Source of the DNA: Acidovorax sp. GBBC 1281
GTDB lineage: Bacteria > Pseudomonadota > Gammaproteobacteria > Burkholderiales > Burkholderiaceae_C
Reading direction: 5' to 3'
Assembly (NCBI RefSeq): GCF_028473645.1
Contig: NZ_CP097269.1
Location: forward strand, 504,001 to 568,000
DNA: 64,000 bases
The translations under genes were made by a program, and so were the position numbers. Position 1 is the first letter of the stretch. Each line of letters starts with the position of its first letter. Shown one piece after another: positions 1-64,000 of the stretch. The notes under the pieces were generated by a model that saw nothing but the letters and a program-made list of their open reading frames with translations, was not told the origin of the DNA and did not search any database.

Positions 1-294
1 GCGATGCAGCGCCGTGCGCAGGCGGGCCGACCACAGAGCGAATGCCAGAAGGGGCGCAACCAGCGCATCGCAAAGAAACGAGCCAAGGTGGAGCACGTGT
101 TCGCCGGTATCCGCCACCTGGGGGGCAAGTTCGTGCGCACCATCGGACAGGCGCGCGCCACGGTGGGGATGACGATGATGGCCGCCTGCTACAACATGAA
201 GCGACTGGCCTGGTTCCTGCATCGGGGCGTGGATGCTTTCTTCAAGCCCGCCACTGGCAAGGCACAAGTGCGCCTGCAAACGGTGAAAGCCTGA
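1..294 (+). CDS. IS5-family transposase, C-terminal part
   Basis: The reading frame is open from the first base of the window and stops at TGA 292-294, so the gene starts upstream of the window. The visible 97 codons read like the end of an IS5-type DDE transposase: a basic segment, then KVEHVFAGIRHLGGK carrying the conserved catalytic Glu, then RTIGQARATVGMT and YNMKRLAWF, which match the usual closing helix of this family. It would cut and join the ends of its own element. Whether the N-terminal catalytic residues are intact cannot be seen. Confidence 0.75.
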   Translation, partial: AMQRRAQAGRPQSECQKGRNQRIAKKRAKVEHVFAGIRHLGGKFVRTIGQARATVGMTMMAACYNMKRLAWFLHRGVDAFFKPATGKAQVRLQTVKA

Positions 295-425
295 GCCACC
301 GGGCCTGCAAGGCCCCTCATGCACCCAGGCGCAGACCGTTGCTGGGCCTCATCACGCTCAAACGGCTACTGGCGCCCACTCCTCCCTATTCGGATTCGTC
401 AAACATGGGGTTGTGAGAGGCTCCC
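1..425 (+). mobile_element. IS5-family element, right-hand remnant
   Basis: The window opens inside an IS5-type element. The transposase C-terminus ends at 294, followed by about 130 bases of non-coding IS end. The likely element boundary is near 425, where the GC-rich sequence (ending gttgtgagaggctccc at 410-425) changes abruptly to AT-rich DNA. The left end lies outside the window, so completeness and target duplication cannot be judged. The boundary is inferred from the base-composition break, not from a matched inverted repeat. Confidence 0.6.
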
Positions 426-426
426 A

Positions 427-678
427 TATGAGGTTGCTAATAAAATACTTTTGGAAGTGCCTGTGCAGCTTCCTCAGCTACAGGAAAAGCTGTCTTACTC
501 GCAAAGGGATAATGTTTTTAAGTTTTTTGATTCTGTTTTTGACGGAGCAGAGGATAGAGAAGGCGGGGAATTTGACCTTTCGCAAGGTGACTATGTTTTG
601 ACAACGGAGTTGTATAAAGAAGATGGTCAATATGAGTTCATCGTTCATAGATTTAAAAAGATTGATGAAAATAAATGA
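427..678 (+). pseudogene. AT-rich gene remnant, possible Rhs-associated immunity protein
   Basis: An open frame of 83 codons ends at TGA 676-678. It is strikingly AT-rich compared with everything around it, which marks horizontally acquired DNA. The translation is acidic and protein-like (LPQLQEKLSYSQRDNVFKF, then GDYVLTTELYKEDGQYEF). No convincing start codon or ribosome site exists: upstream the frame runs straight into the IS5 end, so the 5' part was most likely removed by that insertion. Small AT-rich genes beside Rhs fragments are often immunity genes for Rhs toxins, and an Rhs fragment lies 300 bases downstream; that assignment is only inference. I do not recognise the family. Confidence 0.45.
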
Positions 679-978
679 TGAATTAATGGTTTAAATATTG
701 AATTCTATTTTTGCTATATTTTTATCCTTGAAAGCTGATGCGGGGGGCTGAACGGTTCCCTTGAGGGGGAGGGGACGGCTACCGCCGTCCCAGTTCTTAC
801 GGCCAAGGGGAAATCCATGCGCAGCCAACGCAGCCCCTTGAATCCATGTCCTGCCCGTCGCAGGCAACTTTCGATCAAGCCGGTTTGCTATATATTTTGT
901 AGCGACATCGGCATGATTTACTAGGGCGTAAGGCCTGTTTGGCTTTATCTTCCGCCCTAACCTCAAACAGAAGGATTC
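679..978. other. Gene-poor stretch with hairpin; possible IS200/IS605 tail
   Basis: No intact gene. The AT-rich character stops near 733 and high GC resumes. A strong hairpin GGGACGGC-tacc-GCCGTCCC lies at 773-792. On the minus strand a frame reading from about 960 down to 691 contains HADVATKYIANRL, faintly like the C-terminus of TnpB proteins, followed by the hairpin and a sharp composition boundary, as expected for a right end of an IS200/IS605 element. The resemblance is weak and may be chance. The rest shows nothing recognisable apart from an AAGGA at 972-976 in front of the Rhs fragment. Confidence 0.25.
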
Positions 979-1570
979 ATGAGGATCTTGTTCGGCAACG
1001 GCGAGGAGCGGGGCTTTCAGCGCGCGGGCGCCCAGCAGGACTGGGTGGGCGACCAGCGCAGCGACACGCTGGCCCAGGCCGATGGCCTGTGGCGCTTTCG
1101 GAACGCCAGCGACGACACCGTGCTCACCTTCGACAGCGCGGGCAAGCTCCTGAGCCGCAAGGCGCGCAACGGCTGGGTCACCACCTACGGGTACACCTAC
1201 GGGCGCCTGACCACCATCACCAACGCCTTCGGCAAGACCCTCACCCTCGTCTGGGGCGATCGGCTGATCGAACAGATCATCACGCCGGACTACCAAACCA
1301 CCACCTACCGTTACAGCTACCAGGACGGCGTGGGCGACCGGCTGGTGTCGTCCCGCCTGCAGGACCAGTACCAGAAGACCTACCTGTACGAAGACACCGG
1401 CAACCCGTTCCTGCTGACCGCCATCGTCGATGAGAACGGCAGCCGTTTCGCCCAGTTCAGCTACGACGCGCTGGGCCGCACGCTCAAGGCCGCGCATGCG
1501 GGCGACGCCCTGGCGCACCAGTTCGACTACACCGACATCGCCTCGGGCCAGGTCGGCGTGAAGGACCCGC
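979..1570 (+). pseudogene. Rhs/YD-repeat protein fragment
   Basis: About 197 codons of Rhs-type sequence: GDQRSDTL, LWRFRNASDDTVLTFD, RNGWVTTYGYTYGRLTTITN and FSYDALGRTL are typical of the shell domain that precedes the YD repeats. Rhs proteins normally exceed 1,000 residues, form a cocoon around a C-terminal toxin and are delivered by type VI secretion or similar. Here both the N-terminal part and everything after the first few repeats are missing. The IS630 element at 1573 interrupts the remaining frame, and reading through it stops at 1603-1605. An ATG at 979 has AAGGA in front, but the product would be a fragment, so this is treated as a relic. Confidence 0.75.
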
Positions 1571-1572
1571 TA

Positions 1573-2731
1573 GTGTCCTGTCCCGTTAATTCGCAGGCAC
1601 GATAGCTGCATGGTTTCGGGCCATCCTTGAGGTGCCGCCATGCCCAATGCAACGACCCGAACAGAAATTGCGCTTAGTGAAGTGGAGCGCGCGGAACTGA
1701 CGTCCATGGCGCGATCACGTTCGCTGCCAGCGGCGTTGTCGCTCAGGGCGCGCATCGTGCTGACTTGCGAAGGCACAGATAAAGCCAGCACCGCGGTTGC
1801 GCAGGCTCTGGGGATCAGTCGTAGCACTGTCACCAAGTGGCGCGGGCGCTATGCGCGCCATCGCATTGCAGGGCTTTACGACGAGTTGCGCCCGGGTCGC
1901 CCCCGCACGGTAGATGACGAGCGTGTTGCTGAGTTGATTACCAAGACGTTGCACACCAAGCCTGCTGATGGGGGTACCCACTGGAGCACCCGCACGCTGG
2001 CCGCCGATACGGGCATCAGCAAGAGCACGGTGGCGCGCTATCTGCAGACCTTCAACCTCAAGCCGCACCGGGCCGACAGCTTCAAGCTGTCGACCGATCC
2101 GCTGTTCATCGAGAAGCTGCGCGACGTTGTGGGGCTGTACCTGAACCCACCTGACAACGCGCTGGTGCTGTGCGTGGACGAGAAGAGCCAATGCCAAGCT
2201 TTGGAGCGTACGCAGCCGATGCTGCCAATGGGGTTTGGCTATGTCGAAGGTGTCACGCACGACTACGTGCGCCACGGCACCACCACCTTGTTCGCGGCCC
2301 TGAACGTGATGAATGGCCAAGTGATCGCGCAGTGCCGGCCCCGGCATCGTCATCAAGAGTTCCTTGCCTTCCTGCGCGCCATCGACAAGGCAGTGCCCGA
2401 CGAACTGGATGTGCACTGCATAGCTGATAACTACGCCAGCCACAAGCATCCAAAGGTGCGCGCTTGGTTGGCCGAGCGGCCTCGCTGGCACATGCACTTC
2501 GTTCCGACCTATTCAAGCTGGCTCAATCAGGTCGAGCGCTTCTTCTCGATCATCACCACGCGGGCAATCCGCCGTGGCTCGTTCACCAGCGTGAAGGATC
2601 TGATCAACAAGATCGACACATTCATCGCGAATTACAACCAGTCCTGCCAGCCGTTTACTTGGACAGCTACAGCAGACTCCATCCTCGAAAAACTCGCCAG
2701 ACTATGCGGGCGAATTAACGGGACAGGACAC
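1573..2731 (+). mobile_element. IS630-family insertion sequence, copy A
   Basis: A complete element of 1,159 bp bounded by perfect 22-bp inverted repeats (1573-1594 and 2710-2731, outer bases GTGTCCTGTCCCG). It is flanked by TA at 1571-1572 and 2732-2733, the target duplication expected of the IS630/Tc1-mariner group. The undisturbed target would read GCTAGC. It carries a single transposase gene and is indistinguishable by translation from copy B at 31494-32652, which implies recent transposition. It sits inside the Rhs fragment. Confidence 0.95.
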
Positions 2732-2734
2732 TAG
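1640..2734 (+). CDS. IS630-family transposase (copy A)
   Basis: A 364-residue DDE transposase that excises and inserts its own element at TA sites. The N-terminus carries a helix-turn-helix (AVAQALGISRSTVTKW, about 53-67) and a second DNA-binding segment (TGISKSTVARYL, about 124-135). The catalytic triad can be read as D180 (LCVDEKSQ), D263 (IADNYASH) and E299 (WLNQVERFF), with the DDE spacing normal for IS630. The last residues, RINGTGH, are encoded by the right inverted repeat. The stop codon TAG consists of the target TA plus the next host base. All key residues are intact, so the protein is probably active. Confidence 0.95.
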   Translation: MPNATTRTEIALSEVERAELTSMARSRSLPAALSLRARIVLTCEGTDKASTAVAQALGISRSTVTKWRGRYARHRIAGLYDELRPGRPRTVDDERVAELITKTLHTKPADGGTHWSTRTLAADTGISKSTVARYLQTFNLKPHRADSFKLSTDPLFIEKLRDVVGLYLNPPDNALVLCVDEKSQCQALERTQPMLPMGFGYVEGVTHDYVRHGTTTLFAALNVMNGQVIAQCRPRHRHQEFLAFLRAIDKAVPDELDVHCIADNYASHKHPKVRAWLAERPRWHMHFVPTYSSWLNQVERFFSIITTRAIRRGSFTSVKDLINKIDTFIANYNQSCQPFTWTATADSILEKLARLCGRINGTGH

Positions 2735-2930
2735 CGCACAACGCACATGCCTCGGCCGCCAGCGGTTTCCGGGCATGCAATGCACCTTCCGCCAGCCCCT
2801 GGCCCGCCCCGCCACCCAGTGTGAAGCCTGGGTAAAGTTCCTTCCCCCCCACCGAACTCCCCGCGAACTGCTGACCGACAGGGGTTTCATCTCGGCGCAC
2901 AATGTCGCGTTCGCCAATCCGCATCCAACA

Positions 2931-3896
2931 ATGACCCTCACGGAACTCAAATACATCGTCGCTGTGGCCCGGGAGAAGCACTTTGGCCGGGCGGCCGATG
3001 CTTGCTATGTGTCGCAGCCCACGCTGTCGGTGGCCATCAAGAAGCTGGAAGACGAGCTGGAGGTCAAACTTTTCGAGCGCAGCGCGGGCGAGGTGTCGGT
3101 CACCTCGCTGGGCGACGAGATCGTGCGCCAGGCGCAGAGCGTGCTGGAACAGGCCGCCGCCATCAAGGAAATCGCCAAGCGCGGCAAGGACCCGCTGGCC
3201 GGGGCGCTCACGCTGGGCGTGATCTACACGATCGGTCCCTACCTGCTGCCCGAGCTGGTGCGCCATGCCATCGCGCGCACGCCGCAGATGCCGCTCATGC
3301 TGCAGGAGAACTTCACCGTCAAGCTGCTGGAGATGCTGCGCACCGGCGAGATCGACTGCGCGATCATGGCCGAGCCGTTTCCCGACACGGGCCTGGCGAT
3401 GGCGCCGCTGTACGACGAGCCGTTCATGGCGGCCGTGCCCAGCAGCCACCCGCTGGCCGAACAGAAATCCATTTCCGCCGCGCAGCTCAAGAGCGAGACC
3501 ATGCTGCTGCTGGGCGCGGGCCATTGCTTTCGCGACCATGTGCTGGAGGTCTGCCCCGAGTTCGCGCGCTACGCGAGCAATGCCGAGGGCATCCGCCGCA
3601 CGTTCGAGGGCTCATCGCTCGAGACGATCAAGCACATGGTGTCGGCCGGCATGGGCGTGACGCTGGTGCCGCGCCTGTCGGTGCCGCGCGATGCCCTGCA
3701 CACGGGGTCGCGCCGCCGCAAGAGCGATGACACGCACATCCGCTACCTGCCGATCCAGGAGGCCGATGGCAGCCCGCCGCCCATGCGCCGCGTGGTGCTG
3801 GCCTGGCGCCGCAGCTTCACCCGCTACGAGGCCATCGCCGCGCTGCGCAACGCGATCTACGCCTGCGAGCTGCCGGGCATGACGCGCCTGTCCTGA
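2931..3896 (+). CDS. oxyR: OxyR, LysR-type peroxide sensor
   Basis: A 321-residue LysR-family activator of the hydrogen peroxide response. The N-terminal winged helix reads ELKYIVAVAREKHFGRAADA and SQPTLSVAIKKLE. The regulatory domain contains GHCFRDHVLEVC with cysteines at 199 and 208, exactly the positions of the redox pair of E. coli OxyR, which form a disulfide on oxidation. ATG 2931 was chosen because it gives the family N-terminus MTLTELKY; the frame stays open further upstream but adds unrelated sequence. The genes after it include dps, a classical OxyR target. The upstream region now borders the IS630 insertion, about 200 bases from the start codon. Confidence 0.95.
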   Translation: MTLTELKYIVAVAREKHFGRAADACYVSQPTLSVAIKKLEDELEVKLFERSAGEVSVTSLGDEIVRQAQSVLEQAAAIKEIAKRGKDPLAGALTLGVIYTIGPYLLPELVRHAIARTPQMPLMLQENFTVKLLEMLRTGEIDCAIMAEPFPDTGLAMAPLYDEPFMAAVPSSHPLAEQKSISAAQLKSETMLLLGAGHCFRDHVLEVCPEFARYASNAEGIRRTFEGSSLETIKHMVSAGMGVTLVPRLSVPRDALHTGSRRRKSDDTHIRYLPIQEADGSPPPMRRVVLAWRRSFTRYEAIAALRNAIYACELPGMTRLS

Positions 3897-4125
3897 CCGC
3901 GGGCCAGCGGCCTCTTCCGCTTCTTTTTGCGGGCCTGGCGGCCCGATGGTCGGCGCTGGCGGCTGCGCGCGCGGGTTGCCGGCTTCACCGAAACGCCTCG
4001 GGGCAGGGCTAAACTTCGCCCCGCGCGCGGCCGGTGGGTGGGCATCCTCCACCCCGGCCCGGCGCGGGCCGCGCCACATGCGGTCCGCGCGGGGCGCCGC
4101 GCTCTCCACAATCCCGAGGACATTC

Positions 4126-5880
4126 ATGAAGAAGCTTTTGATGGCGGCCGGCCTGGCCCTGGGCCTTTCGGCCTGCTCCAGCGTGACCGCGCCGACCGAC
4201 GCCGCGCCCTTGGCGGGCACGCTCAAGAAACCCGATCTGGACCGCCTGGTGGTCGCCGAGACGGGCGCGCCCAGCGGCGATTTCAGCGCGTTCCTCGAAC
4301 GCGCGGTGCGCACCTACCCTGCGCTGGCGCCCAGCGTGAAGGCGTATGGGTCCAAGGCCACGCTGGCGGGCGACGACCTGGTGAACATCAGCCGCCTGCT
4401 GGGCCTGTACAACCGGCTGCACCACCACACGGCGGTGATCGACACGACCGCGAAGATGGTGGCCATTCCCACGGTGCGCGCCGACAAGGTGCCCCCGCAC
4501 GAGGACAAGGCCATCATCGCCTTCGGCACGCTGGTCGAAGGCATGGCCAAGGACTTCGGCCTGCAGTACCGCAACGTGGACAACCGCATCTTCGAAGTGA
4601 AGCTGCCCGGCACGGGCACCGAAGAATTCGGCATCCTCACGCACGCCGACGTGGTGCCCGTGGTGGCCGACGAATGGGTGCTGGACGACGGCACCCGGCT
4701 GGACCCGTTCAAGCTCACGCGGGTGGGCGGCAACCTGTACGGGCGCGGCTCCATCGACGACAAGGGCTCCATCGCCGCGGTGCTGTACGCGATGAAGGCG
4801 GTCAAGGACAGCGGCCTGCCGATGGCCCGCACCATCCGCCTCATGGTCGAGACGACCGAAGAGACGGGCGGCGACGCGATGAAGTACTACCGCGCCAAGA
4901 CCCAGCTGCCCGAGTACAACATCGTGCTGGACAGCAAGTACCCCGCCGTGGTGGCCGAAAAGGGTTCGGGCGCGCTGCGCGCCTCGTTCGCCCTGGCACC
5001 TGCCGCCGCCGTGCCGGCCGGTGCGGTCACCATCGCTGCGATGGCGGGCGCCGCCTCGGCCAACGCCGTGCCGCAGACGGCCACCGCGCGCCTCACGGGC
5101 GGTGATCTGGCCGCCGCGGCGCAGCGCCTGGGCGCGGCCCGAGAGGCGTTCATCGCCAAGTACGCGGGCCAGGGTGGCCCCTTCGCCATCGACATCGTCC
5201 AGGACGGCGCCGCGCTGACGGTCAAGGTCACGGGCACGTCGGCCCACGGCTCGCGCCCCGAAGAGGGCGTGAACCCGCTGCCGCGCCTGGCGCTGTTCCT
5301 GCAGGAGTCCGGCGTGCCGCTGGCCGCCAACGGCTACGCCAGCGCGGTGCGCTACATCGCCGACCTGTACGGCACCGACTACCTGGGCCGCACGATGGGC
5401 CTGGCGTACAGCGACGACTTCATGGGCCCGCTCACGATGTCGCCCAACCTGGTGCGCGAGAAGGACGGCAAGGTCGATGTGCTGGTGAACGTGCGCATGC
5501 CGCGCGGCAGCACGGCCGACGTGCTGACGAAGGCCACCGCCGCGCGCATCCAGGCGTGGGGCGCGCAGGCCGGCGTGGCGGTCGAGGTGGACCACAGCCA
5601 GGGCGAGTGGATGACGCGCGACCCCAAGGGCGCCTGGCTTTCCACGCTGCTCAACACCTTCGGCGACACCACGGGCCTGGAGGCCAAGCCCGTGCCCACG
5701 GCCGGCAGCACCACGGCCAAGCTGATGCCCAACGCGATCAACTTCGGCCCCGCAATGCCGGGCAAGAAGTACACGGCCCACAACGCGAAGGAATTCAAGG
5801 AAGTGGCCGACCTCGACGCCGACATGCAGATGTTCACCGAGATGCTGGTGCGCATCGGCAACCTGCCGCAGATGCAGTGA
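4126..5880 (+). CDS. M20-family dipeptidase, lipoprotein
   Basis: A 584-residue metallopeptidase of the M20 (PepV-like) group that would release amino acids from dipeptides. The N-terminus is a lipoprotein signal with lipobox LSAC, the lipidated residue being C17, so it should be anchored in the cell envelope. Probable zinc ligands are H173 and D175 (THADVVP), D211 (RGSIDDKG), the E245-E246 pair (ETTEETGG), D269, and a C-terminal His in AHNAKEF. The central part forms the lid/dimerisation insert. ATG 4126 is preceded by GAGGA and gives a clean signal peptide. It stands between oxyR and dps but has no obvious functional link to them. Confidence 0.85.
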   Translation: MKKLLMAAGLALGLSACSSVTAPTDAAPLAGTLKKPDLDRLVVAETGAPSGDFSAFLERAVRTYPALAPSVKAYGSKATLAGDDLVNISRLLGLYNRLHHHTAVIDTTAKMVAIPTVRADKVPPHEDKAIIAFGTLVEGMAKDFGLQYRNVDNRIFEVKLPGTGTEEFGILTHADVVPVVADEWVLDDGTRLDPFKLTRVGGNLYGRGSIDDKGSIAAVLYAMKAVKDSGLPMARTIRLMVETTEETGGDAMKYYRAKTQLPEYNIVLDSKYPAVVAEKGSGALRASFALAPAAAVPAGAVTIAAMAGAASANAVPQTATARLTGGDLAAAAQRLGAAREAFIAKYAGQGGPFAIDIVQDGAALTVKVTGTSAHGSRPEEGVNPLPRLALFLQESGVPLAANGYASAVRYIADLYGTDYLGRTMGLAYSDDFMGPLTMSPNLVREKDGKVDVLVNVRMPRGSTADVLTKATAARIQAWGAQAGVAVEVDHSQGEWMTRDPKGAWLSTLLNTFGDTTGLEAKPVPTAGSTTAKLMPNAINFGPAMPGKKYTAHNAKEFKEVADLDADMQMFTEMLVRIGNLPQMQ

Positions 5881-6033
5881 CCCCGGGCGGCCGCTGGCCG
5901 CCCTGCATGCGCTAAAGTGTTTCAGGCGCCCGGGCGCCACGCCTCCCCGGCAGCGGCGGGGGCCCGCCCGGGCCGGCAAGATGGCAGCGGCAACGCGACG
6001 CATCGTTCAGTTCAGCACCCGAAGGAGTTCTCC

Positions 6034-6558
6034 ATGGCCAAGACCCCCAAGACCCCCCTTGCCCGCGCCGGCGCCAGCGGCGCACCGCGCATCAACATCG
6101 GCATCAGCGACAAGGACCGCGCGGCCATCGCGCAAGGCCTGTCGCGCCTGCTGGCCGACACCTACACGCTGTACCTCACCACCCACAATTTCCACTGGAA
6201 CGTGACGGGCCCGATGTTCAACACGCTGCATACCATGTTCATGGGGCAGTACACCGAGCTGTGGAACGCGGTGGACCCGGTGGCCGAGCGCATCCGTTCG
6301 CTGGGCCATGCCGCGCCGGGCTCGTACGCCCAGTTCGGCAAGCTCACCTCGCTGCCCGACGCGCCCACCGAGCCGCCCCACGCGCTGGAGATGGTGCGCA
6401 TCCTGGTCGAAGGCCACGAGGCCGTCGCCCGCACGGCGCGCGAGCTGTTCCCAGTGGCCGACAAGGCCAGCGACGAACCCACGGCCGATCTGCTGACCCA
6501 GCGCCTCACGGTGCACGAGCAGACCGCCTGGATGCTGCGCTCGCTCCTGGAGGAATAA
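6034..6558 (+). CDS. dps: Dps-type DNA starvation/stationary phase protection protein
   Basis: A 174-residue ferritin-like protein that stores iron and shields DNA under stress, usually as a dodecamer. The family core is clear: [17 protein letters not shown], then [20 protein letters not shown]. Ferroxidase ligands H54, H66, D81 and E85 are present, but the acidic ligand that corresponds to D67 of E. coli Dps is M70 (LHTMFMGQ). A lysine- and alanine-rich N-terminal tail of about 20 residues could contact DNA. ATG 6034 follows GAAGGAG. It lies downstream of oxyR, consistent with the known control of dps by OxyR in other bacteria, though no OxyR site was identified. Confidence 0.9.
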
Positions 6559-6591
6559 GCCGGCCGGGCTTGCACGGCCCTGCCCAGCCAG

Positions 6592-6623
6592 CGCCCGCCC
6601 GCCCGTGCGGGCGTTTTCGTTTC
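6592..6623 (+). terminator. Intrinsic terminator after dps
   Basis: Stem CGCCCGC (6592-6598) pairs with GCGGGCG (6607-6613), followed by TTTTCGTTT. It lies 34 bases after the dps stop and before ubiA, so dps is probably a single-gene transcript. Confidence 0.65.
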
Positions 6624-6673
6624 CCGGGTCGCCTCTCTTTCTCTCTTTTTCGTTCCTCTCCTTTGTCCGCGCC

Positions 6674-7549
6674 ATGCAGCTTTCCGCCCCCACGCCGTCG
6701 CGCCTGTCGCTCTACCTCGACCTGATCCGCTGGAGCCGCCCGGCCGGCTGGCTGCTGCTGCTGTGGCCCACGCTGTCGGCGCTGTGGGTCGCGGCGGGCG
6801 GATTCCCCGGCTGGCACCTGCTGGCCGTGTTCACGCTGGGCACCATCCTGATGCGCAGCGCGGGCTGCTGCGTGAACGACGTTGCCGACCGCCGGTTCGA
6901 CCGGCACGTCAAGCGCACGGCGCAGCGGCCGGTGACCAGCGGCGCCGTCTCCCCGCGCGAGGCGCTGGCCGTGGGCGCGGTGCTGGCGCTGGTCGCCTTC
7001 GCGCTGGTGCTCACCACCAATGCCATCACCATCGCGTGGTCGGTGCCGGCGCTGGCGGTGACGGTGCTGTACCCGTTCACCAAGCGGTTCTTCTCCATGC
7101 CGCAGGCGGTGCTGGGTGTTGCCTTCAGCATGGGCATTCCGATGGCGTTCACCGCCGTGCGCGGCGAGGTGCCGTGGCTGGCGCTGTGGCTGGTGCTGGG
7201 CAACCTGTTCTGGGTGCTGGCCTACGACACCGAATACGCCATGGTGGACCGCGACGACGACCTGAAGATCGGCATGAAGACGTCGGCCATCACCCTGGGC
7301 CGCTTCGATGTGGCGGCCATCCTGGCGTTCTACCTGCTGCTGGTGGCGTTCTGGGGCGTTTCGCTGGCGCCGCTGGGGCTGGGCGCGGCGTTCTACCTCG
7401 CGATCGGCGCCGTGCTGGCCCAGGTGGCGTGGCACTTCGCGCTGATCCGCCACCGCACGCGCGACGGTTGCTTTCGGGCCTTCCGCGAGAACCACTGGAT
7501 CGGGTTCACGCTGTTTGCCGGCATCGCCGTGGGTTATGCGCTGCGATAG
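6674..7549 (+). CDS. ubiA: 4-hydroxybenzoate polyprenyltransferase
   Basis: A 291-residue integral membrane prenyltransferase that attaches the polyprenyl tail to 4-hydroxybenzoate, the first membrane step of ubiquinone synthesis. The two Asp-rich motifs that bind magnesium diphosphate are visible: [12 protein letters not shown] near residues 74-85 and DRDDDLKIG near 192-200. About eight hydrophobic segments separate them, as normal for the family, and the length is standard. The frame is open from 6605, but ATG 6674 gives the usual N-terminus before [15 protein letters not shown]. It converges with proC. Confidence 0.93.
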
Positions 7550-7550
7550 A

Positions 7551-7590
7551 TTGCTATTGTTTTGGTAGCAATATGCCCTAGTACTTATTG
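7551..7590. repeat. Intergenic repeat element, copy 1
   Basis: Between the convergent ubiA and proC genes lies a hairpin TTGCTA-N9-TAGCAA (7551-7571) followed by ATGCCCTAGTACT (7573-7585). The same 13-mer, again next to a TGCTATA hairpin, occurs at 48116-48159. Short dispersed elements of this kind are common between genes in Comamonadaceae. Here it could also serve as a bidirectional terminator. Confidence 0.5.
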
Positions 7591-7643
7591 TGCTGGAGGG
7601 CGTTTTGGCTTGAAACCGGCGGGGCGCCCACCCGCGCTGGCGA

Positions 7644-8486
7644 TCAGGCGCCGAACTCGTCGCCCAGTTCGCGCGCCCGCGAACGCGCTGCTTCAAGGGC
7701 GCGCATGAAGCGCTGGGGCACTTCGTCCTGCTCCATCGACTGCAGGGCGGCGTAGGTGGTGCCGCCCTTGGAGGTGACGCGCTGGCGCAGCACCTCGGGC
7801 GGCTCGTCCGAGCGGCGGGCCAGTTCGGAGGCGCCGGCGAAGGTGGCCACGGCCAGCTGGTGCGCCTGGTCCCGGCTCAGGCCCATGGCGGCGCCGGCCT
7901 CGGTCATGGCCTCCAGGAAGCGGAACACATAGGCCGGGCCAGAGCCAGACAAGGCGGTGACGGCATCGAGCTGCGGCTCGTCGTCCACCCACAGGAATTC
8001 CCCCGTCGTCGCGATGATCCGCTCGATGGCCGCGCGCTCGTCGGCGGTCACCTGGGGGCGGGCGTAGAGGGCCGTCATGCCGCGGGCGATCAGCGCCGGG
8101 GTGTTGGGCATGGCGCGCACGATGCGTTCGCTGTCCAGCCAACGGGCGATGCTGTCCGAGCGGATGCCGGCGGCCACGCTCAGGTGCACGGCGCCGGTGG
8201 TGTGGGCGCGCGCCTGCCGGGCCGCTTCCTGGAAGGTCTGGGGCTTGACGGCCCACACCACGGTGCCGGCCCGGGCCAGCGTGGGGCCGGCCGCTTCGTG
8301 CGCGGTGATGCCGTGCTGCGAGAGCAGGGCGGCGCGGGCCTCGGCCCAGGGCTCGACGACTTCGATCTGCGTGGCCGGCACGCCCTGGCGGATCAGCCCG
8401 CCGATGATGGCGCTGGCCATGTTGCCCCCGCCGATGAAGGCGATGGCGGAGGAGGGCGAATCGGTCGCGGCGGGCGTGGCGTTCAT
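7644..8486 (-). CDS. proC: Pyrroline-5-carboxylate reductase
   Basis: A 280-residue enzyme catalysing the last step of proline synthesis, NAD(P)H-dependent reduction of pyrroline-5-carboxylate. The N-terminal Rossmann fold shows AFIGGGNMASAIIGGL. The C-terminal dimerisation domain carries the family signature around SGSGPAYVFRFLEAMTEAG and a Thr-rich active-site loop (VTSKGGTT). The length is typical. It lies downstream of glpK in the same direction with a 76-base gap, so it may be expressed separately. Confidence 0.93.
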   Translation of the reverse strand: MNATPAATDSPSSAIAFIGGGNMASAIIGGLIRQGVPATQIEVVEPWAEARAALLSQHGITAHEAAGPTLARAGTVVWAVKPQTFQEAARQARAHTTGAVHLSVAAGIRSDSIARWLDSERIVRAMPNTPALIARGMTALYARPQVTADERAAIERIIATTGEFLWVDDEPQLDAVTALSGSGPAYVFRFLEAMTEAGAAMGLSRDQAHQLAVATFAGASELARRSDEPPEVLRQRVTSKGGTTYAALQSMEQDEVPQRFMRALEAARSRARELGDEFGA

Positions 8487-8562
8487 GGCGGCGGTGGGCA
8501 GGTGGAGGCGAAGCGCAGGATGTTAGCGCCTGCGCTGCGGCGGGCGCCGGGGGCGGCGGTTT

Positions 8563-10095
<1,533 letters not shown>

Positions 10096-10147
10096 AGTGG
10101 ATTCTGGAAGGAGGGGGCCGGCGGGGTGCCGCGGGGCGGTGGGGGCG

Positions 10148-10912
10148 TCATCCAGCGACGGTGCAGTCCACGCCGGCATCGCGCAGTAGCGCGGGAAAGG
10201 GCTCGGGCGGCGGCGCATCGGTGAACAGCCGGCCGATCTGCGCCAGCGTGGCGGCCTGCACCATCGCCGCGCGGCTGAACTTGCTGTGGTCAGCGGCCAG
10301 CCAGACCTCGCGGGCCTGGGCGATGATGGTCTGCGCCACCTTCACCTCGCGGTAGTCGAAGTCGCGCAGCGTGCCGTCCGACTCGATGCCGGAGATGCCG
10401 ATGAGCGCGATGTCCACCCGGAACTGGCGGATGAAATCCACCGCGGCTTCGCCCACGATGCCGCGGTCGCGCGAGCGCACCACGCCGCCGGCCACGATGA
10501 CTTCGAAGTCGGGCTTGCCGCTCAGGATGGCGGCCACGTTCAGGTTGTTGGTGATGACGCGCAGGCCGCGGTGGTGCATGAGCGCCCGGGCGATGGCTTC
10601 GGTGGTGGTGCCGATGTTGAGGATCAGCGAGCAGTCGTTGGGCACCTGGGCCGCCACGGCGCGCGCGATGCGGGCCTTGCCGTCGGCATGCAGGGTTTCG
10701 CGCTGCGTGTGGCCGAGGTTCTCCACGGTGGAGGTCGGCACCCGCACGCCGCCGTGGAACCGCTGCACCAGCCCCAGTTCGGCCAGCCGCTGCACGTCGC
10801 GCCGCACCGTCTGCAGCGTCACGCCCAAGGTGTCGGCCAGCTCCTCCACGGTGGCGGATTGGCGGGAGCGGACCTCTTCGAGCAGGCGCAGTTGGCGGGG
10901 ATTGGTGTTCAC
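10148..10912 (-). CDS. glpR: DeoR-family regulator GlpR
   Basis: A 254-residue DeoR-type repressor, expected to respond to glycerol-3-phosphate. The N-terminal helix-turn-helix reads [20 protein letters not shown] (about 20-39) and is followed by the family element LQRFHGGV-like sequence ([10 protein letters not shown]). The C-terminal sugar-phosphate sensor domain includes [14 protein letters not shown] and [11 protein letters not shown]. It is transcribed with glpK. A 40-base operator-like sequence lies 63-102 bases upstream of its start and recurs in front of the glycerol transporter operon, which suggests autoregulation plus control of the whole glycerol set. Confidence 0.92.
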
Positions 10913-10974
10913 GGAGGGTGGGGCAACGAAGCGAAATGAAGGCGCGGGACGGGCAAAGGCGCTGGTCTTACTTT

Positions 10975-11014
10975 AAAGCGAACCAAAACGAACCGTTCCA
11001 GGGTAAACCTTGAT
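10975..11014. promoter_or_regulatory. Candidate GlpR operator upstream of glpR-glpK
   Basis: This 40-base segment matches 34 of 40 positions of the segment at 12730-12769. Two parts are conserved: a GCGAAC-AAAACGAA part (TTCG direct repeats on the other strand, as in DeoR-type sites) and an AGGGTAAACCTTGAT part, whose complement resembles the palindrome before glpD. It lies in the 365-base gap between glpR and the porin gene. Apart from the porin terminator at 11219-11242 I see nothing else in that gap. The GlpR assignment is inference from position and shared sequence. Confidence 0.6.
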
Positions 11015-11218
11015 GAAAAACGATCACAAAGCAACACGCTCGATCGCGGCCGGCCCCTTTCGGGCGGGCTGGGGGTGGGGGAAGGTGCGGTTTGCCGGGC
11101 CTTGCTCGGGAAACCGCAGAGCGAGGGCGTGGTGGAGCTGTGGGAGCCTGGAAGCAGGGCGTGGGGGCAGTGCGCTCGCAGGCGCAGGCCTGAAGGAATG
11201 AAGAATGGCACCCCAACG

Positions 11219-11242
11219 AAAAATCCCCCTTGCGGGGGATTT
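11219..11242 (-). terminator. Intrinsic terminator of the porin gene
   Basis: A nearly perfect hairpin AAATCCCCC-TTGC-GGGGGATTT (11221-11242). In the minus direction it is followed by a run of T (11219-11223 on the complement). It sits 36 bases past the porin stop codon and is well placed to end that transcript. Confidence 0.8.
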
Positions 11243-11277
11243 CGGTGTAGCGCAGTCGGCGGAATGCGCCGGGTGCG

Positions 11278-12543
11278 TCAGAAGCGATGGCGGATCGACA
11301 GCGTCAGACTGTTGACGTCCTTGCCCGGGGCTGACGCCACGCCGCCGAGGAAGCCGTTGCCGCCCAGCAGGTCCTGCGAGGTGTTCTTGTTTTCCAGGTG
11401 CGTCAGCACGGCGCTGACGTCGGTGCGCTTGGACAGGGCGTAGGTGTAGGCCGCGCCGTAGGAATAGCGGTCGGCATCGAACGGCCGCCGGTCATTCATG
11501 TTGTTGTAGGCCACGGTCACGGTGTGCGGGCCGGTGGTGATGCGGTAGCCGATCTGGAACAGGCGGGCATCCTGCTTGAAGGCCTGCACGAAGGCGTTCT
11601 GCACCAGCGTGGCCACGGGGGCGGTGGCCGGGTTGGCCGACAGGCCCGTGGCAATGGTCGACAGGTCGGTGGGGTGGTCGTCCTTGATGGTGGCGTACTG
11701 GCCGGACAGCGTACCCGGCCCGATGTCCAGCGTCGCGCCCAGGATGGCGTTGGTGAGCGACTTCTGGCCCAGCTCGTTGTTGCGGGTGTTGTAGCCGCCG
11801 CCGAAGGAATAGCCGTCGCCCTTGTAGATGGCCATGATGCCCAGCAGCCGCCGTGCGCTCGGCTTGCCGGCCACTTCGCCCGCCGCATACATGGCCGTGG
11901 CGGTGAGCCCGTCCTTTTGCAGCGCGTACTGGATCGAATTGCTCACGCGGATGTCGAAGGAGGCCGGAATCGCCACCAGCTGCCCCAGGGCCAGGCTGGA
12001 CTCGGTTTTCATCGCGTCGAAGTTGCCGGTGGCCAGGTAGCCGGGCGTGTACTGGCGGCCGACGGTGAAGGCGCCGAACGGCGTGACCAGGCCGGTGAAG
12101 ATCTGCCGGTCGAAAATGCTGTTGCCCAAGTTGACGCCCACCTGGGAGCCGATCTGCGCGGCCACGGCCGAGACCGCGGGTTGCAGGGCGGCGGGCAGGC
12201 CCAGCGAGGAGGCGGTGCTGAGCCGGTCCGGCAACTGGCCCAGGGAGGGCGGGCGGTTGCTGAGGCTGCCGGTATCGGCTTCGATCCGCGATTCGAGCGT
12301 GAAGATCGCGCGGTAGCCGCCTCCCAGGTCCTCATTGCCCTTGAAGCCCAGGCGGGACCCTTCCATGTTGCCGCTGGTGAGCCGCGTCAGGTTGCCGCCG
12401 GGGGCGCCGGTCATGTAGTTGATGCCCAGGTCCACCAGGCCATACATGGTGAGGCTGCTGGTGCCTGGCGGCGTGCTCTGCGCCATGGCGACCGACGAGG
12501 CGCAGCCAAGAACGACGGCCGACAGCGTACGCATTTTCTTCAT
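11278..12543 (-). CDS. Gram-negative general porin
   Basis: A 421-residue trimeric beta-barrel porin of the betaproteobacterial type, placed in the outer membrane for diffusion of small solutes. The signal peptide MKKMRTLSAVVLGCASSVAMA ends before QSTPPGTSSLTMYGLVD, the usual first strand. The protein ends in SIRHRF with the terminal Phe needed for barrel assembly. ATG 12541-12543 has AAGGA-like sequence in front; an upstream extension of the frame lacks a signal sequence. It is divergent from the glycerol transporter operon and shares its regulatory region, so it may let glycerol through the outer membrane. Confidence 0.9.
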   Translation of the reverse strand: MKKMRTLSAVVLGCASSVAMAQSTPPGTSSLTMYGLVDLGINYMTGAPGGNLTRLTSGNMEGSRLGFKGNEDLGGGYRAIFTLESRIEADTGSLSNRPPSLGQLPDRLSTASSLGLPAALQPAVSAVAAQIGSQVGVNLGNSIFDRQIFTGLVTPFGAFTVGRQYTPGYLATGNFDAMKTESSLALGQLVAIPASFDIRVSNSIQYALQKDGLTATAMYAAGEVAGKPSARRLLGIMAIYKGDGYSFGGGYNTRNNELGQKSLTNAILGATLDIGPGTLSGQYATIKDDHPTDLSTIATGLSANPATAPVATLVQNAFVQAFKQDARLFQIGYRITTGPHTVTVAYNNMNDRRPFDADRYSYGAAYTYALSKRTDVSAVLTHLENKNTSQDLLGGNGFLGGVASAPGKDVNSLTLSIRHRF

Positions 12544-12729
12544 AAGGACTTCCGAATGGCAAAAAGGGGAGTGGAGGGGCGGCGACAGCATGCGGCGCTT
12601 TTGGAAGGCTGAGACTAGAGGCAACGCCTCGGTCGGTAAAGGAGGGGAATGCCGGACTGGGCATTTGTGACACAGGGGGAAACCCGGAACCCGGTCCCGG
12701 CCGAATGCGGCCCGCCGCATCGCGGCGTT

Positions 12730-12769
12730 GAAGCGAACGAAAACGAATCAATCGAGGGTAAACCTTGAT
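12730..12769. promoter_or_regulatory. Candidate GlpR operator between porin and glpS
   Basis: Second copy of the 40-base motif described at 10975-11014: GAAGCGAACGAAAACGAA followed by AGGGTAAACCTTGAT. Further CGAACGAAA-type half sites continue at 12775-12785. It lies in the 342-base divergent region between the porin gene and the glycerol ABC transporter, about 115 bases before glpS and 190 before the porin start, so one regulator could control both. No clear sigma-70 boxes were assigned. Confidence 0.6.
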
Positions 12770-12885
12770 TCGATACGAACGAAAAAGAACAAAAATGAAG
12801 CCATTCGAAGCGCGCAGGTTCCGTCAGGCACTGCGCGTTTTGCACGTTCAACTGGCCGCAAGGGGCCTTCAGGAAAGGTTGCGTG

Positions 12886-13968
<1,083 letters not shown>

Positions 13969-13969
13969 G

Positions 13970-15042
13970 ATGGCGCGCATCAATCTGGACCTGGCGCACG
14001 CCTACAAGCCCAACCCGCAGCAGGACAGCGACTATGCGCTGCTGCCCCTGTCGATGGAGTTCCGCGACGGCGGCGCCTATGCCTTGCTGGGGCCCTCGGG
14101 CTGCGGCAAGACGACCATGCTCAACATCATGTCGGGCCTGCTCGTGCCCTCGCAGGGCCGCGTGCTGTTCGACGGTAAGGACGTGACCCACGCGAGCCCG
14201 CAGGAGCGCAACATCGCGCAGGTGTTCCAGTTCCCGGTGATCTACGACACCATGACGGTGGCCGAGAACCTCGCCTTTCCGCTCAAGAACCGCAAGGTGC
14301 CAGAGGCCCAGATCCGCCAGCGCGTCGGCCAGATCGCCGAGATGCTGGACATGAGCGGGCAGCTCGACCAGCGCGCTTCGGGCCTGGCGGCCGATGCCAA
14401 GCAGAAGATCTCGCTCGGGCGCGGTCTGGTGCGCTCGGACGTGGCGGCCGTGCTCTTCGATGAGCCCCTCACGGTGATCGATCCGCACCTGAAGTGGCAA
14501 TTGCGCCGCAAGCTCAAGCAGATCCACCACGAACTCAAGCTGACCCTGATCTACGTGACCCACGACCAGGTGGAGGCGCTGACCTTCGCCGAAGAGGTGG
14601 TGGTGATGACGCGCGGGCGCGCCGTGCAGGTGGGCGCGGCCGATGCCCTGTTCGAGCGGCCGCAGCACACCTTCGTGGGTCACTTCATCGGCTCGCCGGG
14701 CATGAACTTCCTGCCCGCGCAGGGCGAGGCGGATGCGATCGTCGTCGCCGGCCACCGCCTGGCGTGGCCCGCGGGCAAGGCTTTGCCGCCCGGCGCGCTG
14801 CAGGTGGGCGTGCGCCCGGAGTACCTGGCCGTCGCGGCCGCAGGGCAGCCCGGCGCGCTGCGCTGCACGGTGGAGAAGGTGCAGGACATCGGCACCTATT
14901 TCCTGCTCACGGCCCGAGTGGGCGAGCACATGCTCAAGGCCCGGATGGGCACGGGCGAGCCGGTGCCATCGGCGGGCGACACGGTCTGGCTGCAGGTGCT
15001 GGGGCAGCACACCTGCTTCTACCAAAACGAGGAACTGCTGGC

Positions 15043-15046
<4 letters not shown>
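13970..15046 (+). CDS. glpT: Glycerol ABC transporter ATP-binding subunit GlpT
   Basis: A 358-residue ABC ATPase, partner of GlpS in the glycerol importer (not the MFS antiporter also called GlpT). Walker A is GPSGCGKT (41-48), Walker B is VLFDEP (161-166), and the H-loop is intact (VTHDQ, H198). The signature motif is missing: in place of LSGGQ the region 137-150 reads ASGLAADAKQKISL. The start overlaps the glpS end closely (one base between stop and ATG). Combined with GlpS, only one of the two ATP sites would be complete. Confidence 0.9.
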
Positions 15047-16744
<1,698 letters not shown>

Positions 16745-16764
16745 CGTGTGAAGGGAGCACAAGC

Positions 16765-16902
16765 ATGAATCACACACTTTCACCGCAGAGCGCGCGATGC
16801 GTCCAAGGCCAGCGGCAGCCGTGGAACGGGCTTGGCCCGGCCGCCCGCTGCGTCCCCCGGGGAGGAAGCGCCGCAGGCGCTCAGGGAGGTACCCATGTTT
16901 GA
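16765..16902 (+). CDS. Possible small leader ORF before glpU
   Basis: A 45-codon frame with AAGGGAG eight bases before ATG 16765, ending at TGA 16900-16902 inside the start of glpU. The predicted peptide (MNHTLSPQSARCVQGQRQPW and on) is Arg/Gly-rich and has no known family. The DNA from about 16800 to 16890 resembles the GC-rich intergenic elements of Comamonadaceae, so this may not be a gene at all. If translated, it could couple glpU to glpQ. Confidence 0.25.
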   Translation: MNHTLSPQSARCVQGQRQPWNGLGPAARCVPRGGSAAGAQGGTHV

Positions 16903-17203
16903 GTGGATGGCCTGGACCACGCCGGTGGCCGTTTTCTTCCTGTGCATCGTGCTCATGCTGGCCGGTATGACGGTGTGGGAAATCAAGTCCCCCACCACGC
17001 TGCGGCGTGGCTGGCTGCCGCTGGCGACGACGCGCGGCGACCGCCTCTTCATCGGCCTGCTGGCAGCCGCCTATGTGAACCTGGCCTTCGTGGGCATCAG
17101 CGGGCACCTGGTGCAGTGGTTTTCGCTGTCGGCCGAGCCGTCGATCTGGATCAGCTTCGTGCTGTCGATGGCCTTGCTGGTGCTGATCCTGCGCAAGGGC
17201 TGA
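16895..17203 (+). CDS. glpU: Small membrane protein GlpU (DUF2160)
   Basis: A 102-residue hydrophobic protein with about three membrane segments (TPVAVFFLCIVLMLAGMTVW, LFIGLLAAAYVNLAFVGI, ISFVLSMALLVLIL). Proteins of the DUF2160 type occur in glycerol ABC operons between the permeases and the binding protein, as in Rhizobium glpSTPQUV. Its exact role in uptake is unknown. GGGAGGT at 16884-16890 sits four bases before ATG 16895. Confidence 0.85.
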   Translation: MFEWMAWTTPVAVFFLCIVLMLAGMTVWEIKSPTTLRRGWLPLATTRGDRLFIGLLAAAYVNLAFVGISGHLVQWFSLSAEPSIWISFVLSMALLVLILRKG

Positions 17204-17316
17204 CGGCACGGTTGCCGGGAGTTTTTTCTGCCGCCGGTCCGACCCATCCCCCGGACCCGGCGGCCGCTGGAATGCAAAGGGGAGTCGATTCAACTGACTA
17301 TCAGGAGACAAGCACT

Positions 17317-19047
<1,731 letters not shown>

Positions 19048-19059
19048 CCCGGCAGGATG

Positions 19060-19089
19060 GGCCGGCGCCCACGCACCGCCGGCCTGATT
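19060..19089 (+). terminator. Possible terminator after glpV
   Basis: A GGCCGGCG / CGCCGGCC hairpin (19060-19067 with 19077-19084, loop of nine) is followed by only a weak T tract (TGATTTG). It could end the transporter transcript before glpD, but termination may be partial, giving some readthrough into glpD. Confidence 0.4.
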
Positions 19090-19152
19090 TGCCCACCTCC
19101 CGCCCTCGTCCTTGTCTGCAAGGGCCTGGGCGGATTTGTTTTTTGCGGCGAA

Positions 19153-19170
19153 TCAAGGGTTAACCCTTGG
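19153..19170. promoter_or_regulatory. Palindromic operator before glpD
   Basis: TCAAGGGTTAACCCTTGG is an almost perfect inverted repeat 31 bases upstream of the glpD start. The left half is closely similar to the complement of the AGGGTAAACCTTGA block found in front of glpR and glpS. The likely regulator is GlpR or another factor shared by the glycerol genes; this is inferred from position and shared sequence. Confidence 0.6.
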
Positions 19171-19200
19171 TTTTTCCGAGACGCATGGACAATCGATCCC

Positions 19201-20793
19201 ATGAATACCGTGACCACCCCCCTGTACACCAAGCGCTCCGAACTGCTGGCTCGGCTGGCCGAGCCCCGCCTCTACGACCTGGCGGTGATCGGGGGCGGCG
19301 CGACAGGCCTGGGCGTGGCACTGGACGCCGCCGCGCGGGGCTTCAGCGTAGTCCTGGTGGAGTCGCACGATTTCGCCAAGGGAACATCCTCCCGCGCCAC
19401 CAAGCTGGTGCACGGGGGCGTGCGCTATCTGGCGCAGGGCAATATCTCCCTCGTGCGCGAAGCGCTGCACGAGCGCACCACGCTGCTGAACAACGCCCCC
19501 CACCTGGCGCAGCCGCTGCCTTTCGTGATGCCGTCCTACCGCTATTGGGAAACGCCGTTCTACGGCATGGGACTCAAGGCCTACGACGTCCTGGCGGGCA
19601 AGGCCGGCCTGGGCGCCACCGAATTCCTGGGCCGGGAAAGCACCTTGCGCCTGCTGCCCACGGCCCGCAAGGAAGGGCTCAAAGGCGGGGTCAAGTACTG
19701 GGACGGCCAGTTCGACGACGCCCGGCTGGCGCTCGCCTTGGCCCGTACGGCGGCGCAGCGCGGGGCCTTGCTCGTCAACTACTGCTCCGCCCGCGATCTG
19801 GTGCACGAGGCTGGCAAGGTGGCGGGTTTCACCTGCGAGGACCGCGAAACCGGCACCACCTATACCGTGCGCGCGAAATGCGTGGTCAATGCCACCGGTG
19901 TGTGGGTGGACGCGTTCCGCCAGCAGGATGCCGCGGCGCTCGGACGCCCCGCCAAGCCCATCGTGGCCCCCAGCCAGGGCGTGCACATCGTGGTGGACCG
20001 CGAGTTCCTGCCTTCCGACCATGCGCTCATGGTGCCCAAGACCGCCGATGGCCGGGTGCTGTTTGCCGTGCCGTGGCTGGGCAAGGTCATCCTGGGGACG
20101 ACAGACAGCCCCCGCCAGGACCTGGCCCTCGAGCCCCTGCCGTTCAAGGAGGAAGTGGCGTTCATCCTGAGCGAATCCGCCCGCTACCTGACCCGGGCGC
20201 CCGCGCCTTCGGATGTGCGCAGCATCTGGGTCGGATTGCGTCCTCTGGTCAAGCCGCAGGACGACGACGGTGACAACACGAAGAGCATCAGCCGCGAGCA
20301 CACCGTGATCGCCAGCTCGAGCGGACTGGTCACCGTCACCGGCGGAAAATGGACCACGTACCGCGCCATGGCGGAGGACGTGTTGCAAAAATGCTTCACT
20401 GCGGGGTTGCTGGCGGAACGCCCCAGCGGCGTGACGCGCCATCTTCCCCTCGTGGGCTCGCCCCAGCAGGCGGTGCCGCACCGCATCAGCGCGCCCCAAG
20501 GCCTGCACTCCTATGGCAGCGAGGCATCCTTCATCGACGGTCTGCCAGGCGCGGACGCCGCGCTGTCAGAGGGGCTGACCGAGGCGATGGTGCGATTCGC
20601 CGCCCGCTACGAGTACGCCCGCACGGTGGAAGACGTGCTGGCCCGTCGCAGCCGGATGCTTTTCCTGGATGCGGCCCAAGCCGCTCGTCTGGCTCCGCGC
20701 GTGGGCGAGATCCTGCGCGAGGAACTTGGCCTCGACCCCCAACTGGAGGTGTTTCAGGCGTTGGCCCGGCAGTATTTGGACGTCCCGTTGTGA
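19201..20793 (+). CDS. glpD: Aerobic glycerol-3-phosphate dehydrogenase
   Basis: A 530-residue FAD enzyme that oxidises glycerol-3-phosphate to dihydroxyacetone phosphate at the inner membrane and passes electrons to ubiquinone. It shows the dinucleotide-binding site LAVIGGGATGLGVALDAAARG (about 26-46), the family signature GTSSRATKLVHGGVRYL, and the C-terminal signature VTVTGGKWTTYR. The length is typical. ATG 19201 follows the operator palindrome. It completes the pathway formed with GlpSTPQUV (uptake) and GlpK (phosphorylation). Confidence 0.96.
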   Translation: MNTVTTPLYTKRSELLARLAEPRLYDLAVIGGGATGLGVALDAAARGFSVVLVESHDFAKGTSSRATKLVHGGVRYLAQGNISLVREALHERTTLLNNAPHLAQPLPFVMPSYRYWETPFYGMGLKAYDVLAGKAGLGATEFLGRESTLRLLPTARKEGLKGGVKYWDGQFDDARLALALARTAAQRGALLVNYCSARDLVHEAGKVAGFTCEDRETGTTYTVRAKCVVNATGVWVDAFRQQDAAALGRPAKPIVAPSQGVHIVVDREFLPSDHALMVPKTADGRVLFAVPWLGKVILGTTDSPRQDLALEPLPFKEEVAFILSESARYLTRAPAPSDVRSIWVGLRPLVKPQDDDGDNTKSISREHTVIASSSGLVTVTGGKWTTYRAMAEDVLQKCFTAGLLAERPSGVTRHLPLVGSPQQAVPHRISAPQGLHSYGSEASFIDGLPGADAALSEGLTEAMVRFAARYEYARTVEDVLARRSRMLFLDAAQAARLAPRVGEILREELGLDPQLEVFQALARQYLDVPL

Positions 20794-20798
20794 AGTGC

Positions 20799-20827
20799 TT
20801 GACGCCAGTTTCGCTTTTTGACAAAAT
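20799..20827 (+). promoter_or_regulatory. Promoter of the spc ribosomal operon
   Basis: TTGACG (20799-20804), a 17-base spacer and CAAAAT (20822-20827) form a sigma-70-type promoter starting six bases after the glpD stop. The transcript would carry a leader of roughly 150 bases before rplN. The leader contains the hairpin TGCTGCAAA-tgg-TTTGCGGCA near 20876-20896. This means the spc genes here have their own promoter instead of being transcribed from the S10 operon. Confidence 0.65.
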
Positions 20828-20987
20828 CGAGGGCTTCGCGTTTCAAGCGCGAGGTTTCTGCCCAGCGGGAAGTGCTGCAAATGGTTTGCGGCATGGACGA
20901 CGGGCCCAAGACTGATTGGCTGATCTTCAGCCCTTGAGACGTTCTCTGGGGCTGTCAATCCTGCCGGTGCAAGTTGGGAATATTGAA

Positions 20988-21356
20988 ATGATCCAGACAG
21001 AATCTCGGTTAGACGTTGCCGACAACACCGGCGCGAAGTCCGTCCTGTGCATCAAGGTGCTGGGTGGTTCCAAGCGTCGCTACGCCAGTGTCGGCGACAT
21101 CATCAAGGTGAGCATCAAGGAAGCCGCTCCGCGTGGCCGCGTCAAAAAAGGCGAGGTCTATAGCGCAGTGGTGGTTCGTACGGCGAAGGGTATTCGTCGT
21201 GGCGACGGTTCGCTCGTCAAATTCGATGGCAACGCAGCAGTGTTGCTCAATGCAAAGCTGGAGCCCATCGGCACCCGCATCTTCGGGCCCGTGACGCGTG
21301 AACTGCGTACCGAGAAGTTCATGAAGATCGTGTCCCTGGCTCCTGAAGTTCTCTGA
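20988..21356 (+). CDS. rplN: 50S ribosomal protein L14
   Basis: 122 residues, the standard length. L14 binds 23S rRNA near the L19/L3 area and contributes to bridges with the 30S subunit. The N-terminus [19 protein letters not shown] and the [19 protein letters not shown] block are diagnostic. It is the first gene of the spc-type cluster. Its upstream neighbour is glpD, not rpsQ. Confidence 0.98.
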
Positions 21357-21365
21357 GGACGCGCC

Positions 21366-21686
21366 ATGAACAAGATTCGCAAGGGCGACGAAATCGTTGT
21401 GCTCACCGGGCGCGACAAGGGTAAGCGCGGCACGGTGTCGCTGCGCAAGGATGACTCCTATCTGGTCATCGACGGTATCAACCTGGTCAAGAAGCATGTC
21501 AAGCCGAACCCCATGAAGGGTACGACCGGCGGCATCGTGGAAAAGGCCATGCCGATCCATCAGTCCAACGTGGCCATTTTCAATGCGGCTACCGGCAAGG
21601 CTGATCGTGTAGGTATCAAGGTGCAGGCTGATGGTGCGCGCGTTCGCGTGTTCAAGTCCAGCGGCGCTGAAATCAAGGCGGCCTAA
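21366..21686 (+). CDS. rplX: 50S ribosomal protein L24
   Basis: 106 residues with a KOW motif at the N-terminus ([18 protein letters not shown]). L24 is an assembly initiator of the 50S subunit near the exit tunnel. The gap from rplN is nine bases. Confidence 0.97.
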
Positions 21687-21695
21687 GGAGTCAAC

Positions 21696-22235
21696 ATGGC
21701 ACGACTGCAACAACACTACCGCGAAAAAATCGCCCCCGAACTCGCCAAGCAGTTCGGTTACACCTCTCCGATGCAAGTCCCTCGGCTGACGAAGATCACC
21801 CTGAACATGGGTGTGAGCGAAGCCGTGTCGGACAAGAAGGTGATGGACAACGCCGTCGCCGATCTGACCAAGATCGCTGGCCAGAAGCCCGTGGTGACCA
21901 AGGCCAAGAAGGCCATCGCCGGTTTCAAGATCCGCGAAGGCCAGGCCATCGGCTGCATGGTCACCCTGCGTGGCGTTCAGATGTACGAATTCCTGGATCG
22001 TTTCGTGACCGTGGCTCTGCCTCGCGTCCGTGACTTCCGCGGTATCTCTGGCCGGGCTTTCGATGGCCGTGGCAACTACAACATCGGTGTCAAGGAACAG
22101 ATCATTTTCCCTGAAATCGAGTACGACAAGGTGGATGCCTTGCGCGGTCTCAACATCAGCATCACCACGACGGCACGTAGCGATGAAGAAGCGAAGGCGC
22201 TTCTCGCTGGTTTCCGTTTCCCGTTCAAGAACTGA
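21696..22235 (+). CDS. rplE: 50S ribosomal protein L5
   Basis: 179 residues, full length. L5 binds 5S rRNA in the central protuberance. Typical segments are [17 protein letters not shown] and [18 protein letters not shown]. The gap from rplX is nine bases, within the same operon. Confidence 0.98.
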
Positions 22236-22243
22236 GGCAGCGT

Positions 22244-22549
22244 ATGGCTAAAGTAGCTTTGATCCAGCGCGAACTGAAGCGCGAAAAATTGGCCGCCAAG
22301 TACGCAGCAAAGTATGCGGAATTGAAGGCAGTTGCCAGCGACATGAAGCGCAGCGATGAAGAGCGTGAAGCAGCCCGTCTGGGCCTGCAAAAGCTCCCAC
22401 GCAACGCCAACCCCACGCGTCAGCGCAACCGTTGCGAAATCACCGGTCGCCCACGTGGCACGTTCCGCCAATTCGGTCTGGCTCGCGCAAAGATCCGTGA
22501 ACTGGCTTTTGCCGGCGACATCCCTGGTGTCACCAAGGCCAGCTGGTAA
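22244..22549 (+). CDS. rpsN: 30S ribosomal protein S14, zinc-independent form
   Basis: 101 residues. This is the long form with only one cysteine, so the zinc ribbon of the short form is absent. The C-terminal [20 protein letters not shown] is characteristic. S14 helps assemble the 30S head. Confidence 0.97.
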
Positions 22550-22569
22550 GCGGGCAGGAGAGATACAAC

Positions 22570-22965
22570 ATGAGCATGAGTGATCCCATCGCTGACTTGC
22601 TGACCCGCATTCGCAACGCGCAAATGGTGTCCAAGGCAACCGTGCTGGTGCCGTCTTCCAAAGTGAAGATCGCCATCGCACAAGTGCTGAAGGACGAGGG
22701 TTATATCGACGGCTTCCAGGTCAAGACCGAAGCCGGCAAGTCCGAACTTGAAATCGCCCTGAAGTACTACGCCGGTCGTCCGGTGATCGAGCGTATCGAG
22801 CGCGTGAGCCGTCCTGGCCTGCGTGTGTACAAAGGCCGTGATTCCATCCCGCAAGTCATGAACGGTCTGGGTGTGGCGATTGTCACGACGCCCAAGGGCG
22901 TGATGACCGATCGCAAAGCGCGCGCTACCGGTGTCGGCGGCGAAGTGCTTTGCTACGTCGCTTAA
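22570..22965 (+). CDS. rpsH: 30S ribosomal protein S8
   Basis: 131 residues beginning [19 protein letters not shown]8 binds the central domain of 16S rRNA. In E. coli it also represses the spc operon by binding the rplE mRNA region; whether that control exists here was not tested. The gap after rpsN is 20 bases. Confidence 0.98.
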
Positions 22966-22989
22966 ACGTGGCATTGAGGAGTAACTGAA

Positions 22990-23523
22990 ATGTCCCGCGT
23001 AGGAAAAATGCCGGTGACCATCCCCGCAGGTGTGGATGTGTCCATCAAGGACGACCAGATCAATGTGAAGGGTACTGGCGGCACGCTGTCGCTGACCCAG
23101 AGCGCGCTTGTGAAGGTCTCCATCAAGGACGGCAAGCTCAGCTTCGAGCCTGTCAACGAGTCCCGTGAAGCGAATGCCATGAGTGGCACGATCCGCCAGT
23201 TGGTGAACAACATGGTGGTGGGTGTCAGCAAGGGCTTCGAAAAGAAGCTGAACCTGATCGGCGTGGGCTACAAGGCCCAGGCTGCAGGTGCCAAGCTGAA
23301 TCTGAGCGTGGGTTACTCGCACCCCGTGAACTTCGAAATGCCTGCTGGCATCACGGTTGCGACTCCGACCCCGACCGAAATCGTGATCAAGGGTGCCGAC
23401 CGCCAGCGCGTCGGCCAATTGGCCGCTGAGATCCGTGCCGTTCGTCCGCCCGAGCCCTACAAGGGCAAAGGCATCCGTTATTCGGACGAAAAAGTCACGA
23501 TCAAAGAGACCAAGAAGAAATAA
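22990..23523 (+). CDS. rplF: 50S ribosomal protein L6
   Basis: 177 residues with the two repeated L6 domains and the C-terminal signature [15 protein letters not shown]6 lies near the factor-binding centre of the 50S subunit. ATG 22990 has GAGGAG upstream. Confidence 0.98.
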
Positions 23524-23534
23524 GGAGCTGCAAC

Positions 23535-23900
23535 ATGTTGACCAAGAAAGAGCAGCGTCTTCGTCGTTCGCGCCAGACCCGCATTCGCATTGCGCAGCAA
23601 GGCGTGGCGCGTTTGACGGTGAACCGCACGAACCTTCACATCTACGCCAGTGTTATCTCCGGCGACGGCAGCAAGGTCCTGGCCAGTGCATCGACGGCAG
23701 AAGCCGATGTGCGCAAGTCCCTCGGTGGCTCTGGCAAGGGTGGCAATGCCACCGCTGCCCAGATCATCGGCAAGCGCATCGCTGAAAAGGCGAAGGCGGC
23801 CGGCATCGAGAAGGTTGCATTCGATCGTGCAGGTTTTGCCTATCACGGCCGCGTCAAGGCTTTGGCCGACGCTGCACGTGAAGCTGGCCTGCAGTTCTAA
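23535..23900 (+). CDS. rplR: 50S ribosomal protein L18
   Basis: 121 residues; binds 5S rRNA together with L5. The basic N-terminus ([18 protein letters not shown]) and the C-terminal [20 protein letters not shown] are standard. The gap from rplF is 11 bases. Confidence 0.98.
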
Positions 23901-23917
23901 GCGGAGCGAAATACAAA

Positions 23918-24436
23918 ATGGCTAAATTTCAACCCAAAGTGCAGAGCGAAGGTCAGGACGACGGTCTGCGCGAAAAAATGATCGCGGTGAACCGCGTGAC
24001 CAAAGTCGTGAAGGGTGGCCGTATTCTCGGTTTCGCCGCACTGACTGTGGTCGGCGACGGTGATGGCCGCGTCGGCATGGGTAAGGGCAAGTCGAAAGAA
24101 GTGCCTGCAGCCGTGCAAAAGGCAATGGAAGAAGCTCGCCGCAATCTGGTGAAGGTGTCGCTCAAGAACGGCACCATCCACCATCAAGTGACGGGCCACC
24201 ATGGTGCTGCACACGTGATGATGGCTCCCGCCCCTAAGGGTACGGGCATCATTGCGGGCGGCCCGATGCGTGCTGTGTTTGAAGTGTTGGGCATCACCGA
24301 CATCGTGGCCAAGAGCCACGGTTCGTCGAACCCCTACAACATGGTCCGCGCAACGTTCGATGCGCTGGTGCATTCCACGACCCCCTCGGAAGTGGCTGCC
24401 AAGCGCGGCAAGTCGGTCGAAGACATCTTCGCCTGA
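23918..24436 (+). CDS. rpsE: 30S ribosomal protein S5
   Basis: 172 residues with the double-stranded RNA-binding-like N-terminal domain ([19 protein letters not shown]) and [19 protein letters not shown]5 supports decoding accuracy. The gap from rplR is 17 bases. Confidence 0.98.
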
Positions 24437-24450
24437 ACGGAGTTGAGCAA

Positions 24451-24633
24451 ATGACTACGCAACAAACCGTCAAGATTCAACTGGTGCGCAGCCCGATCGG
24501 CACCAAGGAATCGCACCGTGCCACCGTACGCGGCCTGGGCCTGCGCAAGCTGAACAGCATCAGCGAACTGCAGGACAGCCCTGAAGTGCGCGGCATGATT
24601 AACAAGATCAGTTATCTGGTCAAAGTCCTCTGA
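24451..24633 (+). CDS. rpmD: 50S ribosomal protein L30
   Basis: 60 residues, full length for this small 23S rRNA-binding protein. [19 protein letters not shown] is the family N-terminus. Confidence 0.97.
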
Positions 24634-24643
24634 GAGGTTGATG

Positions 24644-25075
24644 ATGGAACTCAATAGCATCAAGCCTGCAGACGGAGCCAAGCATGCCAAGCGCCGCGTT
24701 GGTCGCGGTATCGGTTCTGGTCTGGGCAAGACCGCGGGTCGCGGTCACAAGGGTCAAAAATCGCGTTCTGGCGGTTACCACAAGGTGGGCTTCGAAGGCG
24801 GTCAAATGCCTCTGCAGCGTCGCTTGCCCAAGCGCGGCTTCAAGTCCCATCTGCTGAAGTTCAATGCAGAAGTGACCCTGACGGCGCTGGACCAACTGGG
24901 TCTTGCTGAAGTCGACCTGCTGGCGCTCAAGAGCGCCGGTTTGGTGGGCCAGCTGATCAAGGTGGTGAAGGTCATCAAGAGTGGCGAACTGAGCAAGTCG
25001 GTCAAGTTGACCGGCATCGGTGCAACGGCGGGCGCGAAAGCGGCCATCGAAGCTGCCGGCGGCAGCCTGGCTTGA
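24644..25075 (+). CDS. rplO: 50S ribosomal protein L15
   Basis: 143 residues, late assembly protein of the 50S subunit with the Gly/Arg-rich N-terminal extension [19 protein letters not shown]. Three start-like codons lie in a row (TTG 24638, ATG 24641, ATG 24644). The last is chosen because AGAGG at 24633-24637 is then six bases away and the protein begins MELNSI like its relatives. Confidence 0.97.
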
Positions 25076-25098
25076 ATACGTTCTGAAGGAACGCATCC

Positions 25099-26418
25099 GT
25101 GGCTACTAACGCAGCTCAAATTGCGAAAACCGGTAAGTTCGGCGATTTGCGTCGCCGGCTGGTTTTTCTGCTGCTGGCGTTGGTCGTGTACCGCATCGGA
25201 GCGCACATTCCCGTGCCGGGCATTGATCCGGCGCAGCTGCAACAGCTGTTCAGTGGCCAGCAGGGTGGCATTCTGAACCTGTTCAACATGTTCTCGGGTG
25301 GAGCGCTGTCGCGCTTCACGGTTTTCGCTCTGGGGATCATGCCGTATATCTCGGCGTCGATCATCATGCAGCTGATGACCTACGTCGTTCCGACGTTCGA
25401 GCAGCTGAAGAAGGAAGGCGAAGCAGGGCGGCGCAAGATCACGCAATACACGCGTTATGGAACGCTGGGTTTGGCCATATTCCAGTCGCTGGGCATCGCT
25501 GTGGCTCTGGAGAGTTCCGCAGGGTTGGTGCTGAGTCCCGGGTTCGGGTTTCGCATGACTGCCGTGGTGAGCTTGACGGCTGGCACGATGTTCCTGATGT
25601 GGTTGGGTGAGCAGATCACAGAGCGTGGCTTGGGCAACGGGATTTCGATCCTGATCTTCGCAGGTATCGCTGCAGGGCTGCCGAGTTCTATCGGTGGATT
25701 GCTGGAGCTGGTGCGTACAGGTGCGATGAGCATCCTGGCTGCGATTTTCATCGTGCTGATCGTGGCGGCGGTGACCTATTTCGTCGTGTTTGTCGAAAGA
25801 GGTCAGCGAAAGATTCTCGTGAATTATGCGAGGCGCCAGGTGGGCAACAAGGTGTATGGCGGGCAATCGTCGCATCTGCCTTTGAAGCTCAACATGGCTG
25901 GGGTGATTCCGCCGATCTTTGCTTCGTCGATCATTTTGTTGCCGGCTACAGTGGTGAACTGGTTCAGCGCGGGTGAGTCGATGCGTTGGTTGCGTGACAT
26001 TTCTGGAGCACTGACCCCAGGTCAGCCGATCTATGTGATGTTCTACGCAGCGGCCATTGTGTTCTTCTGCTTCTTCTACACCGCATTGGTGTTCAACAGC
26101 CGAGAGACTGCAGACAACTTGAAGAAGAGTGGCGCCTTCATTCCTGGGATTCGCCCTGGAGAACAGACGGCTCGCTACATCGACAAGATCCTGGTTCGCT
26201 TGACGCTGGCTGGGGCGGTGTACATCACCTTTGTGTGCTTGCTCCCCGAGTTCATGATCTTGAAGTACAACGTGCCGTTCTATTTTGGTGGCACCTCTTT
26301 ACTGATCATTGTGGTGGTCACCATGGACTTCATGGCCCAGGTGCAGAACTACATGATGTCGCAGCAGTACGAGTCGTTGCTCAAGAAGGCCAACTTCAAA
26401 GCAACGCCTGGCACCTGA
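25099..26418 (+). CDS. secY: Preprotein translocase subunit SecY
   Basis: 439 residues, the ten-helix channel of the Sec translocon in the inner membrane. Clear signatures are [20 protein letters not shown] in the second helix region, [12 protein letters not shown], and the C-terminal loop [10 protein letters not shown] that contacts ribosome or SecA. It starts with GTG at 25099, eight bases after GAAGGA. It follows rplO by 23 bases as in most bacteria. Confidence 0.98.
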
Positions 26419-26567
26419 GTCAGTCACAAGTGGAATCTTGGCAAATGCGCTATAGTGGCGGGTTGGCCTTGGTGGATACGGTTTATTGATGCCTCCGAGT
26501 CATCGCGGGCGCAAATTGTGTTCCGCGCAGTGGGCCGGGACGAAAAGACGAGTTTTAGGAGAATGAA

Positions 26568-26681
26568 ATGAGAGTTTCGGCTTCGGTCAAGAAAATCTGC
26601 CGCAACTGCAAGATCATCCGCCGCAAAGGTGTGGTGCGCGTGATCTGCACGGACATGCGCCATAAGCAGCGCCAAGGTTGA
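26568..26681 (+). CDS. rpmJ: 50S ribosomal protein L36
   Basis: A 37-residue protein with the zinc-binding set C11, C14, C27 and H32 (KICRNCK and ICTDMRHK), so it is the zinc-containing form. TAGGAG lies just before ATG 26568. It is separated from secY by 149 bases; the infA gene, often located here in other bacteria, is absent. Confidence 0.96.
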
Positions 26682-26703
26682 TTGAAAGTATTAGAGGACG
26701 CAT

Positions 26704-27069
26704 ATGGCACGTATCGCTGGCATTAATATTCCGCCGCATCAGCATGCTGAAATCGGCTTGACCGCCATTTTTGGCATCGGTCGCACCCGCGCTCGCAAGA
26801 TCTGCGAAGCCTGTGACATCGCTTATTCCAAGAAGATCAAGGATCTGACGGACGGCGATCTCGAAAAGATTCGCGATCAGATCGCGCAGTTCACCATCGA
26901 AGGTGATCTGCGTCGCGAAACCACGATGAACATCAAGCGCTTGATGGACATTGGCTGCTACCGCGGCTTCCGCCATCGTCGCGGTCTGCCCATGCGTGGT
27001 CAGCGTACGCGCACGAATGCTCGTACCCGCAAGGGGCCGCGCAAGGGTGCTGCGGCGCTGAAGAAGTAA
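26704..27069 (+). CDS. rpsM: 30S ribosomal protein S13
   Basis: 121 residues; head protein of the 30S subunit that contacts the P-site tRNA and L5. [19 protein letters not shown] and the basic tail [19 protein letters not shown] are typical. Confidence 0.98.
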
Positions 27070-27087
27070 AAAGATTGAAAGATCAAC

Positions 27088-27492
27088 ATGGCAAAGTCTC
27101 CCGCCAATAACGCTGCACAGCGCGTTCGCAAGAAGGTTCGCAAGAACGTTTCGGACGGTATCGCGCACGTGCATGCTTCGTTCAACAACACCATCATCAC
27201 GATCACCGATCGCCAAGGCAATGCCTTGTCCTGGGCGTCGTCGGGTGGTCAAGGTTTCAAGGGTTCGCGCAAGTCCACGCCGTTCGCTGCACAGGTTGCA
27301 TCCGAAGTCGCGGGTCGTGCTGCCATTGAGCAAGGCATCAAGAATCTTGATGTCGAGATCAAGGGCCCAGGTCCTGGTCGTGAATCGTCGGTGCGCGCGC
27401 TGGGCGCCCTGGGTATCCGTATCACGTCGATCTCTGACGTGACGCCGGTTCCCCATAACGGTTGCCGTCCGCAAAAGCGCCGTCGCATCTAA
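27088..27492 (+). CDS. rpsK: 30S ribosomal protein S11
   Basis: 134 residues; platform protein near the mRNA exit. Conserved segments are [18 protein letters not shown] and the C-terminal [17 protein letters not shown]. The gap from rpsM is 18 bases. Confidence 0.98.
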
Positions 27493-27508
27493 TTTTTATA
27501 AGCCCACC

Positions 27509-27537
27509 GCCACCTGATTGCTTTAGCAGCAGGTGGC
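27509..27537 (+). promoter_or_regulatory. Hairpin in the rpsK-rpsD gap
   Basis: GCCACCTG (27509-27516) pairs with CAGGTGGC (27530-27537), with an inner TGCT-TT-AGCA stem. It occupies the 89-base spacer before the GTG start of rpsD and has no T tract. In E. coli the S4 protein regulates the alpha operon by binding mRNA; this hairpin could be such a site or an mRNA-processing signal. No direct evidence. Confidence 0.35.
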
Positions 27538-27581
27538 TCCCGCAATGATGTTGCGGAAGATGACAATCCAAGGAAGCTCAA

Positions 27582-28205
27582 GTGGCACGTTACCTCGGCC
27601 CCAAGGCCAAACTCTCCCGCCGTGAAGGCACTGACCTGTTCCTGAAGAGCGCTCGCCGCTCTATCGCTGACAAGGCCAAGTTCGACTCCAAGCCAGGTCA
27701 GCACGGCCGCACCTCCGGTGCTCGCACGTCCGACTATGGTCTGCAACTGCGCGAAAAGCAGAAGGTCAAGCGCATGTATGGCGTGCTGGAAAAGCAATTC
27801 CGCCGCTATTTCGAAGCCGCTGATCGCCGCAAGGGCAACACCGGTGCCAACCTGCTGTTCCTGCTGGAATCCCGCCTGGACAACGTGGTGTATCGCATGG
27901 GCTTCGGTTCCACGCGCGCAGAAGCACGCCAGCTGGTTTCGCACAAGGCCATCACGGTGAACGGTCAGTCCGTCAACATCGCCTCGTACCTCGTCAAGAC
28001 GGGCGATGTGGTGGCTGTGCGCGAAAAGTCCAAAAAGCAAGGTCGCGTGGTCGAAGCCTTGCAGCTGGCTCAGCAAGTGGGTATGCCGGCTTGGGTGGAA
28101 GTGAATGCCGACAAGGCCGAAGGTATCTTCAAGAAGGTCCCGGATCGTGACGAATTCGGCGCTGACATCAACGAATCCCTGATCGTTGAACTCTATTCGC
28201 GCTAA
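27582..28205 (+). CDS. rpsD: 30S ribosomal protein S4
   Basis: 207 residues with the S4 RNA-binding domain ([20 protein letters not shown]) in the middle. It has no cysteines, so it is the zinc-free version. S4 starts 30S assembly. It begins with GTG at 27582 with AAGGAAG upstream. Confidence 0.98.
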
Positions 28206-28316
28206 GCATTTAGCGCACATTCGAGAAAATTGTTCCTATACCGCGAGGCATCGCGGTGTAGGCGCTTCACCAGCCTTACCGGTGTAACGAGCTGGGGGTA
28301 TTGAGAGGAAGTCTGA

Positions 28317-29309
28317 ATGCAAACCAATTTGCTGAAACCCAAGGCGATCAATGTCGAGCAGCTTGGCCACAATCGTGCCAAGGTCGCGTTGGAGCCCTTT
28401 GAGCGCGGCTATGGCCACACTCTGGGCAATGCCATTCGCCGTGTTCTGCTCTCGTCCATGGTGGGTTACGCAGCAACGGAAGTTACGATCGCAGGTGTCT
28501 TGCACGAGTATTCATCCATCGATGGTGTGCAGGAAGATGTTGTCAACATCTTGTTGAATCTCAAGGGCGTGGTGTTCAAGCTCCACAACCGCGATGAAGT
28601 CACGCTGAGCCTTCGCAAGGACGGTGAGGGTGTGGTCACTGCGCGGGATATCCAGACGCCTCATGACGTTGAAATCGTCAACCCGGATCACGTCATTGCC
28701 CATCTGTCGCAGGGCGGCAAGCTGGACATGCAGATCAAGATAGAAAAAGGCCGTGGCTATGTGCCAGGCAATCTGCGTCGTTATGCCGACGAATCGACGA
28801 AGTCGATCGGCCGCATTGTGCTGGATGCATCTTTTTCCCCGGTCAAGCGCGTGAGCTACACCGTTGAAAGCGCCCGCGTTGAGCAGCGCACCGATCTGGA
28901 CAAGCTGGTTGTCGAAATCGAAACCAATGGCGCCATCACGGCGGAAGATGCCGTACGTGCATCCGCCAAGATTTTGGTGGAACAACTGGCTGTGTTTGCG
29001 CAGCTCGAGGGCGGCGAATTGGCCGCATTCGATGCGCCAGCAGGTCCTCGCGGCAGTGCAACGTTCGATCCGATCTTGCTGCGCCCTGTGGACGAGCTGG
29101 AATTGACAGTGCGCTCCGCCAACTGTTTGAAGGCCGAGAACATCTACTACATCGGTGACCTGATCCAGCGCACCGAGAACGAGTTGCTGAAGACGCCTAA
29201 TCTGGGCCGTAAGTCGCTCAATGAAATCAAGGAAGTCTTGGCTTCCCGTGGTTTGACTTTGGGAATGAAGCTGGAGAACTGGCCACCTGCAGGCCTCGAC
29301 AAGCGTTAA
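28317..29309 (+). CDS. rpoA: RNA polymerase alpha subunit
   Basis: 330 residues. The N-terminal assembly domain includes [20 protein letters not shown]; the C-terminal domain, which contacts UP elements and activators, includes [20 protein letters not shown] and [28 protein letters not shown] precedes ATG 28317. The 111-base spacer before it holds a small TACCGCGA/TCGCGGTG hairpin around 28239-28258. Confidence 0.98.
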
Positions 29310-29399
29310 GTTATAATTTTGGGCTCCCTCGATGGGAGCCAGTGCCTTGGGCAGTACCTGATACGGCTGCCCGATTTAATTACTCATAAGGAAAGCACC

Positions 29400-29798
29400 A
29401 TGCGCCACGGACACGGCCTTCGTAAACTCAATCGCACCAGCTCGCACCGACTCGCGATGCTGCAGAACATGATGAACTCGCTCATCGAGCACGAGGCCAT
29501 CAAGACCACGCTGCCCAAGGCCAAGGAACTGCGCCGTGTGGTGGAACCCATGATCACTTTGGCAAAGGAAGACACCTTGGCCAATCGCCGCTTGGCATTC
29601 GATCGCCTGCGTGATCGTGACAGCGTGACCAAGCTGTTCAACGTGCTCGGCCCCCGGTTCAAGGCACGTCCAGGCGGCTACACGCGCATCCTGAAGATGG
29701 GTTTCCGCGTGGGTGACAATGCACCTATGGCGTATGTCGAACTGGTTGATCGTGCAGAAGAATCTGCAGAAACCGCAAATTCTTCCGCAGAAGCATAA
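29400..29798 (+). CDS. rplQ: 50S ribosomal protein L17
   Basis: 132 residues, beginning [17 protein letters not shown], located at the end of the alpha operon as usual. It lies close to the exit tunnel. The C-terminal tail is Glu/Ala-rich. AAGGAAAG precedes ATG 29400. Confidence 0.97.
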
Positions 29799-29823
29799 AA
29801 GTAGGTTATAATTTATTTCTTGC

Positions 29824-29900
<77 letters not shown>

Positions 29901-29919
29901 ATAAAGCGGAAACGCTCTC

Positions 29920-29949
29920 AAAAAAGCCCACTAATCAGTGGGCTTTTTT
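29920..29949 (+). terminator. Strong terminator of the ribosomal cluster
   Basis: AAAAAAGCCCACT-AATC-AGTGGGCTTTTTT is a perfect hairpin followed by more T residues. It closes the rplQ-tRNA transcript. The 210 bases after it, up to the Hsp70-like gene, show no gene. Confidence 0.9.
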
Positions 29950-30159
29950 GTTTTTTGTCGTTTAACTCACTGGATAAATACTGATAACGAGCTTTAGCTA
30001 GCCTCCAGTCAAGCGGGTGAAGCGCTGCATCTTTCGTGGATCCAGAGGCTTCGTAATGGCGCGCTGCAACACTAAGAAGGTGTGTTTGCCAACAGCTTCT
30101 CGATGCTCTGATGCCGTCTTATCCATCCAGGGGTCGATGCCCATCTCTCCTTGTTCACG

Positions 30160-31416
30160 ATGACATCCTCAGAAGAAACCACGCTTGGCATTGATTTCGG
30201 CACCTCCAATTCCGCCATGGCGCTGAGACGGGGTCGGGGCGTGGCCACATTGCTGCCGTTGGAAGGGTCCGCAACCACATTGCCGACCGCCCTGTTCTTC
30301 AACATGGAAGACCATCGAACACACATCGGGCGCGATGCTGTGGCGCATTACCTCGCAGGCACCGAAGGGCGGCTCATGCGGTCGCTGAAAAGCCTTCTGG
30401 GCAGCGCGCTGCTGCAGGACAAGACGGCGGTGCACCAGAACATGGTGAGTTATCAGGACATCATCGCGCTGTTTCTGCGCACGTTGGCGGGGCAGGCCCG
30501 GCAAGCGCTGGGCGCGATGCCGGACCGCGTTGTCATGGGGAGGCCTGTCCACTTCGTGGATGGCGATGAAGCGCGCGATGCGCAAGCGGAAGACGCCTTG
30601 CGGCAGGCGGCCTTGGATGCCGGGTTCACCAATGTCTCCTTCCAACTGGAGCCCATCGCGGCGGCGCTGGACCATGAACAGCGGATCACACAGGAATCGT
30701 TGGTGCTGGTAGTGGACATTGGCGGGGGGACCTCGGATTTCACCGTCGTGCGCCTCGGCCCCGAACGTGCTCTGCTGGCCGATCGCAGTTCCGACGTGCT
30801 GGCCACTTCCGGGGTGCACTTGGGTGGGACCGATTTCGACCAGCGGTTAAGCCGGGCTCAGGTCATGCCGCTGCTCGGTTTGCGCCACATCGGACCCAGT
30901 GGTCGGGAGGTCCCCAGCCGCGTGTTCTTCGATCTATCGACGTGGCACCTGATCCAGTGGCTGTACAGCGCCAAAGCCCTGAGGGAAGCGCAAGCCCTTC
31001 GGACCGACTATGCAGACCTTCGCCTGCACGACCGATTGATGGAGGTGCTCAACGAGCGATGGGGGCACCGTTTGGCCAATGCGGTGGAGCAGGCCAAGAT
31101 CGCGGTGTCGCAAAACAGCGCGGAAGAACTAATCGTGCTGGACTGGCTCGAATCCGATCTGCAATCCTTCATTTCACCCGATGTTCTGGAGGCGCAACTG
31201 GACGGGCCTTTGCAGCAGATCGTGGATTGCGCCCAGGAATGCCTGCGCAAGGCCGGACTGGACGCCAATGGCATCGATGCCATTTATCTCACGGGCGGCT
31301 CTTCTGCATTACGTCCACTGCGTACCGCGTTGAAGAAGGCCTTCCCACACGTGACTCAGATGGAAGGCGACCTGTTCGGCGGCGTGGCGTCCGGACTGGC
31401 GTACACGGTCGGCTAA
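30160..31416 (+). CDS. Hsp70-family protein, YegD-like
   Basis: A 418-residue actin/Hsp70-fold ATPase. The nucleotide-binding elements are clear: phosphate-1 LGIDFGTSNSAMALR, phosphate-2 VVDIGGGTSDFTVV, and the adenosine motif YLTGGSSALRPL. The beta-sandwich peptide-binding domain of DnaK is absent; the protein ends right after the ATPase domain. This is the architecture of E. coli YegD, whose client is unknown. ATG 30160 was chosen over TTG 30151. It is a lone gene, with an IS630 element beginning 77 bases after it. Confidence 0.85.
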   Translation: MTSSEETTLGIDFGTSNSAMALRRGRGVATLLPLEGSATTLPTALFFNMEDHRTHIGRDAVAHYLAGTEGRLMRSLKSLLGSALLQDKTAVHQNMVSYQDIIALFLRTLAGQARQALGAMPDRVVMGRPVHFVDGDEARDAQAEDALRQAALDAGFTNVSFQLEPIAAALDHEQRITQESLVLVVDIGGGTSDFTVVRLGPERALLADRSSDVLATSGVHLGGTDFDQRLSRAQVMPLLGLRHIGPSGREVPSRVFFDLSTWHLIQWLYSAKALREAQALRTDYADLRLHDRLMEVLNERWGHRLANAVEQAKIAVSQNSAEELIVLDWLESDLQSFISPDVLEAQLDGPLQQIVDCAQECLRKAGLDANGIDAIYLTGGSSALRPLRTALKKAFPHVTQMEGDLFGGVASGLAYTVG

Positions 31417-31493
31417 CGGCCGTACCTGCAGGGGGATGCGTTCACCATCGCCAGTGGCTGCATTGCATCGCTTGGCATGTGCCAAGTCCGCTA

Positions 31494-32652
31494 GTGTCCT
31501 GTCCCGTTAATTCGCAGGCACGATAGCTGCATGGTTTCGGGCCATCCTTGAGGTGCCGCCATGCCCAATGCAACGACCCGAACAGAAATTGCGCTTAGTG
31601 AAGTGGAGCGCGCGGAACTGACGTCCATGGCGCGATCACGTTCGCTGCCAGCGGCGTTGTCGCTCAGGGCGCGCATCGTGCTGACTTGCGAAGGCACAGA
31701 TAAAGCCAGCACCGCGGTTGCGCAGGCTCTGGGGATCAGTCGTAGCACTGTCACCAAGTGGCGCGGGCGCTATGCGCGCCATCGCATTGCAGGGCTTTAC
31801 GACGAGTTGCGCCCGGGTCGCCCCCGCACGGTAGATGACGAGCGTGTTGCTGAGTTGATTACCAAGACGTTGCACACCAAGCCTGCTGATGGGGGTACCC
31901 ACTGGAGCACCCGCACGCTGGCCGCCGATACGGGCATCAGCAAGAGCACGGTGGCGCGCTATCTGCAGACCTTCAACCTCAAGCCGCACCGGGCCGACAG
32001 CTTCAAGCTGTCGACCGATCCGCTGTTCATCGAGAAGCTGCGCGACGTTGTGGGGCTGTACCTGAACCCACCTGACAACGCGCTGGTGCTGTGCGTGGAC
32101 GAGAAGAGCCAATGCCAAGCTTTGGAGCGTACGCAGCCGATGCTGCCAATGGGGTTTGGCTATGTCGAAGGTGTCACGCACGACTACGTGCGCCACGGCA
32201 CCACCACCTTGTTCGCGGCCCTGAACGTGATGAATGGCCAAGTGATCGCGCAGTGCCGGCCCCGGCATCGTCATCAAGAGTTCCTTGCCTTCCTGCGCGC
32301 CATCGACAAGGCAGTGCCCGACGAACTGGATGTGCACTGCATAGCTGATAACTACGCCAGCCACAAGCATCCAAAGGTGCGCGCTTGGTTGGCCGAGCGG
32401 CCTCGCTGGCACATGCACTTCGTTCCGACCTATTCAAGCTGGCTCAATCAGGTCGAGCGCTTCTTCTCGATCATCACCACGCGGGCAATCCGCCGTGGCT
32501 CGTTCACCAGCGTGAAGGATCTGATCAACAAGATCGACACATTCATCGCGAATTACAACCAGTCCTGCCAGCCGTTTACTTGGACAGCTACAGCAGACTC
32601 CATCCTCGAAAAACTCGCCAGACTATGCGGGCGAATTAACGGGACAGGACAC
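31494..32652 (+). mobile_element. IS630-family insertion sequence, copy B
   Basis: Same size (1,159 bp), same orientation and same 22-bp inverted repeats (31494-31515 and 32631-32652) as copy A. It is flanked by TA at 31492-31493 and 32653-32654. The restored target is GCTAGG. The insertion falls exactly on the last codon of rsmI on the opposite strand. Confidence 0.95.
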
Positions 32653-32655
32653 TAG
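31561..32655 (+). CDS. IS630-family transposase (copy B)
   Basis: A 364-residue protein identical in translation to the transposase of copy A, with catalytic D180, D263 and E299 intact. The TAG stop at 32653-32655 is again made of target TA plus the following host G. Identity over the full length points to very recent movement within this genome. Confidence 0.95.
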   Translation: MPNATTRTEIALSEVERAELTSMARSRSLPAALSLRARIVLTCEGTDKASTAVAQALGISRSTVTKWRGRYARHRIAGLYDELRPGRPRTVDDERVAELITKTLHTKPADGGTHWSTRTLAADTGISKSTVARYLQTFNLKPHRADSFKLSTDPLFIEKLRDVVGLYLNPPDNALVLCVDEKSQCQALERTQPMLPMGFGYVEGVTHDYVRHGTTTLFAALNVMNGQVIAQCRPRHRHQEFLAFLRAIDKAVPDELDVHCIADNYASHKHPKVRAWLAERPRWHMHFVPTYSSWLNQVERFFSIITTRAIRRGSFTSVKDLINKIDTFIANYNQSCQPFTWTATADSILEKLARLCGRINGTGH

Positions 32656-33572
32656 GCCTGTGCTCCACCTTCCTGCTTGAGCGCCAAAGCCGATTGGTAC
32701 AGGGCATTGCGCGATGCCCCTGTGATCTCGGCCGCCAGGCGGACGGCGGTTTTGAGCGGGAGTTCCTGCATCAACAACTTCAGCACGCGCAGGCTGTCGC
32801 CATCGTCCTGCGCTGCCTGCACCGGATGCAACAGCACCACGAACTCGCCCCGCGAGCGTTGTGGTCCGCCGGCCAGCCAGGCGGGCAGGGCATGGGCGGG
32901 CTGGGTGGCAATTTCTTCGAACTGTTTGGTCAGCTCCCTGGCGAGCGTGACCCGCCGTTCTCCCAGGATGACAAGGGCCTGTGTCAGTTCGGCGATGCGG
33001 TGCGGGGCCTCCAGCAGCACCACACAGCGGGTTTCCGTGGCGAGCTGCTGCACTGCCGTTGCCCGCTCACCGCTCTTGGTCGGAAGAAATCCGGCAAAAA
33101 GAAAACCTTCGGCCCCCTGGGCCACGGCGCCTGCTGCGCTGAGTGCCGAGGTCACGCTGCTCGCCCCTGGCAGTGGCACGGCGCGCAACCCTGCTGCATG
33201 CACGGCAGCGACGATCCGCGCCCCCGGATCGCTAACACCCGGGGTGCCCGCGTCACTGGCGTAGGCCACCCGCTGCCCCGCGCGCAAACGCTCCACCACC
33301 GCATGCGATGCCTCTGCCTCGTTGTGCTGGTGCACCGCCAGCAATTGGCTGCCGGGTTTTTCTATGCCGTAGGCGCGCAGCAGCGCCTGGGTGTGGCGGG
33401 TGTCTTCGCAGGCGATGGTGTCGGCCAGTTGCAGCACGTGTAGTGCCCGCAGTGTGATGTCGGCCAGATTGCCGATGGGCGTGGCCACCACGTACAGAGC
33501 CCCTTGCGGATAATGCTGCGCAGCCGCCGCGTCGCGTGCGGCGTTCAGGGCTGAAGCGAAAGAGGCGCTCAA
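32652..33572 (-). CDS. rsmI: 16S rRNA 2'-O-ribose methyltransferase RsmI
   Basis: A 306-residue SAM-dependent enzyme that methylates C1402 of 16S rRNA. The tetrapyrrole-methylase-type fold shows LYVVATPIGNLADITLRAL, CEDTRHTQALLRAYGI, SDAGTPGVSDPG and EAPHRI. No ATG is available: the start is TTG at 33570-33572 with AAGGA (complement of 33579-33583) six bases away, giving MSASFASALN. The stop TAG is complement(32652..32654), in which one base is the end of the IS630 element. The start overlaps the ATG of yraN on the other strand by one base. Confidence 0.9.
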   Translation of the reverse strand: MSASFASALNAARDAAAAQHYPQGALYVVATPIGNLADITLRALHVLQLADTIACEDTRHTQALLRAYGIEKPGSQLLAVHQHNEAEASHAVVERLRAGQRVAYASDAGTPGVSDPGARIVAAVHAAGLRAVPLPGASSVTSALSAAGAVAQGAEGFLFAGFLPTKSGERATAVQQLATETRCVVLLEAPHRIAELTQALVILGERRVTLARELTKQFEEIATQPAHALPAWLAGGPQRSRGEFVVLLHPVQAAQDDGDSLRVLKLLMQELPLKTAVRLAAEITGASRNALYQSALALKQEGGAQA

Positions 33573-33955
33573 TGGGATTCCTTGGGAAAAAACCGGTGGC
33601 CACCACGCGCGTGGTCGGCAATGCTGCCGAAGACCTCGCGTTGGCCCACCTGCAAGCCGCTGGACTGCGGCTGGTCGAGCGCAATTATCGAACGCCCGGG
33701 CGTGGCGGTGGCGAGATCGATCTGATCGTGCGGGATCGCGATGGCACGATGGTGTTCGTGGAAGTGCGAAGCCGCGCCAGCAGCGCGTTTGGCGGCGCGG
33801 GTGCCAGCATCGGCCGGACCAAACAGCAGCGGATCGTGTTCGCCGCCCGCTGCTACCTGATGCGCCTGCCTGCACCGCCGCCATGCCGTTTCGATGCGGT
33901 CCTGGTGGAAGGCGGTTCCGTGCAGTGGCTGCGTGGCGCCTTCGAGGCGCAGTAA
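33572..33955 (+). CDS. yraN: YraN-family endonuclease-like protein
   Basis: 127 residues of the UPF0102 family, a restriction-endonuclease-like fold of unproven function. The conserved core is visible: GNAAEDLALAHLQAAGL, then ERNYRTPGRGGGEIDLIVRD with the acidic catalytic-like residues, then FVEVRSR. AAAGAGG (33559-33565) is six bases before ATG 33572. It stands beside rsmI and before diaA and dolP, the same neighbourhood as in E. coli. Confidence 0.9.
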   Translation: MGFLGKKPVATTRVVGNAAEDLALAHLQAAGLRLVERNYRTPGRGGGEIDLIVRDRDGTMVFVEVRSRASSAFGGAGASIGRTKQQRIVFAARCYLMRLPAPPPCRFDAVLVEGGSVQWLRGAFEAQ

Positions 33956-34058
33956 CGCTTCGAGCCCTTGGTTGGAGTCAAACAGGATGCAGTGTTTTAC
34001 GCCTGCCGTCCATGGTTGACCCAAACGGCGCCGACCCCCCGGGTATCATCTTTGTCTC

Positions 34059-34655
34059 ATGCTAGAGCAACGCATCCAACAGCATTTCATCGACAGCGCC
34101 GACCTCAAATACCAGTCCGCGCAGACCCTGAGCCATCCCATCGCTTCCGCTGTGCAGGCCATCCTCGCCTGCGTCACCAGCGGCGGCAAGGTGCTTGCCT
34201 GCGGCAGCGGCCCGGCCGCGGCGCAGGCGCAGCAGTTTGCGTCACTGTGCGTGGCCGGGTTCGAGCGGGAGCGGCCGGAACTGGCCGCCATGGCACTGGC
34301 GCCCGACGCGATCTGGACCCCCGCAGGCCTGGAGGGCCCGGACATCGACGCGCTGGCGCGCCAAGTGCGCGCGCTCGGGCACGCGGGCGATGTCCTGCTG
34401 GCACTGTCGGAGTCCGGCAATGACCTGCCGCTGCTGGCCGCATGCGACGCCGCCCATGAAAGAGACATGACCGTCGTCGCCCTCTCGGGCCGCAGCGGCG
34501 GCCGGCTGGCCGGCATGCTGCGCGAGACCGACGTCTTGATCGCCGTGCCCCACGACCGCGCCGCACGCGTGCGGGAGGTGCATTCGCTCGTCCTGCACTG
34601 CCTGTGCGACGGCGTGGACGCCCAATTACTTGGTGAACAGGAGATACCGCTATGA
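34059..34655 (+). CDS. diaA: SIS-domain protein, DiaA/GmhA-like
   Basis: 198 residues with a sugar-isomerase (SIS) fold: GGKVLACGSGPAAAQAQQFA and DVLLALSESGNDLPLLAA. In E. coli DiaA binds DnaA and helps initiate replication, while GmhA makes heptose for LPS; sequence alone cannot fully separate them, but position between yraN and the dolP-type gene favours DiaA. It overlaps the next gene by four bases (ATGA). Confidence 0.8.
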   Translation: MLEQRIQQHFIDSADLKYQSAQTLSHPIASAVQAILACVTSGGKVLACGSGPAAAQAQQFASLCVAGFERERPELAAMALAPDAIWTPAGLEGPDIDALARQVRALGHAGDVLLALSESGNDLPLLAACDAAHERDMTVVALSGRSGGRLAGMLRETDVLIAVPHDRAARVREVHSLVLHCLCDGVDAQLLGEQEIPL

Positions 34656-35338
34656 GCTTCCCGATGACCCGATTGACCCGATTGACCCGATTGACTTGCA
34701 CCCTGCTGGCCGTGGGCGCCTTGGGGGCGGCCCTCTCGGCATGTGCTCCGCTGGTGGTAGGCGGCGCTGCCGTCATGGGCAGCATGATGGCGTCGGACCG
34801 GCGCACGACGGGCACGCAGGTGGAGGACGAAGGCATCGAACTGCGTGCCTCCAACCGCATTCGCGACACCTTCGGCGACCGCGTCCATGTCAATGTGACC
34901 AGCTACAACCGGCAAGTGCTGCTGACGGGCGAAGTGCCGACCGCGCAGGACAAGGAAAAACTCGAGCAGACCGCGTTGGCCGTGGAGAACGTGCGCTCGG
35001 TCGTCAACGACCTGGCCGTGATGCCCTCCAGTTCCCTCACGCAGCGTTCCAACGACACGCTGATCACCGGCAAGGTGCGCGCGAGCTTCGTCGATGCCAA
35101 GGACCTGTTCGCGAGCGCCTACAAGGTGGTCACCGAGCGCGAGACGGTGTACCTCATGGGACGCGTGACGCAGCGCGAGGCGGACCGTGCCTCCGACATC
35201 GCCAGGGGCGTGAACGGCGTGCGCAAGGTCGTGCGCGTGTTTGAGATCATCACGCAGCAGGAACTGGAGCGTGGCTTCGCGCAGCAGCGTCCCGCGCCAG
35301 TCACCACGGACGCTTCGCCCAACGTGCCGGTCCGCTGA
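34652..35338 (+). CDS. dolP: BON-domain outer-membrane lipoprotein DolP-like
   Basis: 228 residues with a lipoprotein signal ending LSAC and two BON domains (about 55-125 and 130-205), which bind anionic phospholipid. E. coli DolP (YraP) supports outer-membrane integrity near division sites. The signal peptide contains the triplet Thr-Arg-Leu repeated three times, encoded by a 9-base tandem repeat at 34671-34695. It is translationally coupled to the SIS gene. A C-terminal Pro/Thr/Val tail extends beyond the second domain. Confidence 0.85.
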   Translation: MSFPMTRLTRLTRLTCTLLAVGALGAALSACAPLVVGGAAVMGSMMASDRRTTGTQVEDEGIELRASNRIRDTFGDRVHVNVTSYNRQVLLTGEVPTAQDKEKLEQTALAVENVRSVVNDLAVMPSSSLTQRSNDTLITGKVRASFVDAKDLFASAYKVVTERETVYLMGRVTQREADRASDIARGVNGVRKVVRVFEIITQQELERGFAQQRPAPVTTDASPNVPVR

Positions 35339-35440
35339 GCGTCGGCGGCTGCCAGCGAATCGGCCAAAGCGGTTCCGGCACCAGGCCACTGGCCACGGCC
35401 GCGAGTGGCTCCGCGCGGCCAGGCTGAACGATCGGTTCTC

Positions 35441-36373
35441 TTACCCGTTCGTTTTCTGGCGGCCCAGCCGCGTGATCAGGCTGGAGGTGTCCCAACGGGC
35501 GCCGCCGTGCTGCTGCACATCGGCATAGAACTGGTCCACCAGCGCCGTGACCGGCACACGTGCGCCGTTGCGGCGGGATTCGTCGAGGACCAGGCCGAGG
35601 TCCTTGCGCATCCAGTCCACGGCGAAGCCGAAGTCGAAGCGGCCCTCCACCATGGTCTTGCCGCGGTTGTCCATCTGCCAGCTCTGCGCGGCCCCTTTGC
35701 CGATGACGTCCAGCACCAGTGGCATGTCGAGCCCGGCATGCTGGCCGAAGGCGATGGCCTCCGACAGGCCCTGCACGATGCCGGCGATGCAGATCTGGTT
35801 GACCATCTTGGCCAGCTGGCCCGAACCGCTGTCGCCCACACGGGTGAAGGCCCGAGAAAAGGCCAGCGCCGTGGGCTTCACGCTGTCGAAGGTGCCGGCG
35901 TCGCCGCCGCACATCACGGTCAGCTGTCCGTTCTGGGCCCCGGCCTGGCCGCCGGACACGGGGGCATCGATGAACTGCAATCCCAGCGTGCGCGCCGCGC
36001 CGTACAGCTCGCGAGCGACCTCGGCCGATGCCGTGGTGTGATCGACGAAGACCGCGCCGGGCTGCATGCCGGCGAATGCGCCGTCGGCACCCAGCGTGAC
36101 GGAACGCAGATCATCGTCGTTGCCGACGCAGCAAAAGACGATGTCCGCCCCCTGGGCCGCTTCGCGCGGCGTGGGGGCGTGCCGGGGCGCGGCGCTGCCC
36201 GCGAACTCCTCGCACCAGGCGGCCGATTTCGCGGCGGTGCGGTTGTACACGGTGACGGAGTGGCCGGCGTGGGCGAGGTGCCCTGCCATGGGGTAGCCCA
36301 TGACGCCCAGGCCGAGAAAGGCGACCTTGCGTGAAGGCGTGGCATCGTAGCTGCGGGGATTCGTGCTGGGCAT
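35441..36373 (-). CDS. Beta-hydroxyacid dehydrogenase (3-hydroxyisobutyrate dehydrogenase family)
   Basis: A 310-residue NAD(P)-dependent oxidoreductase. The Rossmann motif is FLGLGVMGYPMAGHLAHAGH; the substrate segment is FIDAPVSGGQAGAQNGQL; the catalytic Lys lies in GQLAKMVNQI. Substrates of the family include 3-hydroxyisobutyrate, tartronate semialdehyde and glyoxylate, and none can be assigned here. ATG 36371-36373 is preferred because GGAG lies nine bases before it; ATG 36388 is an alternative adding five residues. Confidence 0.85.
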   Translation of the reverse strand: MPSTNPRSYDATPSRKVAFLGLGVMGYPMAGHLAHAGHSVTVYNRTAAKSAAWCEEFAGSAAPRHAPTPREAAQGADIVFCCVGNDDDLRSVTLGADGAFAGMQPGAVFVDHTTASAEVARELYGAARTLGLQFIDAPVSGGQAGAQNGQLTVMCGGDAGTFDSVKPTALAFSRAFTRVGDSGSGQLAKMVNQICIAGIVQGLSEAIAFGQHAGLDMPLVLDVIGKGAAQSWQMDNRGKTMVEGRFDFGFAVDWMRKDLGLVLDESRRNGARVPVTALVDQFYADVQQHGGARWDTSSLITRLGRQKTNG

Positions 36374-36390
36374 GGGAGAGGGCTCCATTT

Positions 36391-36424
36391 CAGAAAAAAG
36401 AAAACCCGCCGGGCAAGGGCGGGT
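36391..36424 (-). terminator. Terminator of the pil genes
   Basis: Stem ACCCGCC (36404-36410) with GGCGGGT (36418-36424). In the minus direction it is followed by TTTTCTTTTTTC. It lies just after pilU and before the dehydrogenase gene, so the two units are separated. Confidence 0.75.
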
Positions 36425-36440
36425 GGTGGGGCGACTGGCG

Positions 36441-37577
36441 TCAGACGATGGCGAAGTGCTCGGTGCCCGAGGCCAGGTCGGTGGTCTTGGCGCGCTGGCT
36501 GCCCAGCTTGATCTGCAGGCGCAGGTCGTTCAGCGAATCGGCATTGCGCAGCGCGTCTTCGTAGGTGATGACGTTGGCCTCGAACAGGTCGAACAGCGAT
36601 TGGTCGAAGGTCTGCATGCCGAGGTTCCGGCTCTTCTTCATGATCTCCTTGATCTCGGCGACTTCGCCCTTGAAGATCAGGTCGGCGATCAGAGGGGTGT
36701 TCAGCATCACCTCGACCGCGGCGGCCCGGCCCTTGCCATCCTGCTTGGGGATGAGGCGCTGGGAGATCATGCCGCGCAGGTTGAGCGACAGGTCCATGAG
36801 GAGTTGCGCGCGCCGCTCTTCCGGAAAGAAATTGATGATGCGGTCCAGCGCCTGGTTGGCGCTGTTGGCGTGCAGCGTGGCCAGGCACAGGTGGCCGGTT
36901 TCGGCGAAGGCGACCGCATGCTCCATGGTTTCGCGGTCGCGGATTTCGCCCATCAGGATGACGTCCGGCGCCTGCCGTAGCGTGTTCTTCAGGGCGGCTT
37001 CCCAGCTGTCTGTATCGAGCCCGACCTCGCGCTGGGTGACCACGCAGTTCTTGTGCGGATGCACGAACTCGATCGGATCCTCCACGGTGATGATGTGGCC
37101 GAACGAGTTCTCGTTGCGCCAGTCAACCATTGCCGCCAGCGTGGTCGATTTGCCCGAGCCCGTGGCACCCACCAGGATGCACAGGCCCCGCTTGGTCATC
37201 GTGACTTCCTTGAGCACCTGCGGCACGCCCAGTCCGTCGATGGTCGGCAGCGTGAGCGGAATGGTCCGCAGCACCATGCCGACGCGGCTTTGCTGGATGA
37301 ACGCATTCACGCGGAAGCGCCCGATGCCGGCAGGCGAGATGGCGAAGTTGCACTCCTTCGTGCGCTCGAAGTCCGCCACCTGCTTGTCGCTCATGATGGC
37401 GCGCGCCAGCGTCAGGGTGTGGGCGGGCGTGAGCGGCTGGGGCGACACCTTGGTGACCTTGCCGTCCACCTTGATCGCGGGCGGAAACTCGGCCGTGATG
37501 AACAGGTCGCTGCCGCCGCGGCTCACCATGAGCTTGAGCAGATCGTTGATGAATTTACTGGCCTGATCGCGTTCCAT
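36441..37577 (-). CDS. pilU: Type IV pilus retraction ATPase PilU
   Basis: A 378-residue GspE/PilT-type ATPase that works with PilT in pilus retraction and twitching. Walker A is GATGSGKST, the Asp box is ITVEDPIEFVH, Walker B ILMGEIRD, and the His box ETGHLCLATLHA. The AIRNLI motif of PilT is replaced by LIADLIFKGEVAEI, which separates PilU from PilT. It is the third gene of pilT-cNMP-pilU, transcribed leftwards. Confidence 0.95.
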   Translation of the reverse strand: MERDQASKFINDLLKLMVSRGGSDLFITAEFPPAIKVDGKVTKVSPQPLTPAHTLTLARAIMSDKQVADFERTKECNFAISPAGIGRFRVNAFIQQSRVGMVLRTIPLTLPTIDGLGVPQVLKEVTMTKRGLCILVGATGSGKSTTLAAMVDWRNENSFGHIITVEDPIEFVHPHKNCVVTQREVGLDTDSWEAALKNTLRQAPDVILMGEIRDRETMEHAVAFAETGHLCLATLHANSANQALDRIINFFPEERRAQLLMDLSLNLRGMISQRLIPKQDGKGRAAAVEVMLNTPLIADLIFKGEVAEIKEIMKKSRNLGMQTFDQSLFDLFEANVITYEDALRNADSLNDLRLQIKLGSQRAKTTDLASGTEHFAIV

Positions 37578-37610
37578 CAGCTCTCCCTGGGGTGGTTGCA
37601 GCGCGGTGCG

Positions 37611-38246
37611 TCATTTCTGGCTGTCGGACAGGCGGGCGCTCACGACGCGAAGGCGCAGCGAGAGCTTGCGTGCCAGCAGGGCCACCAGGCTGGCGGCCAA
37701 CTGGGGGTCCTTGGTCATCATGTCGTCCATGGCCTCCGCGCTGAGCACCGCGATCTCGCAGTCGGTCAGCGTGGTGCAGGCCGAAAAGCGGATACCGCTG
37801 TCCAGCAGCGACATTTCGCCCAGGATATCGCCGGGACGGGTTTCCGCCAAGCGCAGGTGCTCGCCCCAGGGTTGCACCCGATCGACGGCGATCGTGCCGG
37901 TGAGCAGCACCACCATGAAGTTGCCGTACTCGTCCTGGCGGATCACATCGCGGTTGGGCGCGACGGCCGCGAACTCGAAGAAGCGCTCCATGCGCTCGAC
38001 GGCGTCCCGGTCCAGGTGCGCCATGTATTTGTCCTTGGACCACAGCGCCTGCAGCAGCTTGCCGCCGCGGCTGGCGGCCATGCGCCTGGCGCCCACCTCG
38101 ACGGCACGGGCTTCCCAGGGCACCAGCATGGCGTCGTCCACGCCTTGTCCGGCGAAGGCGGTGGTGAAGAAGACGGAGTCGCCGCCTTCTTCCGCCGCTT
38201 TGCCGCCGCGGGTCTTGGCCTTCAACAGGCCGAGGATGCCTTTCAT
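37611..38246 (-). CDS. Cyclic-nucleotide-binding-domain protein
   Basis: 211 residues. The C-terminal two thirds form a cNMP-binding domain of the CRP type: FMVVLLTGTIAVDR, then RPGDILGEMSLLDSGIRFSA, containing the Gly-Glu and Arg of the phosphate-binding cassette. There is no helix-turn-helix, so it is not a transcription factor. Its placement between pilT and pilU, 33 bases from pilU, suggests a role in pilus retraction control by cAMP or c-di-GMP; this is inference. ATG 38244-38246. Confidence 0.8.
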   Translation of the reverse strand: MKGILGLLKAKTRGGKAAEEGGDSVFFTTAFAGQGVDDAMLVPWEARAVEVGARRMAASRGGKLLQALWSKDKYMAHLDRDAVERMERFFEFAAVAPNRDVIRQDEYGNFMVVLLTGTIAVDRVQPWGEHLRLAETRPGDILGEMSLLDSGIRFSACTTLTDCEIAVLSAEAMDDMMTKDPQLAASLVALLARKLSLRLRVVSARLSDSQK

Positions 38247-38323
38247 AGGGGATGCTCCGGTGTGCCGCCTGAAAAAGGCCGCGAATCTCTGGGGTGGGTG
38301 GACGGGAGGGGATGCGGTGTGCA

Positions 38324-39367
38324 TCAACCCGGGAAGTTGTCGGGGATCTTCGCCTTGCCCCGCGCCTCGGCCGGGCTGATGACGTTGCGCCGGACCAGGT
38401 CGGTCAGGTTCTGGTCGAGGGTCTGCATGCCGGCGCTGCTGCTGGTCTGGATGGTGGAGTACATCTGTGCCACCTTGGCCTCGCGGATCAGGTTGCGGAT
38501 GGCGCTGGTGCCCAGCATGATCTCGTGCGCCGCGACACGGCCCTGGCCGTCCTTGGTCTTGCACAGCGTCTGCGAAATGACGGCCTGCAGCGACTCGGAC
38601 AGCATGGCCCGCACCATTTCCTTTTCCTCGGCGGGGAACACGTCGATGATCCGGTCGATGGTCTTGGCGGCGCTGGAGGTGTGCAGCGTGCCGAACACCA
38701 AGTGGCCCGTTTCCGCAGCCGTCATGGCCAGGCGGATGGTTTCCAGGTCGCGCATTTCGCCCACCAGGATGGCGTCCGGGTCTTCGCGCAGGGCCGACTT
38801 GAGGGCGGCCGCGAACGACAGCGTCATCGGCCCGACCTCGCGCTGGTTGATCAGGCACTTCTTGGATTCGTGCACGAACTCGATCGGGTCCTCCACCGTG
38901 AGGATGTGGCCGTATTCGCTTTCGTTCAGGAAGTTGACCATGGCCGCCAGCGTGGTGGACTTGCCCGAGCCCGTGGGACCGGTCACCAGCACCAGGCCGC
39001 GGGGCTTCAAGGCCAGTTCGCCGAAGATCTTGGGGGCGTTGAGCTGCTCCAGCGTCAGGATCTTGCTCGGAATGGTCCGGAACACGGCGGCCGCGCCGCG
39101 GTTCTGGTTGAAGGCGTTGACGCGAAAGCGCGCCAGGCCCTCGATCTCGAAGGAAAAGTCCACTTCCAGGAATTCTTCGTACGCCTTGCGCTGCGCATCG
39201 CTCATGATGTCGTAGACCATGGCGTGGACGGTCTTGTGGTCGAGCGCATCGACGTTGATGCGCCGCACGTCGCCGTGGACCCGGATCATGGGTGGAAGGC
39301 CCGCCGACAAGTGCAGGTCAGAAGCCTTGTTCTTCACGCTGAATGCCAGCAGTTGGGTGATGTCCAC
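38324..39367 (-). CDS. pilT: Type IV pilus retraction ATPase PilT
   Basis: 347 residues, hexameric motor that disassembles the pilus. Walker A GPTGSGKST, Asp box LTVEDPIEFVH, Walker B ILVGEMRD, His box ETGHLVFGTLHTSS and the PilT hallmark AIRNLIRE are all intact. It starts with GTG (39365-39367) behind GAGGGA; this gives MDITQLLAFSV as in other PilT proteins. It is divergent from yggS with a 39-base gap. Confidence 0.96.
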   Translation of the reverse strand: MDITQLLAFSVKNKASDLHLSAGLPPMIRVHGDVRRINVDALDHKTVHAMVYDIMSDAQRKAYEEFLEVDFSFEIEGLARFRVNAFNQNRGAAAVFRTIPSKILTLEQLNAPKIFGELALKPRGLVLVTGPTGSGKSTTLAAMVNFLNESEYGHILTVEDPIEFVHESKKCLINQREVGPMTLSFAAALKSALREDPDAILVGEMRDLETIRLAMTAAETGHLVFGTLHTSSAAKTIDRIIDVFPAEEKEMVRAMLSESLQAVISQTLCKTKDGQGRVAAHEIMLGTSAIRNLIREAKVAQMYSTIQTSSSAGMQTLDQNLTDLVRRNVISPAEARGKAKIPDNFPG

Positions 39368-39406
39368 GGGGTCCCTCGGTCGTTTGGTACGCTCAGAGGA
39401 ATCATT

Positions 39407-40120
39407 ATGACGACGATTGGTAACAACCTCCAACAGGTTCTTGGGCGCATCGCGCAGGCCTGCGCCGCAGCCGGGCGCGACCCCGCCAGCGTGCGCTTGC
39501 TGGCCGTTTCCAAGACCTTCGGCGACGACGCCGTGCGCCGTGCCGCCGAGGCCGGGCAGCGCGCGTTCGGCGAGAACTACATCCAGGAAGGCGTGGCGAA
39601 GATCGCCGCGCTGCGAGGCGGCGCCACGCCCTGGGCGCCGCCGCTGCAGTGGCATTGCATCGGTCCCGTGCAGAGCAACAAGACCCGGCAGGTGGCCGAG
39701 CATTTCGACTGGGTCCACACCGTGGACCGCGAAAAGATCGCGCAGCGCTTGTCGGAGCAGCGGCCCGCCGGCTTGGCGCCGCTGGACGTGTGCATCCAGG
39801 TGAATGTGGACGGCGGCGCGACCAAGGCGGGCGTGCCGCCGAACGAGGCCCGGGCCCTGGCACAGGCTGTTGCGCGGCTGCCACGGTTGCGGCTGCGGGG
39901 CCTGATGAGCATTCCGGACGTGGCCCCCGATTTCGCCGCGCAGCTGGCGGTCCATGCGGCGGCGAAGGCGCTGTTCGACCAGATCCGGGGGGAGGGCTTC
40001 GCGGCGTTCGACACGCTGTCGCTGGGCATGACCGCCGACCTGGAGGCCGCGATCCACGCGGGGAGCACCCTGGTGCGGGTCGGCACGGGTGTCTTCGGCA
40101 CCAGGGCGGCCCCCGCCTGA
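39407..40120 (+). CDS. yggS: YggS-family PLP homeostasis protein
   Basis: 237 residues, fold III PLP-binding protein that balances free pyridoxal phosphate. The PLP lysine is K36 (LLAVSKTFGD), the position found in E. coli YggS. Other marks are FGENYIQEG, CIGPVQSNKTRQVAEHF and LSLGMTADLEAAI. AGAGGA at 39395-39400 supports ATG 39407. Divergence from pilT is a conserved arrangement in many proteobacteria. Confidence 0.94.
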   Translation: MTTIGNNLQQVLGRIAQACAAAGRDPASVRLLAVSKTFGDDAVRRAAEAGQRAFGENYIQEGVAKIAALRGGATPWAPPLQWHCIGPVQSNKTRQVAEHFDWVHTVDREKIAQRLSEQRPAGLAPLDVCIQVNVDGGATKAGVPPNEARALAQAVARLPRLRLRGLMSIPDVAPDFAAQLAVHAAAKALFDQIRGEGFAAFDTLSLGMTADLEAAIHAGSTLVRVGTGVFGTRAAPA

Positions 40121-40139
40121 GGCCGGGGTCGCGCCACGC

Positions 40140-41750
40140 TCAGGCCCGGCGGGCCCAGCCCAGTTGCGGCGACGAACCGGCCTCGGCGTTTTCCTGATTC
40201 AGCCGGAACACCCCCACGGCCTGCAGCAGGGCGCTGGTGCGGTCCTTCATGCCGCTGGCGGACGCCGCCATCTGCACGACCACGCTGCCGTTTTGCTGGG
40301 TGACCTGGTCCATCTGCGACACCGCCTGGCCGACCTGGGCGACGCCCATCGCCTGCTCGTTGCTGGCCGCGCTGATTTCCTGCATGAGGTCCGTCACGCG
40401 GCGGATGGACGACACGACCTCCGTCATGGTGGCCCCGGCCTTGTTCACCAGCACGCTGCCCTGCTCGACCCGCTGCACGCTGGTGGAGATCAGGTGCTTG
40501 ATCTCTCGCGCGGCTTCGGCCGAGCGGCCGGCCAGGCTGCGCACCTCGCTGGCGACCACGGCGAAGCCCCGGCCCTGCTCGCCCGCGCGCGCCGCCTCCA
40601 CCGCGGCATTGAGGGCGAGGATGTTGGTCTGGAACGCGATGCTGTCGATGACGCCGATGATGTCGGCGATCTTGCGGGAGCTTTCGTGGATGCCCTTCAT
40701 GGTCTCGACCACCTCGGTCACGACCTCGCCGCCCTGGATGGCCACGGCGCTGGACTGGGTGGCGAACTGGCTGGCCTGGCGGGAGTTGTCGGCGTTCTGG
40801 CGCACCGTGGAGCCCAATTGCTCCATGGACGCCGCGGTCTGCTGCAGTGCGCTGGCATGGTGCTCGGTGCGGCTGGACACGTCATGGGTGCCCTGCGAGA
40901 TCTCGGTGCTGGATGCCGCCACCGCCTCGGACGTGCGTCGCACGTCGTACAGCACGTTCTGGAAACTGTCGCGAAGCGCTTCCAGCGACTGCAGCAGCTG
41001 GCCGGCCTCGTCGGTCTGCCGGGCCTCGACGGCCTGCGTCAGGTCGCCGGTGGCCATGGTCCTGGCGGCCTGCACCGCCCGCTGGATGGGGCGCACGATG
41101 CTGCGGGAGATGAGCCAGGCCGTCGCTGCCGCCACCACGATCGCCGTGCCGCTGAGCACCAGCATCAGGATGGAAAAGCCCTGGGCGACGGACCGCGCAT
41201 TGGCCGATTCGGCCTTGTTCTTTTCCTCCTCGATGTCGATCAGCCGGTTGATGCTGGCCAGCCACTCCACATAGGCGGGTCGGGCCTGCTCCTGCAGAAC
41301 CTGAATGGCCTTCTCAGGCTGGTGGGCGCCGCTCAGCTCGATGACTTGGCGGGTCAGCGGCAGGGCGCGTGATTCGACCTCCTTGATGCGGTCCAGGGCC
41401 TCCCGCTCGCGGGGCTCGATCGGGGTGGAGGCGAACATCTGGTCCAGCGGCGCTGCCGACTGCGCATAGTGGCCTGCGAGCTTCTGGATCAGGTCGATCT
41501 CGGCCTGGAGCTGGTCGGGGCGCGTGGCCAGGGTCACGTCCCGCAGCGCGATGGCGCGGTCGTGCACGCTGCCGCGGAAATTGATGGCATAGCGCTGCTT
41601 GGCGCTGTTGAAGTCTCCGATGGTGGCCAGGCTGGCGTTGATGTTGGACACCCGGTTCACGCCGATGACCGTCAGGCCGAGCATCAGCAGGATGAGCAGG
41701 GAAAATCCCAGCGCCAGGCGGTGGGCGATTTTGATGTTCGAAAGCTTCAT
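40140..41750 (-). CDS. Methyl-accepting chemotaxis protein (membrane)
   Basis: 536 residues. TM1 is [20 protein letters not shown] (about 14-33), followed by a four-helix-bundle periplasmic sensor to about 185, TM2 ([20 protein letters not shown]), a HAMP domain starting [18 protein letters not shown], and the signalling domain with the hairpin tip [20 protein letters not shown]. No C-terminal NWETF pentapeptide, so it relies on other receptors for methylation. ATG 41748-41750 follows GAGGTG; an upstream extension lacks a ribosome site. The ligand is unknown. Confidence 0.92.
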
Positions 41751-42058
41751 GGTTTCACCTCGGTTGCAGGAGTGGTGTGGATTGGTTTCTTTTGTTTCCT
41801 TTTGTAATTTTTGACAGTTGCGTGACAAATTTCAATCACCAAACACGGGGTGTTGGATCGCCGTCCTTTTTGAGAATTGTTGAGGATTGGGCCGCGCCGA
41901 TTCGGTAGGCGTGAGTGGCGGATTCGCAGCCAGCCGGTGCTTGCAAAGGGTTGCACAGCACTGGCTTGGGGACGGCCTTGTCCTACCGGGTGCGGGAAGG
42001 CCCACTCTTAGAATGCGGCCGGCCATGCTCTATGGCGTAACGCGAATGGATAGTTGTT
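41751..42058. other. Divergent intergenic region before the polysaccharide operon
   Basis: 308 bases between a leftward chemoreceptor gene and the rightward polysaccharide operon. The part near the receptor is AT-rich. CCGATTCGG at 41897-41905 is a short palindrome. I could not assign a sigma-70, sigma-28 or sigma-54 promoter with confidence, and I see no small gene or RNA. Confidence 0.4.
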
Positions 42059-43450
42059 TTGAATGTTGAAATCACGCCGGCCGTGGCGTTGGAAACGATG
42101 GTGGTGCTGCGGCCTTCCGGGCAGTTGGCGGCCGGCGAGTCGAGGGCCAGGGCCTGGAGTGCGTGGGAGGCCTTCGCGGACTCCGGCGTGGAGCCCCTGG
42201 GGTTCTACCTGGACGGCTGGGAGGGCGATGTCCCCGCCGCGTTGGCGGCGCAATTGCGCGCCAGCGTCTGGTGGGACCGCCCGCTGTTCGTGGCGCCCGG
42301 CGATGCGGCCCCGCCCTGGCTTGCCGATGGTGCCGCGCCGTATGCCGCCGCCCTGGCCGCCAGCGAGCTGTGCCTGGCCGTGCGGCGCAGCCTGCCGCTC
42401 GATCCCGCGGCCCTGCATTTCGACGAGCGGGTGCTGTATTTCCTGTGCCTGCGCGACGGTGCCCAGTTGCAGCCGCAATGCGACCGTGCCAGCCTGGCGC
42501 TGTACCGGTACCCGATGGTCGAGGCGCTGGCCCGGCCCGGCGACGATGCCGATGCGTGCCTGGCCGGCCTCACGCGGCGCCGGCTGCTGGAGCCCGCCGA
42601 ACTTGTGGACCGCACGCGGCACTGCCGCACCTGCAGCAGCGCGCACATCCACTACCTGGACGTGTGCCCGCACTGCACCAGCATCCACATCCGCAAGTCG
42701 CCCTCGCTGCATTGCTTCGCCTGCGGCCACGTGGCGCCCGAGGCCGACTTCCATGCCGATGGCGCGCTCTCGTGCCCCAAGTGCAACGCCATGCTGCGGC
42801 ACATCGGCGTGGACTACGACCGGCCGCTCACGCAGTACGCCTGCGGCAGCTGCCACCACGTATTCGTGGAGACCCAGGTGGTGGCCCGCTGCCTGGATTG
42901 CCGCACCACGGCCGAGCCCAGCACGCTGGATGTGCGCGAGATCTCATCACTGCGCCTGAGCCCGCAGGGCCGCGCCGCGCTGCGTGCCGGGCAGATCCAG
43001 GAATCGTTCGCCGCGCTCGACTCCGCGCACTACGTGCCGCCCGCCGATTTCCGCCGCATGCTCGACTGGGCGCTGGCCACGCATGCGCGCCACGGCGAGA
43101 TGCGTTTCGCGCTGATGCTGGTGGAGTTCCAGAACGCGGCCGAGGTGATCGAACGCGAAGGCGCCTCGCGCGTGTTCCTGATGCTCGACGAGTTCGCGCG
43201 GCGCCTGCACGAGCTGCTGCGCACCTCGGACATCACCACGCGCACGCAGGAGGAATGCCTGTGGCTTTTCCTGCCGTTCTCCTCGCCCGAGGGACTGGCC
43301 GCGCGCCTGCAGGCGTCGCTCCAGAGCGCGGGCGGCGGCGCGGCCGCGATGCCGCTGCGCACGCGCATCCGGCACCTGGAGGTGCCGGGCGGCCTGCGCT
43401 CCGGCGAGCAGGCCGCGGACCTGATGGCGCGGCTGCGCGACGGGGCCTGA
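42059..43450 (+). CDS. TackOD1-like CxxC-rich metal-binding protein with degenerate GGDEF end
   Basis: 463 residues, probably a regulator of the polysaccharide operon. The middle contains six CxxC pairs (C189/C192, C203/C206, C219/C222, C239/C242, C262/C265, C278/C281), enough for about three zinc ribbons, as in TackOD1-type proteins. From about 330 the sequence resembles a diguanylate cyclase fold (MRFALMLVEFQNAAEVI, then LLRTSDITTRTQEECLWLFLP), but the GGDEF loop is replaced by RTQEEC, so it should be catalytically dead and may only sense a ligand. The start is TTG 42059; an in-frame stop lies just upstream and the first ATG is about 13 codons later, so the N-terminus is uncertain. No signal peptide or membrane segment. 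It ends four bases before the GT2 gene. Confidence 0.7.
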   Translation: MNVEITPAVALETMVVLRPSGQLAAGESRARAWSAWEAFADSGVEPLGFYLDGWEGDVPAALAAQLRASVWWDRPLFVAPGDAAPPWLADGAAPYAAALAASELCLAVRRSLPLDPAALHFDERVLYFLCLRDGAQLQPQCDRASLALYRYPMVEALARPGDDADACLAGLTRRRLLEPAELVDRTRHCRTCSSAHIHYLDVCPHCTSIHIRKSPSLHCFACGHVAPEADFHADGALSCPKCNAMLRHIGVDYDRPLTQYACGSCHHVFVETQVVARCLDCRTTAEPSTLDVREISSLRLSPQGRAALRAGQIQESFAALDSAHYVPPADFRRMLDWALATHARHGEMRFALMLVEFQNAAEVIEREGASRVFLMLDEFARRLHELLRTSDITTRTQEECLWLFLPFSSPEGLAARLQASLQSAGGGAAAMPLRTRIRHLEVPGGLRSGEQAADLMARLRDGA

Positions 43451-43454
43451 ACGC

Positions 43455-44780
43455 ATGTGGGAGCAGGTGGTGTTCGCGTTCGTCACGCTGTTTTCCAGCG
43501 CGACGCACCAGTCGTGGGTGGAGCTGGCGCTCAAGTTCTTCCCGTTCGTGGTGCTGCTGGAGGCGCCGTTCTTCCTGCTCGTGTGCGCGGGCATGGTGAA
43601 GTACGGCCTGCGCGAGCACCGGCCCTACCTGCAGCGCGAGCGCTATCCGCGCGTGTCCTGCGTCATCACCTGCTACTCCGAGGGCGACGACGTGCGCAAG
43701 ACCATCCAGTCGCTCGCCCAGCAGATCTACCCGGGCTTCATCGAGATCATCGCCGTGGTGGACGGCGCGGTGCAGAACGAGTCCACGCTGCGTGCGGCCC
43801 GCGGCGCGCGCGAACTGCTGGCCGGTGCCCGCCGGCGCGCGCTGGTGGTGCTGCCCAAGTGGCAGCGCGGCGGCCGCGTGTCGTCGCTGAACGCCGGGCT
43901 ATCGATCGCCAGCGGCGAGATCGTGATGGCGCTCGATGGCGACACCTCGTTCGACAACGACATGGTGCGCCATGCCACGCGGCATTTCGACGACCCCGGC
44001 GTGGTGGGCGTCGCCGGCAGCCTGCGGGTGCGCAACGCCCGCCGCTCGCTGGCCGCGCGCATGCAGGCGCTGGAATACATGCTGTCCATCGGCGCGGGCA
44101 AGACGGGGCTGTCGGAGTTCAACATCGTCAACAACATCTCGGGGGCGTTCGGTGTGTTCCGCGCCAGCTTCATCCGCAACCTGGGCGGCTGGGACGCGGG
44201 CACGGCCGAGGACCTGGACATGACGATGCGCATCAAGCAGTACTTCGGCCGCCATCCGGGCCTGCGCATCGTGTTCGACCCGCATGCCGTGGGCCACACC
44301 GACGCGCCGGACACCTGGCGCGTGTTCTTTCGCCAGCGCCTGCGCTGGGACGGCGACATGTTCTACATCTTCATCCGCAAGTTCCGCCTGAACCTGCGCC
44401 CGCGCCTGCTGGGCTGGCGCAATTTCCTCTTCGTGGTGGTGAACGGCCTGGTGATGCAGGTGCTCATGCCCTTCCTCATCGTGGCCTACACCGGCGTGAT
44501 GCTGCTCACGCTGCCGGTGGGGGCGGTGCTGGGGGTTCTGGGGTTCGTCTACGCGGTGTACCTCGCGGCACTGCTGTTCTATTTCCTGCTGTACCTCGTG
44601 GCCGTGTCCGAGCGGCCCCGGCACGACGCGGCCTACCTGCGGTTCCTGCCGCTGTTTCCGCTCTTCGCCTTCGTCAACCGCGTGCACTGCACGTTCTCGA
44701 TCCTGCAGGAGGTCTTCCTGAAGACCCACCTGGACTCCGCGATGGCCCCCTGGTGGGTGCTGCGCAAAACCAAGTTCTGA
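43455..44780 (+). CDS. Processive family-2 glycosyltransferase, membrane-bound
   Basis: 441 residues, related to hyaluronan, cellulose and PNAG synthases. One N-terminal helix (about 25-47), then the catalytic domain with D103 (VVDG), the D161-G-D163 nucleotide-sugar site (ALDGDTS), the base-containing motif AEDLDM at 251-256, and Q294-R-L-R-W298, the QxxRW mark of processive enzymes. Three or four helices follow (FLFVVVNGLVMQVLMPFLIV, then LPVGAVLGVLGFVYAVYLAA and LLFYFLLYLVAV) to form the export pore. It would polymerise and push a glycan across the inner membrane. The sugar donor cannot be told from sequence. No PilZ domain, so direct c-di-GMP control as in BcsA is not visible. Confidence 0.88.
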   Translation: MWEQVVFAFVTLFSSATHQSWVELALKFFPFVVLLEAPFFLLVCAGMVKYGLREHRPYLQRERYPRVSCVITCYSEGDDVRKTIQSLAQQIYPGFIEIIAVVDGAVQNESTLRAARGARELLAGARRRALVVLPKWQRGGRVSSLNAGLSIASGEIVMALDGDTSFDNDMVRHATRHFDDPGVVGVAGSLRVRNARRSLAARMQALEYMLSIGAGKTGLSEFNIVNNISGAFGVFRASFIRNLGGWDAGTAEDLDMTMRIKQYFGRHPGLRIVFDPHAVGHTDAPDTWRVFFRQRLRWDGDMFYIFIRKFRLNLRPRLLGWRNFLFVVVNGLVMQVLMPFLIVAYTGVMLLTLPVGAVLGVLGFVYAVYLAALLFYFLLYLVAVSERPRHDAAYLRFLPLFPLFAFVNRVHCTFSILQEVFLKTHLDSAMAPWWVLRKTKF

Positions 44781-44781
44781 T

Positions 44782-46983
44782 ATGCCGCATCGCCTGGGGG
44801 AACGTCTTTTGCCATGGGCCGCGGTGCTGTGCCTGATGGGGTGGGGCGCGGGCGCGCCGGCGGCCGAGCCGGCCCCGCCGCTGGCGCCTCCCGTGGTGGC
44901 GCTGGAGGCGCCGCCCGCACTGCCCGCCGACGTGCTGGCCCAGGCGCCCGCCACCCTGGCGGAGCTGGAAGGCTGGGCCGAGGTGCAGGCCCCGGCCGTG
45001 CGGCTGGCGCAGGCCGAGGCCGACGTGGCCGCGCAGCGCACCGGCGCGGCGCGCGCCGGGCAGGGCGCGCGCGTGTTCGGCGGCGCCAGCCTTGGGGGCG
45101 TGCGCGAATCCGTCACCGACACCACCAGCCGCGACTACCAGCGCGGCCAGGCCCAGGTCGGCGTGCGTTGGCCGCTGCTGGGCAGCCGCGAGGCCCAGCA
45201 GCGTGGCGTGCGCGAGGCCGAGGGCGCCGAATCGCTGGGCCGGCTGCGGCAGGCCCAGGCGCAGCGGAACGTGCGGCTGGCCGTGCGCCAGGCCTATGTG
45301 CGGTTCGCGCACAGCCTGCAGCGGCGCCTGCTGGCGCAGGAATTCCTGTCCGTTCGCGCGCCCGTGGAGGCGCAGCTGCTGCACCGGCGCCAGGCCGGCG
45401 TGATGCTGGAGGCCGACCGGCTCGACCTGTCGGCGCTGTTCGACGGCGTGCAGGCCGCGCACGATGCCCAGCGCGCCGCGCAGTCCAGCGCGCTGCGCAC
45501 GCTCGCGCGGCTGGCGGGGCAGCCCGTGGCGCGGGTGGACACGGCCATCCCGGGCTGGCCCGCACGCTGCATGGACCGCGAGGCGCTGCTCGCGCAGGCG
45601 GGCGACGACCCCGCCATCGCCCAGGCCCGCACCGAGCGCGACACCGCCGCCGCGCAGCTGGAGAACGCGCAGCACACGGGCCTGGAGGCCGGCGTGTCGC
45701 TGTCGCAGTCGGTGAGCCGCGACATCGGCGGCCAGCCGGGCCGCAGCACCGTCGTCGGCGTGGATTTCTCCATGCCCCTGGAGTGGCGCGCGCAGCGCGA
45801 CGCGGCCCGGGGCCAGCTGCAGAGCGAGCGCGACCGGGCCGATCAGTTGATGGAACTGCGCCTGGGAGAATACCGCTCGGCGCTGGACCAGGCCCTGGCC
45901 GACTGGCAATTGCGCGGCGGCGAGATGCCCGGCTTTTTGAACCGGCTGCAGGCGGCCCAGGAGGGCCTGCGCGTGGCGCGCCTGCGGCTCGATGCCTTCG
46001 ACGGCGACGGCTACTCGCGCCTGCTGATGGCGCGCTACGCCCTCTACCAGGCTTCGCTGCAGGTCGTCGACGGCTCGGAGCTCCGGGCGCTGGCCGCGCT
46101 CGACGTGCTGGCGCTCGGCAGCCCCTGCCCGCCGCAGCCGGGCGCGGCCGAGCCCCTGCCCGACCTGCTCGCGCCCGTGCTCACCGCCCTGTCCGCGCTG
46201 CCGCCGGCGGCGCGGGGCGAGTCGGCCCCGCAAGCGCGTGCGCCGGGCCTGGGGTGGTTCTCCTGGAGCGGGCAGGCGCTGCTGGACCGGCCCTCCCGGC
46301 TCGACGCCATGCCGCAGGACAGCCAGCGCGTGCTGCTGTCCTTCACCAGCGCGCAGCTGCGCGCCCTGGCCCGCCCGCCGGGCCGGGCCGCCCTGCGGCG
46401 CCTGCTGGAGCACGCGCACGATCGGGGCATGGCGGTGGAGCTGATGCTGGGCGAGCCCAGCTGGGTGCTGCCCGCCGGGCGCGAGGCCCTGCTGGCGCTG
46501 CTGGCGCCGCTGCGCCACCTGCCGTTCGACGGGCTCAACCTCGACCTGGAGCGCAGCCAGCTCGACGCCGCCGACCAGCCCGGCTGGGAGGACGGCACCG
46601 TGGCCACGCTGCGCGCCGTGCGCGCCGCCACGCCCTGGCCCCTGGCGCTGACCACGCACTACCGCGAGCTGCAGGTGCCCGGCCTCGCGCAGCGCCTGCA
46701 GGCCGCCGGCGCCACCGAGGTCGTGGCCATGGTCTACGTGAGCCGGCCCGAACGCGCGGCCGAGCTGGCGCGCCCGCTGGTGCGGCAGGCCGTGCCCGGC
46801 CTGCGGGTGGCGGTGGCCCAGAGCATGGAGGACTCGCTCACCCGCGAGGAAAGCAGCCATGGCGTGGGCCGCGCCGCGGCCCTGCAGCGCTGGCGCGCGC
46901 TCGCACAGTCCCTGTCCGACCTGCCGGCGTTCGCCGGCGTGGTGGTGCAGGCGTGGGAAGATTTTGAAGGGGCGGCCCCGTGA
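44782..46983 (+). CDS. TolC-like outer-membrane protein fused to a GH18-like TIM barrel
   Basis: 733 residues in two parts. After a signal peptide, residues about 55-450 form long coiled helices of the TolC/outer-membrane efflux family (NVRLAVRQAYVRFAHSLQRR, repeated twice in the usual manner). A Pro/Ala-rich linker (about 455-490) leads to a C-terminal domain whose alternating strands fit a TIM barrel: VLLSFTS, MAVELMLGEPSW, FDGLNLDLE, LALTTHY, VVAMVYVS, LRVAVAQSM, FAGVVVQAWEDF. The D583-G-L-N-L-D-L-E590 segment resembles the DGxDxDxE motif of family-18 glycosidases with Asn in place of the first inner Asp; E590 would be the acid. It starts two bases after the synthase stop. It probably exports and trims the polymer made by the neighbouring GT2. 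Confidence 0.8.
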   Translation: MPHRLGERLLPWAAVLCLMGWGAGAPAAEPAPPLAPPVVALEAPPALPADVLAQAPATLAELEGWAEVQAPAVRLAQAEADVAAQRTGAARAGQGARVFGGASLGGVRESVTDTTSRDYQRGQAQVGVRWPLLGSREAQQRGVREAEGAESLGRLRQAQAQRNVRLAVRQAYVRFAHSLQRRLLAQEFLSVRAPVEAQLLHRRQAGVMLEADRLDLSALFDGVQAAHDAQRAAQSSALRTLARLAGQPVARVDTAIPGWPARCMDREALLAQAGDDPAIAQARTERDTAAAQLENAQHTGLEAGVSLSQSVSRDIGGQPGRSTVVGVDFSMPLEWRAQRDAARGQLQSERDRADQLMELRLGEYRSALDQALADWQLRGGEMPGFLNRLQAAQEGLRVARLRLDAFDGDGYSRLLMARYALYQASLQVVDGSELRALAALDVLALGSPCPPQPGAAEPLPDLLAPVLTALSALPPAARGESAPQARAPGLGWFSWSGQALLDRPSRLDAMPQDSQRVLLSFTSAQLRALARPPGRAALRRLLEHAHDRGMAVELMLGEPSWVLPAGREALLALLAPLRHLPFDGLNLDLERSQLDAADQPGWEDGTVATLRAVRAATPWPLALTTHYRELQVPGLAQRLQAAGATEVVAMVYVSRPERAAELARPLVRQAVPGLRVAVAQSMEDSLTREESSHGVGRAAALQRWRALAQSLSDLPAFAGVVVQAWEDFEGAAP

Positions 46984-48101
46984 AGATCCAGTTCGACATT
47001 CCGCCGGGTTCGGCGCAAGAGGCCAACGGCCTGCCGGTGCGCTACGCCGCCGCCAAGCGGCAGGTGCCGCGCTGGCGCTGGTACCTGCTGCTGGCCATGG
47101 TGCTTGCAGCGCCGGCCTATCTGCTGATGCGCTTTGCCATCGCCTACTGGTGGGAGACGGCGCCCGGCTTCGTCGTTACCGAGCAGGTGGCCGTGGGCGT
47201 GCACACCTCTGGGCGCGTGGCGCGCATCGTGGCCGTGGGCGAGACCGTGCCCGCGGGCCAGCCGGTGATGGTGCTGGAGCCGCCCACGGCCGCGGGGGCG
47301 CCGGCCTCCACGGCCCTGGCCGCGCCGCTGGCCGCCGCCACCGATCCGGCCGTGGCCCAGGCCGTGGCGCAGGGCCAGGCCGCGCGCCTGGCCGGGCTGA
47401 AGGAGGCCGAGCGCCTGGCGCTGCGGCAGGCGGCCCTGCACCAAGAGCGCGTGCGCACCATGGAAGGCTTGCGCCTGCAGGGCGCGGCCACGCGCCAGGA
47501 ACTGGATGGCGTGCGCCTGCAGGCGATGCAGGCCCAGGCCGGCGTGGACCGCGCGCGGGCCGAACGGGCCGAGAACGCCGCGCAGGTGGCGCGCGACCGC
47601 GCACTCGCCCAGGCGGCGCTGCGCGCCCAGAGCCCCGTGCCGCTCGCGGCCCCGGGGGCGCCGGGCACGAACGCGGGCACGGGGCCGCCGGCCGCCGGCG
47701 CGGCGCTGCCGTCGCCCGACGTGGTCGCGCCCTTCGACGCCACCGTGGTGCGCCAGCTCGTTCGCCGCGGCGAGTGGGTGGTGCCCGGCACCGACGTGGC
47801 CGTGCTGCAGGGGCGGGGGGCGCCCATGGTGCACGCCTACGTGCTGCCCAACGAGGCGCGCTACGCCCAGGTGGGGCGCCAGGCCAGCCTGCAATTCATG
47901 GACGGCGGGCGCATCCGCGCCGAGGTGGTCGGCGTGGTGGCCGAGGCCGAACGCCTTCCCGCCGAGCGCGTCTCTCCGCTGTCGCCGCGCATGCCGTCGA
48001 TCGTGGTGCGCCTGCGCCCGCTGGAGCCGCTGCCCGCGGCCTACCGCATCCACCAGTTGCCGCTGGACGTGCGCTTCGACTGGGTGTGGAGCGGTTTTTG
48101 A
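46980..48101 (+). CDS. HlyD-family periplasmic adaptor
   Basis: 373 residues, inner-membrane anchored adaptor expected to join the synthase to the TolC-like channel. One helix near 34-52 (WYLLLAMVLAAPAYLLMRF), two lipoyl-like halves (TSGRVARIVAVGETVPAGQP and DATVVRQLVRRGEWVVPGTD), an alpha-hairpin between them rich in Ala/Gln/Arg, and a beta-barrel toward the C-terminus. It starts with GTG 46980, overlapping the previous stop by four bases (GTGA). Adaptors of this kind in glycan export resemble Alg44 without its PilZ part. It is the last gene of the operon. Confidence 0.85.
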   Translation: MKIQFDIPPGSAQEANGLPVRYAAAKRQVPRWRWYLLLAMVLAAPAYLLMRFAIAYWWETAPGFVVTEQVAVGVHTSGRVARIVAVGETVPAGQPVMVLEPPTAAGAPASTALAAPLAAATDPAVAQAVAQGQAARLAGLKEAERLALRQAALHQERVRTMEGLRLQGAATRQELDGVRLQAMQAQAGVDRARAERAENAAQVARDRALAQAALRAQSPVPLAAPGAPGTNAGTGPPAAGAALPSPDVVAPFDATVVRQLVRRGEWVVPGTDVAVLQGRGAPMVHAYVLPNEARYAQVGRQASLQFMDGGRIRAEVVGVVAEAERLPAERVSPLSPRMPSIVVRLRPLEPLPAAYRIHQLPLDVRFDWVWSGF

Positions 48102-48115
48102 GTAAAAACCCCTTC

Positions 48116-48159
48116 ATGCCCTAGTACTGATTGCCTGTGTTGCTATAAAAAATATAGCA
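48116..48159. repeat. Intergenic repeat element, copy 2
   Basis: ATGCCCTAGTACT (48116-48128) matches the copy at 7573-7585 exactly, and a perfect hairpin TGCTATA-AAAAA-TATAGCA follows at 48141-48159. It sits 15 bases after the HlyD-type gene and may also act as a terminator for the polysaccharide operon. Confidence 0.5.
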
Positions 48160-48228
48160 TCAAGCTTGCTTGCAGGCGGGTGTCCGCTCAAGCGCCACCC
48201 TGTGCGAGGGCGCGGGCCGATCCAGCGC

Positions 48229-48458
48229 GCTGGCATCCACCCGTCCGCACGGTGCACCTAGCAGGCCGGCTGGCCTTCCATGTGCCCGACACGGTTTCAA
48301 CCCACGCGCCCCACTTGGGGCGCGACACGCTGGACACATCCCAGTCCGAAATGTCGCCGTTGTTTCAATCCCACGCGCCTGCGAGAGGCGCGACGTCTGG
48401 CAGGCATCGAGCCCCCGTTCATCGCTTAGTTTCAACCCACGCGCCCCTGCGGCGCGAC
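48229..48458. CRISPR. Decayed type I-C-like CRISPR array
   Basis: Three related units begin GTTTCAA: 48294-48326 (33 bases), 48362-48394 (33) and 48429-48458 (30). They share CCACGCGCC, a variable centre and GGCGCGAC, forming the palindromic stem seen in type I-C repeats (complement ends GTGGATTGAAAC in typical arrays). The intervals are unique sequence of 35 and 34 bases, the normal spacer size. A fourth, more degraded unit may lie at 48229-48260 with the same periodicity. Repeats differ by substitutions and a 3-base deletion. No cas gene or leader is recognisable in the window, so the array is probably inactive. The rest of the 392-base gap holds only the repeat at 48116. Confidence 0.65.
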
Positions 48459-48493
48459 ACAGGGGCCGACGCCCCTGCCGATCCCTCAGCGAA

Positions 48494-49567
48494 TCATTGC
48501 CCGCGTCCGTCGAACCGGCGCACGCACTCCAGCGTCTGCGCCACGTCCTCGGGGCCCACGTCCAGGTGCGCCACCCAGCGCAGGCGTGCGCCACGGCCGT
48601 AGAGGCCGCTGGTCACCCGCACGCCGTGCTGGGCCAGCCACGCGGTGAAGGCCGGGGCCACGTCGGCCTCCACGTCGGTGAACAGGATGTTGGTGTGGGC
48701 CGAGGCCACGGTCAGGCGCCCCTGCAGCACGGGGTGGCTGCGGCCGGCTTCGGCCAGGCCCTCGGCCAGCCGGCGTGCCAGGGCATGGTCGTCGGCCAGG
48801 CGGCGCACGTGGTGCTGCAGCGCGTGCAGCCCCGCAGCGGCCAGAAAGCCGGCCTGGCGCATGCCGCCGCCCAGGATCTTGCGCGTGCGCCGCGCCTGGC
48901 GGATGAAGTCGTGCGAGCCCAGCAGCAGCGAGCCCACGGGGGCGCCCAGGCCCTTGCTCAGGCACACCGAGGCCGAGTCGAAGTGCGAGCAGATCGCGCG
49001 CGCCTCGTCGTACACGTCGGTGCCGTTCTTCTCGGCGTTGGCCGTGGCTGCGTTGAACATGCGCGCGCCGTCCAGGTGCATGGCCAGGCCGCGCGAGCGG
49101 GCGAGGGCGGCCACGTCGGCGATGTAGCCGGTGGGCAGCGGCTGGCCGCCGGTGGTGTTTTCCAGCACCACGAGGCGGGTGCGGGCGAAGTGCGGGTCGT
49201 CGGGCTTGATGGCGGCGGCGATGTCGGCCACGCGCAGCGTGCCGTCGGGCTGGGTCTCCACCGGCTGCGGCTGGATGGAGCCCAGCACCGCCATGCCGCC
49301 GGCCTCCCAGCGGTAGGTGTGCCAGCTCTGGCCCACGATGGCTTCGTCGCCGCGCTGGCAGTGGCCCATGAGCGCGATCAGGTTGGTCTGCGTGCCGGAG
49401 CAGGCGAACAGGGCGGCTTCGAAGCCGAGCAGTTGCGCCGCATGGTCCTGCAGGGCGTTCACGGTGGGGTCGTCGCCGAACACGTCGTCGCCAAGGGGGG
49501 CCTGGAACATGGCGTCGCGCATGGCCGGCGTGGGTTGGGTGACGGTGTCGCTGCGAAAGTCGGGCAT
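48494..49567 (-). CDS. ltaE: Low-specificity L-threonine aldolase
   Basis: 357 residues, PLP-dependent fold I enzyme splitting threonine or allo-threonine to glycine and acetaldehyde. FRSDTVTQPTPAMRDAM and GDDVFGDDPTVNALQ are hallmark N-terminal segments. LDGARMFNAA holds the PLP-contacting Asp and SVCLSKGLGAPVGS holds the Schiff-base Lys. ATG 49565-49567 gives the family N-terminus; the frame extends 17 codons upstream without similarity. Confidence 0.93.
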   Translation of the reverse strand: MPDFRSDTVTQPTPAMRDAMFQAPLGDDVFGDDPTVNALQDHAAQLLGFEAALFACSGTQTNLIALMGHCQRGDEAIVGQSWHTYRWEAGGMAVLGSIQPQPVETQPDGTLRVADIAAAIKPDDPHFARTRLVVLENTTGGQPLPTGYIADVAALARSRGLAMHLDGARMFNAATANAEKNGTDVYDEARAICSHFDSASVCLSKGLGAPVGSLLLGSHDFIRQARRTRKILGGGMRQAGFLAAAGLHALQHHVRRLADDHALARRLAEGLAEAGRSHPVLQGRLTVASAHTNILFTDVEADVAPAFTAWLAQHGVRVTSGLYGRGARLRWVAHLDVGPEDVAQTLECVRRFDGRGQ

Positions 49568-49740
49568 CGGAAGGGGCTCCTGGTGGGGGCTTGGGGTCGA
49601 AAAGGGTCGGTCTGGCATCCTAGCGGCGTTGGGCGCACTGCGTCCATCGCGGCGGCGATGCGGGCGGGCGGCCTGCGGAAAGTGCGCGTGCTAAGCTGGC
49701 CCGCTCAATTTTTCCGGCCTTGTTCGCCCCGCCTGCCGGC

Positions 49741-49795
49741 CAGCGCGGCCAGCGCGGCCTGTGCGGCGTGTGCGGCGTGTGCGGCGTGTGCGGCG
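49741..49795. repeat. 9-base minisatellite
   Basis: Four exact copies of TGTGCGGCG at 49760-49795, preceded by two copies of CAGCGCGGC at 49741-49758. It lies in the promoter/leader region of the following aminotransferase gene, 28 bases before its ATG, so copy-number change by slippage could alter spacing there. Confidence 0.75.
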
Positions 49796-49823
49796 CGATG
49801 GCCCAGCCCTCACGGAGACAACC

Positions 49824-50967
49824 ATGCCCGGCCTTCTGCCCGATATCGATCCCGACGGTCTGCTCGAATTCTCGGTGGTGTAACACCGACCGGGCGCTCA
49901 ACCACATGTCCCGGCGCTTCACCGGCGTGATGCAGGACATCCTGGCCACGCTCAAGGGCGTCTACCACGCCCACACGGCGGTGCTGGTGCCCGGCAGCGG
50001 CACCTTCGGCATGGAGGCGGTGGCGCGCCAGTTCGCCAACCGCGAGAAGGTGCTCATCGTGCGCAACGGCTGGTTCAGCTACCGCTGGAGCCAGATCTTC
50101 GATGCGGGCGCTCTGGGCGGCGGCGCAGTGGTGTGCCAGGCCCGCCGGCAGGGCGAGGGCCCCCAGGCTCCGTGGGCCCCGTGCCCGGCCGACGAGGTGG
50201 CGGCCGCCATCCGCGCCGAATCGCCCAAGGTGGTGTTCGCGCCCCACGTCGAGACCGCCAGCGGCATCCTGCTGCCCGACGACTACCTTCGCACCGTGAG
50301 CGAGGCCGCGCACGACGTGGGCGCGCTCTTCGTGCTGGACTGCGTGGCCTCCGGTGCCGTGTGGGTGGACATGCAGGCCACCGGCGTGGACGTGCTCATC
50401 TCGGCCCCGCAAAAAGGCTGGAGCGGCTCGCCCTGCTGCGCCATGGTCATGCTCAGCGAGCGCGCCCGCCAGGCCATCGACGGCACCACGAGCAGCAGCT
50501 TCGCCTGCGACCTCAAGAAGTGGATGCAGATCGCCGAGGGCTACGAAAAGGGCCAGCACGCCTACCACACCACCCTGCCCACCGACGCGCTGGTGCAACT
50601 GCGCGACGTGATGTTGGAGACGCGCGACTACGGCTTCGACAAGGTGCGCGCCGAACAGATCGAACTGGGCGCCCGGGTGCGCGCGCTGCTGCGCGAGCGG
50701 GGCTTTCCGAGCGTGGCCGCCGAGGGCTACGAGGCCCCGGGCGTGGTCGTGAGCTACACCACCGACCCGGGCATCCAGAACGGCAAGAAGTTCATGGAGG
50801 CCGGCCTGCAGACCGCCGCCGGCGTGCCGCTGCAGTGCGGTGAGGGCCCGGACTTCCAGACCTTCCGCATCGGACTGTTCGGGCTGGAGAAGTGGCACCA
50901 CGTGGACCGCACCGTGGGCCATCTGGCCGCGGCGCTGGACCGGATCGCCGCCCCGCCAGCGCACTGA
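49824..50967 (+). pseudogene. Alanine-glyoxylate (serine-pyruvate) aminotransferase, frameshifted
   Basis: A class V aminotransferase of about 380 residues broken by one extra base. The start at ATG 49824 (after CGGAGA) reads MPGLLPDIDPDGLLEFSVV and then meets TAA at 49881-49883. Deleting one A at 49882/49883 restores YTDRALNHMSRRFTGV, the usual continuation, and the rest is intact to 50967: VLVPGSGTFGMEAVARQFA, LDCVASGAVWVD, and the PLP Lys in SAPQKGWSG. The downstream portion could start at ATG 49906, giving 354 residues without the conserved N-terminus. The change is either a real inactivating mutation or a sequencing error. Confidence 0.8.
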
Positions 50968-51008
50968 AGCGGCCCTGTCCCACAGGGGTCTCGGGCTATC
51001 CTTGCGCG

Positions 51009-52316
51009 ATGCAGAGCACCCACGAAGACCAGGCCCGCGCACTGACCCGGGCCAAGTGGCTGGCCACGGGCCTGTTGCTGGCGGTGGCCGCCGTGTTCGC
51101 GCTGACCTATGCGCTCCCCCGCAGCCTGGCGGTGGAATGCGTGCGCGCCGTGGCCGAGGCGGCCATGGTGGGCGCCCTGGCCGACTGGTTCGCCGTGTCG
51201 GCGCTGTTCCGGCGCATTCCGCTGCCCTTCGTGCAGCGGCACACGGACATCATCGCGCGCAACAAGGTGCGCATCGGCGGCAACTTGGCGTCGTTCGTGC
51301 GCGACGAGTTCCTCGATGCGCCTTCGCTGGTCACCATGATCCGCCGCCACGACCCGGCCCACATGCTGGGCCAGTGGCTCACCTCGCCGGGCAACGCCCA
51401 GCTGCTGGCGCGGCAGATGTCGCGCCTGGCGCTGTCGGCGCTGGAGACGGTGGAGGACGAGCGCATCCAGCGCTTCATGAACGATGCCGCGCGTACGCTG
51501 ATCGGGCAGATCGACCTGTCGCGCACCATGGCCATGGCGCTGGAGGCGCTCACCCACAACGGCCGCCACCAGGCGCTGCTCGACGACCTGCTGGCGCGCC
51601 TGTCCACCCTGGTGCGCGACCCGCAGACCCGCACCTTCATCGCCGAGACCATCGTGCAGTGGATCAAGCGCGAGCACCCGCTGAAGGAAAAGGTGCTGCC
51701 CACCGACTGGCTGAGCGAGAAGGGCGCGGGCGCCATCGCCCAGGCCATCGAGAACCTGCTGGCCGAGGTGGCCGGCAACCCGGCCCACCAGTTGCGCGGT
51801 ACGCTGGACGGGGCGGTGCAGCGGCTGGTGGAGCGCCTGCAGTCCGACCCGGAATGGGCCGAGCGCGGCATGGCGATCCGCCACTACCTGCAAAACGACG
51901 CCACCCTGGGGCGCTACGTGCAGACGCTGTGGACCAGCCTGCGCGAGCGCCTGCAGCGCGACCTGGCCGACGAGGACTCGGCGGTCTCGCGCAAGGTGGC
52001 GGCCATGGGCCAGTGGCTGGGCCTGTCGCTCGCGGGCGATCCGGCGCTGCGGGTGCGGCTGAACGTGCGGCTGGAGCTGTGGGCGGCGCAGTGGGCGCCC
52101 GAGCTGTCGCAGTTCGTGGCCGAGCACATCCGCAACACCGTGGACCGCTGGGACGCCAAGGAGCTGGCGCGCCTGGTGGAGCTGCACATCGGCAGCGACC
52201 TGCAGTACATCCGCATCAACGGCACGGTGGTGGGGGGCTTCATCGGCCTGCTGCTGTTCGTGCTGTCGCATGCGGACGACCTGGCGCAGGGCGTGGGCGC
52301 CCTGTTCGCCGGCTGA
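51009..52316 (+). CDS. DUF445-family membrane protein
   Basis: 435 residues. An N-terminal helix (WLATGLLLAVAAVFALTYAL), then the family signature EAAMVGALADWFAVSALFRRIPLPF, a long helical cytoplasmic or periplasmic region with repeated amphipathic segments, and a C-terminal helix (VVGGFIGLLLFVLSHA). The YjiN/DUF445 family has no established function. The start ATG 51009 lies 41 bases after the aminotransferase gene. Confidence 0.85.
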   Translation: MQSTHEDQARALTRAKWLATGLLLAVAAVFALTYALPRSLAVECVRAVAEAAMVGALADWFAVSALFRRIPLPFVQRHTDIIARNKVRIGGNLASFVRDEFLDAPSLVTMIRRHDPAHMLGQWLTSPGNAQLLARQMSRLALSALETVEDERIQRFMNDAARTLIGQIDLSRTMAMALEALTHNGRHQALLDDLLARLSTLVRDPQTRTFIAETIVQWIKREHPLKEKVLPTDWLSEKGAGAIAQAIENLLAEVAGNPAHQLRGTLDGAVQRLVERLQSDPEWAERGMAIRHYLQNDATLGRYVQTLWTSLRERLQRDLADEDSAVSRKVAAMGQWLGLSLAGDPALRVRLNVRLELWAAQWAPELSQFVAEHIRNTVDRWDAKELARLVELHIGSDLQYIRINGTVVGGFIGLLLFVLSHADDLAQGVGALFAG

Positions 52317-52338
52317 CGGGCCGGCGGCCGGGGGCCTG

Positions 52339-52758
52339 TCAGCGGTTGCCGCCGCGCGGGGTCTGTTCGGCGGCCTGGGCCTTGGCGATCGCCAGGATCA
52401 CCTCGCGCGCCAGGCGGCGCTTGGGCACGGGCAGTTTCAGGTAGGTCTCGAACAGTTCGCGGTCCTCGTACCCCAGGTTCACGTGCCAGCGGGCGGCTTC
52501 TTCACGCGCCTGCGGCGTGGGCGTGCCGAAGGCCAGCTCCTGCACCGGCATGCGCAGCCACTCGGCCAGGGTGATGAGCTTGCGGGCATCCGGCATGGTT
52601 TCGCCCAGCAGCCAGCGGCGCACGCCGTGCAGGGTCATGGGCTTGCCCCAGTGGCGGGTGTTGAACTCGCGTTCGAGGACGGAGGGCTTGGGTTCGTAGC
52701 CGGCGGCCACCATGGCCTGGCGTAATTTCTCGGCAAACAGTTGCTTGGGATCTTGCAT
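52339..52758 (-). CDS. Small HTH-like protein, tandem copy 1
   Basis: 139 residues, no assigned function. A Cro/XRE-like helix-turn-helix is plausible in the region HWGKPMTLHGVRRWLLGETM through ARKLITLAEWLRMPVQEL, where LHGVRRWL would be the recognition part. The C-terminus is conserved in the neighbouring copy (YLKLPVPKRRLAREVILAIA). Between about residues 20 and 68 it is almost identical to copy 2. ATG 52756-52758. It is convergent with the DUF445 gene. Confidence 0.75.
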   Translation of the reverse strand: MQDPKQLFAEKLRQAMVAAGYEPKPSVLEREFNTRHWGKPMTLHGVRRWLLGETMPDARKLITLAEWLRMPVQELAFGTPTPQAREEAARWHVNLGYEDRELFETYLKLPVPKRRLAREVILAIAKAQAAEQTPRGGNR

Positions 52759-52851
52759 GGGCGGCACGCTAGGCACGCCCGTTGGCCGTGGATTGACTCC
52801 GTCTTCGAGTTACGCGGCCATCGTGATTCGGGGTGACGATTGGCGACCGCG

Positions 52852-53277
52852 TCAATGGGGCTTGCCGGCCGGCTTGGGCTGATCGGCCGCGTGGGCCTTG
52901 GCGATGGCCAGGATCACCTCGCGCGCCAGGCGGCGCTTGGGCACGGGCAGCTTGAGGTAGGTGTCGAACAGCTCGCGGTCCTCGTAGCCCACGCCGACGT
53001 GCCACTGGGCGGCTTCCTCGCGCACCGCGTTGCCGTCGGCAACGCCGAAGGCCAGCTCCTGCACCGGCATGCCCAGCCACTCGGCCAGGGTAATGAGCTT
53101 GCGGGCATCCGGCATGGTTTCGCCCAGCAGCCAGCGGCGCACGCCGTGCAGGGTCATGGGTTTGCCCCAGTGCCGGGTGTTGAACTCCCGCTCCAGCACG
53201 GAGGGCTTGGGCTCATAGCCGGCGGCTGTCATGGCTTCTCGTAATTTCTCGGCAAACCGCTGCTTGGGATCGTGCAT
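52852..53277 (-). CDS. Small HTH-like protein, tandem copy 2
   Basis: 141 residues, paralogue of the gene at 52339-52758, repeated with a period of 519 bases. The stretch from AGYEPKPSVLEREFNT through TLAEWL is practically unchanged between the two, while the segment after ELAFG differs, so the variable middle may define specificity. The sequence just upstream (GCGGCACGCTAGGCA) is also duplicated. AT-rich DNA at 53315-53360 probably carries its promoter. Confidence 0.75.
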   Translation of the reverse strand: MHDPKQRFAEKLREAMTAAGYEPKPSVLEREFNTRHWGKPMTLHGVRRWLLGETMPDARKLITLAEWLGMPVQELAFGVADGNAVREEAAQWHVGVGYEDRELFDTYLKLPVPKRRLAREVILAIAKAHAADQPKPAGKPH

Positions 53278-53418
53278 GGCGGCACGCTAGGCAGACCCCG
53301 TGACGGAAGATTGATTTTCGGATAAAGTAACGGCAAACAATTAATTAAAAGTCAAAATTCCGAATTCCGGCGGGCCTTTCAGGGCTTGGCCGATGTTCTC
53401 GGCAGGGGAGCAAGAACG

Positions 53419-54105
53419 ATGCACAAGGGATGGGTGGCGCTGGTCTGCGCCGGGATGGCGCTCGCCGGCTGCGGCGACGGCGCGGTGCGGCAGGTGAAGG
53501 GGCTGGAGCGCGGCGACGTGCCGGGCCGGGTGGTGGGCGCGGCGCTCGATGGCCGCGGGGCCTGCGCGTCCGTGCAGTGGCGTTCGTTCCAGGATGCGCG
53601 CGGGCGCCGCATCGTCGAATACGCCTGCGAGCACCGGCCGGCCACGGCGCACTATGCGCGGCTCACGCGCGAGGCGCTCGCGGCCCTGCCGCCCGAGCCG
53701 GCGCGCGAGCCGGGCGGGGCCGAGGCACTGTACCTGCTGCGCCAGCGGTCGGTCGATTTCCGGCGGGTGCGCGAGATCACCGAATGGCGCATGGACGCGC
53801 CCGCGCCGGTCTGGATCGGCTCGCGCGTGGACACCGAATACGCCAGCCACACCGCGCGCGAGCCGGTGTCGGCCGACTTCGTGTTCGCCGAGGCCGCGCA
53901 CGACGGCCCGGACCTGTCGCCGGGCTACCGGCACCTGCTGGAGCGGGCATGGCGCGGCTACCGTCCCCTGCCCGCCGCCGGCGCTGTGCACCACCGGCTC
54001 GCGGCGGCGCGGCCCGTCACGCGGGTGCCGCCGGCCGATCCCACCGTCCTCCATCCGTCCGAGCGGGCTTCCGCCACCTTGCGCAAAGGGGAGTGGCTGC
54101 GATGA
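53419..54105 (+). CDS. Hypothetical lipoprotein
   Basis: 228 residues with a lipoprotein signal (MHKGWVALVCAGMALAGC, lipidated C18). The mature part has scattered aromatic and charged residues and two later cysteines (GACASVQW, EYACEHR) that could form a disulfide in the periplasm. No family is recognised. GGGGAG upstream supports ATG 53419. It overlaps the next gene by four bases, so the two probably act together. Confidence 0.7.
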   Translation: MHKGWVALVCAGMALAGCGDGAVRQVKGLERGDVPGRVVGAALDGRGACASVQWRSFQDARGRRIVEYACEHRPATAHYARLTREALAALPPEPAREPGGAEALYLLRQRSVDFRRVREITEWRMDAPAPVWIGSRVDTEYASHTAREPVSADFVFAEAAHDGPDLSPGYRHLLERAWRGYRPLPAAGAVHHRLAAARPVTRVPPADPTVLHPSERASATLRKGEWLR

Positions 54106-54674
54106 ATGCCATGGAAGTCGACATCCACCTGGGCGAGGACGCCCGCTGGTTCTACGAGGCGCAGGGCGAGTGCCGCGGCCCGGTGCCCGACGACGAGATC
54201 GTGCGCCTGATCGATGCCCGGCGCCTGCCCCCGGGCCAGCGCATCTGGCGCCCGGGCCTGCCGTGCTGGGTGCCGGTGGAGCATTCGGAATTCCGACCGC
54301 ACCTGGGCCTGCCCGCGCCCGCCGATCCCTGGGCCGGCAGTGTGAACAACACGCTGGCCTGGCTGCTGGCCTGCGCGCCGGTGATGGGCGTGTCGCTGGA
54401 GGGTTTCGTGGCCTACCTCGTGTACCGCGATCCGTACGTGTCGCAACGCGCCGTGCAGTCGGGGGCGTTCTTCTTCCTGACGGTGGCGTTCAACGTGCTG
54501 CTGGCCTTCGTGGACGAGCGCTGGCTGTGGCGCGCCGGGCACGACACCGCAGGCTTTCGCCGCTGGGTGTGGCTGGCGCCCGCCTACCTCTACCGGCGCG
54601 CGCGGCGGCTGGGGCAGGGCCTGGCGCCCCTGGCGGCCTGGGTGGTGTGCCTGCTCGTGGTGCTCATGCTCTGA
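54102..54674 (+). CDS. GYF_2 (DUF4339) domain membrane protein
   Basis: 190 residues. The N-terminal domain WFYEAQGECRGPVPDDEIVR, then RRLPPGQRIWRPGLPCWVPV, matches the GYF_2 pattern, a probable peptide-binding module. Three or four membrane helices follow (TLAWLLACAPVMGVSLEGFV, QSGAFFFLTVAFNVLLAFV, and the last at the C-terminus, LAAWVVCLLVVLML). It is translationally coupled to the lipoprotein gene through ATGA. Function unknown. Confidence 0.75.
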   Translation: MNAMEVDIHLGEDARWFYEAQGECRGPVPDDEIVRLIDARRLPPGQRIWRPGLPCWVPVEHSEFRPHLGLPAPADPWAGSVNNTLAWLLACAPVMGVSLEGFVAYLVYRDPYVSQRAVQSGAFFFLTVAFNVLLAFVDERWLWRAGHDTAGFRRWVWLAPAYLYRRARRLGQGLAPLAAWVVCLLVVLML

Positions 54675-54726
54675 GCGCGGGAGTGGGCAGCGGCCGGCCC
54701 GCGCCGGCACCCCGGCCGCGCGCCGT

Positions 54727-56226
54727 TCAGAACCGCGGCAGGTCCGGGTGGGCGATCCGGCCGCCGCGCACCAGCATCTTTCCGTACTCCGCGCAGCGGT
54801 TGAGCGTGGGGATCACCTTGCCCGGGTTGAGCAGGCCCGCCGGGTCGAAGGCGGCCTTGAGCGCGAACATCTGCGCGTTCTCCTCGGTGGTGAACTGGGA
54901 GCACATGGAGTTGAGCTTTTCCACCCCCACGCCGTGCTCGCCGGTCACCGTGCCGCCCATGGCCACGCTGGTCTCCAGGATGTCGGCGCCGAACAGCTCG
55001 CAGCGGTGCAGCTGGTCGGGGTCGTTGGCATCGAACAGGATCAGCGGGTGCAGGTTGCCGTCGCCCGCGTGGAACACGTTGGCGCAGCGCAGCCCGTATT
55101 TCTTTTCCATCGCGGCAATGGCCAGCAGGATGTCGGCCAGCCGCTTGCGCGGGATGGTCGAGTCCATGCACATGTAGTCGGGGCTGATGCGGCCGCTGGC
55201 CGGAAAGGCGTTCTTGCGGCCGCTCCAAAAGCGCAGGCGTTCGGCCTCGTCCTGGCTCACGGTGAGGGCAGTGGCGCCGGCCGCGCGCAGCACGTCGCTC
55301 ATGCGGCCGATCTCTTCCTCGACCTCCTCGGGCGTGCCGTCCGACTCGCACAGCAGGATGGCCTCGGCGGTGAGGTCGTAGCCGGCGCAGACGAAATCCT
55401 CCACCGCCGCGGTCATCGGCCGGTCCATCATTTCGAGGCCCGCCGGAATGATGCCGGCTGCGATGATGGCCGCCACCGCATCGCCGGCCCGGCGCACGTC
55501 GTCGAAGCTGGCCATGATGCAGCGCGCCAGCTGCGGCTTGGGGATGAGGCGCACGGTCACTTCGGTGGCCACGGCCAGCATGCCCTCGCTGCCGATCACT
55601 GCGGCCAGCAGGTCGTAGCCGGGCGCATCCAGCGCCTCGCTGCCGAAGGTGACGGGCTCGCCCTCCATGGTGAAGCCGCGCACGCGCAGCACGTTGTGCA
55701 CCGTGAGGCCGTATTTCAGGCAGTGCACGCCGCCGGAGTTCTCGGCGATGTTGCCGCCGATGGTGCAGGCGATCTGGCTGCTCGGGTCGGGCGCGTAGTA
55801 CAGCCCGTGGGGCGCGGCGGCCTCGCTGATGGCCAGGTTGCGCACGCCGCACTGCACGACGGCGGTGCGCGACACCGGGTCCATGCGCAGGATGCGGTTG
55901 AACTTGGCGAGCGACAGCGTCACCCCGAGGGCGTGCGGCATGGCCCCGCCCGACAGCCCGGTGCCGGCCCCGCGCGCCACCACGGGCACCGACAGCGCGT
56001 GGCAGGCGCGCAGCACGCCCTGCACCTGGTCCTCGGTCTCGGGCAGGGCCACGGCCAGCGGGCGCTGGCGGTAGGCGGTGAGCCCGTCGCATTCGTAGGG
56101 CGTGGTGTCCTCGGCCTGCCACAGCAGCGCATGCGCGGGCAGCACGGCCTGCAGCGCGGGGATCAGTCGCGCGCGGATGGCGGCGGCGGGGGACGTTGAG
56201 GGGGAGGGGGCGTTGGCGGTCGTCAT
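54727..56226 (-). CDS. glcD: FAD-linked oxidase, GlcD-type subunit
   Basis: 499 residues, the same length as E. coli GlcD. The PCMH-type FAD domain shows VPVVARGAGTGLSGGAMP and SSQIACTIGGNIAENSGGVH; the C-terminal cap contains ANVFHAGDGNLHPLILFD and TGEHGVGVEKL. Such enzymes oxidise glycolate or D-lactate with an electron-transfer partner. The usual glcE and glcF do not follow, so the exact substrate is uncertain and a stand-alone D-lactate/2-hydroxyacid dehydrogenase is possible. ATG 56224-56226. Confidence 0.85.
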   Translation of the reverse strand: MTTANAPSPSTSPAAAIRARLIPALQAVLPAHALLWQAEDTTPYECDGLTAYRQRPLAVALPETEDQVQGVLRACHALSVPVVARGAGTGLSGGAMPHALGVTLSLAKFNRILRMDPVSRTAVVQCGVRNLAISEAAAPHGLYYAPDPSSQIACTIGGNIAENSGGVHCLKYGLTVHNVLRVRGFTMEGEPVTFGSEALDAPGYDLLAAVIGSEGMLAVATEVTVRLIPKPQLARCIMASFDDVRRAGDAVAAIIAAGIIPAGLEMMDRPMTAAVEDFVCAGYDLTAEAILLCESDGTPEEVEEEIGRMSDVLRAAGATALTVSQDEAERLRFWSGRKNAFPASGRISPDYMCMDSTIPRKRLADILLAIAAMEKKYGLRCANVFHAGDGNLHPLILFDANDPDQLHRCELFGADILETSVAMGGTVTGEHGVGVEKLNSMCSQFTTEENAQMFALKAAFDPAGLLNPGKVIPTLNRCAEYGKMLVRGGRIAHPDLPRF

Positions 56227-56274
56227 GGGGTGCCGCGGGGCCCCAGGCGGGCACCGCTGAAGGGGCACTCTACG

Positions 56275-58158
56275 TCAATCCGGCCGCCAAACGGGGGGCT
56301 GGGCGGCTGCGGGCGCGTGAAGTTCTTTCGCGTCGGCCGTGAAAAGCTTTCCCGGTGCGGCCGCCGCCCGCGCGGCGAAGAACGGCGCGACCTCGCCGGC
56401 CTCCATGGGGTAGGCCAGGAAGTAGCCCTGCACCAGGTCGCAGCCCGCCTCGGAGACCATGTCCAGGATCTCCTGGGTTTCCACGCCTTCGGCCACGAGC
56501 TGGTAGCCCAGGCGCTGGCCCAGCGAGATGATGGTGCGCAGCAGCGTCCAGGCCTGCATGTCGTGGGCGATGGGCATCACGAGCGACTGGTCGAGCTTGA
56601 GCATTTCGGCCGGTAGCCCGCGCAGGCACGACAGGTTGCAGTAGCCGATGCCGAAGTCGTCCAGCGACACCTTCAGGCCCATGGCGCGGATCTCCTCCAG
56701 CACGCGCTGCGTGGCGCGGCCGGTCAGGGCGACGTTCTCGGTGCATTCGATGTGCAGCTGCTGCGCCGCCACGCCGTGCAGCGCGATGGCGTTGCGCAGC
56801 ACAGTGGCGAAATCCGGGTGCTCCAGGTTGCGGGCGGACACGTTGATCGCCAGGGTCAGCTGAAGGCCCTGCCGGTTCCATTCCGCCAGCTGGGCCAGGG
56901 CCGTGTGCAGCACCCATTCGGTGAGCAGGTGGATCAGGGCCGTCTGCTCCACCTGCGCGATGAACTCGGCGGGCGAGACGTTGCCATGGCGCGGGTGGCG
57001 CCACCGGATGAGTGCCTCCACGCCGGAAAAGCGCTGGTGGCGCACCTCGAACTGGGGCTGGTACACCAGGCGGAATTCGTCCTCCGCCAGGCCCTGCGTC
57101 AGGCCGCGCAGCAGCGCGAAGGCGCGGCGGTGGGCGGTGTCGGACTCGGGGGCGTACCAGACGAAGGCACGGTTCAGTTCGTCCGCCTGGTGCAGGGCCG
57201 ACGTCGCGCGGCGCAGCACGTCGCCCGCGGATTCGGCATCCAGCCTGAAGCGCGTCAGGCCCGCCACCAGGTACAGATCCAACACCACCCGGCTCATGCG
57301 GAACGCCTCCTGCAGGTGGCGCTGCACGCGCAACACGGCCTGCTCCTGCGCCTGCGCGCTGCCTTCGGGCAGCAGGTAGGCAAACCGGGTTTCGGACGCG
57401 TGGTACAGCTGCACCTGCGGGCCCAGGGCCTGCATCAGGTGCGCCACCACGTCGCGCAGACCGGCCTCCAGCGGTGCGATGCCGATGGCGCGGACGGCCT
57501 GCTGCAGGTCGCGGTCGCGGATCACGTCCAGCAGCACGAGCGTGCGCATTTCGCCCGGCGTCTGATTGCACAGGCTCGTCAGGTCCTGTACGAGCTGGGC
57601 CCGGTTGTACAGGCTGGTGATCTCGTTGATGCGCCCGGCCGTGCGCTGCAGCGCGATTTCGTTCAGGACGAGCGCGGCCAGGTCCTGCAGCTGCTGGCAC
57701 TGCGCGGCATCGAAGGTGCGCGGGTGCTGGTCCAGGATGCAGAGGGCGCCCAGCGCCTGGCCGCCGGGCAGCACCAGCGGGGCGCCTGCGTAGAAGCGAA
57801 CGCCCAGTTCTCCGGTCACCAGCGGGTTGTGGGCGAAGCGTTCGTCCAGCAGGGTGTCCTCGACCACCATCACGTCGGCGGACTGGATGGTGTGGTGGCA
57901 AAAGGCCACCGAGCGCGGCAGCTCGCGCGCGGACAGGCCCACGCGCGACTTGTGCCATTGGCGTTCGCTGTCCACCAGCGTCACCAGCGCGATGGGGGCG
58001 TCGAACAGGGCGCTCGCCAGCCGCGTGATGCGGTCGAAGCCGTCGCTGTCCGGCGTCTCCAGCAGGCCGGTGGCCCGCAGGGCGCAGATGCGCTGCAGCT
58101 CCGGTTCGAGCGCCGGGTCCGTGTCTTCGGGGCGGGGGATCGAACTCAGCGGTGGCAC
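56275..58158 (-). CDS. GAF-(degenerate GGDEF)-EAL phosphodiesterase
   Basis: 627 residues. GAF domain about 35-175 (LVTLVDSERQWHKSRVGL, FYAGAPLVLPGGQALGALC), a GGDEF-like region about 180-330 lacking the active loop, then a full EAL domain with GVEALIRWRHP, INVSARNLEHP, HIECTEN, SLDDFGIGYCN and LVAEGVET. It should break down c-di-GMP in response to its GAF ligand. GTG 58156-58158 with GGGAG is the best start; the frame is open further upstream but reads as a shadow of the receiver gene. It is last in the sensory operon. Confidence 0.88.
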   Translation of the reverse strand: MPPLSSIPRPEDTDPALEPELQRICALRATGLLETPDSDGFDRITRLASALFDAPIALVTLVDSERQWHKSRVGLSARELPRSVAFCHHTIQSADVMVVEDTLLDERFAHNPLVTGELGVRFYAGAPLVLPGGQALGALCILDQHPRTFDAAQCQQLQDLAALVLNEIALQRTAGRINEITSLYNRAQLVQDLTSLCNQTPGEMRTLVLLDVIRDRDLQQAVRAIGIAPLEAGLRDVVAHLMQALGPQVQLYHASETRFAYLLPEGSAQAQEQAVLRVQRHLQEAFRMSRVVLDLYLVAGLTRFRLDAESAGDVLRRATSALHQADELNRAFVWYAPESDTAHRRAFALLRGLTQGLAEDEFRLVYQPQFEVRHQRFSGVEALIRWRHPRHGNVSPAEFIAQVEQTALIHLLTEWVLHTALAQLAEWNRQGLQLTLAINVSARNLEHPDFATVLRNAIALHGVAAQQLHIECTENVALTGRATQRVLEEIRAMGLKVSLDDFGIGYCNLSCLRGLPAEMLKLDQSLVMPIAHDMQAWTLLRTIISLGQRLGYQLVAEGVETQEILDMVSEAGCDLVQGYFLAYPMEAGEVAPFFAARAAAAPGKLFTADAKELHAPAAAQPPVWRPD

Positions 58159-58253
58159 GGGCGGCGGTCTCCCAACGGCGTGATGAACGGGGGCGCGTCG
58201 CCCGCGCCTGCCAGGGGGCAGCACACCGCCAGGCGAGCGGGCCGCGCGGTCAT
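58146..58253 (-). CDS. Possible 35-codon coupling ORF
   Basis: ATG 58251-58253 overlaps the receiver stop codon (ATGA), and the TGA at 58146-58148 lies just past the GTG start of the EAL gene. The peptide is Arg/Pro-rich with no similarity. Its only visible sense would be to hand ribosomes from the receiver gene to the EAL gene. Could be chance. Confidence 0.25.
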   Translation of the reverse strand: MTARPARLAVCCPLAGAGDAPPFITPLGDRRPCHR

Positions 58254-58645
58254 GGCCGGCGCCCCGCCATGGCCTGCACCGATTCGAGCAGGGCCCCGAT
58301 CTTGAAGGGTTTGCGCAGCGTGCCAGTGACGCCGATGGCTTCGCGCCAGGCATCGCGCTCCGGGTCGGGCAGCGAGGACATGGCCAGCACGGGCATGTCG
58401 GCCTGGCAGGCGAACGCCCCGCTGCGCAGGCGCGCCAGCAGGTCGGTGGAGGCGGCGGCATCGTCGCAATCGAGCACCAGGCCGAAAAAGGGCTGGGCTG
58501 CCAGCACGGGCAGGGCCCGCGCCACGCTGGTGGCTTCCTGGAAGTCCACCAGGCCGAGGTCGCGCGCGACCGAGACGATCGTGCGGCGCAGCACGAATTG
58601 CGGCTCCACCAGCAAGAGGAGGGGCAGGGGGGGAGGACGGGTCAT
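58250..58645 (-). CDS. Single-domain response-regulator-like receiver
   Basis: 131 residues. A CheY-like fold with the probable phosphorylation site D59 (FGLVLDCDD) and the conserved Lys in TLRKPF. The usual acidic pair near the N-terminus is reduced to a single E14 (LLVEPQ), so magnesium binding may be weak. There is no output domain. It overlaps the GAF gene by four bases and probably relays a signal within this operon. Confidence 0.75.
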   Translation of the reverse strand: MTRPPPLPLLLLVEPQFVLRRTIVSVARDLGLVDFQEATSVARALPVLAAQPFFGLVLDCDDAAASTDLLARLRSGAFACQADMPVLAMSSLPDPERDAWREAIGVTGTLRKPFKIGALLESVQAMAGRRP

Positions 58646-59139
58646 GCGTCTTGGTCTTTGCCGGCAATGGTTTCGTTGGCCAGGGTGCCCAGCGCCCGCA
58701 GCACGGCCCGCTCGGTGGCGGTGAGGCTGCGGGGTTTGGTGTCGATGATGCAGAGCGTGCCCAGGCGCTCGCCGGTCGGCGCGCACAGCGGGGCGCCGGC
58801 GTAGAAGCGGATGTGCGGGGCCTGGGTCACCAGGGGATTGTCGGCAAAGCGCGCGTCGAGGTTCGCATCCTCCACCACGAACAGGTCCGGCTGCAGGATG
58901 GCGTGGGCGCAGAACGACATGTCGCGGCTGGTCTGCGGCACGTCGAGCCCGACGCGCGACTTGAACCATTGCCGCTGGCCGTCGATGAGGCTCATCAGGG
59001 CGATCGGGGCGTCCAGCTGTTCGGCCGCGAACCGCACGAATCGGTCGAAGCGCTCCTCCGGGGGCGTGTCGAGCAGCATCAGCGCCTGCAGCGCCCGCAG
59101 GCGCTGCGCTTCGTTCTCGGGGGGCCTGGCTGGGGTCAT
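58642..59139 (-). CDS. GAF-domain protein
   Basis: 165 residues, almost wholly one GAF domain: ALMSLIDGQRQWFKSRVGLD, MSFCAHAILQPDLFVVED, IRFYAGAPLCAPTGERLGTL. It is clearly related to the GAF domain of the EAL protein two genes downstream. Ligand unknown. ATG 59137-59139 has GGAGG-like sequence upstream. Its stop overlaps the start of the receiver gene. Confidence 0.82.
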   Translation of the reverse strand: MTPARPPENEAQRLRALQALMLLDTPPEERFDRFVRFAAEQLDAPIALMSLIDGQRQWFKSRVGLDVPQTSRDMSFCAHAILQPDLFVVEDANLDARFADNPLVTQAPHIRFYAGAPLCAPTGERLGTLCIIDTKPRSLTATERAVLRALGTLANETIAGKDQDA

Positions 59140-59170
59140 GGGAGGTCCTTGGGGAGAAGGGTTGGGGGCG

Positions 59171-60646
59171 TCAGCCGAGCAGGTAGGCCAACTGGCCCAG
59201 GTCGACCACGACCATGCTGGCGCTGGCGCCATCGTGCTGGTGCGTGACCATGCGGAACTCGCCCACCGAGCCGAGCCGCATTTCGCGCACATCGGCGCGG
59301 TGGGCCGGCAGCCAGTCGCACAGCCGGGCAATGGCGATGCCCACGGTGGCGTGCTCGGCCGGGTCGGGCTGCAGCAGGATGGCCATGCGCGGCGGCTCGG
59401 CGCCGGGCCGGCCGTTGAGCGAGGGCAGGCTGACCACCTTGAGCGTCTTGCCGCGCCACGGCATCACGGCGGTCCGGCCGCGCACCAGTTCGTCGATGGT
59501 GGGCTGCGGCAGCTCGACCACGCCGACCACGCTGTCCACCGGCGAGGCATAGAGCGCATCGGCCTCGAACACCAGAAAGTGGCCGCCGGCCTGGCCCGCG
59601 TCGGCCTGGGCATCCGTCGGCGCGCCGACGGCGCCCTCGGTGCCGTCGGCCTGCGTCGGCGCCGGCGCCACGTCGCTCACGGCCGCCTCGGGCACGGCCT
59701 CGAACAGCTTGCCGATGTCCAGCACCCGCAGCGTGCCCAGCCCGGGCACCAGGGCCAGGCCCTTGAGCAGCGGATCGCCAGGGGTGTGCGCCCGGTCGGG
59801 TTCGGCCAGATCGACCAGTTGCCGGCAGGTGTCCGCCGTGAGGCCGACCCACTGCCCCTGGCTTTCCAGCACGGCCACCCAGGGGCGCAGCGCGGCACCG
59901 GCGCGGGCCGGATCGGCGGCCACGTCCACCAGCGGCAGCTTGCGGCCCCGCAGCGTGCTGATGGCCACCGTGAGGTGGCCGGGGGGCATGTTCAGTTCGA
60001 CGTGCGGCACGGGCACCACCGTGTGGATGGCGCTGGCCGGCACGGCCCACAGGTCGCCGCCCACGGCGAAGACCGCATGCCGCTCGGTGGGGACCCGGTC
60101 CGGGGCGCGTGCCGCAGGCGCCGGGTCCTTTGGCACTGCGCCGTCCTCGCACCAGACCTGGCACAGGGCCATCAGGCGGTCGACCTCGAGCACCGACAGG
60201 ATCGGCGCGCCGGCCGAGGCGGGCACGACCGACTGGAACCATTCCTCCTGGCCGCCGTCGTGGTGCACGCGCACGATGGCCTGCGGATCGACGGGCTTCA
60301 CGCCCAGGACCTCGTCCACCCGCAACCCGATCCGCGCCGGCCCCGCGTGCAGCACCAGCACCCGCTGTAGAGCGCCGCCCGCAGGCGAGGCCTGGATGGG
60401 CAGCCAGCGCTCCAGCGACACCACCGGCACGGCCCGGCCGTCCAGGTCGATCATGCCGGTCAGGGCGCCCTGGCGGCGGGGAAGGGCCGCCAGGCCCTGC
60501 GGCGGGATGGCAAGCGCGCGCTCCACATGCACCGCCGCGATGGCGATGTGGCAGTCGCCCACGCGCACCCGCACATGCGCCTGGGCGCGGGCAGGGGCTT
60601 CGGCGTCGGCCGCCGCTGGCGTGGAGGGGCTGCCCGGCTCGGTCAT
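59171..60646 (-). CDS. Triple CheW-domain coupling protein
   Basis: 491 residues with three CheW-like domains in series (about 25-165, 190-325 and 345-491); each has the beta-barrel pattern such as [20 protein letters not shown] and [12 protein letters not shown]. CheW joins chemoreceptors to CheA. Three copies in one chain are unusual and could cross-link arrays or sense ligands. Its start overlaps the stop of the PAS-MCP by four bases (60643-60646), so it is made together with it. No CheA gene lies in the window. Confidence 0.82.
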
Positions 60647-62373
60647 GCGCCCGTGCGTCCGGAACTGGCGCCTTGCAGCTTGTCCAGCAGCACGACGACG
60701 TCCTGGGTGGACGTTTCCTGGGCCAGCATGGCGTTGCGGATCTCGCCGATGGACTGGCTGGTGCTGTCCACCGCGGCCAGGATGCGGCTGAAAGCCGCGC
60801 CCACTTCTTCGGACAGGCGCCCGCCTTCGGCCACGCGGGCCACGCTGCTGCCCACGAGCTTGGAGATTTCCTGCGCGGCGAGCGCCGACTTTTCCGCCAG
60901 CTTGCGCACCTCGTCGGCCACCACGGAAAAGCCGATGCCGTGCGGCCCGGCGCGCGCGGCCTCGATGGCGGCATTGAAGGCCAGCAGATGCGTCTGGCTG
61001 GAGATCTCGCCGATGGTGGCCACGATGTCGCGGATGTCGGCGGACGACTGCTCGATGGCGGCGATGGCCTCGCGCGAGCGCGCCAGCACCTGGTGGCCCT
61101 GGCCGGCCTCGCGCTGGGTCTGGGTGGCCAGGTCGGCCGAGCGCTCGGAGTTGCGCGCCACCTGCTGGATCGAGTCCGAGATGGTGTGCAGCACGGCGCC
61201 GATGTCCCGCACCTTCTGCGACACGGCGGTCTCGCGTTCGACCTGCTCGGTCACGTTGACCGCGAATTTCACCACCTTGTACACGCGGCCTTCCACGTCG
61301 AAGATGGGGTTGTAGGTCGCCTGGATCCAGATGCCGGCGTCGTGCTTGCCGATGCGCCGGTAGCGCGCGCTCTGGAACTTGCCTTCCCCCAGGTCCGCCC
61401 AGAAGTCGCGGTAGGTCTGCGTCTTCACGAAATCGGGGTCGCAGAACATGCTGTGGTGCTTGCCGCGGATCTCCTCGAGCGTGTAGCCCATGGTGCGCAG
61501 GAAGTTTGGGTTGGCGGTGAGGATGCGGCCATCCACGCCGAATTCGATCACCGCCTGCGACAGGCCGATGGCATCGAGCTTGCCCTTGGTCTCCGCAGAC
61601 TGGCGCGTTTCCTCGGAGATGTCGGTGGCGAACTTCACCACCTTGTAGGGCTTGCCGGAGGAGTCGAGGATGGGGTTGTACGACGCCTGGATCCACACGT
61701 CCGAGCCGTCCTTGGCCACGCGGCGGTAGCGCCCGGCATCGAATTCGCCGCGGGCCAGCCGCTCCCACAGCCGCGCGTAGTCCGCCGAGCGCACCACCTC
61801 GGGCGTGCAGAACATCCGGTGGTGCTGGCCGATCACCTCGTCCTCGGTGTAGCCGAACACCTTCAGGAAATTGGGGTTGGCGTGCAGCACCTTGCCGGTC
61901 AGGTCGAACTCGATCATGGCCTGCACCCGGTTCATCGCGGCGATCTTGCCCTCGAAGTCGGCCTGGGCCTGGCGCGCCTGGGTCACGTCGGTGGCCAGCT
62001 TGACCACGCCCACCGGGCGCCCGGCACTGTCGAAGATGGGGTTGTAGGAAGCCTGCAGCCACACCGGCTCGGCGTTTTTGGTCAGGCGCTGGAACACGCC
62101 TTCGACGATCTCGCCGGCGGCCAGACGCTCCCACATGGCACCGTAGGCCGCGCTGGCCGCCACATCGGGCGGGCAGAAGATGCGGTGGTGCTGCCCGACG
62201 ATGTCCTCGAGGGCGTAGTCCATGCGGGCCAGGAACAGGGGGTTGGCATGCTGGACCTTGCCGGCCAGGTCGAATTCGATGGTGCATTGCACCCGTTCCA
62301 GCGCGGCCAGCAGGCCCGTGGTGCGTGCGCGTTCCAGCTCGGACGCGGCAAGGGGGTCTGTGAAGGCGTTCAT
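60643..62373 (-). CDS. Soluble methyl-accepting protein with three PAS domains
   Basis: 576 residues, no membrane helix. Three PAS domains (about 22-130, 145-252, 267-375), each with the same layout: [20 protein letters not shown], then a YNPI block as in [20 protein letters not shown]. The C-terminal signalling part has the tip [20 protein letters not shown]. It resembles Aer/BdlA-like sensors that detect internal redox or energy state; BdlA of Pseudomonas controls biofilm dispersal. First gene of the sensory operon. Confidence 0.88.
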
Positions 62374-62646
62374 GGTCGCAAAGTCCTGGTGGGCGGCATC
62401 AAGGGGTTATCGGCCACTGCAGCCCCAGGCTTGAATGCCGGGCCTGCTGGAAAACCGGCGAGGCGTAATGTGATGGTTTGAAGCCGCTCCCGCCGCCGAC
62501 GTCGCAATAGACCCGCGCCGACGCGGGGCCTTTGGGAATCTTGACGGGCCTGCGGGCGTCGCGCAAGCCCGCGGGGGGCGAAACCGGGGTTTTTTTGCCC
62601 GCCGTCGCCGCCCGGCGCCGGGGCGCGGGGCGCCGTTCACCCCTTG

Positions 62647-63603
62647 TCAGGCCATGGTGCGGCGCAGCCAGTCGGTGAAGGCCGCGCACTCCCAGCGGTC
62701 CATGGTGCCGGTGCGCCAGCACAGGTAGTGGGCGTGCGGGCTGGGCGCCTCGCCGGGAAAGAGCCGCACCAGGGTGCCGTTTTCCAGCCAGGGCGCGCCC
62801 AGCTTGAGCCGCACCAGCGCCACGCCCATGCCGGCCGCGGCGGCGTCGCACATCAGGCCGATGTCGTTGAACTGCGAGCCCTCGCTGGGCTCGGCCCAGT
62901 CCAGGCCGCTGGCGCCGAACCAGGTGCGCCAGGGCTCCAGCGGGCTGCGCAGCAGGGCCACGCCCTCCAGGTCCTCGGGCCGCTCGAAGGGGCCGTGCTC
63001 GCGCACGAAGGCGGGCGAGGCGAGCGGCGTGACCCGGTCGCGCGCCAGTTCCACGTGCTCCAGGTCGGCGTAGTGCCCCGGGCCGAAGCGCACGATCAGG
63101 TCGGCATCCTCGGCCACCACGTCCAGCAGCGGAATGGACACCTGCAGCGCCAGGTCGATCTCGGGATAGGCCTCGGTGAACTGGCGCAGGCGCGGGATCA
63201 GGATGGCGCGGGCGAAGGTCGGCGTCACCGCCAGCTTGAGCCGCCGCTTGCCCGGCGCCGTGGCCGCGCCCGGAAAGCGCTGCAGCGCGCCCAGGCCTTC
63301 GCGCACATGGGCCAGGTAGGCGCTGCCTTCGGTGGTGAGCGAGAAATCGGCGCGGCCGAAGAGCCGCACGCCCAGGATCTGCTCGAGCTGGCGCACGCGG
63401 TGGCTGACGGCGCTGGGCGTCACGCACAGCTCGTCGGCGGACTGCGTCACGCTGCGCAGGCGGGCCAGGGCCTCGAAGGTCAGCAGGCACTGGATGGGCG
63501 GGATGCGCCGGCTGGCCGCCCCCGGCCCGTCCCCGCCGGCGACTTCCGGGTCGGCCGCGCGCACCGCGCCGTGCGGCCGGTCGGACGGGCGGGCCGTGGT
63601 CAC
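62647..63603 (-). CDS. LysR-family regulator, GcvA-like
   Basis: 318 residues. The winged helix lies at about 36-95 (IPPIQCLLTFEALARLRSVT, then CVTPSAVSHRVRQLEQILGV), followed by the ligand-binding domain (RLKLAVTPTFARAILIPRLR and DLIVRFGPGHYADLEHVELA). The first 30 residues are a disordered Gly/Pro-rich extension, so the real start may be internal. It lies 34 bases after purU in the same direction; the target is unknown. The 273 bases between it and the PAS-MCP gene contain a GC-rich hairpin and a T run (62590-62597) but no gene. Confidence 0.85.
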   Translation of the reverse strand: MTTARPSDRPHGAVRAADPEVAGGDGPGAASRRIPPIQCLLTFEALARLRSVTQSADELCVTPSAVSHRVRQLEQILGVRLFGRADFSLTTEGSAYLAHVREGLGALQRFPGAATAPGKRRLKLAVTPTFARAILIPRLRQFTEAYPEIDLALQVSIPLLDVVAEDADLIVRFGPGHYADLEHVELARDRVTPLASPAFVREHGPFERPEDLEGVALLRSPLEPWRTWFGASGLDWAEPSEGSQFNDIGLMCDAAAAGMGVALVRLKLGAPWLENGTLVRLFPGEAPSPHAHYLCWRTGTMDRWECAAFTDWLRRTMA

Positions 63604-63637
63604 CGGGCTGCCTCGATGCGCCGCACCCGGGGCGCCT

Positions 63638-64000
63638 TCAGCGGAAGATCACCGTCTTGTGGCCGTTGAGCAGCACGCGGTGCTCGGTGTGCCACTTGAC
63701 GGCGCGGGCCAGCACCTGGCTTTCGGTGTCGCGGCCCATGGCGGTGAGGTCTTCCACCGTCTTGCTGTGGTCCGCGCGGGCCACGTCCTGCTCGATGATC
63801 GGGCCCTCGTCCAGGTCGGCCGTCACGTAGTGGGCGGTGGCGCCGATCAGCTTCACGCCGCGGTCGTGCGCCTGGTAGTAGGGCTTGGCGCCCTTGAAGC
63901 TGGGCAGGAAGCTGTGGTGGATGTTGATGGCCCGGCCTTCCAGCTTGCGGCACAGGTCGTCCGACAGCACCTGCATGTAGCGAGCCAGCACCACCAGCTC
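63638..64000 (-). CDS. purU: Formyltetrahydrofolate deformylase, C-terminal part
   Basis: The last 120 codons of PurU; the 5' end lies beyond the window. It hydrolyses 10-formyl-THF to formate and THF, supplying formate for purine synthesis and balancing one-carbon units. Diagnostic segments: [51 protein letters not shown]; the His and Asp of the formyltransferase active site are in these motifs. The ending HKTVIFR is standard. Confidence 0.93.

Follow-up and report, generated by a model that had tools for sequence, protein, structure and literature searches.

A tripartite route for the export of cyanobacterial cellulose, the XcsAB-TolC model, is said to go back to Maeda (2018). According to the account of it in PMC12430437, a GT2 synthase, an HlyD-like adaptor and a TolC-like channel are proposed to act together, the model is without experimental validation, and the problem named for it is that its parts are not encoded in one operon. 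In rhizobia, mixed-linkage beta-glucan production involves a GT2 enzyme and a membrane-fusion protein, BgsA-BgsB (PMC9495663, PMC7902896). Further, the archaeal TackOD1 domain occurs as TackOD1, REC-TackOD1 and REC-wHTH-TackOD1 architectures, and the 2018 paper that named it calls its function obscure (PMC5847659).

Here, we analysed a 64,000 nt stretch of DNA from Acidovorax sp. GBBC 1281 (the window), in which four adjacent genes bring a GT2 synthase, an HlyD adaptor and a TolC channel together with a TackOD1 protein. With a probability of roughly 0.7, we read these genes as a self-contained synthase-dependent exopolysaccharide system that has a c-di-GMP switch, a TolC exit and a tethered hydrolase. 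A search of titles and the beginnings of abstracts in the open literature, with most subscription papers outside its reach, found no description of such a TackOD1/GT2/HlyD/TolC operon.

Operon organization and conservation

All four genes lie on the + strand and are separated by +4, +1 and -4 bases. The first (42059..43450; 463 aa, TTG start in the ORF list) encodes a regulator with a TackOD1 domain and a degenerate GGDEF domain; the second (43455..44780; 441 aa) encodes a processive GT2 polysaccharide synthase (Glyco_tranf_2_3, 70.5 bits); the third (44782..46983; 733 aa) encodes an outer-membrane channel of the TolC type that continues into a (beta/alpha)8 barrel at its C-terminus (OEP, 36.9 bits versus a cut-off of 22); and the fourth (46980..48101; 373 aa) encodes an HlyD-type adaptor (HlyD_3, 31.7 bits versus a cut-off of 22.2). 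An earlier note on this DNA had described the same four products, a CxxC-rich TackOD1 protein, a GT2 enzyme, a TolC-barrel protein and an HlyD protein, and the reading frames, Pfam scores and an AlphaFold2 model agree with it. A promoter scan at the operon start gave nothing convincing. A terminator-like match is located at 48072-48093, at the very end of the operon; the terminator scan found 6 matches where 2.8 were expected.

The four genes form a conserved unit. In particular, all nine named relatives of the fusion protein have the four genes in the same order; the fusion is split over two frames in one of these loci, and an insertion element lies inside another. Diaphorobacter nitroreducens DSM 15985 (L016), an environmental, non-pathogenic strain, is among the carriers of the operon. 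In the order sample, nine of the ten genomes with a fusion match carry the cluster, and in G111 (E = 1e-5, three in-frame stops) there is no cluster gene within 1.5 kb. In the class sample of 369 genomes, 27 have TackOD1 matches, 10 of which are weak and were left out of the cluster counts; GT2 and HlyD genes are found beside TackOD1 in 16 of the 17 strong TackOD1 genomes (G904 in pieces), and G947 has a second TackOD1 gene, next to which no cluster gene is found. The phylum sample of 398 genomes yielded 23 matches, 17 of them weak and TolC-type (E from 2e-10 to 9e-4). When 9 of its 22 non-own genomes were examined, four contained the cluster (G321, G360, G644 and G550), G578 contained the fusion without other cluster genes, and G304, G557, G403 and G441 contained no cluster. 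Across these sets, L029 (G279), which has the match values of L020 (Parachitinimonas), is probably the same genome as L020, and G1028 and L013 (Acidovorax SUPP3334) are probably one genome. Moreover, the tree distances of the TackOD1, GT2 and HlyD proteins correlate with r from 0.85 to 0.90 across 30 loci, while the largest value in 2000 permutations was 0.37. The earlier note had named a lack of co-occurrence elsewhere as what would speak against its reading, and the genes do occur together widely; chance or artefact as the source of the gene set is rejected in view of its conservation in distant genomes.

The gene set itself varies. Three genomes encode the barrel as a protein of its own within the same cluster, which indicates that it belongs to the system. 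In contrast, BLAST with the cluster proteins (E = 1e-4) and a motif search in the listed ORFs found no TolC or barrel within the fetched stretches around 6 of the 16 class-sample clusters (three-gene versions), so that the conduit is dispensable or else comes from genes outside the cluster. A GH16 gene takes their place in one cluster, and would fit a glucan as well. Overall, fusion is not the only design: some clusters have a separate barrel, and others have no TolC or barrel nearby. The single TolC-barrel protein that the earlier note had stressed is real, but it is not what defines the system.

The regulator and the synthase

The TackOD1 domain covers residues 122-299 of the regulator (42422..42955) and matches PF18551 with 192.9 bits, versus a curated cut-off of 32. 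The domain has its CxxC pairs, and in the 148 aligned regulator sequences each of 11 cysteines and one histidine is retained in no fewer than 147. A receiver domain is clearly recognisable ahead of TackOD1 in the relative P0129, and the N-terminal part of the window's regulator is possibly a decayed receiver. The protein has no predicted membrane helix. Its C-terminal GGDEF match scores 19.9 bits, under the cut-off of 23.8, and its kinship to GGDEF domains is confirmed by a profile comparison against PDB chains (6zxm, E = 3e-14; PleD, E = 2e-7). The best GGDEF-type Pfam match of a relative, L022, is PelD_GGDEF (23.6 bits, cut-off 27); no PelD_GGDEF (PF16963) match is listed for the window's regulator. 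The catalytic GGDEF signature is present in none of the 148 sequences, while the Arg and Asp of an RxxD motif (R388-D391; 43220..43231), a putative c-di-GMP I-site, are present in all of them; residue 416 is Arg in 142 sequences and Lys in 6. The RxxD motif is found in many ordinary GGDEF domains, so that finding it is not in itself proof of a receptor. Judging from these residues, the domain looks catalytically dead, as its earlier description as a dead GGDEF-like end implied; because RxxD is invariant while the active site is lost, it is probably a c-di-GMP receptor, like PelD and BcsE, rather than a dead remnant. In one three-gene version of the cluster, a GGDEF-EAL gene is located 81 bases downstream.

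The GT2 protein carries the processive-synthase signature (D, DxD, D, QxxRW) of synthase-dependent exopolysaccharide secretion. Its D103, D161-x-D163 (43935..43943), D253, D255 and the Q294, R295, R297 and W298 of its QRLRW motif (residues 294-298; 44334..44348) are invariant in 27 of 27 sequences. Hydropathy predicts three membrane helices, and Pfam returned no PilZ match in this protein at E up to 1. The nearest NCBIfam model is PgaC (TIGR03937), at 140.2 bits versus a cut-off of 422.3, which does not place the enzyme among poly-N-acetylglucosamine synthases. A second GT2 of the same genome also scores best with the PgaC model (124 bits). Because the PgaC score is far under its cut-off and the same model is best for another GT2, the identity of the sugar can be suggested only tentatively.

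The channel, its barrel and the adaptor

AlphaFold2 predicts that the fusion protein (mean pLDDT 89.1, pTM 0.58) has the four beta strands and long helices of TolC, followed by a C-terminal eight-strand barrel, and Foldseek places TolC and its relatives at the top for the whole model (best E = 6e-17). The outer-membrane exit thus has a predicted TolC fold, and not the TPR-plus-beta-barrel porin of synthase-dependent secretion. The barrel (residues 484-733; 46231..46980), modelled alone, reaches a pLDDT of 96.6 and a pTM of 0.93. Its D588-x-E590 (46543..46551), a putative catalytic pair, is found in all 63 fusion proteins and all 25 barrels compared, among them stand-alone ones. The same holds for Y652 (46735..46737), the putative catalytic Tyr in the M-x-Y of strand 6, and a profile aligns this MxY with the MxYD of a chitinase. 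The GH18 motif DxxDxDxE on strand 4 is retained in part: its third D and its E are invariant, its first D is present in 56 of 63 fusions, and its second D is replaced by His, Asn or Gln, or by Cys in stand-alone barrels.

Family assignment of the barrel was approached in several ways. For the 25 barrels, 21 Pfam families are listed when E values up to 10 are allowed (HMMER filters discard most matches above 0.1), and GH18 is not among them; GH18 membership by sequence model was rejected on this ground. No deacetylase domain was matched by Pfam in the barrel protein. The best PDB profile match is chain 10yv, titled a putative GH97 (E = 1.2e-11), with an aligned part that does not include MxY. 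Foldseek ranks human O-GlcNAcase (GH84) first for the barrel alone (E = 1.3e-6, TM-score 0.42), followed by aldolases, a GH18 endo-beta-N-acetylglucosaminidase (E = 9e-6, TM-score 0.57) and GH10; for the modelled barrel, this ranking does not choose a glycoside hydrolase family. The barrel is GH18-like in that it keeps D-x-E and the Tyr, and its hydrolytic activity is putative.

An alternative is that the barrel, positioned at the TolC entrance, cuts every chain, so that the secreted product would be short oligosaccharides, a diffusible signal or glycan fragment, and not a long polymer. In favour of this, the channel protein itself includes the barrel, the putative catalytic residues of the barrel are invariant in the sequences seen, and NodC, a chito-oligosaccharide synthase, is among the NCBIfam relatives of the GT2 (82.3 bits). 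We regard this as unlikely: 6 of the 16 class-sample clusters have no nearby barrel, and the hydrolases of known synthase systems trim a polymer that is still exported. For example, PelA is described as partly hydrolysing Pel ahead of export (PMC12022489).

A different division of labour would remove the continuous TolC duct: GT2 and TackOD1 would make a polysaccharide or envelope glycan with HlyD as co-polymerase, and the TolC-barrel protein would handle the product separately. HlyD is present in every cluster version seen and TolC is not, and hydropathy gives the adaptor a single membrane helix near its N-terminus (36-54), preceded by a short cytosolic tail, both as this arrangement would have it; however, wherever TolC is present, it adjoins HlyD or sits in the same compact cluster, and members of these two families usually work as a pair, making this explanation quite unlikely. 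The earlier note had also contrasted the adaptor with the Alg44-like parts that it was said to replace; an HlyD adaptor is present, but the contrast is weak, since the periplasmic part of Alg44 is itself usually described as HlyD-like.

In a tree with paralog reading frames chosen by profile (the genome is G+C-rich), the window's HlyD and 29 other operon HlyDs stand apart from 16 own-genome paralogs with moderate support (89/86). The operon TolCs separate from 6 paralog rows with 98/95 support in a weaker tree, where only rows above 15 bits were kept from 30 OEP loci and more distant paralogs were dropped, where two of the paralog rows (L104 and L109) are one protein, and where the 25 operon rows include L048, a fusion without other cluster genes. 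Against NCBIfam cut-offs, the adaptor and channel score 34.3 of 390.8 bits (EmrA), 27.4 of 94.9 (RND_mfp), 16.8 of 208.65 (type I HlyD) and 36.3 of 225.15 (TolC). An ordinary drug-efflux or type I secretion pair lying by chance beside a glycosyltransferase is rejected as highly improbable, because, despite a fold-level likeness to TolC and EmrA-type adaptors, these scores are far under the efflux cut-offs, both proteins separate from their paralogs, ORFs and Pfam reveal no RND, MFS or ABC pump gene within the four-gene unit, and the TackOD1, GT2 and HlyD tree distances match. Grouping of the HlyD/TolC pair with drug efflux systems was named in the earlier note as speaking against its reading; the operon HlyDs do not group with the other HlyD-type proteins of the genome, and the note's proposal that a synthase operon brings its own TolC and HlyD is supported by the HlyD tree and by the wide co-occurrence.

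Proposed mechanism and relation to known systems

From the genes present, their predicted folds and motifs and their co-conservation, we infer how an exopolysaccharide could be made and exported. The GT2 synthase would polymerise a sugar from nucleotide sugars, probably an N-acetylhexosamine such as GlcNAc, and push the chain out through the inner membrane. The HlyD adaptor would pass the chain to the TolC channel, and the assembled duct would carry it past the outer membrane. On what would be the periplasmic side, the GH18-like barrel attached to TolC would trim or clear the chain at the channel mouth, possibly coupling export and trimming. The cytosolic TackOD1-GGDEF protein would bind c-di-GMP at its I-site and activate the synthase, as PelD does in the Pel system.

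More broadly, we tentatively suggest, at somewhat less than even odds, that these clusters represent an exopolysaccharide machine of an undescribed class that is widespread in Gammaproteobacteria (as delimited by GTDB, including Burkholderiales), with TackOD1-GGDEF as a new type of c-di-GMP receptor, an aminosugar polymer and, where the set is full, a TolC duct with its own GH18-like hydrolase. If so, the operon would encode, to our knowledge, the first GT2-HlyD-TolC polysaccharide conduit within one operon, and the bacterial TackOD1 domain would gain a function. Because the parts are encoded in one operon, and in several gene orders, TolC export of a processive-synthase polysaccharide becomes directly testable, while fused and split barrel versions provide a natural experiment on tethering a hydrolase to an exit channel. 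For TackOD1, whose function the naming paper calls obscure (PMC5847659), there is now a concrete proposal, as part of a synthase's c-di-GMP receptor.

In PgaABCD, which makes poly-GlcNAc, a hydrolase barrel is likewise carried by an envelope protein. PgaC is the nearest curated model of the synthase; the operon differs in its GT2 score (140.2 versus 422.3 bits), in having TolC and not a TPR-barrel porin, and in the lack of a deacetylase match. The regulator shares with PelD a degenerate GGDEF domain with RxxD, and PelD is the c-di-GMP receptor of an exopolysaccharide system that lacks PilZ; in contrast, PelD, as outlined in PMC8461298, combines membrane helices with a GAF domain, and the Pel polymerase is a GT4 enzyme, whereas this operon has zinc ribbons, a regulator without a predicted membrane helix and a GT2 polymerase. 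BcsE of cellulose synthesis has a cytosolic degenerate GGDEF-like domain and binds c-di-GMP by its I-site; it differs by acting together with BcsQ and BcsR as part of the cellulose synthase complex, and the passage on it does not mention zinc ribbons (PMC8461298). Archaeal TackOD1 proteins share the zinc-ribbon domain, also attached to receivers (PMC5847659), while the operon's TackOD1 precedes a degenerate GGDEF domain in a synthase operon. BgsA-BgsB has a similar two-gene core of a GT2 and an HlyD-domain protein under c-di-GMP control; there, c-di-GMP binds the BgsA C-terminus, and the descriptions in PMC9495663 and PMC7902896 name no TackOD1 regulator, TolC or hydrolase.

The closest likeness is to XcsAB-TolC, with which the operon shares a GT2, an HlyD-like protein, a TolC-like protein and a proposed tripartite polysaccharide export (PMC12430437). 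The earlier note set the operon against TPR-porin systems and called it of an uncommon kind, but its combination of GT2, HlyD and TolC has this precedent (PMC12430437). As set out in that paper's description, XcsAB-TolC has a PilZ (or PCR) domain on its synthase, a separate endoglucanase and a TolC encoded elsewhere (PMC12430437); in contrast, the GT2 studied here is without a PilZ match and is accompanied by a TackOD1-GGDEF regulator, and HlyD-like and TolC-like genes are both present and co-conserved, with TolC encoded in the operon as a fusion with a GH18-like barrel.

Four adjoining genes and where they recur

All four genes of the operon lie on the plus strand, with Pfam matches that identify a TackOD1 protein with a weak GGDEF match (42059-43450), a GT2 glycosyltransferase (43455-44780), an outer membrane efflux protein (OEP; 44782-46983) and an HlyD protein (46980-48101). 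The ORF call places the successive junctions at +4, +1 and -4 bases, which confirms the overlaps and few-base gaps described in the earlier note. By hydropathy, the GT2 has three predicted membrane helices and the HlyD protein one, whereas the TackOD1 protein has none.

The genes also occur together elsewhere; their absence as a set from other genomes would have refuted the earlier note's reading. In particular, a scan of named genomes found nine loci with relatives of the TolC-barrel fusion encoded by gene 3 (Acidovorax SUPP3334, a MAG labelled Novosphingobium, Melaminivora, Diaphorobacter, Acidovorax NO-1, Caldimonas, a Comamonas MAG, Parachitinimonas and Comamonas terrae, whose fusion carries the barrel motifs), and the order TackOD1, GT2, TolC-barrel, HlyD is kept in all nine. 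Among 300 genomes sampled from the order, the fusion was matched in 10, three by the TolC part only, and the cluster is present in 9 of these; the remaining match is weak and interrupted by stops. Further, in a class sample of 369 genomes, TackOD1 was matched in 27, strongly (E below 1e-50) in 17, and GT2 and HlyD genes adjoin it in 16 of the 17 (in pieces in genome G904); in the lone exception, G879, the TackOD1 gene stands among apparent phosphate and two-component genes. Across 30 loci, tree distances of the TackOD1, GT2 and HlyD proteins show correlations of 0.85, 0.90 and 0.89, partly due to shared descent of the host genomes, and 2000 permutations never exceeded 0.37.

Within the window's genus, the fusion is found in 3 of 17 genomes, and the operon is therefore patchy. 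In Melaminivora alkalimesophila CY1 the operon is naturally disrupted: an insertion element carrying a DDE transposase separates the GT2 gene from the TolC-barrel gene (L015:8847-9854). The TolC-barrel gene of Acidovorax sp. NO-1 lies in two frames (L017:9872-12015), which may reflect either natural loss of function or an error in sequencing.

A role in drug efflux, which the earlier note named as an outcome that would refute its reading, is very unlikely, as is one in type I secretion: the HlyD and TolC proteins score below one third of the cut-off of every such NCBIfam model listed. A branch with support 89/86, recovered in 86 percent of 200 bootstrap trees, separates the 30 operon HlyDs, which come from all gene-order versions, from 16 other own-genome HlyD-type proteins. 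In a TolC tree limited by the dropping of distant paralogs, 25 rows split from 6 own-genome rows (support 98/95).

Just past the operon are three repeats of about 32-36 bases (48294-48460; starts 48294, 48362 and 48429), which begin GTTTCAA, are spaced 67-68 bases apart and have palindromic cores; together they make up a two-spacer CRISPR-like mini-array. The sole cas gene searched, cas1, gave a single hit in the genome, which lies some 3.9 Mb along the contig.

A variable channel and putative hydrolase

A Pfam search matched no family to the last 250 residues of the gene 3 protein. Its AlphaFold2 model (mean pLDDT 89.1) has four beta strands and long helices as in a TolC protomer, followed by eight strand-helix repeats; the pTM of 0.58 makes the relative placing of the two parts unreliable. 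Foldseek's top matches are TolC and relatives (E 6e-17 and down). A separate model of the barrel part, built on an alignment of 25 barrels, has a pLDDT of 96.6 and a pTM of 0.93.

The earlier note presented channel and hydrolase as a single protein, which holds for two of the gene orders. The window's order (a) is shared by the named loci, L022-L025, L045-L047, L085 and L089, the last with the TackOD1 and fusion genes each in two pieces; order (b), TolC/barrel-HlyD-TackOD1-GT2, occurs in L049, L088, L090, L092, L093, L097 and, with several frame breaks, L095. In contrast, order (c), seen in L026 and L027, of one genus, and in L028, has five genes, barrel-HlyD-TackOD1-GT2-TolC, and encodes the barrel as a protein of its own. 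Order (d) consists of TackOD1-GT2-HlyD alone (L083, L086, L087, L091, L094 and L096; 6 of the 16 clusters of the class sample), and no relative of TolC or of the barrel turned up in the retrieved stretches around these genes. These versions therefore define a core of regulator, synthase and adaptor, to which channel and hydrolase are added, fused or split.

Several order (d) clusters have other genes nearby. In L087, a GH16 glycosidase gene (L087:11471-12382) overlaps the HlyD stop, as if a different hydrolase had replaced the barrel. In L094, a PAS-GAF-GGDEF-EAL gene (L094:12182-14401) begins 81 bases past HlyD; in L096, a long gene begins 14 bases past it. On the opposite strand, about 2 kb upstream of the L086 cluster, is a gene for a polysaccharide deacetylase (L086:5427-6308).

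The proposed TackOD1-GGDEF regulator

When 28 TackOD1 proteins were combined into a profile, it matched GGDEF domains of solved structure, including 6zxm (E 3.3e-14), WspR and PleD (2e-7). The regulator alignment contains 148 sequences: 28 from fetched loci, including L084, and 120 listed of 191 database relatives. The GGDEF signature is present in none of them, consistent with the dead GGDEF-like end claimed earlier; yet R388 and D391 (RxxD, the putative c-di-GMP I-site) are the domain's sole fully invariant residues, and the domain is probably a c-di-GMP receptor. Partial redundancy among the database rows means that 148 of 148 overstates independence, but the 28 locus rows, with identity down to about 20 percent, agree. 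Residue 416 is Arg in 142 sequences and Lys in 6. Both PelD and BcsE use an RxxD-type site in a degenerate GGDEF domain to bind c-di-GMP, with a second Arg also needed in PelD (PMC8461298). The best GGDEF-type match of one relative, L022, is the PelD GGDEF model, under its cut-off.

In another relative, P0129, TackOD1 is preceded by a clear receiver domain, and the N-terminal 120 residues of the window's protein may thus be a decayed receiver. Among the strong TackOD1-GGDEF proteins, only that of L084 (L084:7624-9012, in G879) lacks a neighbouring GT2; it adjoins apparent response-regulator, kinase and phosphate-binding genes. Because it retains RxxD in this setting, the proposed receptor may serve other outputs too.

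Product, mechanism and known systems

PgaC is the top-scoring NCBIfam model for each of the five cluster GT2s examined, at 117 to 158 bits against a cut-off of 422. Hyaluronan, chondroitin, heparosan, chitin and cellulose synthases are among their relatives by profile in the PDB. Together with the GH18-like barrel, a putative hydrolase, these matches favour a polymer of aminosugars. They are modest evidence, since a second synthase-type GT2 in the genome that holds the window (L151, C1:1667009-1668154) also has PgaC as its best model (124 bits) and the L087 GH16 gene would fit a glucan. The L151 GT2 adjoins a WecB-type UDP-GlcNAc 2-epimerase, and so is perhaps part of another aminosugar polymer system.

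From family knowledge, the GT2 would synthesise the polymer and pass the chain across the inner membrane. HlyD would hand it on to TolC, as families and gene adjacency suggest; the barrel, from its fold and residues, would trim it; and the TackOD1-GGDEF protein, by its I-site and analogy to PelD and BcsE, would place the process under c-di-GMP control.

Our search of the open literature, with most subscription papers outside its scope, found no description of a TackOD1 synthase regulator, a TolC-barrel fusion or the whole cluster. One likeness is XcsAB-TolC, a GT2-HlyD-TolC route proposed for cyanobacterial cellulose, which a review describes as lacking experimental validation and as having parts not in one operon (PMC12430437). 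Similarly, rhizobial mixed-linkage glucan is made by a GT2 paired with an HlyD-domain protein (PMC9495663, PMC7902896). With these precedents, and with regulator, fusion and cluster not found described, the operon is a variation on a known theme, and it may well represent a synthase-dependent system of a new class.
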